Below are positions 1 to 55,397 of a DNA stretch of 55,397 nt, one piece after another (the first letter of the stretch is position 1; every line of letters begins with the position of its first letter). Where the stretch lies: assembly GCA_017539165.1 (NCBI GenBank), contig JAFYHN010000080.1, positions 1-55,397 of the forward strand. Reading direction: 5' to 3'. The stretch is from Eubacterium sp. (GTDB taxonomy: Bacteria; Bacillota; Clostridia; Lachnospirales; Lachnospiraceae). The translations under genes were made by a program, and so were the position numbers. The notes below the pieces were generated by a model. That model made no database searches. It saw only the letters and a program-made list of their open reading frames with translations, and was not told the DNA's origin.

Positions 1-168
1 AATCACGCTTTTGCCTCCTGTACAAATCTTCAGTCCATCATTCTGCCGGACAGCCTGAGGGACATCGGAGAGTACGCTTTTTCCAAATGCGAATCTATTT
101 ATAATGCGCGAGCGTTAGATTACCCGCTTCGACGAGGTGAGAAGTTATCGAAACGTTGTCCTCATTAA
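1..168 (+). pseudogene. 3' end of a BspA-type LRR_5 protein gene, broken
   Basis: Frame 1 is open from the window edge to a TAA at 166-168. Its first ~33 codons read as one LRR_5 (Treponema/BspA-type) repeat, with the pattern NHAFASCTNLQSIILPDSL followed by IGEYAFSKCESI, typical of surface leucine-rich repeats in gut Firmicutes. After about position 100 the similarity stops and the same frame runs into the glmS ribozyme, where it meets its stop. The repeat is thus cut in mid-unit and the last ~22 codons are ribozyme sequence. The third codon positions look more GC-rich than in neighbouring genes, which could mean foreign origin. The rest of the gene, if any, lies left of the window. A chimeric contig end is an alternative explanation. 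Confidence 0.6.
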
Positions 169-280
169 CCACATGAAGACTCCGAAAAAACTCGGCGGAT
201 GCTTCTCCGGACCGCACATTCGTAATCCATATTTTTAAAACCTTCGGGCAACCGTAGAACAGAGGAATATGGACCGTGCA
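101..280 (+). ncRNA. glmS ribozyme (GlcN6P-activated self-cleaving riboswitch), variant with an extra stem-loop
   Basis: The leader of glmS contains the invariant catalytic-core strings in the right order: GCGC at 106-109 (cleavage expected just 5' of G106), GACGAGG at 131-137, TTATCGA at 145-151 and CGGCGGATGC at 193-202. Helix P2 can form between GAGAAG (139-144) and CTTCTC (202-207). A distal helix forms between CCATATT (227-233) and AATATGG (266-272). The family cleaves its own mRNA when bound to glucosamine-6-phosphate, the product of the downstream enzyme, giving feedback control. Unusually, 41 nt separate TTATCGA from CGGCGG, where characterised members have about 5 nt. This insert can form its own hairpin, GTCCTCAT (158-165) with ATGAAGAC (173-180), with one mismatch. 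No promoter is obvious between it and the broken LRR gene. Confidence 0.9.
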
Positions 281-368
281 TCAAATATTTATGATACATG
301 CTCACAAGCTGTCTTTTTAATGCGGCCTGTGAATGATTTTTTGATGTACAAAAAGGAGAAAAACGAAT

Positions 369-2186
369 ATGTGTGGAATTATAGGTTATACAGGTAACGA
401 ACCTGCAAAGGATATTATTATAAATGGTCTTAAGACTCTTGAATATCGTGGATATGACAGTGCTGGAGTAGCAGTGCTGGATCCTAAAACAGGAATAGTT
501 CTTAAGAAGAAAACAGGTAAGGTTGCAGAACTTGAGGCTGCAGTTGCCGGAGATTCAACTGATGCGACCTGTGGAATCGGACATACAAGATGGGCAACTC
601 ATGGAGGGGTTACTGAAGCAAATGCACACCCTCACAATCAAGGCTCAGTTACATTATGTCATAATGGAATCATTGAGAACTACAAAGAACTCACTACTGA
701 GTATGGTCTCAAGAATATTCTCAAATCTGAAACAGATACAGAAGTCGTAGCAGCACTTCTTGATCAATTCTATGAAGGCAATCCATATAAGACAATTAGA
801 AAAGTAGTAGATCTTCTGGCTGGATCATTTGCTCTTTGCATTATGTTTGATGATCAGCCTGGTAAGATTTTTGCTATAAGAAATGTCAGCCCTATGGTTG
901 CCGCTTCATTTGATGGAGGCTCTATCATAGCCTCAGATCTCACAGCCCTTATAAGTTTTTCAAAGAAATATTTTGTAGTGCCTGAGTATCATATTCTTAC
1001 TCTTTCAGAGGATGGAATAGAAGTTCAGGACCTTAAGGGACGCAAGGTTGAACCGGAAATACTTGAGGTTAACTGGGATATCTCTTCTGCTCAGAAGGGT
1101 GGATATCCTCACTACATGCTTAAAGAGATAAATGAACAGCCTGAAGCGCTTGAGAGAACAGTTGCTCCTAGAATTCAGGATGGACTTCCATTCCTTGCTG
1201 ATGATGGAATCGACGATGAGATGCTGAAGAACGTGAAGAATATTGTGATAGTTGCCTGTGGAACAGCGATGTATGCAGGAATGGTAGGGAAGTCACTTAT
1301 CGAGTCCAAGCTCAGGATTCCTGTACTTGTTGATATAGCATCAGAATTCAGATATAAGGATCCGATAATAGATGAAGATACACTTACAATAGTTGTTTCA
1401 CAGTCAGGTGAGACGATCGATACACTTGAGGCTCTTCGCCTTGCGAAGAAGAAGGGAAGCAAGGTTCTGTCTGTTGTAAATGTAAAGGGCTCAACAATAG
1501 CTCGTGAAAGTGATTATGTGCTTTATACACATGCAGGTCCTGAAATCGCTGTTGCAAGTACGAAGGCGTACACAGTACAGATATCTGCTATGTATATTCT
1601 GGCAGCCAGACTTGGTCTTGTAAAAGGAATTATTACAGAAGATCAGGCAAGAGAATTCATGACTAAGCTTTCCGGTGTTGGCGAGGTTATGAAGAAGACT
1701 ATTGCTGCTTCAGATGATATCAGAAGAATCGCTAATCATATAAAGACAGCTCCGGATGTGTTCTATATTGGAAGGGGAATAGATTATACACTCAGCCTTG
1801 AAGCATCACTTAAGCTGAAAGAGATTTCTTATATTCATTCTGAGGCTTATGCAGCAGGCGAGCTTAAGCATGGTACAATCGCACTTATATCAGAACAGGT
1901 GCCTGTTATTGCAATAGCGACTGAAGAACAGGTTTATTCAAAGGTCATTTCAAATGTAAGAGAGGTAAAATCCAGAGGCGCGTATGTAATACTTATCAGT
2001 CAGGAAGGAAAGACTGAAAGTGAGGAAGTATGTGATAAGCAGATTTATATCCCGAAGATTGATAGCATTTTCGGTGTATTTGCAACAGCAGTTATAATTC
2101 AGCTTATTGCTTACTATACATCTGATGCAAAAGGTCTTGACGTAGATAAGCCAAGAAATCTTGCTAAATCTGTTACAGTAGAATAA
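369..2186 (+). CDS. glmS: Glutamine--fructose-6-phosphate aminotransferase (isomerizing)
   Basis: This cytoplasmic enzyme makes glucosamine-6-phosphate from fructose-6-phosphate and glutamine, the first committed step towards UDP-GlcNAc and peptidoglycan. The 605-residue length is normal for the family. The protein starts MCGIIGYTGN, so after Met removal the catalytic N-terminal cysteine of the class II glutamine amidotransferase domain (about residues 1-220) is present. Two SIS sugar-isomerase domains follow (about 285-415 and 455-590), including SQSGETIDTLEAL and EASLKLKEISYIHSEAYAAG, and the protein ends in the usual KPRNLAKSVTVE. The start is set by AAAAAGGAGAAA just upstream. It is regulated by the glmS ribozyme in its leader and ends at a strong bidirectional terminator (2215-2258). 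Confidence 0.98.
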   Translation: MCGIIGYTGNEPAKDIIINGLKTLEYRGYDSAGVAVLDPKTGIVLKKKTGKVAELEAAVAGDSTDATCGIGHTRWATHGGVTEANAHPHNQGSVTLCHNGIIENYKELTTEYGLKNILKSETDTEVVAALLDQFYEGNPYKTIRKVVDLLAGSFALCIMFDDQPGKIFAIRNVSPMVAASFDGGSIIASDLTALISFSKKYFVVPEYHILTLSEDGIEVQDLKGRKVEPEILEVNWDISSAQKGGYPHYMLKEINEQPEALERTVAPRIQDGLPFLADDGIDDEMLKNVKNIVIVACGTAMYAGMVGKSLIESKLRIPVLVDIASEFRYKDPIIDEDTLTIVVSQSGETIDTLEALRLAKKKGSKVLSVVNVKGSTIARESDYVLYTHAGPEIAVASTKAYTVQISAMYILAARLGLVKGIITEDQAREFMTKLSGVGEVMKKTIAASDDIRRIANHIKTAPDVFYIGRGIDYTLSLEASLKLKEISYIHSEAYAAGELKHGTIALISEQVPVIAIATEEQVYSKVISNVREVKSRGAYVILISQEGKTESEEVCDKQIYIPKIDSIFGVFATAVIIQLIAYYTSDAKGLDVDKPRNLAKSVTVE

Positions 2187-2214
2187 TAAGTTTTCTAAAA
2201 TAATATAAAAAATT

Positions 2215-2258
2215 AAACCCGTATATTTGTCGGTTATGACAAATATTACGGGTTTTAA
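2215..2258. terminator. Bidirectional terminator between glmS and the minus-strand secreted protein gene
   Basis: AAACCCGTATATTTGTC (2215-2231) pairs with 2238-2255 with a single bulged base. T-rich sequence follows on both strands, so it can end both convergent transcripts. Confidence 0.85.
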
Positions 2259-2279
2259 ATAATCGAATTAATACGATGT

Positions 2280-2882
2280 TTAGTTTGACAATCTTGGGCT
2301 TACGTCAGCTGTTAAAATGCGAGCATCCTTATCATATGAGAAATTTATCTTTGTGTAGTCGTCCACGTATTTGAAATTAGTTGAATACACATCTTTATTA
2401 TACCGATATACAACTGAATCAAAATCTGATTCGCTACATTTACAGATGATTTTATAATAACCGGTACTAATATTGTCTGAAACAACTATACCATAATTGA
2501 ATGCTCTCAATGGATCTGAAGTTGTTCGTCTGCCTAACTGTAAAGCAATAATTCCTTGATCTGTGAGGTATCTGAGATTACCTACATATCTATATTTTTT
2601 TATAGCCTTATCAGCAATATCTATAATGGCTGTATCTACATACCAATTAGCGGGTTTCGCTTCTCTTGTCATTTGGCACTGCTTCAGAATGCCATCCAAT
2701 TGCCCATTAAACTTAGTCCAATTTTTTATACCATTAAATGTCTGGGTATAAGAATCAAGCTTATACTCGTAAGCATTCTTTCCGCTATAAGCGCTACTGC
2801 TTGCAACAACTGTAGCTCCAAGCGTAGAAATACCTATAGCTGCAACAATAATAGCAAGTCCCAATTTCTTAAGTTTTCTCAT
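2280..2882 (-). CDS. Secreted protein of unknown function (200 aa)
   Basis: I do not recognise a family. The protein begins with a clear Sec signal peptide: a basic MRKLKKLGL start, a hydrophobic stretch IIVAAIGISTLGATVV, and a likely type I cleavage near ATVVASS. The remaining ~170 residues are soluble, rich in Tyr, Asp, Lys and Asn, and end in a segment of alternating polar and hydrophobic residues that may be beta-structured. Cys at mature positions (QCQ, CKC) are few and form no obvious metal motif; there is no lipobox or sorting signal. The start is supported by CAAAGGAGGACAAG ahead of the ATG on the minus strand. It is a monocistronic gene convergent with glmS and probably extracellular. 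Confidence 0.75.
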   Translation of the reverse strand: MRKLKKLGLAIIVAAIGISTLGATVVASSSAYSGKNAYEYKLDSYTQTFNGIKNWTKFNGQLDGILKQCQMTREAKPANWYVDTAIIDIADKAIKKYRYVGNLRYLTDQGIIALQLGRRTTSDPLRAFNYGIVVSDNISTGYYKIICKCSESDFDSVVYRYNKDVYSTNFKYVDDYTKINFSYDKDARILTADVSPRLSN

Positions 2883-3018
2883 TTTTACTTGTCCTCCTTT
2901 GTAGGTTTTTCTTTTTCATTTGGTAAAAAAAATATATCAGATAGAAGTAACAATATAGCCACTAAGTTGTAATGAAGTTCTGTAAAAATGGCAACATATG
3001 AAAGAACGATAATTAGTG

Positions 3019-3049
3019 TTGACTAAGTGTAGTACCTCTAAGTTATACT
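3019..3049 (+). promoter_or_regulatory. Candidate promoter for rubrerythrin
   Basis: TTGACT (3019-3024) and TATACT (3044-3049) are separated by 19 nt; reading the -10 as TTATAC gives 18 nt. The pair lies about 50 nt upstream of the rubrerythrin start. No peroxide-regulator operator was recognised. Confidence 0.5.
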
Positions 3050-3100
3050 GATAGTGTTCGTTATTGAACAAAAGAATAAAATACCAGAGGAGGCTAAACT

Positions 3101-3760
3101 ATGAAGTACAGATGTAAGATATGTGGGGAGATTTTTGAGGTCGCAGAAGGTGAAACACCTGTATGTCCTGTTTGCGGAGTAGGTGAAGAAAGCCTTGAAC
3201 TGATAGAAGATGCTCCTGCTTCAGGAAACAAGTATGCAGGAACACAGACAGAGAAGAATCTTCAGACAGCATTTGCTGGTGAGTCACAGGCAAGAAATAA
3301 ATATACATATTTTGCTTCAGTTGCGAAGAAGGAAGGATATGAGCAGATTGCTGCTATGTTCCTTAAGACAGCTGATAATGAGAAAGAGCATGCTAAGATG
3401 TGGTTCAAAGAGCTCGGAGAGCTTGGAGATACTGCTGCAAATCTTAAAGCTGCTGCTGATGGTGAAAACTATGAGTGGACAGATATGTATGACGGATTTG
3501 CTAAGACAGCTGATGCAGAAGGATTCCCTGAACTTGCTGAAAAGTTCAGACTAGTTGCTGCTATCGAGAAGCATCATGAAGAAAGATACAGAGCACTTCT
3601 TAACAATGTTGAAACAAAGCAGGTATTTGAGAAGAGTGAAGTTAAGGTTTGGGAGTGCCGCAACTGTGGTCATATAGTTGTTGGAACTAAGGCTCCTGAG
3701 GTATGCCCTGCTTGTGCACATCCACAGAGCTTCTTTGAAGTTAATGCAGAGAATTACTAA
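3101..3760 (+). CDS. rbr: Rubrerythrin with rubredoxin-like modules at both ends
   Basis: A cytoplasmic non-haem iron peroxidase that reduces hydrogen peroxide in anaerobes. The order is a short N-terminal rubredoxin-like zinc/iron site (CKIC...CPVCG, residues ~5-26), then a ferritin-like four-helix di-iron domain (~45-175) with the ligand-bearing segments [18 protein letters not shown] and [10 protein letters not shown], then a C-terminal rubredoxin (CRNCGH...CPACAHP, ~185-212). Classical rubrerythrin has only the C-terminal rubredoxin and 'reverse' rubrerythrin only the N-terminal one, so this 219-aa form carries both. The strong AGGAGG ribosome binding site fixes the start. It is monocistronic, with its own promoter and a terminator shared with convergent ylmH. 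Confidence 0.95.
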
Positions 3761-3780
3761 AAAGTAATATTGAAAGATTA

Positions 3781-3815
3781 AAGACCGGCAGTTTGATTGA
3801 CTGCCGGTCTTTTAA
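3781..3815. terminator. Bidirectional terminator between rubrerythrin and ylmH
   Basis: A 12-bp perfect stem, AAGACCGGCAGT (3781-3792) with ACTGCCGGTCTT (3800-3811), followed by a T run. The right arm touches the ylmH stop codon. Confidence 0.9.
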
Positions 3816-4588
3816 ATGTATTTTTGTATGTTTATGTATATTTTATCTTTTTTGGTAGTCCCTCCAACTCCTGACATAATGAACTTACCCTTGCCACGCA
3901 CAGATACAATATCACCGTCTTTGAGTGGTTTGGCATTTTCTGTTCTTGTTATTCCGTTGACGAATACTTTTCCTTCTGTTATGTGCTTTAATGCTCCATC
4001 TCTTGAGAATTTATATATTCTGGAGATGATTGCATCTAGTCGATTAGAACTTACGATAATAGATTCTTCTTCAAGATGAGGACGAGCTTCATCTGGAAAA
4101 GTTTCTGAAACAGTGACACTGACATGTGTATGTTTTACATATCCCAGGTTTTCGATTATATAATCTGATATACTGTCTATGACGAAGATAAATGCAATCT
4201 GTCCTATTCTTTTGTCTTCTGATTCTTTGATGATTATATCGCCGATTTTCTCTCGCTCAAGTCCGAGGCCTATTATAGAACCAAGATAATCTCGATGAGT
4301 CAGTTTTTCAGCAAACTTGGGATTCACAGGTGCTATCTTCAGAACGGCTATAGGGAAAGGTTGATCATATCCGAGAGTATCTTCTGATCCAAAACGTACA
4401 ACACATCGTTCGCATTCAGGACATCCTCCGAACAGAGAACTTCCAGTCTGAATGAATTCCTTTTTCATTTCATGATAAGCTGAGAGTTGGGATATATTCA
4501 AAAAATCAGTAAAGATATATCGATTTTCACGATATGCCTTTTCTGCTAATTCTGTTAATCTTTTTCTGACGTTCAATCCAGTGTCCAT
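3812..4588 (-). CDS. ylmH: YlmH-type S4 domain RNA-binding protein
   Basis: 258 residues, the usual size. The N-terminal part has the family motif FGGCPECERCVVRFG (residues ~53-67) and the central domain segment LTHRDYLGSIIGLGLEREKIGDI. A C-terminal S4 RNA-binding domain (about 180-245) contains SSNRLDAIISRIYKFSRDGA and KVFVNG. Relatives in Bacillus bind stalled 50S subunits and take part in ribosome-associated quality control, and their gene is often near cell-division genes; here it stands alone. TTGGAGACGAATAA precedes the ATG on the minus strand. The stop lies inside the terminator shared with rubrerythrin. Confidence 0.9.
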   Translation of the reverse strand: MDTGLNVRKRLTELAEKAYRENRYIFTDFLNISQLSAYHEMKKEFIQTGSSLFGGCPECERCVVRFGSEDTLGYDQPFPIAVLKIAPVNPKFAEKLTHRDYLGSIIGLGLEREKIGDIIIKESEDKRIGQIAFIFVIDSISDYIIENLGYVKHTHVSVTVSETFPDEARPHLEEESIIVSSNRLDAIISRIYKFSRDGALKHITEGKVFVNGITRTENAKPLKDGDIVSVRGKGKFIMSGVGGTTKKDKIYINIQKYI

Positions 4589-4793
4589 TTATTCGTCTCC
4601 AAAATACACCTCATAGATTTGATAATAGAAATGTAACACAGAGGATAATCAATTGTAAATGCTTATCCATAACCAATTCAAGGTGTTATCTGTTGGGTGT
4701 GAAATATCTGTACTATATTCGCTATTTCTGATATATTTATCATGTGTGTAAAAACTTATGAAAATGAAAGCGTAACCTGGAGGTGAATTAGAG

Positions 4794-6092
4794 ATGTTTT
4801 ATATTAAGGGCGGAAGGCTAGTGTGCCCTGTAACAGGTATGGATACAATAGGTGACGTTGCTATAGTAGATAGTTTTATAGCGGGAGCCGGTCCGAATCT
4901 GGATATTGAAGAGATAAAAGCTAAGTATGATATCTCTGAAAATGATGTGAAAGTGATAGATGCAACCGGGCTGGTTGTTGCTCCGGGGCTTGTTGATACA
5001 CATGTACATTTCAGAGATCCGGGCTTTACATATAAAGAGGATATAGAGACAGGTGCTGCTGCGGCTGCCAGAGGAGGATTTACAACAGTGGTTTGTATGG
5101 CAAATACAAAACCGGTTGTTGATAATCTTGAGACATTGAAATATATACAGGAAAAGGGTGAGAAAACTCCTATTCATGTAATTCAGACTGCAACAGTAAC
5201 GAAGGGAATGAAGGGAAATGAACTCGTAGATATGGACGCTCTTGCAGAGGCTGGAGCGGCAGGCTTTACAGATGATGGACTTCCTATAATGGATGAGAAG
5301 GTACTCTATAAGGCGCTACTTAAAGCAAAAGATCTTGATCTTCCAGTTAGTCTTCACGAAGAAGATCCTCTCTTCGTAAAACAGCCTGGTGTGAATATGG
5401 GTAAAGTTTCTGAAGAACTAGGTTACGGTGGTGCTTCACGTACAGCTGAAGATGTGATGGTTGCCAGGGATGTGGCGCTTGCGGTGAGTACAGGTGCAAC
5501 TCTCTGTATACAGCATATCAGTTCTAAAAACAGTGTTGAATTTGTAAGAGCAGCTAAGAAGCTTGGTGCTGATGTACATGCGGAGGCTACTCCACATCAT
5601 TTTACGCTTACGGAAGATGCTGTGCTGAAGTATGGAACCTATGCCAGAATGAACCCTCCTCTTAGAGAAGAGTCTGACAGAATAGCTATAATAGAGGGAA
5701 TAAAAGATGGCACTATCGATATGATAGTGACTGACCATGCGCCACATTCTAAAGAAGAAAAAGAAAGAAGTATGGAACTAGCTCCAAGCGGAATTACAGG
5801 ACTTGAGACTTCACTCGGTTTGGGAATTCTTTCGCTTGTGAAGCCAGGACATATATCACTTCTTAAACTTATGGACCTTATGAGCAAGGCTCCGGCAGAA
5901 CTTTACAGAATGATTCCGGGCAGCCTTCAGGCTGAAGCTCCGGCAGATATAGTTATATTCGGGGAAGATGAGGAATGGGTAGCTGGGGACTACGCATCCA
6001 AAGCAGAAAATAGTCCTTTTACAGGATGGAAGCTTCCTGGAAAGGTCCACTATACAATCTGTGCCGGAAATATTGCATATAAATCAGAATGA
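4794..6092 (+). CDS. pyrC: Dihydroorotase, class I
   Basis: Amidohydrolase of de novo pyrimidine synthesis that interconverts carbamoyl-aspartate and dihydroorotate. The 432-residue length fits class I. Diagnostic motifs are the metal-binding DTHVHFRDPGF (His70 and His72), the QHISS and AEATPHHF histidines, and VTDHAPHS with the catalytic aspartate, followed by the C-terminal PADIVIFGEDEEW that closes the amidohydrolase beta-sandwich. GGAGGTGA upstream supports the start. No other pyr gene and no PyrR-type leader adjoins it, so it appears detached from the rest of the pathway. No terminator is obvious before the next promoter at 6138. Confidence 0.95.
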   Translation: MFYIKGGRLVCPVTGMDTIGDVAIVDSFIAGAGPNLDIEEIKAKYDISENDVKVIDATGLVVAPGLVDTHVHFRDPGFTYKEDIETGAAAAARGGFTTVVCMANTKPVVDNLETLKYIQEKGEKTPIHVIQTATVTKGMKGNELVDMDALAEAGAAGFTDDGLPIMDEKVLYKALLKAKDLDLPVSLHEEDPLFVKQPGVNMGKVSEELGYGGASRTAEDVMVARDVALAVSTGATLCIQHISSKNSVEFVRAAKKLGADVHAEATPHHFTLTEDAVLKYGTYARMNPPLREESDRIAIIEGIKDGTIDMIVTDHAPHSKEEKERSMELAPSGITGLETSLGLGILSLVKPGHISLLKLMDLMSKAPAELYRMIPGSLQAEAPADIVIFGEDEEWVAGDYASKAENSPFTGWKLPGKVHYTICAGNIAYKSE

Positions 6093-6137
6093 TGATACAG
6101 CAGGTTGTAGATTTTTGTATCCTGAAAGCTGCGAATG

Positions 6138-6146
6138 TGGTATAAT
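6138..6146 (+). promoter_or_regulatory. Extended -10 promoter for the HD-GYP/thioesterase operon
   Basis: TGGTATAAT is a perfect extended -10 element; no good -35 is needed or seen. The ~55-nt leader that follows has a small hairpin (GATTTC/GGAATC) and ends at the ribosome binding site AGGAGG. Confidence 0.6.
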
Positions 6147-6209
6147 ATATAACGATTTCTAATTGGAATCGGGGTGACGGGGAAACTATAGGGATATAGG
6201 AGGTTACAT

Positions 6210-7454
6210 ATGGAGAAGAAGATTACTAATATGAGGGCTATTGTTGAGAAGTTTGCTGAAGCAATGAACCTTCTTAGTGTCGGAAAACCGATGCACCATC
6301 AACGAGTTGCATATCTGGCTTATCAGATAGGTGACGCAATGGGGTATTCCAGAGACGAGAAGTCAGAGCTCATATATGGCGCATTACTTTATGATATTGG
6401 TTCTGTTTTTCTTCCTGAAAAAGAAGGTGTTGAGTACAGCTTTTGTGAATTGTCCAAGGCCGGTGTTGGTCTTATCGGAGATGTTCAAAAACTTACATAT
6501 GTCAGAGACATATTCAATGCGTGCAGGGAATCATATACAGGAATTGCTCTGAATGAACTTCCTAAATATGCTGTATTTTCACAGATAATCGATCTGGCTT
6601 CAAGAGTATCTACAATGCTTAATCCGAACGATGCTGCTCTTAACCAGGTTCAGGATATATGTGATACTATCTCAGAACTATCAAATGGAGCACTTTCGGA
6701 AGGCGTAGTAGAAAGTTTCCTTAAGTTAGCTGAGAAGGAATATATATGGTTCGAAGCATTGCATCAGCCTGAAGTGTTCCTTTCTTATATATCAGATAGT
6801 AATGATATTACTTTGGATGATGTTATAGTCCTTTCAAAGTTTATGTCTCGTATTATTGACTTCAGAAGTCAGTATACGGCAATGCATTCATCTGGTGTTG
6901 CTGCTACAGCAGTTCGACTTGCCGAGATCATGGGAATGTCAGAAGATGAATGTAAGATGATGATGATAGCAGGATATCTTCATGATGTTGGAAAGCTTAA
7001 GGTTCCTAAGGCTATCCTTGAGAAGAACGATAAGCTTACAGATGAGGAATTCAATGTAGTTAAGGAATATGCTTATTACACATATCTGCTTCTTAGCGGA
7101 ATTCCAGGATTTGAGCTTATAAGCAGCTGGGCTTCGCTTCATCACGAGAAGCTGAACGGATTCGGTTATCCATTCGGACTTGCCGCTGATGATATCCCAA
7201 TGGGAGCCCGTATAATAGCAGTAGCCGATATATTCTCGGCTGTAGCTGAGATAAGATCTTATAGACAAGGAATGTCGAGAGAAGAAGTTATCCAGACGCT
7301 TGCGGATTATGTTGAGACTGGAGCACTTTCAAGATATATTGCAGGCATTCTGATTCAGAATTATGATGATATCTACTCCATAAGAGATGAAGAAGTAAGA
7401 AAAGAGGGAGCTAGATATTTTGCATCCGCAGTAGATTCGGATGATGAAGAATAA
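6210..7454 (+). CDS. Tandem HD domain protein with a C-terminal HD-GYP phosphodiesterase domain
   Basis: 414 residues holding two HD-like halves. The N-terminal half (about 25-170) keeps HHQRVAYLAYQIG and LLYDIG but lacks a complete metal-binding set, so it is probably degenerate. The C-terminal half (about 220-370) has HSSGVAATAVRLAE, the HD motif in GYLHDVGKLKVPKAIL, and HHEKLNGFGYP, the hallmark HD-GYP signature. HD-GYP proteins usually hydrolyse cyclic di-GMP (or 3'3'-cGAMP). There is no receiver or membrane domain, so the sensed signal is unknown; the N-terminal half may be sensory. Its own extended -10 promoter and an AGGAGG site precede it, and the thioesterase gene follows 21 nt downstream, suggesting co-transcription. 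Confidence 0.88.
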   Translation: MEKKITNMRAIVEKFAEAMNLLSVGKPMHHQRVAYLAYQIGDAMGYSRDEKSELIYGALLYDIGSVFLPEKEGVEYSFCELSKAGVGLIGDVQKLTYVRDIFNACRESYTGIALNELPKYAVFSQIIDLASRVSTMLNPNDAALNQVQDICDTISELSNGALSEGVVESFLKLAEKEYIWFEALHQPEVFLSYISDSNDITLDDVIVLSKFMSRIIDFRSQYTAMHSSGVAATAVRLAEIMGMSEDECKMMMIAGYLHDVGKLKVPKAILEKNDKLTDEEFNVVKEYAYYTYLLLSGIPGFELISSWASLHHEKLNGFGYPFGLAADDIPMGARIIAVADIFSAVAEIRSYRQGMSREEVIQTLADYVETGALSRYIAGILIQNYDDIYSIRDEEVRKEGARYFASAVDSDDEE

Positions 7455-7475
7455 ATTTAGTTGGAAAGCGTAGTT

Positions 7476-7961
7476 ATGGCATACGAACGTTTAAAGACAG
7501 TAGAAGAATCACGTACAGAATGGCTCAAATGTATTCAGTACGAGGATATAAACGGAAATGGTCGTCTCTTCGGCGGACGTCTGATGGAATGGATGGATGA
7601 GGTTGCAGGAATTGCAGCAACCAGACATTGTGGCGGATGTGTTACAACTGCTGCTATAGATAACCTTCAGTTTAAGAAGGGGGCATTTATCAACGATATA
7701 ATAGTCATCAGAGCCAAGCTTACATATGTAGGAAGAACTTCCATGGAAGTCCGCGTGGATGTCTATGAAGAGGATAGAGAAACTGGACAGAGACGTGTTA
7801 TAAATAGAGCTTATTTTACTGAAGTGTATGTCAATGAAAAAGGCCGTCCACTTCCGCTCAGATTCGGACTGAAGCCTGAAACTGAGGTTGAAAAGGCAGA
7901 GTGGGAAGGTGCAAAGAAAAGACTCGAAATCCGCAGACAACGAAGAGTCGAAGGATTTTAA
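7476..7961 (+). CDS. Hotdog-fold acyl-CoA thioesterase (YciA/BFIT type)
   Basis: A cytoplasmic acyl-CoA hydrolase. The protein shows the family pattern NGNGRLFGGRLMEWMDEVAGIAA, where the substrate-binding helix carries the acidic residue, followed by DNLQFKKGAFINDII and LTYVGRTSMEVRVDVYEE strands. The length (161 aa) fits a single hotdog domain. A TTG at 7461 would add five residues, but the ATG at 7476 is better because GGAAAG sits 7 nt upstream. It probably forms an operon with the HD-GYP gene (21 nt gap). Confidence 0.85.
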   Translation: MAYERLKTVEESRTEWLKCIQYEDINGNGRLFGGRLMEWMDEVAGIAATRHCGGCVTTAAIDNLQFKKGAFINDIIVIRAKLTYVGRTSMEVRVDVYEEDRETGQRRVINRAYFTEVYVNEKGRPLPLRFGLKPETEVEKAEWEGAKKRLEIRRQRRVEGF

Positions 7962-7995
7962 ATAATAAAGTTTTCACGAAGGGGAGGAAAATATT

Positions 7996-8994
7996 ATGCA
8001 ATTGAAAAGAGACCCAAATCAAGGGGTAGATAACTCAGTTAATCAGCAGACTCCATATAGTCAGCAGAATGTAAACCCATATGGTCAGCAGAATATAAAT
8101 GCGTATGGCCAGCAGACCCCATATGGCCAGCAGAACCTGGATCCGTATGGACAGACTCAATATGGTCAGCAGAATGTAAATCCTTATGGACAGCAGCCGA
8201 TGAATCAGTTTGATCAGGCACAGAATATGCAGGGATATTACGGTGCTGCATTTGCAGATCCTGCAAATCAGAATCCTTATTACTCACAGGGTGGAGATGA
8301 TTCTTATACAGAGCCTTCATCTTTCAGAATACCTATTGATGTTACCTCAGTGCTTTCGAAGGCATTTCTCTATATGTTTATTGCGCTTCTGGTTACAGGT
8401 ATCGTATCACTGCTTGTGGTATCGTCACCAACCTTGAAAGAATTATTCTGGGGACAGGATGCAAGATTTGCATTTATCATATGTGCAGTTATTGAATTTG
8501 TACTTGTTATTGCCTGTACAACAGCTATGAATAGAAATGATCTAGTTCTGTCAGCGGTTTTGTTTTTTACATATGCGGCAGTTAATGGACTTACGCTTTC
8601 AGTTATATTTATGGCATTCGAACTTTCGTCTATTGTAAATGTATTCTTTATGACATCAGCTGTTTTCGGAGTTATGGCATTCTTCGGTGCAGTAACAAAG
8701 ATGGATCTTACTAAACTTGGACCTATTCTTCTTGCAGGTCTTATAGGAATTTTGATCGGTTCCATCATAAATGTATTTATTGGTTCTAATGCGGCTGATT
8801 TTCTGCTTACAATTGTGGGAATACTGATATTCGTTCTGTTTACAGCTTATGATGTAAATAAGATTGTTAGACTGTCAAATAAGAGAACAGGTCTTTCAGA
8901 CAATGTACTTGGACTTTACGGAGCTATGCAGCTTTACCTTGATTTCATCAATCTGTTCCTTCGTCTTCTCAAACTTTTTGGAAAGAGAAAGTAA
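7996..8994 (+). CDS. Bax inhibitor-1 (BI-1/YbhL) family membrane protein with a Q/N/Y/P-rich repeat tail
   Basis: 332 residues. The C-terminal ~215 residues form about seven hydrophobic helices of the BI-1/TMBIM family, including AVNGLTLSVIF, FGAVTKMDLTKLG and the terminal LYLDFINLFLRLLKLFGKRK; members are small ion-permeable membrane proteins. The N-terminal ~110 residues are a cytoplasmic low-complexity region with degenerate PYGQQN units (SQQNVNPYGQQ, INAYGQQ, TPYGQQ, LDPYGQ, VNPYGQQ), with the look of a prion-like or sticky tail. GGGGAGGAAAA precedes the start. Transcription may continue from the thioesterase gene 34 nt upstream. Function in this organism is unknown. Confidence 0.88.
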   Translation: MQLKRDPNQGVDNSVNQQTPYSQQNVNPYGQQNINAYGQQTPYGQQNLDPYGQTQYGQQNVNPYGQQPMNQFDQAQNMQGYYGAAFADPANQNPYYSQGGDDSYTEPSSFRIPIDVTSVLSKAFLYMFIALLVTGIVSLLVVSSPTLKELFWGQDARFAFIICAVIEFVLVIACTTAMNRNDLVLSAVLFFTYAAVNGLTLSVIFMAFELSSIVNVFFMTSAVFGVMAFFGAVTKMDLTKLGPILLAGLIGILIGSIINVFIGSNAADFLLTIVGILIFVLFTAYDVNKIVRLSNKRTGLSDNVLGLYGAMQLYLDFINLFLRLLKLFGKRK

Positions 8995-9024
8995 GCCCAT
9001 GTTAAATAAACTTAACTTTTTCGG

Positions 9025-9053
9025 TTGTGAAAAGTTAATGTATGGTTTATAAT
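9025..9053 (+). promoter_or_regulatory. Promoter for fructose-bisphosphate aldolase
   Basis: TTGTGA (9025-9030), 17-nt spacer, TATAAT (9048-9053): near-consensus. The leader that follows has a GC-rich hairpin (GCCCGG...CCGGGC, about 9075-9096) without a T run, likely an mRNA stabiliser rather than a terminator. Confidence 0.75.
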
Positions 9054-9132
9054 CAGTTTTGCGAATTAAGTATAGTCGCCCGGTCGTATGGCCGGGCACC
9101 TATATGTAAATATAATATACGGAGGTAACAAA

Positions 9133-9996
9133 ATGTTAGTTTCAGCTAAGGAAATGCTTGAAAAGGCAGTTGCAGGCGGATACGCTGTTGCACAGTTCAA
9201 CATCAACAACCTTGAGTGGACAAAGTCAATCCTGCTTGAGTGTGAGGAGCTTAAGACTCCTGTTATACTTGGAGTATCAGAAGGTGCTGGAAAGTACATG
9301 ACTGGATTTAAGACAGTTGCAGCTATGGTTAAGGCTATGGATGAGTCACTTGGAATCACAGTTCCTGTTGCACTTCACCTTGATCATGGTTCATATGAAG
9401 GTGCTAAGGCTTGTATCGAAGCTGGATTTACATCTATAATGTTCGATGGTTCATCACTTCCTATCGATGAGAACATCGCAAAGACAAAAGAACTTGTAGC
9501 TATCTGCCGTGAGAAGGGTATCTCACTTGAAGCAGAAGTTGGTGGAATCGGTGGTGAAGAAGACGGAGTTTCATCAACAGGTGAGTGTGCAGATCCTGCA
9601 GAGTGCAAGATGGTAAATGATCTTGGTGTTGATATGCTTGCTTGTGGTATCGGTAACATCCATGGTAAGTATCCTGATAACTGGGAAGGACTTCAGTTCC
9701 AGGTTCTCGAAGCTGTTAAGGCTGAAATCGGAAATACACCACTTGTACTTCATGGTGGATCAGGAATTCCTGATGAGCAGATCAAGAAAGCTATCTCAAT
9801 GGGAGTTGCTAAAGTAAATGTAAATACAGAGTGCCAGCTCGTATTTGCTGCTGCAACACGTAAGTACATCGAAGAAGGCAAAGATCAGCAGGGTAAGGGA
9901 TATGATCCTCGTAAGCTTCTTGCTCCTGGAGCACAGGCTATCAGAGACGAAGTTAAGGATCGTGTAGCTGTATTCGGATCAGCTGGAAAAGCATAA
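9133..9996 (+). CDS. fba: Class II fructose-bisphosphate aldolase
   Basis: A zinc-dependent glycolytic aldolase that splits fructose-1,6-bisphosphate into dihydroxyacetone phosphate and glyceraldehyde-3-phosphate. The 287-residue protein begins MLVSAKEMLEKAVAGGYAVAQFN. It has the metal ligand region ALHLDHGSYEGAKACIEAGFTSIMFDGS (two-residue His/Asp site), EAEVGGIGGEEDGV, GIGNIHGKYPDNW and LHGGSGIPDEQIKKAISMGVAKVNVNTE, all typical of class II. An open frame extends upstream to 9088, but GGAGGTAACAAA directly before 9133 fixes this start. Codon use is strongly biased towards GGA/GGT, CTT and GCT, as expected of a highly expressed gene. Own promoter and terminator; monocistronic. Confidence 0.96.
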   Translation: MLVSAKEMLEKAVAGGYAVAQFNINNLEWTKSILLECEELKTPVILGVSEGAGKYMTGFKTVAAMVKAMDESLGITVPVALHLDHGSYEGAKACIEAGFTSIMFDGSSLPIDENIAKTKELVAICREKGISLEAEVGGIGGEEDGVSSTGECADPAECKMVNDLGVDMLACGIGNIHGKYPDNWEGLQFQVLEAVKAEIGNTPLVLHGGSGIPDEQIKKAISMGVAKVNVNTECQLVFAAATRKYIEEGKDQQGKGYDPRKLLAPGAQAIRDEVKDRVAVFGSAGKA

Positions 9997-10023
9997 GAAT
10001 TAACTTGCATAGAGTTATCTTTA

Positions 10024-10053
10024 GGGACATCGTTAAAGCGGTGTCCCTTTTGT
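10024..10053 (+). terminator. Terminator of the aldolase gene
   Basis: GGGACATCG...CGGTGTCCC stem (10024-10047) followed by TTTTGTGTT. Confidence 0.8.
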
Positions 10054-10072
10054 GTTATTATGAACAGTCTAC

Positions 10073-10126
10073 TTGTTATTCGCAGTCAATTTACTATTCA
10101 CGGTCAACTTACTATTCACAGTCAAC
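10073..10126. repeat. Three tandem 18-bp repeats that equal the PE1 element terminus
   Basis: TTGTTATTCGCAGTCAAT (10073-10090), TTACTATTCACGGTCAAC (10091-10108) and TTACTATTCACAGTCAAC (10109-10126) are three consecutive 18-bp units. The same sequence forms the terminal repeat of the PE1 palindromic element that follows, so this looks like a piled-up element end. Units abut without spacers, which rules out a CRISPR array. Confidence 0.85.
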
Positions 10127-10274
10127 TTAAAACACACTCTTAAGTCCACCTTGTCCACAAGTCTGTTCTTAAGCAAGCTTAAACAGACTTGTATACAAGG
10201 TTCTATCGCTGCTACGCAGCACTTAATCGTGCGTTTCAAGTTCCTGCTACGCAGGTCTCATGAGATAAGCAAGC
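10109..10274 (+). repeat. PE1 palindromic element, copy 1 (3'-truncated)
   Basis: The module order is: terminus TTACTATTCACAGTCAAC; stem-1 left arm with ACACTCTTAAGTCCACC; stem 2, CAAGTCTGTT (10158-10167) with AACAGACTTG (10182-10191) around an apical GCAAGC; hairpin GCTGCTACGCAGC (10208-10220); stem-1 right arm GTGCGTTTCAAG (10229-10240); hairpin CCTGCTACGCAGG (10243-10255). Stem-1 arms CTTAAAACACAC and GTGCGTTTCAAG pair at 10 of 12 positions. The third long stem and the right terminus are missing; the copy ends where copy 2 begins. No coding potential. Confidence 0.8.
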
Positions 10275-10507
10275 TACTATTCACGGTTGACTAAAAAAAC
10301 ACTCTTAAGTCCACATCGAACAACGACTTTTCCTTATGCAAGCATAGAAAAGTCTTATGTTCAATGTTCTACTGCTGCTACGCAGCACTGAATCGTGTTT
10401 TTTAAGTCACCTGCTTCGCAGGTATGATATAAAATCAGCTATATAAGTCTTAGTTTGCTAGCAACCACGCCTAATATAGCTGATTTTATATCAACCGTGA
10501 ATAGTAA
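10275..10507 (+). repeat. PE1 palindromic element, copy 2 (complete, 233 bp)
   Basis: Termini TACTATTCACGGTTGA (10275-10290) and TCAACCGTGAATAGTA (10491-10506) are perfect 16-bp inverted repeats. Stem 1 is GACTAAAAAAACAC (10289-10302) with GTGTTTTTTAAGTC (10395-10408), 13 of 14 paired. Stem 2 is GACTTTTC (10325-10332) with GAAAAGTC (10347-10354), loop region with GCAAGC. The hairpin GCTGCTACGCAGC is at 10374-10386 and CCTGCTTCGCAGG at 10410-10422. Stem 3 is a perfect 19 bp (10426-10444 with 10474-10492). With copy 1 it fills most of the ~500-nt gap between the aldolase terminator and the tubulin-like gene; no gene is seen there. Confidence 0.85.
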
Positions 10508-10603
10508 CCATATTTTACAAAATCTAGTGGTTTTTTTGTGCGAAATGGTGTATTATAGCTATATGTGTGAATTTACGTGCGTTATATTCAAAGGAGATCA
10601 GGT

Positions 10604-13096
10604 ATGATTCTGCTCGAAACACAAAAAGAGGAATTCAGTCGTCTTAAAGAAGTCAGAATCTTCGGTAAAGAAGAAAAGGGCGAACGAATTAATGGGGACC
10701 TGCTTGTCATTGGACTTGGAGGTATTGGTGGTAAAGTTCTTACTCAGCTTAAGGGAATGCTGAAGAAGCAAACTACATCTGAAGATAATATACATTTCCT
10801 TCTCATCGATTCAGATATTCCGGAGATGGAAGAAACAATAAAAAGCAGTAAAGATGGTTTAGGGCTTAATGCTCTTGAAGTTCTGAGTATATACAGACCT
10901 AATCTGGAAGATATACTTGAGAAGGGCTATAACAATCAGCCGGTTCAGGAAACACTTGCAAAGTGGATGAAACCGGATTTCCCTAAACTTAATATAGGCA
11001 CCGAGGGTGCGAAGGGTAACCGACAGATAGGAAGACTTATGTTTTCAAATGCATACGAAGACATGAGAATTCTTTTATTTGAAAAACTTGAAGATGTTTA
11101 TATGGATTCCGGATCCAGCAGACTTGATGTAATAGTTGTATCAAGTACCTGTGGAGGAACAGGAAGCGGAATCCTCGGGGATGTCGTATATAACGTTAAG
11201 GCCTATGCAAGGTCCAGAAAGTGGAAGAATTTCCGCATCGGCGGATGTCTTCTTATGCCGGATGTTCTTTTTGGAACAAAGGATATATATGAGGATGACG
11301 AGCTGAGGACCCTTCTTCTTGCTAACGGATATGCTACGATGCTTGAAGTGTCTGAGTATATGCAGGCGGCTTATGAAGGAAAAAGCTATTTATTCGAAAG
11401 TACTTCTCATAGACTGAATATGACTGAGAATATTTTCGACAGCTGTGTTCTTGTATCAGGCAAGAAAGACGACCAGGGTTATATTTCGGATGCAGTCATC
11501 TACAGTGATACGGCATACTTCCTGGCGAAGCTGTGTCAGAATAAGTTTATAGATGACGCGGACGAGAATGGTTATAGAAAGCGTCTCAGAGATTCATTCT
11601 TTGAGAAGAGCCAGCTTGGATATTTCAAGGTGGTAAATGAAGCTGACTATAGGATTCCAATAAAAGAGATAGAAAATATATGTGAGTATGCTGTATTCCA
11701 TAAAGCATTTGCAAGAATGAATCAGCTTCCTGAAAAAGATAAGAATATGCAGGAAGATATTGCCAGTGCATTTGGGGAAATGCATAAGTTTATGGAAGGA
11801 CATCCTGGTGATGAGATAGATCTTTCTGTAAATGGCCTTGTTAGGACAGGACAGTATGCGGTACCTATATATAAAGATATAAAGAGGCGTGTTGACAGAC
11901 TCAGTACTTCACTTCCACAAGCATTAAATGCCGTCAAGAGTGATGTGCCGGTTATGGTCAAGTCACTTAGAATAAAAATGAGTCAGACGCTGGATGTTCA
12001 TATTGAGAAATACATGAAAGAGTATGGACCATTTATCACTATGAAGATCATAGGAGCTTCTGGGATAGGTGGATGTGAGTCTGATAGTGGAATGGTCGCA
12101 GAAGCAAAAGCGCTTGAAGATATGCTTGGCCAGTATAGATCGAATAATGAGTATGAGAGAATTATAGAATCTATATTGCAGATAGTTAAGAAGAGATTCT
12201 TTACATTTCCATCTGCTAAGAGAGAAACAGAACGTGGTTATTACGATGCTTGTATCAAGGATGCACTTGCTAAGGAACGAACCATGATCATGGATGAGCT
12301 GAACAGGCAGGATGTGTTTGGTGATATCATAAGACAGCTTCGCCAGAGAGCAGAACAGCTCTCTGATACATTTACGCAGTTCAGTCAGGATCTTGAGATG
12401 GCTGTAGATGAACTTGCAATAGATGGAAAGAGAGTTATAGATTATTCTCTCAAGGATGCTAAGAGAAAAGAGTTCCTTCCTTCTGATTATATGACAGAGG
12501 AGAGGATAGAACAGTTTAGAACCGGACTTATTGATATCATGGTCAATCATGAAGCTGATATAAACGGTGATAAGGTAGTTCCTGTAAGTACAGAGATGGA
12601 ACACATTTATAAGAACTTCCTTATGGGACTCGGTGTTTATGCTAATGAGAAGGTCATATCTGTGGCCTTTGCCAACATGCATCTGAATATGCAGGATATT
12701 AATTCAATGTTTGTTTCATTTGACAGTGAGGTAAGACGAGGAATCATGAAGGAAGCTGCACAGGCATTTGTGACAAGTGTGATGGATAAGCAGCAGAAGA
12801 AGAGTATGTGTATCCTTAAGGACGGATTCAAGAGCAAGGTTATGAACCAGAGGTATATATCACTTCCTGATTCTATGCCACACTTCTCACAGGCACTTAA
12901 AGAGATACTTATATCCGAGCCTTATAATGAGGCGCCAGAATCACTGACAACCAATATCGGTGAACAGGTTATCACAGCAAATGATTTCTATTCAGGTGTA
13001 AGACTGAATATGCTGGCTTGTGCTACTGATATGGAGATGGCATATGGACAGGTTCAGGCAAGAGGAACTTATGCCGGACTTCATACGCGTGACTGA
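10604..13096 (+). CDS. Tubulin/FtsZ-like GTPase family protein (830 aa)
   Basis: The N-terminal ~400 residues show tubulin-superfamily features: the nucleotide-fold start GDLLVIGLGGIGGKVL (LGGIGGK at 38-44), GNRQIGRLMF (139-148) in the position of a phosphate-binding loop, and the tubulin signature CGGTGSG (183-189) followed by ILGDVVY. The match is to the 'tubulin-like' (Tubulin_2-type) bacterial family, not to division FtsZ, which is about half this length. The C-terminal ~430 residues are mostly charged and helical, with no transmembrane segment. The frame is open upstream to 10577, but AAGGAGATCAGGT sets the start at 10604. It is monocistronic, bounded by the PE1 repeats and a strong terminator; no partner gene (ATPase, kinase, VWA) adjoins it. 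Its role is unknown: a filament-forming or regulatory GTPase is inferred. Confidence 0.75.
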   Translation: MILLETQKEEFSRLKEVRIFGKEEKGERINGDLLVIGLGGIGGKVLTQLKGMLKKQTTSEDNIHFLLIDSDIPEMEETIKSSKDGLGLNALEVLSIYRPNLEDILEKGYNNQPVQETLAKWMKPDFPKLNIGTEGAKGNRQIGRLMFSNAYEDMRILLFEKLEDVYMDSGSSRLDVIVVSSTCGGTGSGILGDVVYNVKAYARSRKWKNFRIGGCLLMPDVLFGTKDIYEDDELRTLLLANGYATMLEVSEYMQAAYEGKSYLFESTSHRLNMTENIFDSCVLVSGKKDDQGYISDAVIYSDTAYFLAKLCQNKFIDDADENGYRKRLRDSFFEKSQLGYFKVVNEADYRIPIKEIENICEYAVFHKAFARMNQLPEKDKNMQEDIASAFGEMHKFMEGHPGDEIDLSVNGLVRTGQYAVPIYKDIKRRVDRLSTSLPQALNAVKSDVPVMVKSLRIKMSQTLDVHIEKYMKEYGPFITMKIIGASGIGGCESDSGMVAEAKALEDMLGQYRSNNEYERIIESILQIVKKRFFTFPSAKRETERGYYDACIKDALAKERTMIMDELNRQDVFGDIIRQLRQRAEQLSDTFTQFSQDLEMAVDELAIDGKRVIDYSLKDAKRKEFLPSDYMTEERIEQFRTGLIDIMVNHEADINGDKVVPVSTEMEHIYKNFLMGLGVYANEKVISVAFANMHLNMQDINSMFVSFDSEVRRGIMKEAAQAFVTSVMDKQQKKSMCILKDGFKSKVMNQRYISLPDSMPHFSQALKEILISEPYNEAPESLTTNIGEQVITANDFYSGVRLNMLACATDMEMAYGQVQARGTYAGLHTRD

Positions 13097-13118
13097 TAAT
13101 TTAATACAATGATAGTTA

Positions 13119-13153
13119 AACCCGGAAGTTTGCGAGCTTCCGGGTCTATTTTT
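13119..13153 (+). terminator. Terminator of the tubulin-like gene
   Basis: ACCCGGAAG (13120-13128) pairs with CTTCCGGGT (13137-13145), followed by CTATTTTTATGTTTTTTC. Confidence 0.9.
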
Positions 13154-13250
13154 ATGTTTTTTCTATAACTTATATATCTGATGACGAATGGATGATGGTG
13201 AGGGAGTAATATGTTAGTCGATTTTAAGAAACCAGAGACTATGAAATAAA

Positions 13251-13492
13251 ATGAATAAAGAAAAATTAGAACAATTACAGTTTTTAAGATTTATATGCTT
13301 TTCGCTTGTTTTTATAAGACATGCATCGGTTTGGGTACATTTTCCAAATCCAAAAGGAAATGTAGTAAATGTCATATCATTCTTCCTTATGCTGAGTGGA
13401 TTTATGACTGCATACACAATGTTTGAAAGAGAGCCAAAGCTGGATATAAAGAATATATTTATGTATGTATTCAAAAAGATCATTAGATTCAG
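13251..13492 (+). pseudogene. 5' stub of an acyltransferase family 3 gene (OafA/YrhL-like)
   Basis: The first ~80 codons match the start of membrane O-acyltransferases (Acyl_transf_3): LEQLQFLRFICFSLVFIRHASVW with the conserved RH pair in TM1, then NVISFFLMLSGFMTAY in TM2 and the basic KNIFMYVFKKIIRF loop. A full member has ~330-380 residues and ten helices; here similarity stops at about 13495, exactly where the convergent birA coding region ends. The frame continues to 13658 only as antisense of birA. A 12-codon ORF (13211-13249) with an AGGGAG site ends just before its ATG and may be a leader or another relic. Most likely a deletion joined the stub to birA; the product would be non-functional. 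Confidence 0.75.
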
Positions 13493-14326
13493 TTATGTAT
13501 ATCCGTATAGTCCTCTTACTGACACCTCTCCGGATCTTACGGCAGAAGTATTGCCGTCCGGATCTGTTACCAGAAGTGCTCCGGTAGCATCGATTCCTTT
13601 AGAGGTATATATCTTATCGGAGAAATCAGAACTGTTATCTATCAGTCTCACTTCCTGATTCAGGCTGATCAGATAACTGTTATATTCTTCGCGGATAAAT
13701 TCAAGACTATTCTGTTTTTCGTACTCAGAAATGTATTCTGAAAGAAAAACTATTGTATCTCTTATGATCTCTTCACGGATCCACATTTTTCCTGTTTCCA
13801 GATAAAGAGAAGTTGCTTTATCGGCTATATCTTCAGGAAAGCTTTCTGTATTTACATTTATTCCAATTCCGCATATTACATAGTTATCATATGAACCGGG
13901 ATTCGGAATAGATACAAGTTCAGTAAGTATTCCGCAGATTTTCTTCCCATTAACAACTATATCATTTGGCCACTTGATCATCGGAGAGATACTTAGATCA
14001 TGCCGGGAACCATATTCGGTAAGAGCCTTTGTTACTGCAAGGGCAGCAAGGATAGTGATACCTGATATAAGATCCGGAGATATGTCTGGTTTAGAAAGAT
14101 ATGACATCCATATACCGGTTCCGGCAGGTGAGGTCCAGCTTCGACCAAGACGCCCACGTCCTGCGGTCTGCATATCTGCAACGAAAAGCTGTGGAAGAAC
14201 TGGTATTGTTTCAGAACTTTGAACAAGTTCCTTTGCGAGTGCATTTGTCGAACCCACTTCATCGAAGATGTTCAGTTTGCTGAGATATCCGTCAGAGATA
14301 AGTGTATCAGTTATATTACGATTCAT
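13493..14326 (-). CDS. birA: Biotin--[acetyl-CoA-carboxylase] ligase, without the DNA-binding domain
   Basis: Attaches biotin to carboxylase carrier domains through biotinyl-5'-AMP. It has the biotin/adenylate loop GRGRLGRSW (56-64), KWPNDIVVNGKKICGIL, the central-domain glycines GIGINVN, and a C-terminal SH3-like domain (GIDATGALLVTDPDG...VRSGEVSVRG). There is no N-terminal helix-turn-helix, so it is the monofunctional (group I) form that cannot repress bio genes. The frame is open to 14371, but the ATG at 14326 is preferred: it overlaps the stop of the upstream gene, with AAGGATGG upstream, implying translational coupling. It is co-transcribed with the small membrane protein gene. The 3' end abuts the acyltransferase stub. 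Confidence 0.92.
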   Translation of the reverse strand: MNRNITDTLISDGYLSKLNIFDEVGSTNALAKELVQSSETIPVLPQLFVADMQTAGRGRLGRSWTSPAGTGIWMSYLSKPDISPDLISGITILAALAVTKALTEYGSRHDLSISPMIKWPNDIVVNGKKICGILTELVSIPNPGSYDNYVICGIGINVNTESFPEDIADKATSLYLETGKMWIREEIIRDTIVFLSEYISEYEKQNSLEFIREEYNSYLISLNQEVRLIDNSSDFSDKIYTSKGIDATGALLVTDPDGNTSAVRSGEVSVRGLYGYT

Positions 14327-14789
14327 CGCTCTTACCATCCTTGATAAGTGTGCTTGTAGTAATTCTTTCATTTAAGAAGGCATATATCTTATCAGCAACT
14401 TCCTTTTTATAAGAAAAAGGAAGAATGAACTGTTTTGTTTCCACAGTTATCTGAATGATGCTGTAGAAGAGTTCATTTTCAGGAATGATCTGATTCAGAT
14501 CGGTTATCTGATCGTAAGAGTAGGTCTTTTTTCCGTACTTAGTGTGGACGATAAATTCATTCTCTTTGAATTCGTAATCTATGTCGTATGCACCGCTTCT
14601 GAAGGAATTCATAAAAAGGTAGATTCCGTACATCGTAAATGCAAATGCAAAAAAAGTTCCAATCTTATGTGTATGGCCGTAGCCCATAAGAAAAGCTACA
14701 ATCTGTGTTACACATACGAAGACTATTGCGAGTCCGACGAAGCGATATGTGTATCTTGTTTTTCTGCTTTTCTTAACGTGATAATTCAT
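14316..14789 (-). CDS. Small membrane protein with two TM helices and a YcxB-like C-terminal domain
   Basis: 157 residues, no firm family. The N-terminal part has a basic start (KKSRKTRYTYR), then two hydrophobic helices, about 17-37 (FVGLAIVFVCVTQIVAFLMG) and 43-65 (IGTFFAFAFTMYGIYLFM). The soluble rest (YDIDYEFKENEFIVHTKYGKKTYSYDQITDLNQI...FILPFSYKKE) has the strand pattern of YcxB/PH-like domains, which is a resemblance rather than a firm assignment. The start at 14789 is chosen because AGGAGA lies 7 nt upstream; a longer frame to 14870 lacks a ribosome binding site. It overlaps birA by 11 nt and is probably the first gene of a two-gene operon. Confidence 0.7.
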   Translation of the reverse strand: MNYHVKKSRKTRYTYRFVGLAIVFVCVTQIVAFLMGYGHTHKIGTFFAFAFTMYGIYLFMNSFRSGAYDIDYEFKENEFIVHTKYGKKTYSYDQITDLNQIIPENELFYSIIQITVETKQFILPFSYKKEVADKIYAFLNERITTSTLIKDGKSDES

Positions 14790-14986
14790 TCCGGGTTCTC
14801 CTGACATTTCAATCTTTTCATGTGTCCAAATCTGTATTTGAGCAAACGAACACTGAGAGTATTGTATCACTGCTCAGAGGCTTATGCCAGTAAATCTTGT
14901 TACTTGCAGATGTCCGTTTAATGGTTTATAATGGCAAAGTTAGTAAATGAGACAATGGGCGCATAATATAAGAGGATAGGGAATCT

Positions 14987-15790
14987 ATGATTAAACTTAT
15001 TGTGTCTGATATAGATGGCACTCTTGTACCTGACGGAACAGCCAAGATAGACAAGAGAATGTATGATGTCATCAAGAGATTGAAAGAGCATGGAATAGTA
15101 TTTGCTGGTGCCAGTGGAAGGCAGTTTGTCAGTATGGCAAAGCTTTTCAGCCCCGTAAAGGAAGATATATACTATATTACGGAAAATGGTGCAATACTTC
15201 GTGATGCAAAAAAAGTTTATAAAATGAATGTGATTGAACGTCCTATCCTTATGGAAATGATAAAGGACGTAAAAAAGCTCAAAGACTGTGATATCATGCT
15301 TTGTGGTAAGGATACTGCATACTGCGAAGATAAGAGTGAGATGTTCTACTGGATGAGAGACTCTTACAGATATAACATAGAAGTTCTTGGGGATTTTAAA
15401 ACACATCTTCAGGACGATATAGCTAAGATGTCCATCTATCACAAGGATAATGCTGAGGCAATAGTAGACGAATGGTTTACTCCAAAGTGGGGTGACAGGT
15501 TCAAGATTGCCAGTGCGGGAATCATGTGGATGGATATAGTTAATCCGGGCGCTGACAAGGGAAGCTCGCTTCGAGCTTTGCAGGAACACCTGGGAATAAC
15601 TAGAGAAGAAACGATGGTATTCGGAGATAATCTGAATGATATAGGAATGCTCGAAGCTGCTGAAGAGAGCTATGCTATCGGAAGTGCGAGAGATGAAGTA
15701 AAAGCTGCAGCAAAGCATGTGGCACCACCACTTTCAGAAAATGGAGAAACGCAGGTGCTGTTGAAATTACTTGAAGAGTTGGAACGCTAA
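14987..15790 (+). CDS. Cof-type HAD-superfamily hydrolase
   Basis: A 267-residue cytoplasmic phosphatase of the HAD IIB (Cof) group. Motif I is IVSDIDGTLV with the nucleophile Asp8 and acid/base Asp10; motif II is GASGR; Lys in DKGSSLRAL is motif III; motif IV is FGDNLNDIGML. A C2-type cap domain lies between, from about residue 80 to 180. Substrates of this group are usually sugar phosphates or flavin/pyridoxal phosphates and cannot be told from sequence. AGGATAGGGA precedes the ATG. The stop codon lies within the left arm of the PE2 palindromic element, so the element directly follows or forms its 3' end. Confidence 0.9.
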   Translation: MIKLIVSDIDGTLVPDGTAKIDKRMYDVIKRLKEHGIVFAGASGRQFVSMAKLFSPVKEDIYYITENGAILRDAKKVYKMNVIERPILMEMIKDVKKLKDCDIMLCGKDTAYCEDKSEMFYWMRDSYRYNIEVLGDFKTHLQDDIAKMSIYHKDNAEAIVDEWFTPKWGDRFKIASAGIMWMDIVNPGADKGSSLRALQEHLGITREETMVFGDNLNDIGMLEAAEESYAIGSARDEVKAAAKHVAPPLSENGETQVLLKLLEELER

Positions 15791-15958
15791 TGTGCGTATG
15801 TATGTCTGCAAGACATCGCTTTCGCTCATGGCGGGATCTCCCGAACGGACCACTTCGCTAACGCTTCGTTTGCTAAGCTCTCAGCCACCTAACGGCGTCT
15901 GAATCGCTAAGCACCGCGACCCTTATGGACTTGCAGACATACATACGCTCATAGCGTT
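15783..15958. repeat. PE2 palindromic element, copy A
   Basis: Outer arms: AACGCTA/TAGCGTT (15783-15789 / 15952-15958), then a perfect 19-bp pair GCGTATGTATGTCTGCAAG (15794-15812) with 15930-15948. Inside is a hairpin-rich core with GGCGGGATCTCCCG and the motif CTAAGCTCTCAGCCAC...CTGAATCGCTAAG (15873-15911). That motif recurs in copy B at 20881-20917, while the outer arms differ in sequence. No T run follows, so it is not a plain terminator, though it would form a strong structure at the 3' end of the HAD mRNA. Confidence 0.8.
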
Positions 15959-16017
15959 TTGGAATATGCAAGTAATTTGAGAGATAAATATATAAAATAA
16001 TGCAGGAGGAAATATAT

Positions 16018-17226
16018 ATGAGCAAGATTGCAATGACAACCCCAATTGTCGAGATGGATGGAGATGAGATGACCAGAATCCTCTGGCAGCTTATCAAGGA
16101 TGAACTTCTTACACCATTTATCGACCTTAATACAGAGTACTATGATCTTGGACTTGTTCACAGAAATGAAACAAATGATCAGGTAACAGTAGATTCTGCT
16201 CATGCAACAGAGAAGTACAAGGTTGCTGTTAAGTGTGCAACTATTACTCCTAATGCTGCAAGAGTTGAAGAGTATGGACTTAAAGAGATGTGGAAGAGCC
16301 CTAATGGAACTATCAGAGCTATTCTTGATGGTACAGTATTCAGAGCTCCTATCCAGGTTAAGGGAATCACCCCATGTGTTCGTAACTGGGAGAAGCCTAT
16401 CACTATTGCAAGACATGCATATGGTGATGTATATAAGGCAAGCGAGATGAAGATTCCTGGAGCTGGAAAGGTTGAGCTTGTTTATACAGCTGAAGATGGA
16501 AGTACAGAGAAGGTTCTCGTACATGAGTTTGACGGACCTGGAATCGTTCAGGGTATGCACAACCTTAATGGTTCTATTGAGAGCTTTGCAAGAAGCTGTT
16601 TCACTTATGCTCTTGATACAAAGCAGACTCTCTGGTTTGCTAGTAAGGATACTATCTCAAAGAAGTATGACCATACATTCAAGGATATCTTCCAGGAAAT
16701 CTTTGATGCAGAGTTTAAAGAGAAGTTTGATGCTGCAGGCATCGAGTACTTCTATACACTTATAGATGATGCCGTAGCAAGAGTAATGAAGTCTAAGGGC
16801 GGATTCATCTGGGCCTGCAAGAACTATGATGGAGATGTAATGAGCGATATGCTTTCATCTGCATTCGGTTCACTTGCCATGATGACTTCAGTTCTTGTAT
16901 CTCCTAAGGGATACTATGAGTTTGAAGCTGCTCACGGAACAGTACAGCGTCATTACTACAAGCATCTCAAGGGTGAAGAGACATCAACAAACCCTGTTGC
17001 AACAATCTTTGCATGGACAGGTGCTCTCAGAAAGAGAGGCGAACTTGACGGAAATAACGAGCTGATCGATTTTGCTGCTAAGCTTGAGAAGGCTACTATC
17101 GATACTATCGAAGGTGGTACAATGACTAAGGACCTTGCTCTTATCACAGAGCTTGAGAATGTTACAACCCTCAATACTCAGGATTTCATCAAAGCTATCA
17201 GAACAACACTTGAGAGTGAGATGTAA
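16018..17226 (+). CDS. icd: NADP-dependent isocitrate dehydrogenase
   Basis: Oxidative decarboxylation of isocitrate to 2-oxoglutarate, feeding glutamate synthesis. The 402-residue protein belongs to the eukaryotic-type (type II) NADP enzymes: it begins [20 protein letters not shown] and has [49 protein letters not shown] and [35 protein letters not shown] supports this start over an in-frame ATG at 16000. Strong codon bias indicates high expression. The ROK kinase gene begins 12 nt after its stop, so the two form an operon. No citrate synthase or aconitase is nearby. Confidence 0.95.
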
Positions 17227-17238
17227 TAGGAGAAGAAT

Positions 17239-18108
17239 ATGCTATACGGAGCTCTGGAGTCAGGTGGCACAAAGATGATATGTGCTGTCGGGGATGAGAA
17301 TGGAACTATTATAGATAAGATTACTATTCCAACAACCATTCCTGATGAAACTATGCCCAAAGTTGTAGAATACTTTAGTGATAAAGATATAAAAGCACTG
17401 GGCATCGCCTGCTTTGGACCGATAGATTTGGATAAGACTTCAGATATATATGGATATATAGTTGAAACTCCCAAAACCGCCTGGAGATTTTACAATATTG
17501 TAGGAACTATTAAGGATGCACTTGGCATTCCAGTTGGATTTGACACGGATGTGAATGGTTCTCTGCTTGGGGAAGTAACCTGGGGCAGCGCAAAAGGACT
17601 GACAGATGTGGTTTATCTTACATTTGGAACAGGTGTCGGAGCGGGAATACTATCTGGTGGAAAACTGGTTCATGGGATGATGCATCCTGAAGCAGGACAT
17701 ATAAAACTGGTACCACTTCCGGGAGATACATTTGAAGGAAAATGTCCTTTCCACGGAACATGTCTTGAAGGCATGACTTCCGGCCCTGCCATCGAAGCAA
17801 GATGGGGAGCAAGGGGAGAAGAACTTGTTGAAAGACCTGAAGTGTGGGAAATGGAAAGCAGCTATATATCCCAGGGACTTGTAAATATGATATGTATACT
17901 CAGCCCGCAGAAGATAATACTTGGCGGAGGAGTTATGCATCAAAAGTCACTGTTTCCGATGATACGCGAAAAAGTCTTAAAGGAACTAAATGGTTATCTA
18001 AAGACGAAGCAGCTGGATGATATAGATAACTATATCGTACCGGCAGGACTGAATGATGATCAGGGAATCATGGGAGCTATAAAGCTTGCGATTGATTCAA
18101 TAGAATAG
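17239..18108 (+). CDS. ROK-family sugar kinase, probable fructokinase
   Basis: ATP-dependent sugar kinase, 289 residues. The N-terminal phosphate loop is GALESGGTKMICAVGDENG; DTDVNGSLLGEVTWGSAKG carries the catalytic aspartate, and YLTFGTGVGAGILSGGKLVHGMMHPEAGH is the ROK signature. The zinc-site cluster is HIKLVPLPGDTFEGKCPFHGTCLEGMTSGPA. These features match bacterial fructokinases of the ScrK/YdhR type better than glucokinase. TAGGAGAAGAAT precedes the ATG, 12 nt after icd. The transcript ends at the terminator at 18127-18166. Confidence 0.88.
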   Translation: MLYGALESGGTKMICAVGDENGTIIDKITIPTTIPDETMPKVVEYFSDKDIKALGIACFGPIDLDKTSDIYGYIVETPKTAWRFYNIVGTIKDALGIPVGFDTDVNGSLLGEVTWGSAKGLTDVVYLTFGTGVGAGILSGGKLVHGMMHPEAGHIKLVPLPGDTFEGKCPFHGTCLEGMTSGPAIEARWGARGEELVERPEVWEMESSYISQGLVNMICILSPQKIILGGGVMHQKSLFPMIREKVLKELNGYLKTKQLDDIDNYIVPAGLNDDQGIMGAIKLAIDSIE

Positions 18109-18126
18109 AAATATGTAAGAAACTCA

Positions 18127-18166
18127 GTTCCCCGTAGGATATATGCCTATGGGGACATTTTTCGTT
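18127..18166 (+). terminator. Terminator of the icd-fructokinase operon
   Basis: GTTCCCCGTAGG pairs with CCTATGGGGAC (one bulge), followed by ATTTTTCGTTTT. Confidence 0.85.
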
Positions 18167-18200
18167 TTGATATAGCAAAAAAGCACTTCTTCTTTAGGGG

Positions 18201-18229
18201 TTGTTAAATATTTTTAATGGTGGTAGAAT
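18201..18229 (+). promoter_or_regulatory. Promoter of the MATE transporter gene
   Basis: TTGTTA (18201-18206), 17-nt spacer, TAGAAT (18224-18229), with an extended -10 TG at 18221-18222. Confidence 0.65.
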
Positions 18230-18273
18230 AGGGCACGCTGATTAAAAATGTAAAAGAAAGAGAAAGTGATAAT

Positions 18274-19701
18274 ATGGGCTCTATAGAAGAAAAAGAGATA
18301 GTAGAAGAAGTTAAATTGAATGCTGAAGAGAATGAAGAGACAGAAATACGTGAAGAGAATAAGATGGGAGTCCTTCCGGTTAAGAGATTGATAATATCAA
18401 TGTCTCTTCCGATGATGGTATCTATGCTTGTTCAGGCTATGTACAATATAGTAGACAGTATATTCGTATCGCATGTCAGTGAGGATGCGCTGACTGCGGT
18501 TACTATGGCATTTCCTATGCAGATGCTGATCGTATCTGTAGGAAGTGGTACCGGTGTTGGTATAAATGCAATCCTTTCTAAAGCTTTGGGAGAAAAGAAG
18601 TATAAGAGAGCAAATAAGGCGGCTAACAATGGTCTTCTTCTTGCGCTTCTCAGTTATATAGTATTTATAGCGGTAGGAATTTTTGTGGCTGAGCCATTTA
18701 TCTTTTCACAGGTAAAGCCAGGTGATGAAAATATAGGAAATATGGGAACAGCTTATCTTATGATATGTTGTGTTATTTCTATCGGAGCATTCTTCCAGAT
18801 GACATTTGAGAGACTTCTTCAGTCTACTGGTAGAACTCAGTTGAGTATGATCTCACAGATCACTGGTGCGGTTATAAATATCATCTGTGATCCAATCTTT
18901 ATATTCGGTTACTTCGGAATACCAGCTATGGGTGTTGTTGGTGCAGCATATGCAACTGTTTTCGGACAGTGTGTTGCAGCAGTTCTTGGATGCTACTTAA
19001 ATGTAAAATATAATCCGGACATAAAGCTTTCTATTAAGAAAGTATTCAAACCTTCATGGAAGACAATTAAGAAGATTTATGCGGTAGGTATCCCATCAAT
19101 TCTTATGATGGCTATCGGTTCTATCATGTCATACTCCATGAATCAGATTCTTGTTATCTTTTCGACAACGGCAGTTGCAGTGTTTGGAGCGTACTTTAAG
19201 CTTCAGAGTTTTATCTTTATGCCGGTGTTCGGACTAAATAACGGACTTATTCCGGTTCTTGCATATAACTACGGTGCAAGAAAAGCGGACAGAATAAAAG
19301 AAGCAATCAAGTTTTCGATGATACTTGCAATGAGTATAATGGTAGGTGGAATGATCGTATTCCTTTCAATTCCAGGTGTACTGCTTAGAATTTTCGATGC
19401 ATCAAGTGAGATGATAGCAATCGGTACTACAGCACTGAGAATCATCAGTCTGTCATTCCCTATTGCGAGTCTATGTATCATACTTGGTTCAATGTTTCAG
19501 GCGTTTTCAAAGAGTAAGTATTCGCTTGTCATTTCTATAGGAAGACAGCTTGTGGTACTTATTCCTGCTGCATGGCTCCTGGCTCAGACAGGACAAGTGC
19601 AGAATGTATGGTGGGCATTTCCGATTGCAGAAATCATGTCACTTCTTCTTTCTTTCTGTTATTATAAGAGAATAAACAGAAAGATAATATCTACACTGTA
19701 A
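18274..19701 (+). CDS. MATE family multidrug/metabolite exporter
   Basis: A 475-residue inner-membrane antiporter with about twelve hydrophobic helices arranged as two MatE halves. The first half begins PVKRLIISMSLPMMVSMLVQAMYNIVDSIFVSHVSEDALTAV, the classic MATE start. The second half begins near KIYAVGIPSILMMAIGSIMSYSMNQIL and includes FMPVFGLNNGLIPVLAYNYGAR. A ~30-residue acidic N-terminal tail (EEKEIVEEVKLNAEENEETEIREENK) precedes TM1 and is longer than usual. Substrate unknown. Own promoter at 18201; the Sel1-like gene follows after 43 nt, possibly co-transcribed. Confidence 0.92.
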   Translation: MGSIEEKEIVEEVKLNAEENEETEIREENKMGVLPVKRLIISMSLPMMVSMLVQAMYNIVDSIFVSHVSEDALTAVTMAFPMQMLIVSVGSGTGVGINAILSKALGEKKYKRANKAANNGLLLALLSYIVFIAVGIFVAEPFIFSQVKPGDENIGNMGTAYLMICCVISIGAFFQMTFERLLQSTGRTQLSMISQITGAVINIICDPIFIFGYFGIPAMGVVGAAYATVFGQCVAAVLGCYLNVKYNPDIKLSIKKVFKPSWKTIKKIYAVGIPSILMMAIGSIMSYSMNQILVIFSTTAVAVFGAYFKLQSFIFMPVFGLNNGLIPVLAYNYGARKADRIKEAIKFSMILAMSIMVGGMIVFLSIPGVLLRIFDASSEMIAIGTTALRIISLSFPIASLCIILGSMFQAFSKSKYSLVISIGRQLVVLIPAAWLLAQTGQVQNVWWAFPIAEIMSLLLSFCYYKRINRKIISTL

Positions 19702-19744
19702 GGTTACAAATGTAACCATAACATAATCATCAGGAGGTTTAGTT

Positions 19745-20815
19745 ATGAAACTCGAGTTTATGAATAATGGTTACGATGCAGATATGAAGGAGTACAGTGA
19801 AAATGTACTTGTCAAATGTGGTACATCATCAAAAAGTGCTGAGCGAGAAACAATCTGTCTTGCTCAGGCTGGAAATACCGTAGCACAGAACTTTTATGCG
19901 GATATGATCTATAACAAAAAGATCCTCAGGAAGAAGCCGTATAGTGATGCATTTTACTTATATATGGAAGCATCAGGTATAAGTGTAAATGATTCTGGGG
20001 AATGGAAGTGCAGCGGAAAAGCAAATCCTATGGCTTTCTGGTCGGTAGGATACTATCTTGTGAATTATAAACGTGAAAATGTTTTGCTTAAATGTAATAC
20101 TATTCCTGAGATTGAGGCACTCAGCATGGATAAAAGACTGTCTATGGCGCTGGAGTTTACTGTTGCAAGTATCAGCTATGAGGAGATACCGGGGGCAATA
20201 AATCTCATCGGAAGAATTCTTTCGGAAGCATCTAAAAGTGATGAACTGTTTGATGCTCTGACACCAGTTATCGAAGAATGTCTGGTTGGACATGAGATAC
20301 CGCAGTCTTCAGAAGTAATAGAAAAAATAAATGACCGTGAAAAGTGTTCTGAAATCAGTGAAATGTTTTTCGTCGCGGCAGCAAAACTTGGTTATGTATA
20401 TGCATGCAACAGCCTTGCGGCGAGAGAAGCGGATCGGATAGTTGATGAATCTAAGAACGGAGCTACTTCTGATGAACTGGTTGAGAATATCATCAACTAT
20501 ATATGTTATCTCAGGATAGCTGCAGACAGATTGGAACCGTATGCAGCTAACAGGCTGGGACTCTTCTATATGAACGGAGAGATAAAAGGAAAAGGTGGAA
20601 CAGTAACATTTAAAGAATATATCGACCATTCTATGGCATATGAATACTTTAAGAAAGCAACAGTATATCCTGATGCGAATTCTGCCTGGGCATATCTCAA
20701 TCTTATGAAGTATTTCCATAAAGACTATGATCTGAATCTTGATCTGATGAATGAACATATGGATTATATAAAGAAGCTAAGTAGAGAAGTTTATGATATA
20801 GCGATGGATTTGTAG
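19745..20815 (+). CDS. Sel1/TPR-like repeat protein of unknown function
   Basis: 356 residues with no signal peptide or membrane helix. The sequence shows helix-turn-helix repeats of the Sel1 kind, most clearly AAKLGYVYACNSLAAREADRIV, YLRIAADRLEPYAANRLGLFYMNGEIKGKGG and SMAYEYFKKATVYPDANSAWAYLNLMKYF near residues 215-330, plus a looser unit near the N-terminus (CLAQAGNTVAQNFYADMIYNKKI). Such solenoids normally mediate protein-protein contacts. AGGAGGTTTAGTT gives a strong start. No domain indicates a catalytic role, and the partner is not evident from the flanks. Confidence 0.65.
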   Translation: MKLEFMNNGYDADMKEYSENVLVKCGTSSKSAERETICLAQAGNTVAQNFYADMIYNKKILRKKPYSDAFYLYMEASGISVNDSGEWKCSGKANPMAFWSVGYYLVNYKRENVLLKCNTIPEIEALSMDKRLSMALEFTVASISYEEIPGAINLIGRILSEASKSDELFDALTPVIEECLVGHEIPQSSEVIEKINDREKCSEISEMFFVAAAKLGYVYACNSLAAREADRIVDESKNGATSDELVENIINYICYLRIAADRLEPYAANRLGLFYMNGEIKGKGGTVTFKEYIDHSMAYEYFKKATVYPDANSAWAYLNLMKYFHKDYDLNLDLMNEHMDYIKKLSREVYDIAMDL

Positions 20816-20824
20816 ATAAAAACT

Positions 20825-20956
20825 GAGTGGAATATGTCTGCTCGACTCTACTTGCGTACGGTGCGGGTCCCCTAGGCTCACTAAGCTCTCAGCCACTGAA
20901 GTGCCTGAATCGCTAAGTGAACAGGCCCGCAACGGTCTCGCAGATATATTCCACTC
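20825..20956. repeat. PE2 palindromic element, copy B
   Basis: Outer arms GAGTGGAATATGTCTGC (20825-20841) and GCAGATATATTCCACTC (20940-20956) pair fully with one G-T wobble. The inner core has a CACTAAGC/GCTAAGTG stem with one A-A mismatch enclosing the hairpin TCAG-C-CAC-TGAA-GTG-C-CTGA. The motif CTAAGCTCTCAGCCAC...CTGAATCGCTAAG (20881-20917) is shared with copy A. The arms share no sequence with copy A beyond GTCTGC. Apart from this element the gap 20816-21056 appears empty. Confidence 0.8.
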
Positions 20957-21056
20957 ATGTTAATGTGTCGAAGACGGAAGACAAAGAGAGCTGAGAAGAG
21001 GAAAAGACAGGGAATAGCCATATAATGGTTTTATATAGATTTGGTTAGGAGATAAT

Positions 21057-21593
21057 ATGCTTAATATAGTACTGCACGAACCGGAAATACCTTATAATAC
21101 GGGTAATATTGGAAGGACGTGTGTGATCACAGGGACGAGGCTTCATCTTATTCGTCCTTTCGGATTTCTATTAAATGATAAGATGGTTAAACGTGCCGGT
21201 CTTGATTACTGGCATAAACTGGATGTTACTGAACATGATACGGTAGATTGTTTTTATGAGTATATGGCTAAGGAAGCATCTGAGAAGGAAGCGGCTGGTG
21301 AACGAAGACCAAGACTGTTTTATGCAACGACTAAGGCTAAGCACAGATATACTGATGTGGAGTTTCATGACGGCGATTATATAATGTTCGGAAGAGAGAG
21401 CGCAGGAATTCCTGAAGAGATTCTGGCTGAGCATCCAGAGGATTGTATCAGAATACCTATGATGCCGGACGAAAGGTCGCTGAATCTTTCGAACAGTGCG
21501 GCAATCATTCTTTACGAAGCGCTGAGACAGATGGACTTTCCCGGACTTGAAGATGAAGGGGAGCTGCACAGGCTGACATATAAAGATGAATAG
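21057..21593 (+). CDS. trmL: tRNA (cytidine/uridine-34 2'-O-)-methyltransferase
   Basis: A SPOUT (SpoU) family enzyme that 2'-O-methylates the wobble base of tRNA-Leu isoacceptors. The 178-residue protein begins MLNIVLHEPEIPYNTGNIGRTC, the family signature with the catalytic Asn/Arg. It continues LHLIRPFGFLLNDKMVKRAGLDYW, FGRESAGIPEEIL and IPMMPDERSLNLSNSAAIILYEALRQ, the knotted SAM-binding motifs. TTAGGAGATAAT precedes the start. The small Cys-rich gene follows 31 nt after. Confidence 0.94.
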   Translation: MLNIVLHEPEIPYNTGNIGRTCVITGTRLHLIRPFGFLLNDKMVKRAGLDYWHKLDVTEHDTVDCFYEYMAKEASEKEAAGERRPRLFYATTKAKHRYTDVEFHDGDYIMFGRESAGIPEEILAEHPEDCIRIPMMPDERSLNLSNSAAIILYEALRQMDFPGLEDEGELHRLTYKDE

Positions 21594-21624
21594 AAGAGAT
21601 TCTTTGGGTTAAAGGAGGTATTTT

Positions 21625-21807
21625 ATGGCTGCAGGACTATCATGTGATACATGTGCATACTTCACCTACGATGATGAAGAAGAATGCTATGTATGCGATA
21701 TAGATATAGATGAAGATGATTATTCAAGATTGATGGAGGGACATTTCAGAGAATGCCCTTATTACACTAACGGAGATGAGTATAGGGTGGTAAGACACCA
21801 GATGTAA
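21625..21807 (+). CDS. Small Cys-rich acidic protein (DUF6472-like)
   Basis: A 60-residue protein with six cysteines of which four are in the arrangement C-x2-C ... C-x2-C (CDTCAYFTY then CYVCDIDIDED) plus a late Cys-Pro (RECPYY), suggesting a metal-binding knuckle. It is very acidic. It resembles a small uncharacterised family widespread in Clostridia (DUF6472, from memory). The start is set by AAAGGAGGTATTTT. It follows trmL closely and is probably co-transcribed. Function unknown. Confidence 0.8.
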   Translation: MAAGLSCDTCAYFTYDDEEECYVCDIDIDEDDYSRLMEGHFRECPYYTNGDEYRVVRHQM

Positions 21808-21814
21808 ATCAGTG

Positions 21815-22047
21815 TTACGCTTCACAGTAGATACAAATTATATAATAGCTGAATAGACTGCTTGCAGGCTAGCTCGGCTATTATATAATTTGTATCGTGC
21901 CTGCGAAGCAGGAACCGTAAAAACATGAGGGAGGTGTCTGCGTAGCAGACAGTAGAGCATCGCTTGAGAATTCGTATAAGCTTGCTTAATACGAATTGAT
22001 AAGCGAGTGCGGACGTCCCGAATGGTATTACGGTTACTGTGAAGTAA
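21815..22047 (-). repeat. PE1 palindromic element, copy 3 (complete, 233 bp, opposite strand)
   Basis: Termini TTACGCTTCACAGTA (21815-21829) and TACTGTGAAGTAA (22035-22047) are imperfect inverted repeats. Read on the minus strand the module order equals copy 2. Stem 1 is ACCGTAA (21914-21920) with TTACGGT (22028-22034). Stem 2 is TCGCTT/AAGCGA and ATTCGTAT/ATACGAAT around GCAAGC (21960-22006). Hairpins are GTCTGCGTAGCAGAC (21936-21950) and CCTGCGAAGCAGG (21900-21912). Stem 3 is a perfect 20 bp (21830-21849 with 21877-21896). The length is identical to copy 2 although the stem sequences differ throughout. It fills the gap between the small Cys-rich gene and rnhA. Confidence 0.85.
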
Positions 22048-22091
22048 AGGTAGCAAAGATAGTAAAGAAAACGAATATATGAGGGACTCAA

Positions 22092-22685
22092 ATGGCGACA
22101 AAAAAATATTATGCAGTAAGAGAGGGACGTGTTCCCGGAATATATAACACATGGGATGAGTGTAAGGCGAATGTAACCGGATTTTCGGGTGCTGTCTATA
22201 AGAGCTTTACAACGCTTGAAGAGGCGAAGGCTTTTATGGGACAGGGGCAGCCTAAGCAGACTCAGGAATCTGAAGCTGTTGCTTACGTTGATGGAAGCTA
22301 CAACATTGCGACGAAGGAATACTCTTACGGTATGCTTATGTATGTGAACGGAGATACATATGAGGCCGCTGAGAGTTTTGATGATCCGGAGATGAGTCAG
22401 ATGAGGAATGTAGCAGGTGAGATCGAGGGTTCTATGCATGCTATGAAGTATTGTCTGGAAAATGGGATCAAGAGTCTGGACATATACTATGACTATGCCG
22501 GAATAGAGAAGTGGGCGCTTGGAGAATGGAAGACCAATAAGGAAGGTACAAAGGCTTATAAGAATTACTATGATTCGATAAAAGATAAGCTTGAAGTACA
22601 TTTCCATAAAGTTAAGGGACATTCGGGAGATGCCGGAAATGACAGAGCGGATGCACTTGCTAAAAGTGCTTTAGGAATAAGTTAG
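22092..22685 (+). CDS. rnhA: Ribonuclease H (type 1) with N-terminal viroplasmin-like domain
   Basis: Degrades RNA in RNA-DNA hybrids. Residues ~5-47 form the small caulimovirus viroplasmin/RNase H1 hybrid-binding domain (YYAVREGRVPGIYNTWDECKANVTGFSGAVYKSF...AKAFM). A linker leads to the catalytic domain at 63-197, with Asp67 (YVDGS), Glu110 (AGEIEG), Asp134 (YYDYAG), His177 (KGHSGD) and Asp184 (GNDRAD) in the expected positions. Start context is GAGGGACTCAA. The 3' end is 22 nt from the asparaginase gene. Confidence 0.93.
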   Translation: MATKKYYAVREGRVPGIYNTWDECKANVTGFSGAVYKSFTTLEEAKAFMGQGQPKQTQESEAVAYVDGSYNIATKEYSYGMLMYVNGDTYEAAESFDDPEMSQMRNVAGEIEGSMHAMKYCLENGIKSLDIYYDYAGIEKWALGEWKTNKEGTKAYKNYYDSIKDKLEVHFHKVKGHSGDAGNDRADALAKSALGIS

Positions 22686-22707
22686 GATTATAATCAAAGA
22701 AAAACAC

Positions 22708-23700
22708 ATGGATGTTGGAAAAAGAAAAAACAAAATACTTGTTGTGACTACTGGCGGAACTATATGTTCTACGGCGGGAGCGGATGGACTGAATGATGTA
22801 AATAGTTCAGGAACGGTTCCGGTTCTTGTTAATATGACGAAGGAGTGTCTTGACGGTTATAGGGACGTGGTTTATGATACCATATCGCCTATTGATACAC
22901 TCAGTGAGAATATGACAGTGGAACACTGGAATAAGCTTCTGGAGGCTCTCAGGACGGTTGAGTTCAGCCTCTATGACGGTGTGATAATTCTTCATGGGTC
23001 TGATACGCTTCATATGACGTCACCGCTTATGTCTTATATGATGCAGGGACTCGGACTTCCGGTGGTTATGATTGCTGCCAACAGAATCCTGACGGATCCG
23101 AAAAGTAACGGTGTTAATAACATGACTTATGCGGTTCGATTTATTATGCAAGGGGTTCCGGGAGTTTATGTTATATATAGAAATACTGATTGGATAACTT
23201 ATCTTCATGATGCGTTGGAACTCGAACAGTGTGGTGATTATTCAGAAGACTTTTTCAGCAGGAGTATGATGGATATATCCGGGATGGAAGATGAAAAAGT
23301 GGTTGGTGCTGAATATCCCGGTTCATACAGTGGCGATTCAAAGAAGGCTCTTCTGTATGAAAAGAAAAAACTTACGAATTCAATTCTTTATATAAAACCT
23401 TATGTAGGAATAAATTATGATCTATTTACACTGCAAGGTGTAAAAGCAGTTCTTCATGGTCTGTATCACAGTTCGACGGCGAGAACGGATACAGATGTAG
23501 AGGAGAAAGATAGTTCTTCGATACTGTCGCTGATTGACCGCTGTGACGAGGCAGAAATACCTTTCTATATACATCCATGTGAGAGAGAAAGTGTAAGGTA
23601 CAGTTCGAGTGTTCCGATGCTGGAGCGCGGAGCAATACCGATAAGCGGGCATACATGGAATGCAACTTTAATAGAACTTATGATCAAATATTCAGAGTGA
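22708..23700 (+). CDS. L-asparaginase/glutaminase family protein
   Basis: 330 residues. The N-terminal VVTTGGTICS carries the nucleophilic threonine, and VIILHGSDTLHMTSPLMSYMMQGLGLPVV carries the second threonine/aspartate triad region; the family usually reads HGTDT, so this member has Ser in place of the first Thr. ANRILTDPKSNGVNNMTYAV matches the following strand and helix. It would release aspartate and ammonia from asparagine, or act on a related amide. There is no signal peptide, so it is cytosolic (type I-like). The ribosome binding site is weak (AAAGAAAAAC). It may be co-transcribed with rnhA and ends in its own terminator. Confidence 0.85.
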   Translation: MDVGKRKNKILVVTTGGTICSTAGADGLNDVNSSGTVPVLVNMTKECLDGYRDVVYDTISPIDTLSENMTVEHWNKLLEALRTVEFSLYDGVIILHGSDTLHMTSPLMSYMMQGLGLPVVMIAANRILTDPKSNGVNNMTYAVRFIMQGVPGVYVIYRNTDWITYLHDALELEQCGDYSEDFFSRSMMDISGMEDEKVVGAEYPGSYSGDSKKALLYEKKKLTNSILYIKPYVGINYDLFTLQGVKAVLHGLYHSSTARTDTDVEEKDSSSILSLIDRCDEAEIPFYIHPCERESVRYSSSVPMLERGAIPISGHTWNATLIELMIKYSE

Positions 23701-23731
23701 TTGAGAAGTATAGATCACTCTGAATTTTTAT
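23690..23731 (+). terminator. Terminator overlapping the asparaginase stop codon
   Basis: ATTCAGAGTGAT (23690-23701) pairs perfectly with ATCACTCTGAAT (23714-23725), followed by TTTTTA. The stop codon lies in the left arm. Confidence 0.9.
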
Positions 23732-23741
23732 GTTTTTAACA

Positions 23742-23764
23742 TTTAAGAATCATTTAAGAATTAG
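23742..23764 (+). promoter_or_regulatory. Direct-repeat operator upstream of the ABC transporter operon
   Basis: TTTAAGAA occurs at 23742-23749 and 23753-23760, 11 bp apart (one helical turn), the second continuing as TTAG. This is the layout of OmpR-family response regulator sites. A near-identical pair lies at 53409-53432 ahead of the second ABC transporter. Which regulator binds is inference; candidates in the window are those at 36162 and 47683. Confidence 0.55.
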
Positions 23765-23862
23765 ACAAGATACAGATTAAGACTTTTATATGGGGTTGTT
23801 GTATATTAGCATCAGAAAAAGAAAAGAACGCATGAATTAAAAAAATTGAAAGGAAAAAAGAT

Positions 23863-24738
23863 ATGTTATCAAATGATGTAATTCTTAAGGCGAAAGATTT
23901 ATCAAAGACATTTTCGAACGATTCGGTTCAGCAGCATGTTTTAAAGAACCTAAACCTTTCTGTATATAAAGGAGACTTTACAGTAATTATGGGAAATTCC
24001 GGATCTGGAAAGAGTACACTTCTATATGCGCTTTCAGGAATGGATCGTCCCACACTCGGAACCATCACTTATTACGTAGATGAAAAAGGAAAAAAGAATG
24101 GTGGTTACGGAATATTCTCAGGAAAGCTTAAGTCAGTTAAAGCTGCAAACGATGGAATAGAGATATCGAAGTTCAGCAATGATAAGCTTGCACTTTTCAG
24201 AAGAAATCATGCTGGTTTTGTATTCCAGCAGAATTATCTGAATGACTCAATGAGTGCTCTTGATAACGTAATGGTGAGCGGACTTCTTAAGACTAAAGAC
24301 AGAAAGGAACTTGCTCAGAGAGCCAAAGAGCTTCTTCAGAAAGTAGAGATAACAGAAAAAGATTGGCGTAAGTTTCCATCACAGCTTTCTGGTGGACAGC
24401 AGCAGAGAGTTGCGGTTGTGAGAGGAGTCATCAATCAGCCGGAAGTACTCTTCGCAGATGAGCCTACAGGAGCTCTTAACTCACAGAATACGACAAACGT
24501 TCTCGACATTATGAGCGAGCTTAATGATAAAGGTCAGAGCATTGTAATGGTAACACATACAATAAATGCTGCTGAACGAGGAAATAGAATCATTTATCTT
24601 TCGGATGGAGTTATATCAGATGAATGCCTTCTTGGGCCATACATGGGAGACTATAAAGATGAGAAAAATCCTTTTCAGAGAGAGGCGTTAGACAGACATA
24701 GAATGCTCAAAGATTTTCTCACTGATATGGGTTGGTAA
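23863..24738 (+). CDS. ABC transporter ATP-binding protein (BceA/MacB type)
   Basis: 291 residues. Walker A is GNSGSGKST (44-52), the Q-loop is FVFQQNYLNDSMSALDNV, the signature is LSGGQQQRVAV, Walker B is EVLFADEPTGAL, and the H-loop is MVTHTINAA. Between Walker A and the Q-loop there is an insertion of ~50 residues (KGKKNGGYGIFSGKLKSVKAANDG), longer than in typical MacB/LolD ATPases. With the FtsX-type permease that starts 24 nt downstream it forms a transporter of the kind used for peptide-antibiotic sensing and resistance (BceAB-like). The upstream direct-repeat operator fits regulation by a two-component system. Substrate unknown. Confidence 0.9.
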   Translation: MLSNDVILKAKDLSKTFSNDSVQQHVLKNLNLSVYKGDFTVIMGNSGSGKSTLLYALSGMDRPTLGTITYYVDEKGKKNGGYGIFSGKLKSVKAANDGIEISKFSNDKLALFRRNHAGFVFQQNYLNDSMSALDNVMVSGLLKTKDRKELAQRAKELLQKVEITEKDWRKFPSQLSGGQQQRVAVVRGVINQPEVLFADEPTGALNSQNTTNVLDIMSELNDKGQSIVMVTHTINAAERGNRIIYLSDGVISDECLLGPYMGDYKDEKNPFQREALDRHRMLKDFLTDMGW

Positions 24739-24762
24739 TGTTTGGGTTAAAAAGGAGAAAAC

Positions 24763-27171
24763 ATGTATAAATTATTTTTTATAGCAAAGAATAATATGAA
24801 AAAACAGAAGGGTGATATGATCACATTTATCATTCTTACTGTTCTGGCAGCGTTTCTTATTTTTGACTGTTTATCGGCGCTTACCGGACTTGAAAAGGTA
24901 ATGGATGAAAGGTTCAGGGAAATAAACGGCGCGGAAATCATGATGATCAACGGGAGAACCGATATTGAAACTGAATGCGCTGAAAAAGCGATTTCTCAGA
25001 ATAAACATATAGCGGATTATGAAGCAACGCCCGTGATCAATACTTATATCGATTATAAAAATGCAAATGATCCAGACGATTATTCTCAATATGAAGCTAT
25101 CATTCAAAGTTTTGAAGAAGAACCTCAATATATGAATCTTCGAATAGATCAGAGTAAGCTGAACGAAGATGATGTTCTTATTCCTTACTATCTGAAAAGG
25201 GATTTTCCGATAGGAGATAAATTCAGAATTAAGCTTGAAGATGAGGTTATGGATTTCAATGTGGCTGGATATGCTGAGGATCCGTATTTCTGTAACTCAG
25301 TAAATGTCACGTCATATTACATATATATGTCTCAGAAGAAGGTTGATGAGATAACTGAAAAACATAGTGCAGTTATTAAACCTTCAATGCTCCACAAAGG
25401 TGTAGTGAGTGAAGAGGAAATGAAAAATGGACTTAAAACTACAGATCTGGAGGCTGAGATCGGTTCGGAATATAAGAAACTGATCACATCACGTAGTGAA
25501 AACAATTTAGATGGAGAATACATAGATCCTGATCCAACGATTGTAAACTGGCACATGATGAAAGGCGGTTCAAAGTTTATACCGAATATTATCATGGGTG
25601 TGATAATGCAATTTGCGATATTAGTGCTTTTTATATCGATAGTGATCATATCATTTAGTATCAGGAATTTTATCCGTAGAAATATGAAGAACACAGGAAT
25701 TCTGGAAGCAAGCGGATACACGGTGAAAGAACTCAGGGATGCGCTTACGTTACAGATTGTTCTTACAGCAGCTGTTGGTGCAATGATCGGAGTGATATCC
25801 GGAATAGCGACATTTGGCGGCTTTGGAGAAGTTGTAGGTGCAGTGTCCGGTCTAACCTGGAATCAGCCTATAAATATATTTGCAGCTGTAGTGACATTTT
25901 TGGGAATCCTGCTGGTAGTCTGGGTGGTGATCAGACTAATAAGCAGAACATATAATCAAATAACAGTATTAGATGCATTAAGAGGAGGAATAAACACACA
26001 TAATTTTAAGAGAAACACTTTTTCATTCGAGAAAACATATCTTCCAGTTCCGGTAGTGCTGTCATTAAAGGATACATTTGGAAACCTGGGAAGAAATATG
26101 GTTATGATGTTTATCACTATCATGCTTACACTAGCGATGCTTGTGGGATTTGGACTCTATGAGAATTTTGGTAAAAATGCAAGTGGACTTATGGAGTTTA
26201 TGGCATTTGAGCTGGGCGATGTCAGTGTTCATGGAGATAAGTCTCTGGGAGATAAACTGAGGACCTTAGACAATGTAGAAAATGTTCTTGGACATTATGG
26301 AACGGATCTGACAATACGATATGGTTCAAAAGAGAAAAATGTACATATATATGCTTATGACGATGTAAAGAATTCTATGAGAACCAGAATTGTAGAAGGA
26401 AGAATGCCTGAAAAAAATAATGAAGTAATGCTTACTGGTCCTGTAGCAGAGGATATCGGTGCTAAGATCGGTGATGTTGTTGAAATGCAATATGGAGATA
26501 AAAAGTGTGACTATCTGGTTGTCGGAATAAATCAGAGACTGGAGAGAATGGGCCGAAGCATCATTATGAATATGGATGCGGCTGAAAAGCTTTATCCGGA
26601 AACAAGGATCTCATATAATCTGACAATCAGTGATGGAGTTTCTTATGAAAGCATGAAGAGTCAGCTTGAGGACTTTGCCGAGAAGGAAGGTCTGTCTGTC
26701 GAAGATATGGAAATAAGAGATGATGCAAAAGTAGTAGACTCAACGATTTCTACTATAACAGCTGCTCTAAAAGCATTATGTATCATTATCTCAATACTCA
26801 CAATGCTAATAGTCATATTTGTCGAGGCGCTTGTGGTAAGGGCAAAAATAATAAGAGATTGGAAAGGAATGGGAATAAGTAAAGCCCTTGGCCAGACTTC
26901 AGGAGGACTTATCTTACAGATAATGATCTCGAATATTCCGGCTATAGTGATAGGACTTCTTGTGGGAGTTATTATCAGTCAGCCAGTTGGAGCAAAGCTT
27001 TGTCTTCTGGTGTTCTCTTTCTTCGGAATGAAGTCAATCAACTTCAATCTTCCTCCGATATGGGTATCAGGAACTGCAATAGCAATTCTGGCAGTTGCGA
27101 TCATCACATCAGGACTGCTTGGATTAAAAGTACACGGTCTTAAACCGGTAGATATGATCACAGAAGAATAA
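24763..27171 (+). CDS. FtsX-type ABC transporter permease (802 aa)
   Basis: TM1 is near residues 20-38 (FIILTVLAAFLIFDCLSAL). A ~225-residue extracytoplasmic domain follows, then three helices at ~270-400 (FAILVLFISIVIISFSI, LTAAVGAMIGVISGI, VTFLGILLVVWVVI), a second MacB-like half with TM near 455, another periplasmic domain, and three C-terminal helices ending GLLGLKVHGLKPVDMITEE, the usual FtsX tail. Two FtsX modules in one chain mean that one permease may suffice. AAAGGAGAAAAC precedes the start. The operon continues into the hydrolase genes (25 nt gap). Confidence 0.9.
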   Translation: MYKLFFIAKNNMKKQKGDMITFIILTVLAAFLIFDCLSALTGLEKVMDERFREINGAEIMMINGRTDIETECAEKAISQNKHIADYEATPVINTYIDYKNANDPDDYSQYEAIIQSFEEEPQYMNLRIDQSKLNEDDVLIPYYLKRDFPIGDKFRIKLEDEVMDFNVAGYAEDPYFCNSVNVTSYYIYMSQKKVDEITEKHSAVIKPSMLHKGVVSEEEMKNGLKTTDLEAEIGSEYKKLITSRSENNLDGEYIDPDPTIVNWHMMKGGSKFIPNIIMGVIMQFAILVLFISIVIISFSIRNFIRRNMKNTGILEASGYTVKELRDALTLQIVLTAAVGAMIGVISGIATFGGFGEVVGAVSGLTWNQPINIFAAVVTFLGILLVVWVVIRLISRTYNQITVLDALRGGINTHNFKRNTFSFEKTYLPVPVVLSLKDTFGNLGRNMVMMFITIMLTLAMLVGFGLYENFGKNASGLMEFMAFELGDVSVHGDKSLGDKLRTLDNVENVLGHYGTDLTIRYGSKEKNVHIYAYDDVKNSMRTRIVEGRMPEKNNEVMLTGPVAEDIGAKIGDVVEMQYGDKKCDYLVVGINQRLERMGRSIIMNMDAAEKLYPETRISYNLTISDGVSYESMKSQLEDFAEKEGLSVEDMEIRDDAKVVDSTISTITAALKALCIIISILTMLIVIFVEALVVRAKIIRDWKGMGISKALGQTSGGLILQIMISNIPAIVIGLLVGVIISQPVGAKLCLLVFSFFGMKSINFNLPPIWVSGTAIAILAVAIITSGLLGLKVHGLKPVDMITEE

Positions 27172-27195
27172 AAGACGTGAAAGGAAAGTAACTAG

Positions 27196-28284
27196 ATGTT
27201 TAAGAAAGTATTAAAAGGAATTAAATGGTTTTTTATAAGTATATTGGGAATAATAGTTCTCTTTATACTGATATGTTTTATCGGAAGAGGGATTAATTCC
27301 ATCACTCCGAAGAACGGTATAAATGAGTCAAGATATGTCGATATAAATGGAACTAAGCAGTGGATTAGTATCTATAGCGAGAACAAGGATAATCCGGTAC
27401 TTCTCTATGTACATGGAGGCCCTTTTTATCCGACAAGTGCATTTGATTTCCCAATGATGAAGAAGCTTGGAAAAGAATATACGGTAGTAAATTGGGATCA
27501 GCGAGGCGTTGGACATAACTATAAGAAATATCCTGCCGAAGGAAAAATAACTTCAGATGTGATGATCGAAGACGGTAAAGAGATGACAAAGTATCTGAAG
27601 GAAACATTTGGAGTTGATAAGATCGTAATATGGGGATCGTCAGCAGGATCTGTTGTTGCAGCAAGACTTATCGCAGATAATCCGGAAAACTATTACGCTT
27701 TTTTAGGAACAAGTGCAGTAGAAGCTCCGGTTAACATGAGAACTACATTTAAAGAAGTGATGCTGGAAAAGTATAAAGATGATCCGGATACGGTTGCTCT
27801 CCTGGAAAAGTATGATCCTGATACTGAAAATAATTTAGATATAGATATGGAGGCAAAAGTTAAGGAAAGATGTTCTGTAAAAGATGGTTTAAAAGGAGCA
27901 GATTTTAATCTTCTCACAGCTATGATGTTTAATCCATATGCAGGGCTGAATGAGATATGCTTAGCAATTATGCCTTTATCATATGATAACTATTTAGATT
28001 ATAGATATATGATTCTTCCTGAAGAATATCATGCACAGTTTACCAGGGAAATCTTCCCTTCAGATGTTAAGGAGTTTAAGGTTCCGTTATATTATCTGCT
28101 TGGAAAGAAAGATGAGGCTCCGGGATCAAACCATTATGCAATGGAAAAGTATATAGATTCCATAACTGCTCCGGAAAAAGAAGTAAGATTTGTTGAAGGT
28201 GGGCATTATACAGCTACACTGGAGTCAGAAACAGTAAAGGAATATCTGCATGATATCAAAGAAAAAAATATAAATAATAAATAA
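27196..28284 (+). CDS. Membrane-anchored S33-type alpha/beta hydrolase, paralogue 1
   Basis: 362 residues. An N-terminal helix (about 11-29, WFFISILGIIVLFILICFI) anchors the protein with the catalytic domain outside. The fold carries YVHGGPFYPT (oxyanion HGGP, 73-76), NWDQRGVGHNY, the nucleophile elbow GSSAGS (Ser149), an acidic residue in LLGKKDEAPG, and GGHYTA with the catalytic His. The HGGP and DQRG motifs are those of prolyl iminopeptidases (S33), whose elbow is normally GxSWG; this copy has Ala where the other two have Trp. It starts 25 nt after the permease gene and belongs to its operon. A role in cleaving peptides or antibiotics at the cell surface is inference. Confidence 0.85.
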   Translation: MFKKVLKGIKWFFISILGIIVLFILICFIGRGINSITPKNGINESRYVDINGTKQWISIYSENKDNPVLLYVHGGPFYPTSAFDFPMMKKLGKEYTVVNWDQRGVGHNYKKYPAEGKITSDVMIEDGKEMTKYLKETFGVDKIVIWGSSAGSVVAARLIADNPENYYAFLGTSAVEAPVNMRTTFKEVMLEKYKDDPDTVALLEKYDPDTENNLDIDMEAKVKERCSVKDGLKGADFNLLTAMMFNPYAGLNEICLAIMPLSYDNYLDYRYMILPEEYHAQFTREIFPSDVKEFKVPLYYLLGKKDEAPGSNHYAMEKYIDSITAPEKEVRFVEGGHYTATLESETVKEYLHDIKEKNINNK

Positions 28285-28317
28285 AGATAGAAAATGACTT
28301 GAGAGGTTAATGGACTA

Positions 28318-29400
28318 ATGTTGAGGAAAGTATTAAAAGGAATAAAATGGTTTTTCATAAGTTTACTGGGAATAATAGTTCTCTTTATATTGATATGTAT
28401 GATCGGAAGAGGAATCAATCGTATTACTCCAAAGAATGGAATAAATGAATCAAAATATATTGATATAAACGGTACAAAGCAGTGGATAAGCATTTATAGC
28501 GAGAATAAGGATAATCCAGTATTGCTCTACATCCACGGAGGACCATTTTATCCTACAAGTGCAGTTGACTTTCCGATGATGAAGAAGCTTGGAAAAGACT
28601 ACACAGTAGTAAACTGGGATCAGAGAGGAGTAGGTCATAACTATGGTAAGGGTCCTGTCGAATTAGCTACTCCGGAAACAATGATCAAAGATGGCCAGGA
28701 GATAACACGTTACCTGAAAGAAACATTTGGAGTTGATAAGATTATGCTATGGGGATCATCATGGGGGTCAGTTCTCGGTGCAAGACTTATAGCTGAAAAT
28801 CCAGAAAATTACTATGCATTTCTGGGAACTAGTGCAATTAGTACGATTAAAGATGCCAGAATTGCTTTCAAAGAAGATATGCTTGAAAAATATAAAGATG
28901 ATAAGGAAGTGATGGAACTTCTGAACAAGCTTGATCCTGAAGTAAAAAATGATGATCAGCATGAAGTTATTCATGACTTAATATTATTATGTACAACTAG
29001 AGATAACATTTTGGACAGCGCTGACTTCAATGTTTTAACCTCATTTATGTTTAATCCATATGCCAGTCTTAAGCAGATATATTTGATGTTTGCAGTATAT
29101 TTTGATAAAGATGCCAAAGCGACTAGAGATGCAATAATTCCAGATGCTGAATGGCTTGTAGAAAATACGTTTCCTACGGATGTAACTGAGTATAAGGTTC
29201 CAGTATATTATCTTGTTGGTAAAAAAGATGAGTCTACATCAAGCAATTATCATGCGATTGAAAAGTACGAAAAGAATATATCTGCTCCAGATAAGGAGAT
29301 CAGATATGTAGATGGAGGACATTATGCCGCTTCATTACAGTCGGAAACTATAAAGGAATATCTGCATGACATTAAGGAGAAAAATATAAATAACAGATAA
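28318..29400 (+). CDS. Membrane-anchored S33-type alpha/beta hydrolase, paralogue 2
   Basis: 360 residues, arranged as paralogue 1 and closely similar to paralogue 3 through the first ~115 codons, where even the DNA is almost identical. It has the same TM anchor (WFFISLLGIIVLFILICMI), IHGGPFYPTSAVDFPM, NWDQRGVGHNYGKG, the complete elbow GSSWGS, YLVGKKDEST and GGHYAA. The central cap region (about 170-270) is the most divergent part among the three, suggesting that substrate preference has shifted after duplication. The intergenic DNA before it is also a copy of that before its neighbours. No ribosome binding site is strong (GAGAGGTTAATG). Confidence 0.85.
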   Translation: MLRKVLKGIKWFFISLLGIIVLFILICMIGRGINRITPKNGINESKYIDINGTKQWISIYSENKDNPVLLYIHGGPFYPTSAVDFPMMKKLGKDYTVVNWDQRGVGHNYGKGPVELATPETMIKDGQEITRYLKETFGVDKIMLWGSSWGSVLGARLIAENPENYYAFLGTSAISTIKDARIAFKEDMLEKYKDDKEVMELLNKLDPEVKNDDQHEVIHDLILLCTTRDNILDSADFNVLTSFMFNPYASLKQIYLMFAVYFDKDAKATRDAIIPDAEWLVENTFPTDVTEYKVPVYYLVGKKDESTSSNYHAIEKYEKNISAPDKEIRYVDGGHYAASLQSETIKEYLHDIKEKNINNR

Positions 29401-29427
29401 CAAATGACATAAAGGATAACTGAAGAG

Positions 29428-30516
29428 ATGTTAAAGAAAGTATTAAAAGGAATAAAATGGTTTTTCATAAGTTTACTGGGAATAATAGTTCTCTTTATAT
29501 TGATATGTATGATCGGAAGAGGGATTAATCGTATTACTCCAAAGAACGGTATAAATGAATCAAAATATATTGATATAAATGGCACCAAGCAGTGGATAAG
29601 CATCTATAGTGAAAATAAGGATAATCCAGTATTGCTCTACATCCACGGAGGACCATTCTATCCAACTAGTGCGGTTGACTTCCCTATGATGAAGAAACTT
29701 GGAAAAGACTACACGGTAGTAAACTGGGATCAGCGAGGAGTAGGTCATAACTATAAGATTGGTCCTGTTGAGGAAGCTACCCCAGAAATAATGATCAAAG
29801 ATGGTCAGGAGATAACTAAATATCTGAAGGAAACATTTGGAGTTGATAAGATCATGCTATGGGGATCATCATGGGGATCAGCTCTTGGTGAGAGACTTAT
29901 CTCAGAAAATCCTGAGAATTACTATGCATTTCTGGGAACTAGTGCAGTATGGACTACCGTTGAAAAAAGAAAAGCGTTTAAAGAAGAAATGCTTGAAAAG
30001 TATAAGGATGATAAGGAGGTGCAGGAACTGCTGAATAGGTTTGATCCTGAAGTAATACATGAAGATGAGGCTCAGCATGAATTGACTCGTGAATTACGTA
30101 AAAGATGTTGTGAAGATGATAATCTTACAAACAGTGCTGACTTTAATATTTGGACTTCATTTATGTTTAATCCATATGCCAGTCCTAAACAGATATATTT
30201 GATGTTTGCAGTGTATTTTGATAAAGATGTTATGGCAAATAGAAATACTCTGACTCCGGATGATGCAAAGCTTATTGATACAGTTTTTCCTACGGATGTT
30301 ACAGAATATGAGATTCCTGTTTATTACCTGCTTGGAAAAAAAGATGAGCAGCCAGGAACAAATTATAAAGCGATGGAAAAGTACATAAATAGTATATCAG
30401 CACCAGATAAAGAAATCAGATATGTAGATGGAGGACATTTTGCCGCTACAATACAGTCAGAAACTATTAAGGATTATCTGCATGATATCAAGGAGAAAAA
30501 TATTCTTAACAAATAA
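29428..30516 (+). CDS. Membrane-anchored S33-type alpha/beta hydrolase, paralogue 3
   Basis: 362 residues with all the motifs of paralogue 2: N-terminal anchor, IHGGPFYPT, NWDQRGVGHNYK, elbow GSSWGS, YLLGKKDEQPG and GGHFAA. The 5' ~300 bases are nearly identical to paralogue 2, while the cap region differs (AVWTTVEKRKAF, DEAQHELTREL), which points to recent duplication with gene conversion at the 5' end. The gene is 27 nt from paralogue 2. A fourth copy of the same 5' end follows at 30545. Confidence 0.85.
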   Translation: MLKKVLKGIKWFFISLLGIIVLFILICMIGRGINRITPKNGINESKYIDINGTKQWISIYSENKDNPVLLYIHGGPFYPTSAVDFPMMKKLGKDYTVVNWDQRGVGHNYKIGPVEEATPEIMIKDGQEITKYLKETFGVDKIMLWGSSWGSALGERLISENPENYYAFLGTSAVWTTVEKRKAFKEEMLEKYKDDKEVQELLNRFDPEVIHEDEAQHELTRELRKRCCEDDNLTNSADFNIWTSFMFNPYASPKQIYLMFAVYFDKDVMANRNTLTPDDAKLIDTVFPTDVTEYEIPVYYLLGKKDEQPGTNYKAMEKYINSISAPDKEIRYVDGGHFAATIQSETIKDYLHDIKEKNILNK

Positions 30517-30538
30517 AGAAAATGACATAAAGGACTAA

Positions 30539-30613
30539 TTGAATGATGTTAAAGAAAGTATTAAAAGGAATAAAGTGGTTTTCACTAAGTTTACTTGGAA
30601 AATAGTTCTCTTT
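30539..30613 (+). pseudogene. Fourth copy of the hydrolase 5' end, frameshifted relic
   Basis: From the ATG at 30545 the DNA repeats the start of paralogues 2 and 3 (MLKKVLKGIKW then FSLSLLG in that frame) and then stops at TAG (30602-30604). The cause is a one-base deletion: GGAATAATAGTTCTC in the paralogues is GGAAAATAGTTCTC here. The similarity ends at about 30613, inside CTCTTTA, where the 11-bp string TTACTATTCAC begins (30612-30622); it is identical to the PE1 terminus. The relic marks a truncated tandem duplicate. Confidence 0.8.
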
Positions 30614-30646
30614 ACTATTCACTATCGAGTAAAAGTTAATGATATA

Positions 30647-31504
30647 ATGAGCCAATTGGAGAAAAATGGATACTGTAATCTTGTATCTGCTGGAGATTAC
30701 AAATTAAATGCACTAAAAGTTGGAAATGTAAACGGAAAACACAAAATAGTCTGTTGTTCAGGATTAAATGATAGCACCATGAATTTTTCGTGGCGTAATA
30801 TGACTAAAAATATCGAAGAAGAAAATGAACTCATCTTTATAGATCGTGCAGGCTATGGTTTTAGTGATGATACTAAAACAGAGCGTTCTGTAGAGCGGGT
30901 TGTGGAAGATTATAGAACGGTTCTCAAAAATATAAGAGAAGAAGGGCCTTATATTTTACTGGGCCATTCGATTAGTGGACTGTATACATCTTATTGGCAG
31001 AATAAATATCCAGAAGAGGTTGAAGGTGTAATTATCATGGATGGAACGCTTTGCACTCGTGTGGATGAAGAGGAAGGACGAGATATTAAAAGACAGTGGC
31101 ATACACTTAATATCTCAGAAAAAATAGGGTTTGAACCGTTTGTAATGAAACAAATATATGGAAAACTTGCTGACAATATGTCCAAGAAAGAACTTGATAT
31201 GAATATCTATATATTTTCAAAAACGACTAGTGCGCATGCAACAATATCTGAAGCAGAGATGATATATCAAAATGCCAAAACTGTACTGGATAGTTTAGAG
31301 CCAAACGATATTCCCAAACTATTTATTGATGCACAATACTATTTTGATGAAAAACCTGAGGATAAACAAGACTATTGGAATCCATTTGAAGAGAAACTTG
31401 GAAACTGTCAGCTTGTTTCTTTATATGGTACACATGCAATTTACATGGACAGGGCAGCAGAGTGTTCTAAAGTAATAGAAGATTTTATAGATGGAATAGA
31501 ATAG
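30647..31504 (+). CDS. Alpha/beta hydrolase of a different subfamily, fused behind the duplicated 5' relic
   Basis: 285 residues from ATG 30647. The protein is an ordinary alpha/beta hydrolase: EENELIFIDRAGYGFSDD, elbow GHSISG, and terminal GTHAIYMDR with the catalytic His. It lacks the HGGP and DQRG motifs of the three upstream paralogues, so it is not a direct copy. A TTG at 30539 opens the same frame further upstream, but those 36 codons read the relic out of its original frame. No good ribosome binding site precedes 30647, so the start is uncertain and expression may be impaired. Confidence 0.65.
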   Translation: MSQLEKNGYCNLVSAGDYKLNALKVGNVNGKHKIVCCSGLNDSTMNFSWRNMTKNIEEENELIFIDRAGYGFSDDTKTERSVERVVEDYRTVLKNIREEGPYILLGHSISGLYTSYWQNKYPEEVEGVIIMDGTLCTRVDEEEGRDIKRQWHTLNISEKIGFEPFVMKQIYGKLADNMSKKELDMNIYIFSKTTSAHATISEAEMIYQNAKTVLDSLEPNDIPKLFIDAQYYFDEKPEDKQDYWNPFEEKLGNCQLVSLYGTHAIYMDRAAECSKVIEDFIDGIE

Positions 31505-31541
31505 AAAATCGCTATATACAGAATAGAAGCGATTTTGTTAT
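31505..31541 (+). terminator. Probable terminator of the hydrolase cluster
   Basis: AAAATCGCT (31505-31513) pairs with AGCGATTTT (31528-31536); the T tract is within the right arm, then GTTATAATT. Confidence 0.5.
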
Positions 31542-31589
31542 AATTGCAGTGATGCGACAGCATGGATTTTTTGTTCGGAGGCGGATAGC

Positions 31590-32597
31590 TTGGGTGAAAT
31601 AATTAAAACGGAAATGTTTGATGACATACTTAATATGATTTACTCAGCAAAGCAAAAGGCTGAATTTCAAGTCAATTCTACGGTTATAGAATTGTATTGG
31701 AATATAGGTGAGTATGTTTCGAATAAGGCTGAGTCTGATGGCTGGGGAAAGTCTACAGTCAAGGCATTGTCTGATTATATTTTGAGTAGGGAACCTGGTA
31801 TTCGCGGTTATTCTTCTCAGAATATATGGAGAATGAAACAATTTTATGAGACATATAAGGACCATCCAGAACTCTCATCACTGCTGAGAGAAAATACTTG
31901 GACTAATAATATGCACATTGTTTCAAAGACCAAGGATTATGAAGAAAAGAAGTTTTATTTGGAATTGGCATCCAAAGAAAAATATCAATCACGTGAATTG
32001 GCTAGGCAGATTGATAGTGGCTATTATGAGCGGTTGTTATTGTCAAATGGAAAGGCACCAACAGCTATTGAACCACAGAAGATATCTGGCATTTTAAGAG
32101 ATATGTATATGTTGGAATTTCTTGATTTGCCAGAGCCTTATAAGGAGTTTGACTTAAAGAAAGCAATTCTCCGTAATATGAAAAAATTCTTGCTTGAATT
32201 TGGAAGGGATTTCCTATTTGTGGGAGAAGAATACCATGTACAAGTAGGCAATAACGATTACTATGTGGATTTGCTTTTCTATCATAGAGAATTGCAATGC
32301 TTAGTTGCGATAGATTTAAAGATAGATGATTTTAAGCCTGAGTATATGGGCAAGATGGATTTTTATCTTGAAGCATTAGACCGTGACGTGAAAAAGCCTC
32401 ATGAAAATCCAAGCGTAGGAATGATTCTTTGTAAAAATGCAGATACAGATGTTGTGGAGTATTCATTGAGCCGTAGCTTATCTCAGACAATGATTTCTGA
32501 ATACAAAACAAAGCTGATTTCAAAGGATGTTCTTAGGGAGAAGTTAGCTGAGTTGTATAGCATTGCAGAGGAAGAATCAGAAAACTCTCATCATTGA
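31590..32597 (+). CDS. YhcG/DUF1016-type PD-(D/E)XK nuclease
   Basis: 335 residues. The N-terminal DUF1016_N half (about 10-150) has the typical YWNIGEYVSNKAESDGWGKSTVKALSDYI and FSSQN-like GYSSQNIWRMKQFYETY. The C-terminal half holds the nuclease core: YHVQVGNNDYYVDLLFYHRELQCLVAIDLKID, where Asp in YVDLLF and the D-x-K of AIDLKID are the PD-(D/E)XK catalytic residues (Asp replacing Glu). The family is linked to mobile elements and restriction-like functions. The start is TTG at 31590, with CGGAGG 8 nt upstream. Directly downstream lie relics of a mobilisation region, so this is likely cargo of a decayed mobile element. Confidence 0.88.
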   Translation: MGEIIKTEMFDDILNMIYSAKQKAEFQVNSTVIELYWNIGEYVSNKAESDGWGKSTVKALSDYILSREPGIRGYSSQNIWRMKQFYETYKDHPELSSLLRENTWTNNMHIVSKTKDYEEKKFYLELASKEKYQSRELARQIDSGYYERLLLSNGKAPTAIEPQKISGILRDMYMLEFLDLPEPYKEFDLKKAILRNMKKFLLEFGRDFLFVGEEYHVQVGNNDYYVDLLFYHRELQCLVAIDLKIDDFKPEYMGKMDFYLEALDRDVKKPHENPSVGMILCKNADTDVVEYSLSRSLSQTMISEYKTKLISKDVLREKLAELYSIAEEESENSHH

Positions 32598-32622
32598 TGA
32601 GAGAAATTATATATAGCTACAG

Positions 32623-32660
32623 AGCACTTTAGATTTGAAATAGTCTAAGGTGCTTTTTTT
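32623..32660 (+). terminator. Terminator of the nuclease gene
   Basis: AGCACTTTAGA (32623-32633) pairs with TCTAAGGTGCT (32644-32654) with one wobble, followed by a run of seven T after the stem. Confidence 0.85.
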
Positions 32661-32684
32661 ATCAATTTTTAGGAGGTAATCACA

Positions 32685-32876
32685 ATGATTAACGTAGCAG
32701 AAATCACATCAACCAAGGGTATGGAGCAGGCTCAGAAACAGATGGGGCAGGCAAAGAATCGTGTTGCTCTGGAGAAGAAGAAAGCCAACGACGAAAGGAG
32801 AAAGTTTGAGAACCATCATAAGTTCATGATGGGCGGTGCAGTTCACAAATACTTTAAGGAGTGTTGTCGAAAGTGA
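32685..32876 (+). CDS. Small basic mobilisation-associated protein
   Basis: 63 residues, Lys/Arg-rich, helical: QAKNRVALEKKKANDERRKFENHHKFMMGGAVHKYF. Such small proteins with a conserved RK...H/R-KFMMGGAV-like tail are commonly encoded just upstream of MobA/MobL relaxase genes on Firmicutes mobilisable elements and are thought to act in the relaxosome; this assignment is from memory of the pattern. TTAGGAGGTAATCACA precedes the start. Its 3' end overlaps the relaxase fragment in another frame, which in an intact element would be a separate gene downstream. Confidence 0.6.
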   Translation: MINVAEITSTKGMEQAQKQMGQAKNRVALEKKKANDERRKFENHHKFMMGGAVHKYFKECCRK

Positions 32877-33060
32877 GGTGAAATCGAATGAGCTAGACCC
32901 TAAAGAGGACTTAGTTCATTCCGAGATTGATTTACCAGAGAATGCACCAGAAGAGTACAAAGACCGAGCCACCCTTTGGAAATCTGTTGAAGCTTTTGAG
33001 AAGCAAAAGAACTCACAGCTTACGAGGATTTTCAACTGTCATCTCTTTTGCTTCATATAA
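32836..33060 (+). pseudogene. MobA/MobL (MobQ) relaxase fragment
   Basis: The frame holds IDLPENAPEEYKDRATLWKSVEAFEKQKNSQLTR, the well-known segment of MobQ-type relaxases (NAPxEYxDRxxLWNxVExxEKxxNxQLAR) that normally lies ~60-90 residues into the protein. Neither the N-terminal catalytic Tyr segment nor the His-triad region is present, and after QLTR the reading continues only nine residues to a stop. Deletion on both sides left this ~35-residue relic. It overlaps the small mobilisation protein gene. Confidence 0.75.
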
Positions 33061-33144
33061 AACGCGAATTATGGTAAAATATTAGGCGTTGGATGAGTTT
33101 GATTATGGGGTGAATTGGCTTTGAAAGACAGGAGGGGGAATATC

Positions 33145-34572
33145 ATGTCTATTATAGCATCATTCATGGTGCCGCATCCGCCACTTATTGTTCCGCAGGT
33201 CGGACGTGGTAGTGAGGCGCAGGTTCAGAAAACTATTGATTCATATTTGAAGGTAGCTGATGAGATAGCTCAGTTAAAACCCGAGACGATCATTATATCC
33301 AGTCCGCATGCAACTATGTATGCAGACTATTTTCATATATCTCCGGGCGAAATCGCTGTTGGGTCTTTTGCTGACTTTGGGGCACCCCAGGTCAAGTTTA
33401 CCGAAGAATATGATACTGAACTGGTGGAAGCTATTGAGGCAATCGCACAGGATGATGATTTCCCGGCAGGAACTATGGGACAGCGAAAGAGAGAGCTGGA
33501 TCATGGAACTATGGTTCCACTGCATTTTATAAGACAGAGATATTCGCATTTTAAGATAGTCAGGATAGGTCTTTCTGGACTTGCTCTTACTGATCATTAT
33601 GTTCTAGGCCAGATCATTCAGCAGGCTGTAAATGAGACCGGAAGAAGAGTTGTCTATGTGGCGAGTGGAGACTTGTCACATAAACTTCAGGAATATGGAC
33701 CTTACGGATTTGCTCTGGAGGGACCAGAGTATGATGAGAGAATAATGGATGTCTGTTCGAGAGGCGCTTTTGGTGAGCTGTTTGATTTTGATGACACATT
33801 CTGTGATAAGGCAGCTGAATGTGGTCACCGTTCATTCGTTATGATGGCTGGTGCGCTTGATGGACTGGATGTTGATATAGAGACACTGTCACATGAAGAT
33901 GTGACTGGAGTTGGATACGGAATATGTACATTTCACGTAAAGCATGATGTGGATGGAAATCCAGTCGAAGATGATTCCAGAAGATTTCTGGATATCTATC
34001 TTGAGGCTGAACGTAAGAAACAGTTAGTGAAAAAGGCTGAATCAGATGCTTTTGTACGATTAGCGAGGAAATCTCTAGAGACTTATATAATGAACGGCAA
34101 GACTATATCTGTTGCTGAGGGACTTCAGGGATTTTCGGATGAAGAAGTTGAGATGCTCACTTCAACTCAGGCAGGGGCATTTGTCTCCATCCATGAGCAC
34201 GGACTGCTTAGAGGTTGTATCGGAACAATACTGCCTACGGAGGCATCTGTTGCGGCAGAGATAATCCACAATGCGATAAGTGCTTCGACGAGAGATCCAA
34301 GATTTGATCCGATTGGAACATATGAGATTCCGTATCTTGAGATAAATGTAGATGTACTTGGCAAGCCGGAACCAATAGACTCCAAAGATGAATTGGATGT
34401 GAAGCGGTACGGCGTTATCGTGTCATGTGGTTCCAGAAGAGGACTTCTTCTTCCGGATCTGGATGGAGTTGATACAGTTGATGAACAGATTGCTATTGCA
34501 ATGAAAAAAGGTGGGATAAATCCGAGTGATGACTATAAGCTTGAGAGATTTGAAGTTGTGAGACACGTCTGA
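33145..34572 (+). CDS. amrB-amrA: AmmeMemoRadiSam protein A/B fusion (Memo-like dioxygenase domain + AMMECR1 domain)
   Basis: 475 residues. The N-terminal ~265 residues are a class III extradiol-dioxygenase/Memo-like domain (FMVPHPPLIVPQVGRG, ISSPHATMYADYFHI, LDHGTMVPLHFI, ASGDLSHKL, GHRSFVMMAGAL), with His residues that bind the metal. The C-terminal ~180 residues are an AMMECR1 domain (FVRLARKSLETYI, GAFVSIHEHGLLRGCIGTILPTEASVAAEIIHNAISASTRDPRF, ISCGSRRGLLLPDL-like). In other genomes the two are separate or fused and next to the radical SAM gene, as here. The biochemical role is not established. GGAGGGGG fixes the start at 33145 rather than the upstream in-frame TTG/ATG options. Confidence 0.92.
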   Translation: MSIIASFMVPHPPLIVPQVGRGSEAQVQKTIDSYLKVADEIAQLKPETIIISSPHATMYADYFHISPGEIAVGSFADFGAPQVKFTEEYDTELVEAIEAIAQDDDFPAGTMGQRKRELDHGTMVPLHFIRQRYSHFKIVRIGLSGLALTDHYVLGQIIQQAVNETGRRVVYVASGDLSHKLQEYGPYGFALEGPEYDERIMDVCSRGAFGELFDFDDTFCDKAAECGHRSFVMMAGALDGLDVDIETLSHEDVTGVGYGICTFHVKHDVDGNPVEDDSRRFLDIYLEAERKKQLVKKAESDAFVRLARKSLETYIMNGKTISVAEGLQGFSDEEVEMLTSTQAGAFVSIHEHGLLRGCIGTILPTEASVAAEIIHNAISASTRDPRFDPIGTYEIPYLEINVDVLGKPEPIDSKDELDVKRYGVIVSCGSRRGLLLPDLDGVDTVDEQIAIAMKKGGINPSDDYKLERFEVVRHV

Positions 34573-34608
34573 TATATAGACGGAGAACTTAGACTTTGGA
34601 GGATCGAT

Positions 34609-35472
34609 ATGGCAAGATGTGGTGTTTGTTTCAGACATTGTGAGATAAAAGAAGGGCAGACAGGTTTCTGCGGAGTCAGGAGCTGCAGAGATGGAATTAT
34701 AGTTACGGTGAATTATGGCAAGGTTACTTCTATGGCGCTTGATCCTATCGAGAAGAAACCTCTTAACAGATTTCATCCGGGAAGCTGGATCCTGTCTATC
34801 GGAAGCTATGGCTGTAATCTAAGGTGTCCATTCTGTCAGAATGATGAGATATCCTGGTCGGAACGTGCATATAGATTCGAGAAGGAAGCTGAGGAATGCA
34901 CTCCGGAGGAGATAGCGGAGACAGCAGCTTTTTACAGGAAAAGAGGAAATATCGGTGTGGCATTTACATATAATGAGCCACTGATCGGATATGAATTCGT
35001 AAGGGATACGGCAAAGCTGGTGCATGACATGGGAATGCTTAATGTTCTTGTCTCTAACGGGACTGCAGAACTCAGTGTTCTGGAAGAGATCAGTCCTTAT
35101 ATCGATGCTATGAATATAGATCTGAAGGGCATAAGGGACAGCTATTACACGGATGTTCTTGGAGGCAGTCTCGATATGGTCAAAGGTTTTATCGAGCGAG
35201 CAGTCCAGATCTGTCATGTGGAACTCACGACGCTGATCGTTCCCGGAGAGAATGATACTGAAGAAGAAATGCGTGAGATCAGTTCGTATATAGCAGGACT
35301 TAAGGATGAGAACGGAGATATGATCGGACGAGATATCCCGCTTCATATATCGAGATTCTTCCCGAGATTCCATATGACTGACAGGTCGGCAACTGATGTG
35401 AAACTGATATACAGACTTGCGGAAGTTGCAAGAGAAAAACTGAATTATGTTTATGAGGGAAATGTCCCATAA
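34609..35472 (+). CDS. amrS: AmmeMemoRadiSam system radical SAM enzyme
   Basis: 287 residues. The radical SAM cluster motif is CNLRCPFCQN (Cys-x3-Cys-x2-Cys, residues ~67-76). The N-terminal CGVCFRHCEIKEGQTGFCGVRSC is the extra Cys-rich segment typical of this family and of PflA-like activases, followed by GKVTSMALDPIEKKPLNRFHPG. FTYNEPLIGYEF, NIDLKGIRDSYYTDVLGGSL and TTLIVPGENDTEEEM are further family markers. It follows the A/B fusion gene by 36 nt with TTGGAGGATCGAT as ribosome binding site. The three-domain module is widely conserved but its substrate is unknown. Confidence 0.93.
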   Translation: MARCGVCFRHCEIKEGQTGFCGVRSCRDGIIVTVNYGKVTSMALDPIEKKPLNRFHPGSWILSIGSYGCNLRCPFCQNDEISWSERAYRFEKEAEECTPEEIAETAAFYRKRGNIGVAFTYNEPLIGYEFVRDTAKLVHDMGMLNVLVSNGTAELSVLEEISPYIDAMNIDLKGIRDSYYTDVLGGSLDMVKGFIERAVQICHVELTTLIVPGENDTEEEMREISSYIAGLKDENGDMIGRDIPLHISRFFPRFHMTDRSATDVKLIYRLAEVAREKLNYVYEGNVP

Positions 35473-35565
35473 GTTACCATGGTTGCATTTATTATAAATA
35501 AGTGTATTATGGTAAGATACGGTTACAATATATAACCGAGGAGAAATACAAAAAGAGGAAGAATT

Positions 35566-36129
35566 ATGAGCAAGATAAGTGATGACGCAAATGCAGTGTT
35601 TGATGAGATTTTAAGTGATGTTAAGCTGAACAAAGGCGACATCTTCGTAGTAGGATGTTCGTCCAGCGAGATGATCGGAAATATGATGGGAACATCAAAA
35701 GACGGCGAGACTGATAAGGCGGTAAATGACCTATATGAGGTAGTAAGCACGAAGCTGGCAGAGAGAGGAGTATTCCTTGCGGTTCAGTGCTGTGAGCATC
35801 TCAACAGAGCAATCGTAATAGATAGAGCAGCTATGGAGAGATATGATCTGGAAGAGGTAAATGTCATCCCTCAGCTTCACGCAGGAGGGGCATTTGCGGT
35901 AAAGCAATATTTAAGCCTTAAAGATCCAGTTGTTGTTGAGGATATAAAGCATAAGGCTAAGGCTGGAATAGATATTGGTGGAGTTCTTATAGGAATGCAT
36001 ATTCATCCCGTTGTTGTTCCACTCAGACTTAAGTACAAAAACATTGGTGAGGCAAATGTCATCGCTGCGAGATTCCGTCCTAAATTTGTAGGTGGAGAGA
36101 GAGCAGTTTACAACGCTGATCTCATGTGA
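35566..36129 (+). CDS. ywlG: YwlG/UPF0340 (TIGR01440) family protein
   Basis: 187 residues with the family markers GDIFVVGCSSSEMIG, LAVQCCEHLNRAIVIDR, VNVIPQLHAGGAFAVKQY and GIDIGGVLIGMHIHPVVVPLRL. The function is unknown; some relatives sit near ribose-5-phosphate isomerase or glyA. No signal peptide or TM. A hairpin (CGGTTA/TAACCG, 35520-35538) precedes the ribosome binding site. The frame of the response regulator gene begins right after it, so co-transcription with the two-component system is likely. Confidence 0.88.
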   Translation: MSKISDDANAVFDEILSDVKLNKGDIFVVGCSSSEMIGNMMGTSKDGETDKAVNDLYEVVSTKLAERGVFLAVQCCEHLNRAIVIDRAAMERYDLEEVNVIPQLHAGGAFAVKQYLSLKDPVVVEDIKHKAKAGIDIGGVLIGMHIHPVVVPLRLKYKNIGEANVIAARFRPKFVGGERAVYNADLM

Positions 36130-36161
36130 TACACTTCAGCGTTTTAGGAAGGAATAAAAAA

Positions 36162-36851
36162 ATGCACTACAATTGTTTGATCGTTGATGACGAGATAGAA
36201 CTCGCTAAAATGACCGCAGAATATTTTCAGATGTTCGATGTCAAGACGGAGTATGTTGACAGTGCTTCGTCCTGTTATGATTTTTTGGATAAAAATGATG
36301 TCGATTTGATACTGCTGGATATTAATCTTGGAGACGGTTCCGGATTTGATGTGTGTAAAAAAGTGAGGGAGCATTATCAGCTTCCGATAATCTTTATAAG
36401 CGCACGTCAGAGCGACGATGATGTTCTGATAGCCCTAAGTATCGGTGGTGATGATTATGTCAAGAAACCATATAGCCTGTCAGTTCTTCTTGCGAAGGTT
36501 AAAGTTAATCTGAAACGTGTGGAGCAGCTTAAGAAAGTTTCTGAGACTTCGGAAGAGGCGCCAAAGTCAGATGATATGATACTGGATTCAACAACAATGT
36601 CTGTAACTATCAGAGGCAAGAGAGTAACACTGAAGGCTAAAGAATTTGCACTCCTGAATGCACTCTATGTTCATAAAAATACTATAGTGACTAAGAATCA
36701 GCTGTTCGACGAGGTATGGGGAGATTCTTTCTATTCCGATGGAACGCTGAACGTACACATTAGAAAACTTAGAGAAAAACTTGAGGAGGATCCCAACAAT
36801 CCGGAGTTTATCAAAACTATCTGGGGAACGGGATATATTCTTGAAATATGA
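36162..36851 (+). CDS. OmpR-family response regulator
   Basis: 229 residues. The receiver domain (1-115) has the acidic pair Asp9-Asp10, phospho-acceptor Asp53 (LILLDINLG), ISARQSDDD and Lys in YVKKPYS. The DNA-binding winged helix (about 130-227) shows RVTLKAKEFALLNALYVHKNTIVTKNQLFDEVWGD, ending KTIWGTGYIL. The frame is open from 36126, but AGGAAGGAATAAAA places the start at 36162. It overlaps the histidine kinase gene by 4 nt (ATGA), so the pair is translationally coupled. Cell-envelope control is suggested by the PAP2 phosphatase gene next door. Confidence 0.93.
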   Translation: MHYNCLIVDDEIELAKMTAEYFQMFDVKTEYVDSASSCYDFLDKNDVDLILLDINLGDGSGFDVCKKVREHYQLPIIFISARQSDDDVLIALSIGGDDYVKKPYSLSVLLAKVKVNLKRVEQLKKVSETSEEAPKSDDMILDSTTMSVTIRGKRVTLKAKEFALLNALYVHKNTIVTKNQLFDEVWGDSFYSDGTLNVHIRKLREKLEEDPNNPEFIKTIWGTGYILEI

Positions 36852-38065
36852 AAAGTATCACAAAAGTAATCATAACATTTACATCTATCATGATTGTCGG
36901 TTTGGGAGCAATGCTTTTAATGTACAGGAGGATATCGCTGTCGACAAAAGCGGTCTGTTCATATTCTGATGGTGAGATAGAGATATATAAAAAGATATGG
37001 TCCAATCTCAACGAAAACTTTGAGCTCGGACAGCAGCAGATGCTGGAATGTATGATCATATTCTGGTTTATCATACTTGCGGCAGGTTATATATTTATCG
37101 GACTTGTCTACTACTTTCAGGTAAGACCGGTAAGGGAAATGCAGAATTTTGCTTCTGAGATAGCGAAGGGTAATCTTGATACAGCCCTTCCGATCCACCG
37201 TGATAATCTGTTTGGGTCATTTACGGAGAGCTTCGATATTATGAGAGAAGAGCTGAAAGCATCCAAGCAGAGAGAACTTGCGGCAGAACATGCAAAGAGA
37301 GAGCTGGTGGCTGAATTAAGTCATGATCTTAAGACGCCGGTGGCTACAATTCAGGCAACATGTGAGGTTTTGGATATGAGATTCCAAAAGAACCGTCAGG
37401 ACCTGGAAAAACAAAAGAATGAATTATTAAATGGTTCATCTGATGATGAGGCTCGTGAGGAAAGCCTTCGTCAGATTGATTCGGAACTTGAAGAAAACGG
37501 CAGTCTTCTGGAGAAGATAGGTTTTATCTCCAATAAGTCTGAAACCATAAACAGTCTCGTTCAGAATGTATTTAGAGCGACGCTTGACGATATGGAAGAG
37601 ATCAGTATCAACTCGGTTGAAAATGACTCTAGGATCATAGAGAATTATTTCAAGGGACTTAAGGATTACGGAAATATAATTCTGGAGAATCACATCCCTG
37701 AGTGTCTTGTATATATGGATAAGCTTCGAATGGAACAGGTTATTGATAACATAGTCGGGAATTCCTATAAGTATGCGGGAACCGATATATATGTTTCATT
37801 TGAGGAATTAAATAATGTTCCATCAAATAAAGATTCAACTGATTCGTTCATAAAGATCAGGATTAAGGATCAGGGACCAGGAGTTCCTGAGGAAGAACTT
37901 GCTCTTGTAGTCGAGAAGTACTACCGTGGAAGTGATGTGCAGGATAAGAACGGATACGGACTCGGAATGTATCTTGTAAACTGGTATATGGAAAAACAGG
38001 GCGGAGGTATGGAATACTACAATGATGAAGGTTTCGTTGTAGAGCTTCTTGTGAAAAAAGTCTAG
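36848..38065 (+). CDS. Sensor histidine kinase with two TM helices and HAMP
   Basis: 405 residues. TM1 is ~5-26 and TM2 ~67-90, separated by only ~40 extracytoplasmic residues, which is too short for a large ligand-binding domain. HAMP is at ~91-140. The dimerisation/phosphoacceptor helix has AELSHDLKTPV with His159. A ~45-residue acidic insertion (QKNRQDLEKQKNELLNG...SLRQIDSEL) lies within the second DHp helix, followed by the ATPase N-box NSYKYAG, GPGVPEEELALV and GYGLGMYLV. A short sensor loop resembles kinases that sense through a partner protein or inside the membrane. Its cognate regulator is the preceding gene. Confidence 0.92.
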   Translation: MKSITKVIITFTSIMIVGLGAMLLMYRRISLSTKAVCSYSDGEIEIYKKIWSNLNENFELGQQQMLECMIIFWFIILAAGYIFIGLVYYFQVRPVREMQNFASEIAKGNLDTALPIHRDNLFGSFTESFDIMREELKASKQRELAAEHAKRELVAELSHDLKTPVATIQATCEVLDMRFQKNRQDLEKQKNELLNGSSDDEAREESLRQIDSELEENGSLLEKIGFISNKSETINSLVQNVFRATLDDMEEISINSVENDSRIIENYFKGLKDYGNIILENHIPECLVYMDKLRMEQVIDNIVGNSYKYAGTDIYVSFEELNNVPSNKDSTDSFIKIRIKDQGPGVPEEELALVVEKYYRGSDVQDKNGYGLGMYLVNWYMEKQGGGMEYYNDEGFVVELLVKKV

Positions 38066-38108
38066 TTTTAATTTTCTCAATATTTTCAGAAAGGTTTGGT
38101 AACGAAAC

Positions 38109-39023
38109 GTGGATACAGGTTTAACATTTTATTTTGGCTGGGAACCAGTGCTTATGGAGTGGCTTCAGAGCATCATAGGTCCTTTTGGGATTAAGCTCGC
38201 ATCGCTGATCACTCTTATGGGTGAAGAACTGGTAGTTATTCTGGTCATGGGCTTTATATACTGGTGCTACGATAAGGAGTTTGGAAAAACAGTAGGAGAG
38301 ACACTTGTTATTGGACTGGTTCTTAATCCTATATTTAAGAATATAATCCTGAGACGTCGTCCGTATTTTGATAATCCGGGAGTCAAATGCCTTAAGCCGG
38401 TTAACGGTGAAGCAGACATATATGATATATATGCGCAGGGGTATTCATTTCCGAGTGGACATTCTATGAATTCAGCGATAATATACAGTGGAATTCCGTT
38501 ATATACAAAGAAAAAGATACTCTGGATAATAGGAATAACGATTCCACTTCTGGTCGGTATTTCCAGAGTGGTTGTCGGAGTTCATTATCCTACAGACGTT
38601 ATATTCGGATGGCTGACAGGTATACTTGTTATCATCTTAGTTACAAATCTTCAGAAGAAAGTAAAAAGAAGATGGCTGGTGAATATGATCATTTTCATCA
38701 TTGCTGCTATCGGAATCTTCTTCTGTGAAACTGAGGATTATTATTCCAGCCTGGGAGTCATGGGGGGCTTCTATCTGGCAATAGAATTCGAAGAAAGATT
38801 TGTAAAGTTTGAGAAGGCTGATAAAGTATGGAAATGCATTATCAGATTGTTTGGCGGTTTTGTTATATATTATGCAATGAACTTCATCTTAAAGAAGTTT
38901 CTTAACACAGTCTGCGGATCATATCAGATGTTCGAAGATATGTCCAGAATATTCAGATACTTTGTTGTAACATTTTTAATAATCGGAGTATATCCGATGG
39001 CATTTAAGAAGTTAAAGATTTAA
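38109..39023 (+). CDS. PAP2-type membrane phosphatase
   Basis: 304 residues, about eight hydrophobic helices. The acid phosphatase motifs are intact: KNIILRRRPYFD (C1), PSGHSMNSA (C2) and SRVVVGVHYPTDV (C3). Members dephosphorylate lipid phosphates such as undecaprenyl pyrophosphate, phosphatidic acid or phosphatidylglycerol phosphate. The C-terminal third has four further helices not needed for catalysis. The start is GTG at 38109 (AGAAAGG upstream). Close to a two-component system, it could recycle the lipid carrier during envelope stress; that is inference. Confidence 0.88.
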   Translation: MDTGLTFYFGWEPVLMEWLQSIIGPFGIKLASLITLMGEELVVILVMGFIYWCYDKEFGKTVGETLVIGLVLNPIFKNIILRRRPYFDNPGVKCLKPVNGEADIYDIYAQGYSFPSGHSMNSAIIYSGIPLYTKKKILWIIGITIPLLVGISRVVVGVHYPTDVIFGWLTGILVIILVTNLQKKVKRRWLVNMIIFIIAAIGIFFCETEDYYSSLGVMGGFYLAIEFEERFVKFEKADKVWKCIIRLFGGFVIYYAMNFILKKFLNTVCGSYQMFEDMSRIFRYFVVTFLIIGVYPMAFKKLKI

Positions 39024-39051
39024 CATTTCAGGGGTACGGGGGGAAGAAAGC

Positions 39052-40563
39052 ATGAAACTAAACGAGCTTTTAAAGTATGACGATATCGTCATTCAGTGTC
39101 ATGATAATCCCGATGCAGACGCTCTGTCATCGGGATATGCACTTTACTGGTATCTAAAAAAGATGGGAAAGTATCCTGTCTTTATCTATCGTGGAAGCAA
39201 TGAGATTCATAAAAGTAATCTGCTTCTCATGATTAAATGTCTTAATGTGCCTGTCAGCTATGAACCAGATTTTGATAGGGTTCCAGAGCTGCTGGTAACA
39301 GTCGATTGTCAGTACGGACTGAGAAATGTAACTCCAACACCAGCTAAGAATATTGCGGTGATAGATCACCATCAGAAGCTTGTCACATTGCCTGAATTAT
39401 CTGAAGTGAGGAGCAATATGGGAAGCTGCGCAACCGTTCTCTGGGATATGATCAGAGAAGAAGGGCTCAGTGTGAATGGAGATATTCTTCTGTCTACTGC
39501 ACTTTATTATGGACTCTATACTGATACGAATAAGCTCTCTGAAGTATCTCATCCGTTGGATAAAGATATGAGAGATTCGCTGATGATCAATAGGAGTCTT
39601 ATCAATGAGATGAGCAATTCGAATATATCTCTCGATGAACTGAAGATAGCCGGGAAAGCAATCCTTGATTATGTTTATTGCATGAATCATAAGTATCTTC
39701 TTATAAAAGCTGATAAATGTGACCCGATCATACTCAGTGTTATCGGTGATTTCTCTATGCAGACAACAGGCGTTGAAGTCTGTATATCATATTTTGTGAC
39801 TCCACAGGAGATAAAGTTTTCTATAAGAAGCTGCGTAAAGGAAGTGCATGCAAATGAACTGGCTTCATTTCTTGCAAAGGACCTGGGAGGCGGTGGCGGA
39901 CATCTCACTAAGGCCGGCGGGGCTATAAATACGGAAAAACTCAGAAGTCTCTATGCTGGCGACAGCCGAGGTGATGAAGAACTTATCCGTGACGAATTCC
40001 AGAAGAGACTGGATGCTTATTATGAGATGTACAAGATAATCTATGCGAAGGAAACAGTCCTCGATACTTCTGATATGAAGCTATATGAGAAGCTCCCACA
40101 GACTCTGGGATATGTAAAGCTTACGGATATCTTCCCTGTAAATACTCTTGTGGAAGTAAGAACTCTGGAAGGAGATATAAATGTCCGTCTGGAAGAAGAT
40201 ATGTATCTTATGATCGGAATAGAAGGTGAGATATATCCGATATCGAAGGAAAAACTTGAGAAGAGCTATAAGCCTGTAGATGAACTGTATGAGATGACAT
40301 TTGAATACGAGCCACAGATAACGGATGCATTAACTGGCGAGAGAAAGGGTGTTCTGGATTATGCCAAGACGGTGGTCAGCACAGGCACTTCCAGGATATA
40401 TGCGAAGCCTCTTGATTCCTATGTGAAGCTTTTCACGGCATGGGACGAGGAAAAGTACTATTCAGGAACTCCTGAGGATTATATAGCGGTAAGAGATGAT
40501 GATCCTCATGATATATATGTTATAAATGGACGACTCTTTGACAGGCTTTACAAGGAGGTTTAG
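39052..40563 (+). CDS. DHH/DHHA1 phosphoesterase with an extra C-terminal domain
   Basis: 503 residues. The DHH domain has QCHDNPDADALSSGYAL, VDCQYG, IDHHQ and GLYTDTN with metal-binding His/Asp; DHHA1 has LAKDLGGGGGHLTKAGG (about residue 275-291). NrnA/GdpP relatives hydrolyse oligoribonucleotides or cyclic dinucleotides. The first 330 residues match that family length, but another ~170 residues follow (LPQTLGYVKLTDIFPVN...YETFEYEPQITDALTGE region), which I do not recognise; they look like alpha/beta with Tyr/Glu-rich strands. The TIR protein gene begins 2 nt after its stop, so the two are co-translated. Confidence 0.85.
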   Translation: MKLNELLKYDDIVIQCHDNPDADALSSGYALYWYLKKMGKYPVFIYRGSNEIHKSNLLLMIKCLNVPVSYEPDFDRVPELLVTVDCQYGLRNVTPTPAKNIAVIDHHQKLVTLPELSEVRSNMGSCATVLWDMIREEGLSVNGDILLSTALYYGLYTDTNKLSEVSHPLDKDMRDSLMINRSLINEMSNSNISLDELKIAGKAILDYVYCMNHKYLLIKADKCDPIILSVIGDFSMQTTGVEVCISYFVTPQEIKFSIRSCVKEVHANELASFLAKDLGGGGGHLTKAGGAINTEKLRSLYAGDSRGDEELIRDEFQKRLDAYYEMYKIIYAKETVLDTSDMKLYEKLPQTLGYVKLTDIFPVNTLVEVRTLEGDINVRLEEDMYLMIGIEGEIYPISKEKLEKSYKPVDELYEMTFEYEPQITDALTGERKGVLDYAKTVVSTGTSRIYAKPLDSYVKLFTAWDEEKYYSGTPEDYIAVRDDDPHDIYVINGRLFDRLYKEV

Positions 40564-40565
40564 CA

Positions 40566-43500
40566 GTGATCGATCACTACAATGCATTTATTTCCTACAA
40601 GCATGCTCCTGAGGATAACAGGGTTGCAGAGGCGATTCATAAAGGTCTGGAGCGTTTCCATATACCAGAGAAGATCCAGAAGAAGACAGGGCTTAAGAGG
40701 ATCAACAGAATCTTTCGTGATACGGAGGAGCTTCCTATCACAAGCGACCTTAATGATACAATAGCAAATGCACTCGCGAATTCTGACTATCTCATCGTTA
40801 TCTGTTCGACTAATACGAAACAGTCTATCTGGGTGACGAAGGAAATAGAGATATTTCTCAGAAATCATACGAAGAAACAGATATATACAGTTCTGGTGAA
40901 TGGCGAACCTTTTGAGGTTATCCCTGAAGTTCTGTTGTATGAAGATAGCTGGGTTCTTGATCAGTATGGTAAACAGCAGCTTGTCAGGATGCCGATAGAG
41001 CCTCTGTCATGCGATTACAGAATGCCTATCAGGAAAGCTGATAAGATAGAGCTTCCTCGTCTTGCCAGCGGTATCATAGGCTGTTCTTATGATGAACTGA
41101 TGAACCGTCGCAGACAGTACATGGTCAGACAGCTCACATTGGGATTCTCAGCTGCATTTGCGCTGATGATCGGATTTACAGGATATCTATATTACAGCCG
41201 AAATACCATTCATAAAAACTATATTGAATCTTTGAAGAATCAGTCCAGATATCTGGCAAATGAATCTGAACGACTTCTTGATAACGAACAGCGGATAACT
41301 GCACTGCAGCTTGCTTTGGAAGCGTTGCCGAAGGATGTTGATGATGACAGACCAGTCATAGCGGAAGCGATTAAAGCCATATCTGATGCGACACTTGCTT
41401 ATGAAGGAGAAAACGGAAGCAACATTCATACAGTTTGGAACTACCGAATGCCGAACCGTATAAATGATTTTCGTGTTTCGCCTAATGGAGCAACTCTTAC
41501 TGCTTATGACAATGCAAATGTTGTTGAGGTATGGAATACCAAAAGTCATGATAGGATTCTGTATCTGAATAAGTCGGGTTTCACAATAAAGGGGCTGGAG
41601 TATCTGTCAAAGAATACATTTGTCATATGGACAGATGACAAGATGGAATGCTACGAGACCGACTCCGGAAGTAAGAAGTGGGAGTACGATTTAGCGGGTG
41701 ATATATTTGTCTATCAGAAGAATATAATGGTGGGCGATGGAACGTTTTATATCGGAACTTACAATAAATCATTTCTCCAAATCGATTCGGAGACAGGAGA
41801 GGTTAAGAATACTGTGAAGTTCTCGGCGAAGAACGAGCTGGAGGATATCTCACTGACTGAAAGCAAGTTGTCACCTGACGGTACGAAGATCGCATTTATT
41901 GGAATTCTGGATTATCTGAAATACAGTTACGGAGTGGTGGATATCGCTACGCAGAAAACTGTGATTGCAGAGCCTGTCGAGGCGATGGTGAAGGATATCG
42001 AATGGGTTGGAGACAGCCTGATGGTGGCTAGTTCCAAGGTGGATTTCTCAACCAGTTCATCTATTGGAAATATGGAGGTTCTGACGAAAGATTATTCGAC
42101 AATCCTGTGTCTTAATCCGACAGATCTGAAAGAGAAATGGAAAGCAGATTTTGTATGTAATGGTGTACAGATCAACTCTGATTTCCTTGGAATGGAGGAA
42201 GCAGGTTCGGTGGCGTATTTCTCCGGGAATGTAGCTACGATATATGATCTGAAGACCGGTGCTGAGAAGTATGTTCATAATGTAAATGAATCTATCATAT
42301 ATGCCAGTGATAAGGATGACGACGGACTGCCAATCTATCTCACTAACAGAGGTGGATACTCTATTCCGGCGGCTGCAATGGGGACAGAATCAGTTTATCA
42401 CTACAATATATTTACAGACGAACTGAATAAGATTCTCGTAAATGAAGATGTATTTGTATCCCAGAAACTTGGTTCAGAAGTTATCGAGTATGGACTGAAT
42501 GTGTATGATGATAACTGGACAGAGTTTAAGGATAACATCACTGTGTCAGGAATAAATAATGACTTTTACATGAATGATCAGGTGCTTGGTATTCTGTATG
42601 AGTTGGATGATAAAGCAACTCTTGCCACCTATGGACTGTCAGGAGAATTTAAGATAAACAGTATCACGCTTCCTGATGAAAAGGCTTCGAAGTATAAGAT
42701 TCTGGGGTGTTATAAGAATTGCCTGTATCTGGGACATGATAATGAAAATGCATTCGAACTTATTTCTGTTGATATCATGACTGGAGAACAGAAGGTTGAG
42801 AAGCTGTACGATGAAATCTCAACGATTACGAATGTAGCTGAATTACGGGACACTAAGCTCGTAATTAATTATAGAGGGGAACAATTCACTCACTATATCG
42901 GAGTATATGATCTTCTGTCTAAGGAGAAGAAAGAGATTGAAATTCCGTCAGAGTGCGGTTCGCCGAGGGCTCCATCCAGATTATATGATAAGGCTGGGGT
43001 CATTCTGTATTCCGGTGACAAAAACTGTATTGTTGATATAAATAGTGGTGATGTCAGGATTCTTGATTCTTCTGATGAAGCATCAAGAAATGGATGTATT
43101 TCTCAAAATGGAACGGAATCAGTATTCGCACTGGCTGACAGAAATAGTATCCGGATGGTGAACAGAAGTGGTGAGATTGAACAGACCATAGACTGTGCCG
43201 GACTGACGACGATAGGTATGACATTTATCCCGGAAAGAGATGAATTTATCGTTCTGTTTAATGATGGAAGTCTGTACTGGTACTCTTCCAAAGGAGAGTT
43301 TAAGCGGAAAACCGATGTGACCTCTATATATAGTTTCACTGGTAATGCGACCTTTGATATCGATAATGATAATAATCTCATGTACATTCAGATTAACAGC
43401 ATAACTGATGTAGTTGATATGGAAAGCGGAGTTCAGCTCTCTTATATTGAGGACTGTTTCGGACACCATAAGATATCGGATTCATTTATTACTCAGTCAT

Positions 43501-43637
43501 ACAAGAATAAAAATGATGTTAAGATAGGGTACTATAAGAGATATTCTGTAGACGAGCTTATCGAAAAAGCAAAGGTAATCCTTCAGGATGCCGAGCTTTC
43601 AGAGGAACTGAAAACTCAATATGGGATAGAAGACTGA
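40566..43637 (+). CDS. TIR domain protein with a TM helix and a C-terminal beta-propeller-like region (1023 aa)
   Basis: N-terminal TIR domain (about 1-150): YNAFISYKHAPEDNRVAEAIH (box 1), FRDTEELPI (box 2), NSDYLIVICS, and SIWVTKEIEIF with Glu93, which lies where NAD-hydrolysing TIRs place the catalytic Glu (WxxxE). A TM helix is at ~188-211 (LTLGFSAAFALMIGFTGYLYY). A coiled segment with SLKNQSRYLANESERLL follows, then ~750 residues of repeating strands of WD40/PQQ-like type (NDFRVSPNGATLTAYDNANVVEVWNTKS; IYDLKTGAEKYVHN; ILYSGDKNCIVDINSGDV). The start is GTG 40566 with AAGGAGGTTTAGCA. The gene is 2 nt downstream of the DHH phosphoesterase. NADase activity and an immune role are inference. 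Confidence 0.85.
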   Translation: MIDHYNAFISYKHAPEDNRVAEAIHKGLERFHIPEKIQKKTGLKRINRIFRDTEELPITSDLNDTIANALANSDYLIVICSTNTKQSIWVTKEIEIFLRNHTKKQIYTVLVNGEPFEVIPEVLLYEDSWVLDQYGKQQLVRMPIEPLSCDYRMPIRKADKIELPRLASGIIGCSYDELMNRRRQYMVRQLTLGFSAAFALMIGFTGYLYYSRNTIHKNYIESLKNQSRYLANESERLLDNEQRITALQLALEALPKDVDDDRPVIAEAIKAISDATLAYEGENGSNIHTVWNYRMPNRINDFRVSPNGATLTAYDNANVVEVWNTKSHDRILYLNKSGFTIKGLEYLSKNTFVIWTDDKMECYETDSGSKKWEYDLAGDIFVYQKNIMVGDGTFYIGTYNKSFLQIDSETGEVKNTVKFSAKNELEDISLTESKLSPDGTKIAFIGILDYLKYSYGVVDIATQKTVIAEPVEAMVKDIEWVGDSLMVASSKVDFSTSSSIGNMEVLTKDYSTILCLNPTDLKEKWKADFVCNGVQINSDFLGMEEAGSVAYFSGNVATIYDLKTGAEKYVHNVNESIIYASDKDDDGLPIYLTNRGGYSIPAAAMGTESVYHYNIFTDELNKILVNEDVFVSQKLGSEVIEYGLNVYDDNWTEFKDNITVSGINNDFYMNDQVLGILYELDDKATLATYGLSGEFKINSITLPDEKASKYKILGCYKNCLYLGHDNENAFELISVDIMTGEQKVEKLYDEISTITNVAELRDTKLVINYRGEQFTHYIGVYDLLSKEKKEIEIPSECGSPRAPSRLYDKAGVILYSGDKNCIVDINSGDVRILDSSDEASRNGCISQNGTESVFALADRNSIRMVNRSGEIEQTIDCAGLTTIGMTFIPERDEFIVLFNDGSLYWYSSKGEFKRKTDVTSIYSFTGNATFDIDNDNNLMYIQINSITDVVDMESGVQLSYIEDCFGHHKISDSFITQSYKNKNDVKIGYYKRYSVDELIEKAKVILQDAELSEELKTQYGIED

Positions 43638-43654
43638 GTGGCTTGAAAAAAAGC

Positions 43655-43697
43655 TCCCACCGGTTCCTGAAGAAGGAATTTCCGGTGGGATTTTTTT
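43655..43697 (+). terminator. Terminator of the DHH-TIR operon
   Basis: TCCCACCGG (43655-43663) pairs with CCGGTGGGA (43682-43690), inner arm TTCCT/AAGGAA, followed by TTTTTTTATG. Confidence 0.9.
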
Positions 43698-43829
43698 ATG
43701 TAGTAGGAGACTTTTATAGATGCCCCAATATGTATATGGTAAACTTGCCTTGACAAATGTTGAGCGAGTGCTTAATATAAAAATAGGTAACAATGAGTGT
43801 TCCGTACATAGAAAAAGGACAGGCTAAGG

Positions 43830-44669
43830 ATGAATGAAAAGATGAGTAAAAGAGATAAAATTACTTTGGCAATTTTTATATTTATAACAATTACCGCGGG
43901 ATTTTTCGGATATTTGCTGGATCAAGTACTTACAGATCAACCAGAAGGTAAATCTCTGGGAATGGGGATATGGTTAGTACTTCCATTTTTGACAGGTACT
44001 GTGCTGCGAATCATCAACAAAGATATGAAGCAGATGGGTGTCCGCCCTTATTTTAAACACAATTTGAAGTGGTATGCTGTTGCAGTTTTGGCCTTCCCCG
44101 GCATAATGATGATTATTATAATTGTGGCAGAAATTGCAGGAAGTCTAATTGTAGGAGAGATAGAGTTAAAGGCTTTATTCGTGCTTATGGTTACCACATT
44201 CCTGGCAAATTGTATAAAGAACATATTTGAAGAATTTGCATGGAGAGGATGTTTGGTTCCATATTTGGAAAAAACAGGAATGAACGATTGGTGTTTGTAT
44301 TTTTTTAGTGGTTTAATCTGGGGGATGTGGCATATTATGTATTATATGTTTTTCCTTCCAGACGAATACTTTACGGAGACTAGCAGGCCGATGACAGTAG
44401 TTCTGGGAATTGTTCTGATGATATTTTGGTCACCATTGTTTGTAGAAATGCGAAGATTAACGAAATCCGTTTGGCCATGTGTCATCCTGCATTCTATGGA
44501 AGATGCAGTGCCTAACATGCTATTTGTGACAGCAAATGTACTTCAAATTAAGGAAGAATATTCTGTTATGCTTGATCCAATATCTGGCATACTGCCAACA
44601 ATGTTAGTTTTCCTTATGGGATTGGGTCTGAGAAAATGTCGGATGAAGCGAGAATCCTTGGTTATTTAA
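43830..44669 (+). CDS. CPBP-family intramembrane metalloprotease (CAAX-like)
   Basis: 279 residues, about eight hydrophobic helices. The three active-site motifs are EEFAWRG (Glu134-Glu135...Arg139), FSGLIWGMWHIMYY (His168) and LHSMEDAV, the bacterial CPBP/Abi2 pattern. Such proteases are often near bacteriocin immunity or competence genes, but here the neighbours give no clue. AAAAAGGACAGG precedes the start. It has no clear terminator; the next gene has its own promoter at 44709. Confidence 0.9.
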   Translation: MNEKMSKRDKITLAIFIFITITAGFFGYLLDQVLTDQPEGKSLGMGIWLVLPFLTGTVLRIINKDMKQMGVRPYFKHNLKWYAVAVLAFPGIMMIIIIVAEIAGSLIVGEIELKALFVLMVTTFLANCIKNIFEEFAWRGCLVPYLEKTGMNDWCLYFFSGLIWGMWHIMYYMFFLPDEYFTETSRPMTVVLGIVLMIFWSPLFVEMRRLTKSVWPCVILHSMEDAVPNMLFVTANVLQIKEEYSVMLDPISGILPTMLVFLMGLGLRKCRMKRESLVI

Positions 44670-44708
44670 TTGCCGGGATGATAACGTCATACCTTGGGCA
44701 AAGTGTCC

Positions 44709-44737
44709 TTGACATCAGGTTTAAAGTATCGTAAATT
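44709..44737 (+). promoter_or_regulatory. Promoter for the 95-aa protein gene
   Basis: TTGACA (44709-44714), 17-nt spacer, TAAATT (44732-44737). Confidence 0.55.
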
Positions 44738-44796
44738 GGTCTTTAGGAGATTGTTGTTATTTACATGCTTTTATACTGTAGGGAGGTATTAGAGTT

Positions 44797-45084
44797 ATGG
44801 AGACTAAAGGTAACATTGTGATTTTCGAAAATGACATTTGGCTTATCGAACTCCGTCCGCGCAACAATTCGCACGAGGGTGAGCCTGACATGAAGGTATG
44901 GGTTTGTAGAGAAGGCCAGGAAGTTGGTCAGTATACAAATCATTACCGAGGCTATGGCCGTTATGTTAATGAGGAATTACTCCCACCAAAGATCAGTGAA
45001 GTAGCAAAGAAGAGCTGGGATAAGCTTAAAGAAGCTCCTCTCAGTGAAGAAACAATTGAAGAGATGAAGAAGTTTATGGATTAG
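44797..45084 (+). CDS. Small conserved-looking protein of unknown function (95 aa)
   Basis: I do not recognise it. The sequence is soluble and mixed alpha/beta: strands GNIVIFENDIWLIELRP and MKVWVCREGQEVGQYTNHYRGYGRYVN, then a charged helix (PKISEVAKKSWDKLKEAPLSEETIEEMKKFMD). There is no signal peptide or TM. It has a strong ribosome binding site (GGGAGGTATTAGAGTT), its own promoter and a perfect terminator, so it is very likely expressed as a single gene. Confidence 0.75.
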   Translation: METKGNIVIFENDIWLIELRPRNNSHEGEPDMKVWVCREGQEVGQYTNHYRGYGRYVNEELLPPKISEVAKKSWDKLKEAPLSEETIEEMKKFMD

Positions 45085-45088
45085 TTTG

Positions 45089-45133
45089 ATATCCCGTCAT
45101 CCTCTGGTTGAGGAAGACGGGATATATTTTTTT
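45089..45133 (+). terminator. Terminator of the 95-aa protein gene
   Basis: ATCCCGTCATCCTC (45091-45104) pairs with GAGGAAGACGGGAT (45110-45123), one mismatch, then ATATTTTTTT. Confidence 0.9.
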
Positions 45134-45166
45134 CACAGTTACATAAAATACACTCTTAAGTCCACC
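45132..45166 (+). repeat. PE1 palindromic element fragment (5' end)
   Basis: TTCACAGTTACATAAAATAC followed by ACTCTTAAGTCCACC aligns over 35 bp to 10115-10150 of copy 1, and the last 16 bases (ACACTCTTAAGTCCAC) also occur in copy 2 at 10300-10315. The rest of the element is absent; unrelated sequence follows up to feoAB. Confidence 0.7.
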
Positions 45167-45246
45167 AATGAGAACGTATCTTGACACCTGAGGGGCTATG
45201 AGATATCATTTTTTCGTTAGAATAATATTCGCTCGGGAGACGCAGA

Positions 45247-47655
45247 ATGACACTAAGAGAGCTAGCTATAGGGAAAAGTGGAATAATAAGAATGGTCGGA
45301 GGAGAAGGTGCTCTGAGACAGCACTTTCTTGATATGGGAGTGATTCCAGGAGTTGAGATAACACTTGTGAAACTTGCTCCTATGGGAGACCCGATGGAAC
45401 TCAGAGTTCACGGGTATGAACTGACACTTCGACTAGCTGATGCTGAGAAGATTGAGATAGAAGAACTTCCAGAAAAAAAAGAAGTGGAAGTTGTATCGGA
45501 TCAGGAGAATTCCGAGCCAGAAAATACAGAAAAAAAGTCAGACAAACAACCAGATAAGAAGTCTGATAAGAATACAAATTATAAGCATCACCCTGGTCTT
45601 GGTGAAGGCGGAATCTATCATAAGAAGGAACATGAACATCCGCTCCCAGAAGGTACTGTTCTTACATTTGCACTTGCCGGAAATCAGAACAGTGGCAAGA
45701 CTACTCTGTTCAATCAGCTTACGGGTTCCAATCAGCATGTGGGAAACTTCCCCGGTGTAACCGTAGACAGAAAGAGCGGAGAGATAAAGGGACATCAGAA
45801 TACAGAGGTGGTGGATCTACCGGGAATATATTCCCTGTCTCCATATACTGATGAAGAGATCGTATCGCGTCAGTACATAATCGGTGAAAAGCCCAAGGGT
45901 ATAATCAATATAGTAGATGCAATGAATATCGAGAGAAATCTCTATCTGACGATGCAGTTGATAGAGCTTGACATTCCTATGGTTCTCGCTCTGAATATGA
46001 TGGATGAGGTCAGAGGAAATGGAGGAGCCATCAGGATAAATGCCATGGAGACTCTTCTTGGTATTCCGGTCATTCCAATCTCTGCCGCAAAGAACGAAGG
46101 AGTAGACGAGCTTGTAAGTCATGCACTTCATGTCGCAAAGTATCAGGAAAATCCGGGTAAGAAGGATTTCTGTGACGAGTCTGAAAATGGTGGAGCGGTT
46201 CACAGATGTATACACGGAATAATGCATCTGATAGAGGATCATGCAAAGAGAGCGGATATTCCGGTGCGTTTTGCTGCCAACAAAGTAATCGAGGGGGATT
46301 CAAGGGTTATTGATGCCCTCAAGCTTTCTGATAACGAAAAAGAGATGGTTGAGCATATCATCGTTCAGATGGAAGAGGAAAGAGGTCTGGACAGATCAGC
46401 GGCTATCGCAGATATGCGTTTTTCATTTATCAGAAGACTGGTTGATGAAACTGTTGTTAAACCTTCAGAGAGCAAGGAACGTGAAAGAAGTGAGAAGATA
46501 GACAGGATACTGACTGGTAAATATACTGCACTTCCGGCATTTTTCTGCATAATGGCTGTTATCGCTATTCTTACATTTAACGTTGTGGGGGCGTGGCTTC
46601 AGGGACTCCTGGAGGACTTTATCGGATTTCTGACTGATAAGATGGATATGGCACTTACGTCCTGGAATGTAAATGACGTCATACATTCACTTATTATAGA
46701 CGGAGTATTCAGCGGAGTTGGAAGTGTACTTAGCTTCCTTCCGATCATCATGCTTCTGTTCTTCTTTTTATCGCTTCTGGAAGATACAGGTTATATGGCG
46801 AGAGTTGCGTTCGTTATGGACAGGCCACTCAGAAAACTAGGTCTTTCCGGGAGAAGTATAGTACCGCTTCTGGTGGGATTCGGATGTTCGGTTCCGGGAG
46901 TTATGGCTAGTCGTACCATGCCGTCGGAACGAGATAGAAAGATGACGATAATGCTCATTCCGTTTATGAGCTGTACTGCGAAATATCCTATATACGGATT
47001 CTTCGCGGCAGCGTTCTTCCCTGGAAAGGGAGCACTTATAGTTATGATGTTATATCTTATCGGTATCCTGGTTGGAATTTTCCTTGCAATGGTATCGAAG
47101 AGATTTGTTTTTAAAGGTGAGGCAGTTCCATTCGTTATGGAGCTTCCGAACTATCGTATGCCAGGACTTAAGAATGTCGGACAGCTTCTCTGGGAGAAGG
47201 CTAAAGACTTCCTGATGAAGGCATTTACGGTTATATTTGTAGCTACCATCATCATCTGGTTTTTACAGACATTTAATCTCCATCTTGGACTTGTTGAAGA
47301 TCCGCAGGATAGTATCCTTGCTAAAGTGGCAGGACTTCTGGCACCGCTTTTTGCACCTGTGGGCTTTGGAGACTGGAGAATAGTAACTGCACTTATAACT
47401 GGATTTATGGCAAAAGAAAGTGTAGTTTCAACGCTGACAATCCTGACAACAGGAAGCATTACGAGTCTGATAAGTCCTGTCGCAGCGATCTCTCTGCTGG
47501 TATTCTGCCTTCTGTATACACCATGTGTTGCAGCTATTGCATCAGTAAGAAGAGAGCTGGGACGCAAGTGGGCACTTGTGATGGTGATCCTGCAGTGTGT
47601 TGTAGCTTGGATTACAGCATTTATCATCTATCGACTGACTGGAGTGTTTTTTTAA
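45247..47655 (+). CDS. feoB: Ferrous iron transporter, FeoA-FeoB fusion
   Basis: 802 residues. Residues 1-75 are a FeoA (SH3-like) domain (RMVGGEGALRQHFLDMGVIPGVEITLVKLAPMGDPMEL). A charged linker (76-137) follows, ending in a His-rich tract (KHHPGLGEGGIYHKKEHEHP). The G domain of FeoB starts at ~138, with G1 GNQNSGKTT (145-153), DLPGIYSLSPYTDEE and NMMD. The C-terminal half has about ten TM helices with the Gate motifs FGCSVPGVMASRTM and LIPFMSCTAKYPIYG. It imports Fe(II) driven by GTP. FeoA and FeoB are normally separate genes; the His linker could hold metal. The leader starts with the PE1 fragment at 45132. GGGAGACGCAGA precedes the ATG. Confidence 0.95.
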   Translation: MTLRELAIGKSGIIRMVGGEGALRQHFLDMGVIPGVEITLVKLAPMGDPMELRVHGYELTLRLADAEKIEIEELPEKKEVEVVSDQENSEPENTEKKSDKQPDKKSDKNTNYKHHPGLGEGGIYHKKEHEHPLPEGTVLTFALAGNQNSGKTTLFNQLTGSNQHVGNFPGVTVDRKSGEIKGHQNTEVVDLPGIYSLSPYTDEEIVSRQYIIGEKPKGIINIVDAMNIERNLYLTMQLIELDIPMVLALNMMDEVRGNGGAIRINAMETLLGIPVIPISAAKNEGVDELVSHALHVAKYQENPGKKDFCDESENGGAVHRCIHGIMHLIEDHAKRADIPVRFAANKVIEGDSRVIDALKLSDNEKEMVEHIIVQMEEERGLDRSAAIADMRFSFIRRLVDETVVKPSESKERERSEKIDRILTGKYTALPAFFCIMAVIAILTFNVVGAWLQGLLEDFIGFLTDKMDMALTSWNVNDVIHSLIIDGVFSGVGSVLSFLPIIMLLFFFLSLLEDTGYMARVAFVMDRPLRKLGLSGRSIVPLLVGFGCSVPGVMASRTMPSERDRKMTIMLIPFMSCTAKYPIYGFFAAAFFPGKGALIVMMLYLIGILVGIFLAMVSKRFVFKGEAVPFVMELPNYRMPGLKNVGQLLWEKAKDFLMKAFTVIFVATIIIWFLQTFNLHLGLVEDPQDSILAKVAGLLAPLFAPVGFGDWRIVTALITGFMAKESVVSTLTILTTGSITSLISPVAAISLLVFCLLYTPCVAAIASVRRELGRKWALVMVILQCVVAWITAFIIYRLTGVFF

Positions 47656-47682
47656 GACGCTATTCAAAGCGAGGGTGAAAGC

Positions 47683-48387
47683 ATGAAAAAAGTTTTGGTT
47701 ATTGAAGATGATAGAGAGATACGTTCTCTACTTACAAACTTTTTAACTGAAAATGATTATGAAGTGGATGAAGCTGAAAATGGTAAGATTGCCTCGGAAA
47801 TGATTGCAGCGAATGAGTATGACATCATCCTGATGGATATGATGCTGCCTTACAAGTCAGGAGATATCCTGATCAAGGAACTGAGAGGCTTGTCTGATTC
47901 TGAGAAGAAAAAAACACCGGTTGTTGTGATCTCAGCAAAATCTATGAAGGACACCAGACTTGAAGTGCTTCGAATGGGAGCAGATGACTATATAGTTAAG
48001 CCTTTTGATCTGGATGAGGTTCTTGTTAGAATAGAGGTTGTACTTCGGAGAAGTGAAGGTGAGATTCAGGGGACGGAAGGGAATTCATATAATGCTATTC
48101 TCTCACATAACGGCCTGGAGCTGAATATGGAACTGAAATCAGTTACCTATAATGGTATACCTCTGAAACTAACCGCAAAGGAATTGTATCTTCTTGAGCT
48201 TTTTTTGCAAAATCCGCAGAAGACATTTACGAAGGCTAATCTTTACGAAACAGTATGGGAAGATACATATTGCTATGAGGATAACACCATAAATGTACAT
48301 ATGAGCAATCTGAGAAGCAAGCTTAAGAAAGCTACTGGACAGGAGTTTATAGAAACAGTATGGGGAATAGGATATAAACTGGCGTAA
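47683..48387 (+). CDS. OmpR-family response regulator
   Basis: 234 residues. The receiver domain (1-115) has Asp9-Asp10, phospho-acceptor Asp52 (IILMDMMLP), VISAKSMKD and Lys in YIVKPFD. The winged-helix domain (about 130-232) is GIPLKLTAKELYLLELFLQNPQKTFTKANLYETVWED...TINVHMSNLRSKLKKATGQEF, ending WGIGYKLA. It begins 28 nt after feoAB and is followed by the S66 peptidase and the histidine kinase. Its target may include the TTTAAGAA-type operators; this is a guess. The ribosome binding site is GAGGGTGAAAGC. Confidence 0.92.
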   Translation: MKKVLVIEDDREIRSLLTNFLTENDYEVDEAENGKIASEMIAANEYDIILMDMMLPYKSGDILIKELRGLSDSEKKKTPVVVISAKSMKDTRLEVLRMGADDYIVKPFDLDEVLVRIEVVLRRSEGEIQGTEGNSYNAILSHNGLELNMELKSVTYNGIPLKLTAKELYLLELFLQNPQKTFTKANLYETVWEDTYCYEDNTINVHMSNLRSKLKKATGQEFIETVWGIGYKLA

Positions 48388-48400
48388 GAAAGGGGATAAT

Positions 48401-49474
48401 ATGAGATATCCAGAATATTTAAAAGATGGCGGTACAATAGGATTTATTGCTCCATCCTTTGGTTGTGCCATAGAACCATATAAGACGAGATTTGAAAATG
48501 CACTTAAGATATTTAAGGAACTGGGTTACTCATTGAATCTGGGACCAAACTGTTATGAGGGTAGTGGAATAGGAATCAGTAATACTCCGGAAAAGTGTGG
48601 TGAGGAACTGAATGCGGCTATGACTGGAAATGATTCTGATGTGATCATTACATGTGGTGGCGGCGAGCTTATGTGTGAAGTGGTTCCTTATATTGATTTT
48701 GAGAAGATAAAGAATGCTCAGCCTAAGTGGTATATGGGGTATTCAGATAATACGAATTATACATTTCTTTCCAATATACTCGCTGATACGGCGGCTATAT
48801 ACGGACCATGTGCCCCGGCATTCGGAAGAGAACCGTGGCATGAATCCATAGCTGATGCTCTGAAGCTTCTAAAGGGTGAAGTTGAAGAAGTCAGTGGGTA
48901 TGAGTTTTGGGAAAATGAGGAATTTGAAGTTGAAGAAGGACAGGAACCGGATCCGCTTCTATCATATAATGTGACAGAAAAAACTGTTTACAGGTATTTT
49001 GTTCCTGGACACGAAGATAAGATTATCTCTGGAAATGATTTCAAAGATAAGGTCAGTCTTGAAGGACGTCTTATTGGAGGCTGTGTAGATATTCTTACAA
49101 CGCTTATCGGAACTAAGTATGATAAGGTTGATGAATTTGTAGAGAGATATAAGAACGATGGATTTATATGGTTCCTTGAGTGCTGTGATCTTGATACGCT
49201 TTCTATGCGACGTCAGTTCTGGCAGATGAGAGAAGCTGGATGGTTTAAGTATGTTAAGGGATTCCTTATCGGAAGGCCTAGACGTTTCGGTGAAGATGCC
49301 TTTGGAGTCGATCAGTATAATGCTGTAACTGACACGTTGGGAAGACTGGGGGTTCCGATAATCATGGATCTTGATATAGGCCATAAGCCACCTATGATGC
49401 CAATCATATCAGGAAGTTATACAAAGGTTGATAGCATGGGAAATAGTATAAGAATAAAGTACGAATATATCTAA
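48401..49474 (+). CDS. S66 family LD-carboxypeptidase / MccF-like protein
   Basis: 357 residues. Motifs are GGTIGFIAPSF, VIITCGGGELMCEVVPYID, the nucleophile region MGYSDNTNY (Ser115), IYGPCAPAFGR, LIGGCVDILTTLIGT, FLECCD (Glu) and DIGHKPPMMPI (His), the Ser-Glu-His set of S66 enzymes. Family members trim the D-Ala from murein tetrapeptides (LdcA) or inactivate microcin C-type peptide-nucleotides (MccF); the long form with HKPPMMPI fits the MccF-like branch. No signal peptide, so it acts in the cytosol. It lies between a response regulator and a kinase gene, 13 and 17 nt from them, and clearly belongs to that operon. Confidence 0.9.
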   Translation: MRYPEYLKDGGTIGFIAPSFGCAIEPYKTRFENALKIFKELGYSLNLGPNCYEGSGIGISNTPEKCGEELNAAMTGNDSDVIITCGGGELMCEVVPYIDFEKIKNAQPKWYMGYSDNTNYTFLSNILADTAAIYGPCAPAFGREPWHESIADALKLLKGEVEEVSGYEFWENEEFEVEEGQEPDPLLSYNVTEKTVYRYFVPGHEDKIISGNDFKDKVSLEGRLIGGCVDILTTLIGTKYDKVDEFVERYKNDGFIWFLECCDLDTLSMRRQFWQMREAGWFKYVKGFLIGRPRRFGEDAFGVDQYNAVTDTLGRLGVPIIMDLDIGHKPPMMPIISGSYTKVDSMGNSIRIKYEYI

Positions 49475-49491
49475 AGAGGAAATGTCTGCAA

Positions 49492-50409
49492 ATGGATATG
49501 AAGACGTTGCTATGCATTGTAGTTCTTTTATCGATCGTCCTGATTCTTTTGATAAAGCTTATGATGTTGAAGGGTAACATCAGGAGATTGATTGACCAGC
49601 TTAAGAATACAAGACAGGAAGATTACAATCGTCCGACCAGAGTTACTTTGAACGATAAGGATCTAGAAGAATTGTCTGCTGAAATAAACAGGAATATCGA
49701 TTATCAGAAATCACTTAAGCTGGAGACTGAAAAGTCAAGACGACAGCTTGAACAGTCTATCGTTGATATAGCTCATGATCTGAGAACCCCGCTTACAGTA
49801 GTAAAGGGTAATCTTCAGATGCTCGAAAAAGAGGAGCTGTCAGATAAAGGAAGGACTTATCTTGAGGTTAGCGGCAGAAAGACAGAAACGCTTAAAGGTA
49901 TGGTAGACGAATTCTTTGAACTGTCTGTTCTGGAAAGTGACAGCAAACCGGTAGAACTTCAGAAACTGGATGCAACGGTATTTCTTTCTGAATTCATTAT
50001 AGAAAATGAAACTATCATAAGGCAGAATAATCTCACGCCGGAGATTACATTTCCGGAAAAAGCAGTTTATATACAGGCAAATAAAGCTATGCTGAGCAGA
50101 GTTTTCAGCAATCTGTTTGGGAATATATATAAATATGCTGTTGGAAGTTTTGAGCTTTCGTTAGAGGAAGATGGGGAGACCTGTCAGATAAGGATTGGAA
50201 ATAAAGTGGCTGACTCATCGTCGATTGATATAGAACATATCTTTGACAGGACATATCGTGCTGATAAGGCACGAAGTGATGGAAGTGCAGGGCTTGGACT
50301 ATATATTGCAAAGCTTCTTCTGGAAAAACAGAAGGGGAAGATAGAAGCGGAGCTTGAAGAAGATAAACTGGTATTTACGATCATGCTTCTTTCTGTTGGT
50401 GGAAATTAA
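49492..50409 (+). CDS. Sensor histidine kinase with a single N-terminal TM helix
   Basis: 305 residues. Only one hydrophobic helix (about 5-27) precedes a short coiled segment and the DHp domain with IVDIAHDLRTPLTVVKGNL (His95). The ATPase has NLFGNIYKYA (N box), a degenerate central box, and GSAGLGLYIAKLL. There is no extracytoplasmic domain and no HAMP of normal length, so sensing probably depends on a membrane partner or an internal signal, as in BceS-like kinases. It is the third gene of the regulator-S66-kinase operon and ends at the terminator at 50522-50562. Confidence 0.9.
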   Translation: MDMKTLLCIVVLLSIVLILLIKLMMLKGNIRRLIDQLKNTRQEDYNRPTRVTLNDKDLEELSAEINRNIDYQKSLKLETEKSRRQLEQSIVDIAHDLRTPLTVVKGNLQMLEKEELSDKGRTYLEVSGRKTETLKGMVDEFFELSVLESDSKPVELQKLDATVFLSEFIIENETIIRQNNLTPEITFPEKAVYIQANKAMLSRVFSNLFGNIYKYAVGSFELSLEEDGETCQIRIGNKVADSSSIDIEHIFDRTYRADKARSDGSAGLGLYIAKLLLEKQKGKIEAELEEDKLVFTIMLLSVGGN

Positions 50410-50521
50410 TAAAAATATTCGTTACCCCGGAAACTGAATTGTTGATTATATCCGAAATACAGCTATATTAGCGGGTATTATGGAAACTGGTGCTGAAATC
50501 TTAATAATTCTATGCTTGCAA

Positions 50522-50562
50522 AAAGCTTCTTTATTTTATAGAATAAAGGGGCTTTAATTTTT
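50522..50562 (+). terminator. Terminator of the feoAB/regulator-S66-kinase operon
   Basis: AAAGCTTCTTTATT (50522-50535) pairs with AATAAAGGGGCTTT (50542-50555) with two wobbles, followed by AATTTTT. Confidence 0.85.
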
Positions 50563-50607
50563 AACACACTTTTATACACTATTTCATATCATTATGGGGA
50601 GAGAAAA

Positions 50608-53193
50608 ATGAATAAGAAATTTTTGATCGGAAGCATCAAAAAAGGTGTGGCAGTATTGTCTGTTGGACTTGCTGTCGTATCTGTTGTGCCTGCTATGCCG
50701 GGTGCACAAATCATTGATTCTGCCGTTAGTCTTGACGTCTATGCGGCATCGAAAAGTCTGGCAACATTTGACAAGCTTATTGCTGGAAAAGACAGCAGTG
50801 ATAAAGATTGGATTGTTGTAAATTCTGAAGCAGGTGGAAAAGGCACCGTTAAGTATCAGCAGGGTGATGGAACTTATAGAGTCAGAACTAACCTTTCAGG
50901 CTATAAATATAATGCCGGAGATCTGCTCAGTATTAAAGTTGAAGGTCTTGATATAAATGATGACGAGATAGATATTGGATACAGCCTGACTGAAGGATGT
51001 TATCATAAGGTTACCGAAGTTGTCTCTCAGCATGTTGGTTATGTAACTTTACAGCTTCCTGAGGATAGCGGGGATATATTAAAAAAGACAGCTCCAAAGT
51101 TTGTCAGAATCAAGGGTAAATATAAGAAACCTAGTAAAAATACTGAATTCACATTAGGTGGATTTGAGATACATAAAGCAGGAACTCTTCCTTCATGGGA
51201 TGACGGTTCATATCCGAAATTTGATCCTGATGCAGCTCCCAAGGGTATAGCTGTTACATATTATGATGGCATTTACTCAAGAGGATTTGCATGGAGTACT
51301 GATGAGTTTATAAATGACTCCGCATTGTATATTATTGAAAAAACAAATGGAGTAAGCAAGGAAGTTGTTGATTGGTCAAAGGCAAAAAAAGTTAAGGCTT
51401 CCAAAGTAGAAAGAACAGATAGTAAAGGCAAAGTCTGGCATGTTTTTAAGGCGCATGTAGAGGGACTTAAGGCTGGAGCAACTTACTATTACAGAGTGGG
51501 AAATGGAACTGGCGGTTTCTCGGAAGTCAGTACTTTAAATATTGATAAAAAAGAAGATGAGATAAATAGTCTGACATTTGTTCATCTTACTGACTGTCAG
51601 GAAAGTTCTAAAGACAAATATTCAAGATGGGCAAATGTTCTGGAAGATGCTTATTCAAGATATCCTGATACAAAGTTTGTTGCATTTACAGGTGATCTGA
51701 CAAATGATTCAAATGATTCACTTAATATGCGTCAGTGGATGTGGGGACTTGATGAGCCGGGTGATATACTTAGAAACAGTATTATTTCTCCTTCAAGCGG
51801 AAATCATGATAAATATAAGTATTCATTTACAGACAGATTCGACTTTAAATATGCGGACTATGTGAAAAGTAGTAATAAAGAGCTTGAAAGTGGCGGATGT
51901 TACTACTATACATATGGAAAAGATATACTGTTTGTGAATCTTAATACAAATGAAAGCCCTTGGGATTTTGATAACCAGAAGGGATGGCTTATATCTGTTC
52001 TTGAAAAATATAACAGCTGCAAGTGGAAGATAGTTCAGATTCATAAAGGAACTATGTCTACAGGTGATCATACAGATAATGGAGATGTAGAAAAATTCAG
52101 AGCAATTCTGCCTCCGATCTTTGCAAAGTATAAGGTTGATCTTGTTCTTCAGGGACATGATCATGTTTATACTCGTACTACATCATACGCATATGGAACC
52201 GATGATAGGGGAAATGTATATAACGGTTATGATGTAGCTAAGGGTGAACAAAAAGTTGTTAAGAATTATAAATTCGATGGCGAGACAAGACTTTGGAATC
52301 TTGAGCCTGTCGGAACACACTATGTAACTATCAACTACTGTGCAAATAAAAAGTATGATCCGAAAACAGATATCTCTGATAAAATCCATCTCGGAAAAAA
52401 TCCTATATCAGGTAATGGATGCAGTAAGCAGCCAGCTCATCCTATGTATGGAGTTGTAAGAATCAAGGGAGACATTCTTTGTTACGATTCTTATACATAT
52501 GATCCGGATAATGATACAAGTGAATTGTATGATACATTTGCAGTAAATAAGAATCCTGACCAGGATATAGAAGAACCAGAGGATCCAAAGAATCCAGAAG
52601 ACCCTAATGGAGGAAATCCGGGTGAAGGACAGAAAACAGATGTAACGCAGGATAAGAAAAATCCTGATGTTAAGACTCCAAGTGGAACCCCATCTCAGGG
52701 GAATACAACAAATGTTGTAAAGAAGGGTGAATATCTGAATGCAGAAGACATCACAAAAGCGATGCTGAAGCAGAACCTTCTGGTAGCTGATAAAAAAGCA
52801 AATTGCAAATACAAGATTACAAAAGTTATTAAGAAGAATGGCAAAGTGGTTGGTGGTACGGCAATGTATATGATGCCGTACAACAAGAACTGCAAGAAGG
52901 CTACCGTTAGAAATAACGTAAAAGTCGGAGGCGTGTTATTCAAGGTAACTGTAATAAATAAGAATGCATTTGCAAACTGTAAGAAACTTCAGACTGTAGT
53001 GATCGGAACAAATGTTGTTAAGATCAACGCTGGAGCATTTAAGGGATGTAAGCAGCTGAAGACAGTTCATATCAAGACCAACAAACTTAAGTATGTTGGT
53101 AAGAATGCTTTCAAGGGCGTTCACAAAAAAGTGAAGTTCAAGATAGCAAAGAAGAATCTTAAGAAATACAAGAAGCTTCTCAAACTTAAATAA
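50608..53193 (+). CDS. Secreted FN3/metallophosphoesterase (purple acid phosphatase-like) with C-terminal LRR_5 repeats (861 aa)
   Basis: Signal peptide 1-~48 (KKGVAVLSVGLAVVSVVPAMPGAQ... cut near VYAAS). A beta-rich domain (~50-195) precedes a PAP-N/FN3 domain (~205-315; GIAVTYYDGIYSRGFAWST, GLKAGATYYYRVGNGTGGFS). The metallophosphoesterase (~320-615) has HLTDCQE (Gln instead of His in motif I), FTGDLTND, SSGNHD and QGHDHVYTRT. A Pro/Asp/Asn/Glu linker (~650-705, EEPEDPKNPEDPNGGNPGEG) leads to a Lys-rich LRR_5 module (~755-861; NKNAFANCKKLQTVVIG, AGAFKGCKQLKTVHIK, KNAFKGVHKKVKFKI). The cationic tail may hold the enzyme to the anionic cell wall. An activity on phosphate esters outside the cell is inferred. 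Confidence 0.88.
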   Translation: MNKKFLIGSIKKGVAVLSVGLAVVSVVPAMPGAQIIDSAVSLDVYAASKSLATFDKLIAGKDSSDKDWIVVNSEAGGKGTVKYQQGDGTYRVRTNLSGYKYNAGDLLSIKVEGLDINDDEIDIGYSLTEGCYHKVTEVVSQHVGYVTLQLPEDSGDILKKTAPKFVRIKGKYKKPSKNTEFTLGGFEIHKAGTLPSWDDGSYPKFDPDAAPKGIAVTYYDGIYSRGFAWSTDEFINDSALYIIEKTNGVSKEVVDWSKAKKVKASKVERTDSKGKVWHVFKAHVEGLKAGATYYYRVGNGTGGFSEVSTLNIDKKEDEINSLTFVHLTDCQESSKDKYSRWANVLEDAYSRYPDTKFVAFTGDLTNDSNDSLNMRQWMWGLDEPGDILRNSIISPSSGNHDKYKYSFTDRFDFKYADYVKSSNKELESGGCYYYTYGKDILFVNLNTNESPWDFDNQKGWLISVLEKYNSCKWKIVQIHKGTMSTGDHTDNGDVEKFRAILPPIFAKYKVDLVLQGHDHVYTRTTSYAYGTDDRGNVYNGYDVAKGEQKVVKNYKFDGETRLWNLEPVGTHYVTINYCANKKYDPKTDISDKIHLGKNPISGNGCSKQPAHPMYGVVRIKGDILCYDSYTYDPDNDTSELYDTFAVNKNPDQDIEEPEDPKNPEDPNGGNPGEGQKTDVTQDKKNPDVKTPSGTPSQGNTTNVVKKGEYLNAEDITKAMLKQNLLVADKKANCKYKITKVIKKNGKVVGGTAMYMMPYNKNCKKATVRNNVKVGGVLFKVTVINKNAFANCKKLQTVVIGTNVVKINAGAFKGCKQLKTVHIKTNKLKYVGKNAFKGVHKKVKFKIAKKNLKKYKKLLKLK

Positions 53194-53205
53194 TTGATCA
53201 CATGA

Positions 53206-53238
53206 AGGTGTGTCGGATATGATCCGGCACATCTTTTT
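53206..53238 (+). terminator. Terminator of the secreted phosphatase gene
   Basis: AGGTGTGTCGGAT (53206-53218) pairs with ATCCGGCACATCT (53222-53234) including two wobbles, then TTTT. Confidence 0.85.
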
Positions 53239-53368
53239 GTGTGTAATAGGAAACTGCGTCTCCTATTACACACAAAACGCTCCGCTGAGGATGCGTCTCG
53301 GCGCGATAGGAAGATAGTTGCCTGCGGCAACACGCGCCTCGCGCGGAGAGTGTCGCAAGCGACACTCT
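53235..53368. repeat. Structured intergenic palindrome block PE3
   Basis: A perfect 17-bp stem (53235-53251 with 53261-53277) encloses AACTGCGTC. A GC-rich segment with GCTCCGC...GCGGAG, the hairpin GTTGCCTGCGGCAAC (53317-53331) and the 22-nt palindromic hairpin 53347-53368 (AGAGTGTCGC / GCGACACTCT, apex GCAAGC) follow. The ~300-nt gap between the phosphatase and the ABC transporter genes holds this block, a terminator and the operator at 53409; no gene was seen. GC content is far above the surroundings. Only one copy lies in the window. Confidence 0.7.
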
Positions 53369-53408
53369 TTGTTCTAGTACAAAATAACTTCTTTGAGAAA
53401 TATAAAGA

Positions 53409-53432
53409 TTTAAGAAAATCTTTAAGAATTAG
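53409..53432 (+). promoter_or_regulatory. Direct-repeat operator upstream of the second ABC transporter
   Basis: TTTAAGAA at 53409-53416 and 53421-53428 (12 bp apart), the second continuing TTAG as in the operator at 23742-23764. This suggests common control of the two transporter operons by an OmpR-type regulator. Confidence 0.5.
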
Positions 53433-53509
53433 TTTTATATTAAACTCAGACAACAAAAGATGATGATAGAAAGATCAGTTATATTTTGGGTAGAACAGGA
53501 GATGGAAAT

Positions 53510-54424
53510 ATGTCAAAGAATATCGTAGAAGTAAGTAATCTTTCAAAACAATACGGCAAGCAGCTGGCTCTTGATGGAGTGACTTTCAACATAAAGAAGG
53601 GCAGTATCGTTGGTTTGATTGGTCCTAACGGAGCAGGTAAAACGACGATCATGAAGATAATGGGCGGTCTTGCATTTCAGACAGGCGGAGAGCTTAAGAT
53701 GTATGGTGCTTCAGATGAAAAAGGTCTTAATCATGCAAGGACACGAATGAGTTTTATGATCGAAACTCCTTACGAAAAAGAAAAGATGACGGCACGTGAG
53801 AATCTTGAAAAACAGAGGCTTCAGAAGGGGATTCCAGACAAGGGGCGTATAGATGAAGTCCTTGAGATTGTTGGCCTTCACGATACCGGTAAGAAGATCG
53901 TGAAGAACTTCTCACTTGGAATGAGACAGCGTCTGGGACTTGCAAATGCCCTCATGGGTAAACCTGAATTCATGGTACTTGATGAACCGACAAATGGTCT
54001 TGATCCGGAAGGTATTATCGAGATAAGGGAGTTGTTCAGGAAACTTAATAAAGAAGAGGATATCACGATGGTGATATCTTCACATATCCTGAGTGAGCTT
54101 TCGCTTCTATGTACGGATTATATCTTTATAAATAAAGGACAGATAAAGGGGATATTCTCTGCCGAAGAACTGAGGAATGCGTGCAGTGAATTCTATCATA
54201 TAAACACGGATAACAATGAGAAAGCCAGCGCAATACTCATACATAACTGCGGAATAGAAAGGGTAGAAGCACTTGATGATGGAAGTCTTCGGATATATGA
54301 CGGGCTGGATGATATTCATAATATCTCTAAAGCTCTTTACGATAATGGAGTCGTTCCAACAGAGCTTTCTCTGAATGAGATAAAACTTGAGGATTATTAT
54401 ATGAAAATGGTTCAGGATAGATAA
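53510..54424 (+). CDS. ABC transporter ATP-binding protein (BcrA/CcmA type)
   Basis: 304 residues. Walker A is GPNGAGKTT, the signature is FSLGMRQRLGLA, Walker B is EFMVLDEPTNGLDPEG, and the H-loop is MVISSHILSEL. The C-terminal ~85 residues (after FSAEELRNACSE) form the extra domain common in BcrA/LanF-type ATPases. An upstream in-frame ATG (53486) is unlikely, because CAGGAGATGG lies just before 53510. It pairs with the permease 24 nt downstream, giving a two-subunit exporter of the antibiotic/lantibiotic self-protection kind. Preceded by the direct-repeat operator at 53409. Confidence 0.9.
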   Translation: MSKNIVEVSNLSKQYGKQLALDGVTFNIKKGSIVGLIGPNGAGKTTIMKIMGGLAFQTGGELKMYGASDEKGLNHARTRMSFMIETPYEKEKMTARENLEKQRLQKGIPDKGRIDEVLEIVGLHDTGKKIVKNFSLGMRQRLGLANALMGKPEFMVLDEPTNGLDPEGIIEIRELFRKLNKEEDITMVISSHILSELSLLCTDYIFINKGQIKGIFSAEELRNACSEFYHINTDNNEKASAILIHNCGIERVEALDDGSLRIYDGLDDIHNISKALYDNGVVPTELSLNEIKLEDYYMKMVQDR

Positions 54425-54448
54425 ATAATTGTATGAAAGGACAATAAA

Positions 54449-55249
54449 ATGTTCAATATTATAAAATCGCTAAATTACAGTGCTCGACGCGACAATGTGA
54501 ATTGGATAACGATTATATCATTACTTTCTCTTCCTTGGTTCGTTTCATATCTCAGTGGCATGCTGAATGCTGAGTCAATGAATAAACTTACCCCAAGTGT
54601 ATATTTTGCATCACAGAATATGGCATCTGTATTTCTGTTTATGAGTATCGGAATAATGATATTTGCCAGCAAGCTGATGGCAGGAGATGCGGCGGATAAA
54701 ACAATTAATTATGAATTTATGGCGGGGCATAGCCGGAACGAGATATTTGTAGGAAGAATTATAGCTGGATTTCTTTGGGGAGCTTTACTTGTATTTATAC
54801 TTATGCTTCTTCCGATTGGTCTGTCTGATGTCATTTATGGATGGGGGCTTGAAACCAACAAAAGTGAAGTGCTCATAAGATGTGCTTTATGTATCTTTCC
54901 GATAATAAGACTATGTGCATATAACATGATGTTGGCAAGTCTTACCCGAAGTGCTGGAAAAGGTATAGCACTTGGTTATGCTACGCTTATGATTGTGGCA
55001 ATAGCAACCAGTTCCTTAGAGGAATTTTTTAATATAGTGATCAAATATTCTACGGGATTTACTAATGTGTCCTATCTTTTGATCTCGGAGAATTCAAAAT
55101 ATGAGGTGATAAACGGTGAGACAATCTCTGTATTTGATACTTCAGTCACAGGAGAGATGATCTGGAAAACCATAGCAATGTCTGCCATTTTTACAGTGAT
55201 ATACCTGACTGTTACATATATTAATTTCAAGAAGACAGATAGAGATTAG
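54449..55249 (+). CDS. ABC-2 type transporter permease
   Basis: 266 residues with six hydrophobic segments: WITIISLLSLPWFVSYLSGM, SVFLFMSIGIMIFASKLM, IIAGFLWGALLVFILMLLPIGL, CALCIFPIIRLCAYNMML, GIALGYATLMIVAIATS and a C-terminal helix MIWKTIAMSAIFTVIYLTVTYI. The cytoplasmic loop after TM2 has DKTINYEFMAGHSRNEIFVGRI, the typical ABC-2 motif (Y/F-x-T/S...G-x-SR-x-x-x-x-x-K/R). Start with GAAAGGACAATAAA. It ends 148 nt before the window edge; nothing recognisable lies in that tail except a 6-bp hairpin (AAGCCA/TGGCTT, 55313-55332). Confidence 0.88.
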   Translation: MFNIIKSLNYSARRDNVNWITIISLLSLPWFVSYLSGMLNAESMNKLTPSVYFASQNMASVFLFMSIGIMIFASKLMAGDAADKTINYEFMAGHSRNEIFVGRIIAGFLWGALLVFILMLLPIGLSDVIYGWGLETNKSEVLIRCALCIFPIIRLCAYNMMLASLTRSAGKGIALGYATLMIVAIATSSLEEFFNIVIKYSTGFTNVSYLLISENSKYEVINGETISVFDTSVTGEMIWKTIAMSAIFTVIYLTVTYINFKKTDRD

Positions 55250-55397
55250 GTGGGAAGAAAGTTTGAAACAAAGAGGTAGCGGATAGATAAAGAAATAACC
55301 CATCACAAATAAGCCATCAACAGGTGGCTTCATAGAGGAAATATAGACACGACACTTAATCAGGATGCGACCACAGACTCATCTGTTATGATATAGC

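Follow-up and report, generated by a model that had tools for sequence, protein, structure and literature searches.

The three copies of a small repeat element that lie in the window, i.e., the whole stretch of 55,397 nucleotides of Eubacterium sp. DNA analysed here, are members of a dispersed, MITE-like family of Lachnospiraceae. The family has some of the features by which MITEs are recognized, namely terminal inverted repeats and many dispersed copies without a conserved gene. It bears out the earlier proposal of a dispersed family with terminal repeats, as many copies were found and their ends are present. The occupancy of its sites differs between species, and one position has been kept. 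On balance, and with modest confidence, we read the family as a dispersed MITE-like element whose payload would be a structured RNA, working in the manner of the ERIC and BOX repeats and sometimes kept in place.

In addition to the three copies, the window contains one degenerate remnant (Table 1). Copies 2 and 3 are equal in length (233 bp) and show their parts in the order claimed for them in the first-pass annotation. The perfect pairing of their third stem (P3) was also seen, with 20 bp in each copy in place of the 19 and 20 bp first given. Copy 1, earlier described as the first two thirds of the element, is indeed a partial unit without a right end, and not a simple two-thirds, as it stops at the apex of the third stem. 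The terminal repeat that recurs in tandem beside it is present in four copies, with spacings of 18, 18 and 165. An arrangement of a unit without a right end followed by a complete copy was also found in the near relative G004 and, at the window site, in G008. Tandem arrays of element units were observed at loci L260, L262, L270, L292, L297 and L254, the last of which (the same as L171, in G004) has the right-endless unit before a complete copy, like the window site. Using blastn, a twin of copy 2, 96% alike, was located in the source genome at C44:7546-7777.

Table 1. Positions in the window of the element copies, their parts and the remnant.
Feature	Position	Strand	Description
18-bp tandem repeats	10073..10126	+	terminal repeat and first stem bases; left of and into copy 1
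Copy 1	10109..10274	-	terminal repeat, stem 1, stem 2, small hairpins, single stem 3 arm ending at apex GCAAGC
Copy 2	10275..10507	-	complete element, subfamily A; folded strand is -
Copy 2 left terminal inverted repeat	10275..10287	+	
Copy 2 small hairpin hp1	10375..10385	-	CTGC-GTA-GCAG on folded strand
Copy 2 small hairpin hp2	10410..10422	-	CCTGC-GAA-GCAGG on folded strand
Copy 2 stem 3 (P3) arms	10425..10444 and 10474..10493		pairing without mismatch
Copy 2 right terminal inverted repeat	10494..10507	-	
Copy 3	21815..22047	+	complete element, subfamily B; folded strand is +
Copy 3 stem 3 (P3) arms	21830..21849 and 21877..21896		pairing without mismatch
Copy 3 small hairpin hp2	21900..21912	+	
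Copy 3 small hairpin hp1	21938..21948	+	
Degenerate remnant	45132..45165	+	subfamily A left end and first strip; 86%, query 6-40, E 0.0022

With R1, a core covariance model of 135 positions built from 11 copies of the source genome, we identified 23 places in the source genome at E≤1 and 20 at E≤1e-4, the 11 training copies included. The window copies, all of them training copies, score 113 bits (copy 1, matched over 10123-10255), 121.3 bits (copy 2) and 133.5 bits (copy 3) with R1, and copy 3 scores 81.5 bits with R2, a second model that represents the short forms. Under strict filters and with the source genome counted, R1 matched 31 of 61 genus genomes at E≤1e-4; in the family, sampled at about one genome per genus, it matched 14 of 299 at E≤0.01. 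The covariance-model search that had been recommended as a check therefore returned many further copies in the source and related genomes. In the class, R2 matched five of 391 genomes at E≤1e-4 (source genome counted, strict filters under which weak matches are lost), all from the same family, which argues against a spread well beyond Lachnospiraceae. An exact pattern of subfamily A was found in nine stretches, from assemblies titled Lachnospiraceae bacterium or Eubacterium sp., several of them from rumen samples. A set of 97 loci, part of the genus R1 matches, yielded 109 element matches. Additionally, lone terminal repeats without an adjoining core were seen at L299, L300, L304 and L311, possibly as footprints of lost copies, and L298, L302 and L310 are deleted forms of about 124-139 bp that have lost most of the core but still carry both ends, hp2 and a P3-like hairpin.

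In order along the folded strand, the element consists of a terminal repeat, P3, hp2 (CTGC-GAA-GCAG), P1, a G-A/G-A internal loop, P1b, hp1, the strip RGTAGAR, P2, the strip GGA(C), the return arms of P1b, the G-A step and P1, and the second terminal repeat. The terminal inverted repeats are about 15 bp long (GTTACTATTCACRGT in subfamily A), and their sequence is conserved in subfamily A and in part of the other forms. Three forms were distinguished. Two are long, A (CTCTTAAGTCC and GCAGCACT) and B (GGGACGTCC); in the third, the short form, P2 amounts to a hairpin of about 4 bp. P3 is a long hairpin (median 25 pairs) with CTTG as its usual loop, found in 64 of 105 copies and corresponding to CAAG on the strand first described. 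G-A steps are readable as sheared pairs, and by eye the step is swapped for ordinary pairs in L282, L290 and L296.

Folded as single-stranded DNA, copies 2 and 3 form closed multi-branched structures of -54.9 kcal/mol (z -12.5) and -53.6 kcal/mol (z -11.3), respectively, with none of 200 shuffles as good in either case; the z-score of copy 1 is -6.5. Copies 2 and 3 each contain a perfect stem of 20 bp, their longest, and 200 mononucleotide shuffles of copy 2 give 12 bp at most. Across the family, P3 has 20 pairs or more in 93 of 105 copies and, after shuffling, in 8 of 105. The arms are unlike between copies yet paired within each, as had been noted: P3 arms pair with their own partner at 0.859 and with the partners of other copies at 0.334 (of 105 copies examined, the 97 that were distinct and had 15 pairs or more), a comparison in which the choice of arms by folding favours the own-partner figure.

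In a structure-fitted alignment of 106 distinct rows, 41 of the 42 pairs vary on both sides and 90.8% of the cells pair. The alignment was fitted to the R1 structure, and its related rows are mutually dependent; its score is 0.438, as compared with 0.141 (sd 0.005) for shuffled alignments and at most 0.085 for slid structures, and it holds 782 double-change cells against 211 in the shuffled case. An alignment of 41 short-form rows made from sequence only, the test structure being named from one row, has 79.0% of its cells paired and scores 0.319, where shuffled alignments give 0.148 and slid structures no more than 0.169. The base-pair covariation that the first-pass annotation had asked for is thus far above the shuffled background, and the selection or copying on a folded form that it had proposed is supported by the fold z-scores and the covariation together. 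These two results and the stem lengths in shuffles rule out chance palindromes.

The strand that folds was addressed by the wobble in its mismatches, since G-T is tolerable in the folded strand, A-C is not, and a G-T on one strand is an A-C on the other. When G-T was disallowed in folding, the single mismatches of 105 elements, given as they read on the reverse of the first-described strand, comprise 46 G-T and 12 A-C; when the first-described strand was folded instead, the counts in the same opposite-strand letters were 50 and 13. Counting each sequence context once, which partly removes the kinship of the copies, leaves 40 and 45 G-T against 12 A-C (p 1e-4 and 1e-5). In the same mismatch counts, A-G exceeds C-T, by 101 to 6 and 61 to 11. 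Because G-T exceeds A-C there, the folded strand is likely the reverse of that on which the element was first described; the test names a strand and is silent on RNA versus DNA.

With respect to both flanking genes (ORFs of at least 100 aa), the folded strand runs with them at 29 loci, against them at 7 and is mixed at 9, one neighbour being unassigned at 1. These 46 of 48 loci (two skipped at contig ends) come from the source genome and the genus and include some sites more than once, as orthologues from different species, which makes them dependent on one another. The folded strand thus goes with the genes in 29 of 36 co-directional pairs of the genus, and by form, sorted by text pattern, the counts with and against are 11/5 for A, 7/0 for long B and 11/2 for short. 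In other genera, 20 of 21 loci were scored (one skipped; ORFs of 70 aa or more) and gave no orientation bias, with 4 running with, 7 against and 9 other. Copy 2 and its C44 twin run against both of their flanking genes. Copy 3 was scored as mixed owing to a long overlapping ORF on the opposite strand, which is taken to be spurious; by eye, its neighbours at 21057 and 22092 run in its direction. The earlier argument that occurrence in both orientations speaks against an mRNA role fails in the genus, given the 29 of 36 pairs and the tRNA-Leu/greA site described below; the unbiased loci of other genera and copy 2 speak in its favour. Our results suggest that it is the folded copy that matters, most likely as RNA read along with the neighbouring genes.

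For the comparison of occupancy, the joined flanks of 12 copies of the source genome were searched in 22 genomes of the genus, mostly drafts and one genome per species. Alignments across the join, resembling an empty site, were obtained in at least one genome for C22a, C26, C12b, C22, C44 and C89. In G004, the sites w3 (copy 3), C75a, C46, C12c, C89 and C22a are occupied, that of C75a by an element from another subfamily and those of copy 3 and C89 by elements that have lost parts of the fold; the C34 site holds no element. From the losses in G004 at copy 3, C89 and C34, it follows that many copies are not retained. In G004 the C44 site is empty, and the surroundings of the C44 twin are unlike those of copy 2. 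A same 193-bp insert, apparently another repeat, lies at the C22a site in G005 and G033 (L164 and L165). For the window site, 29 loci were retrieved, and the 15 in which one of the flanks had no match were left unjudged. In 13 of the remaining 14 relatives the site measures 124-273 bp and lacks the element, as compared with 601 bp here; in the fourteenth, G008, two short-form units, of which the first has no P3, stand in tandem in the same orientation. The proposed examination of empty sites therefore showed occupancy that differs between species and no precise empty site with target duplication, the intergenic DNA being too diverged to place the joins to the base.

The kept position lies between a tRNA-Leu, found by Rfam, and a gene that we take to be greA from its protein sequence, read by eye. 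The element is present at this place in five genomes (the source genome, G356, G343, G346 and G012), which amount to about three independent rows because two pairs of genomes are nearly identical (99.5% and 98.5%). The strips, the small hairpins and GCTTGCT are nearly constant among these copies, and P3, P1b and the outer stem differ yet pair.

A conserved fold at a repeat of this kind might also serve mobility, in which case the single-stranded DNA would be the substrate of a single-strand transposase or of a replication-linked process and RNA would be uninvolved, a reading that we regard as unlikely. It would fit the terminal repeats of subfamily A, which are conserved in sequence where the stems are not, the presence of copies in both orientations, the tandem units that end near the P3 apex and the small hairpins of the folded strand, which are of the GNA-triloop kind; such hairpins are very stable in DNA. 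It does not account for the gene-orientation bias in the genus or for the tRNA-Leu/greA site, where the fold is kept with other letters in the outer stem, which mobility does not require. REP elements are linked to RAYT (Y1) transposases. A search of the source genome for Y1 transposase (PF01797) gave no matches, with controls positive in 5 of 14, so identity with a REP/RAYT system was discarded. As for an autonomous partner, no facing matching ends 0.6-5 kb apart were found in nine genomes with at most one mismatch, a search that degenerate ends escape; two facing pairs lie further apart, at 8.6 and 9.9 kb (G000:C95 and G343:C147). The mobilization as folded single-stranded DNA suggested in the first-pass annotation is therefore without direct support, from either a Y1 transposase or matching end pairs.

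Among the titles listed in our search of the open-licence PMC literature, none is of a paper on this repeat family, and the known repeats are likened to it by description; Clostridiales-1 or RF01699 is named in four papers there. The BOX elements of Streptococcus pneumoniae are modular intergenic repeats of variable size with a predicted RNA fold, judged to be parasitic and likely to affect co-transcribed genes (PMC3049150); they resemble the present element in this modular layout and differ in lineage and fold and in the target duplications reported for them, unlike here. ERIC (IRU) sequences of enterobacteria are described as 127-bp co-transcribed repeats with an orientation-dependent effect on the stability of the upstream mRNA (PMC2229807); that effect was tested for ERIC, whereas for the present element the comparison is of orientation and position only. 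REP elements (PMC3733652) share the palindromic character, and the present element differs from them by a much larger multi-branched fold and by the absence of a Y1 transposase gene from the source genome.

Against Rfam at the curated threshold, the window gave nothing but glmS and no match to Clostridiales-1 RNA (RF01699). The glmS riboswitch/ribozyme lies at positions 92-282 (61.8 bits), before a 605-aa ORF at 369. Among 20 short-form loci, 12 match RF01699 at E≤0.02 over the full model (1-166), all on the folded strand, although in one of them, L297, the match covers only 85 bases. None of the 20 reaches the curated cut-off of 48 bits (best 44.6, 42.1 and 41.5), and 8 have no match at E≤1. 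Three of 18 mixed loci match at E≤10, the long forms mostly not; in a set of six loci, two match at E≤1, and copies 2 and 3 do not. Element copies of the source genome score 37.7 bits (C101:66641, the greA site) and 18.8 bits. The same genome holds a bona fide Clostridiales-1 RNA, L130 (C20:25216-25384, 92.2 bits), to which R2 gave no match at E≤1 when run on this one sequence. By eye, L130 is followed by tandem repeats of its own right-hand part with a period of about 63 bp.

P3 with its GCUUGC cap and the GAG-hairpin-CGGA motif carry the RF01699 match; the middle is poorly aligned. Because of the scores below the cut-off, the poor middle and the failure of R2 to find the bona fide copy, the family is judged, on sequence comparison, to be related to Clostridiales-1 RNA and not a member of it. 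The view that no described family has this layout thus stands in so far as all scores are below the cut-off, and needs qualifying for the 12 of 20 short-form loci. Both have a long P3 capped by GCUUGC, the strip-hairpin-CGGA motif on the same strand and, by eye, a G-A step between P1 and P1b. The element lacks one separate arm of Clostridiales-1, adds hp1 and hp2, and has a long P2 (subfamilies A and B), terminal inverted repeats and an occupancy that varies between species. In the table of Weinberg et al. 2010, Clostridiales-1 is entered as "y" (probably an RNA) and as "n" in the next two columns, with Clostridiales and human gut as its source (PMC2864571).

That the family is a divergent branch of Clostridiales-1, a small RNA or leader RNA proper whose copies multiplied as a by-product of duplication, without mobility, would agree with these shared parts, with the best score of 44.6 against a cut-off of 48 and with the kept site before greA. 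We consider it improbable, in view of the short-form loci below the cut-off or unmatched, the few matches of the mixed loci and their lack in copies 2 and 3, the R2 result with L130 and the missing arm; additionally, the terminal repeats and the differing occupancy favour mobility.

As to how the stems change, close relatives within the family mostly differ by single changes. In 33 of 37 such pairs of copies these are more numerous than Watson-Crick double changes, counting base pairs predicted in either copy, which indicates that compensation is gradual. This excess makes template switching unneeded as a general driver, except perhaps in the C44 twin. By eye, its P2 arm pairs perfectly along 17 nt in a place where copy 2, L096, L228 and L245 have an imperfect arm in common; the C44 arm is one candidate template-switching event. 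The capture of stem 3 from elsewhere was also discarded, as blastn of copy 2 in the source genome matched P3 only in copy 2 itself and its twin, the other matches to P3 having an E-value of 7.9. A hairpin-templated (quasipalindrome) correction that keeps parasitic palindromes paired without selection, the pairing being a mutational artefact, would suit the C44 arm and the description of template switching as able to make and keep hairpins (PMC8794818), and is very unlikely, since P1 covaries as well although other structure separates its halves, the excess of G-T over A-C on one strand is unexpected from a strand-blind process and the changes in close pairs are mostly single.

In the reading that we favour, a dispersed element with a structured RNA as payload, the fold would act in most copies as RNA inside the transcripts of the neighbouring genes, where its hairpins may set mRNA stability or processing, by analogy with what is reported for ERIC and proposed for BOX. 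The copies would spread as a non-autonomous element through their terminal repeats, and some would then be kept in place, as at tRNA-Leu/greA, and the stems would change their letters through ordinary compensatory substitutions, with hairpin-templated copying contributing now and then. More tentatively, and as a possibility to which we give less credence, a structured RNA domain may be the payload of a mobile element that spread in one bacterial family and became fixed as a cis-acting leader (tRNA-Leu/greA), with Clostridiales-1 as one branch of the superfamily.

With its 109 matches, the family provides more than a hundred natural variants of one fold as material for weighing compensatory substitution against template switching. 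If the payload reading is true, the same fold could be watched passing from parasite to regulator. If the family is placed correctly, Clostridiales-1, a listed and unexplained candidate RNA, would gain a context, sitting in a larger set of folded elements that disperse in a MITE-like manner and are in places fixed parts of operons, and the variants of the family would be usable to study how a selfish repeat becomes a regulator.
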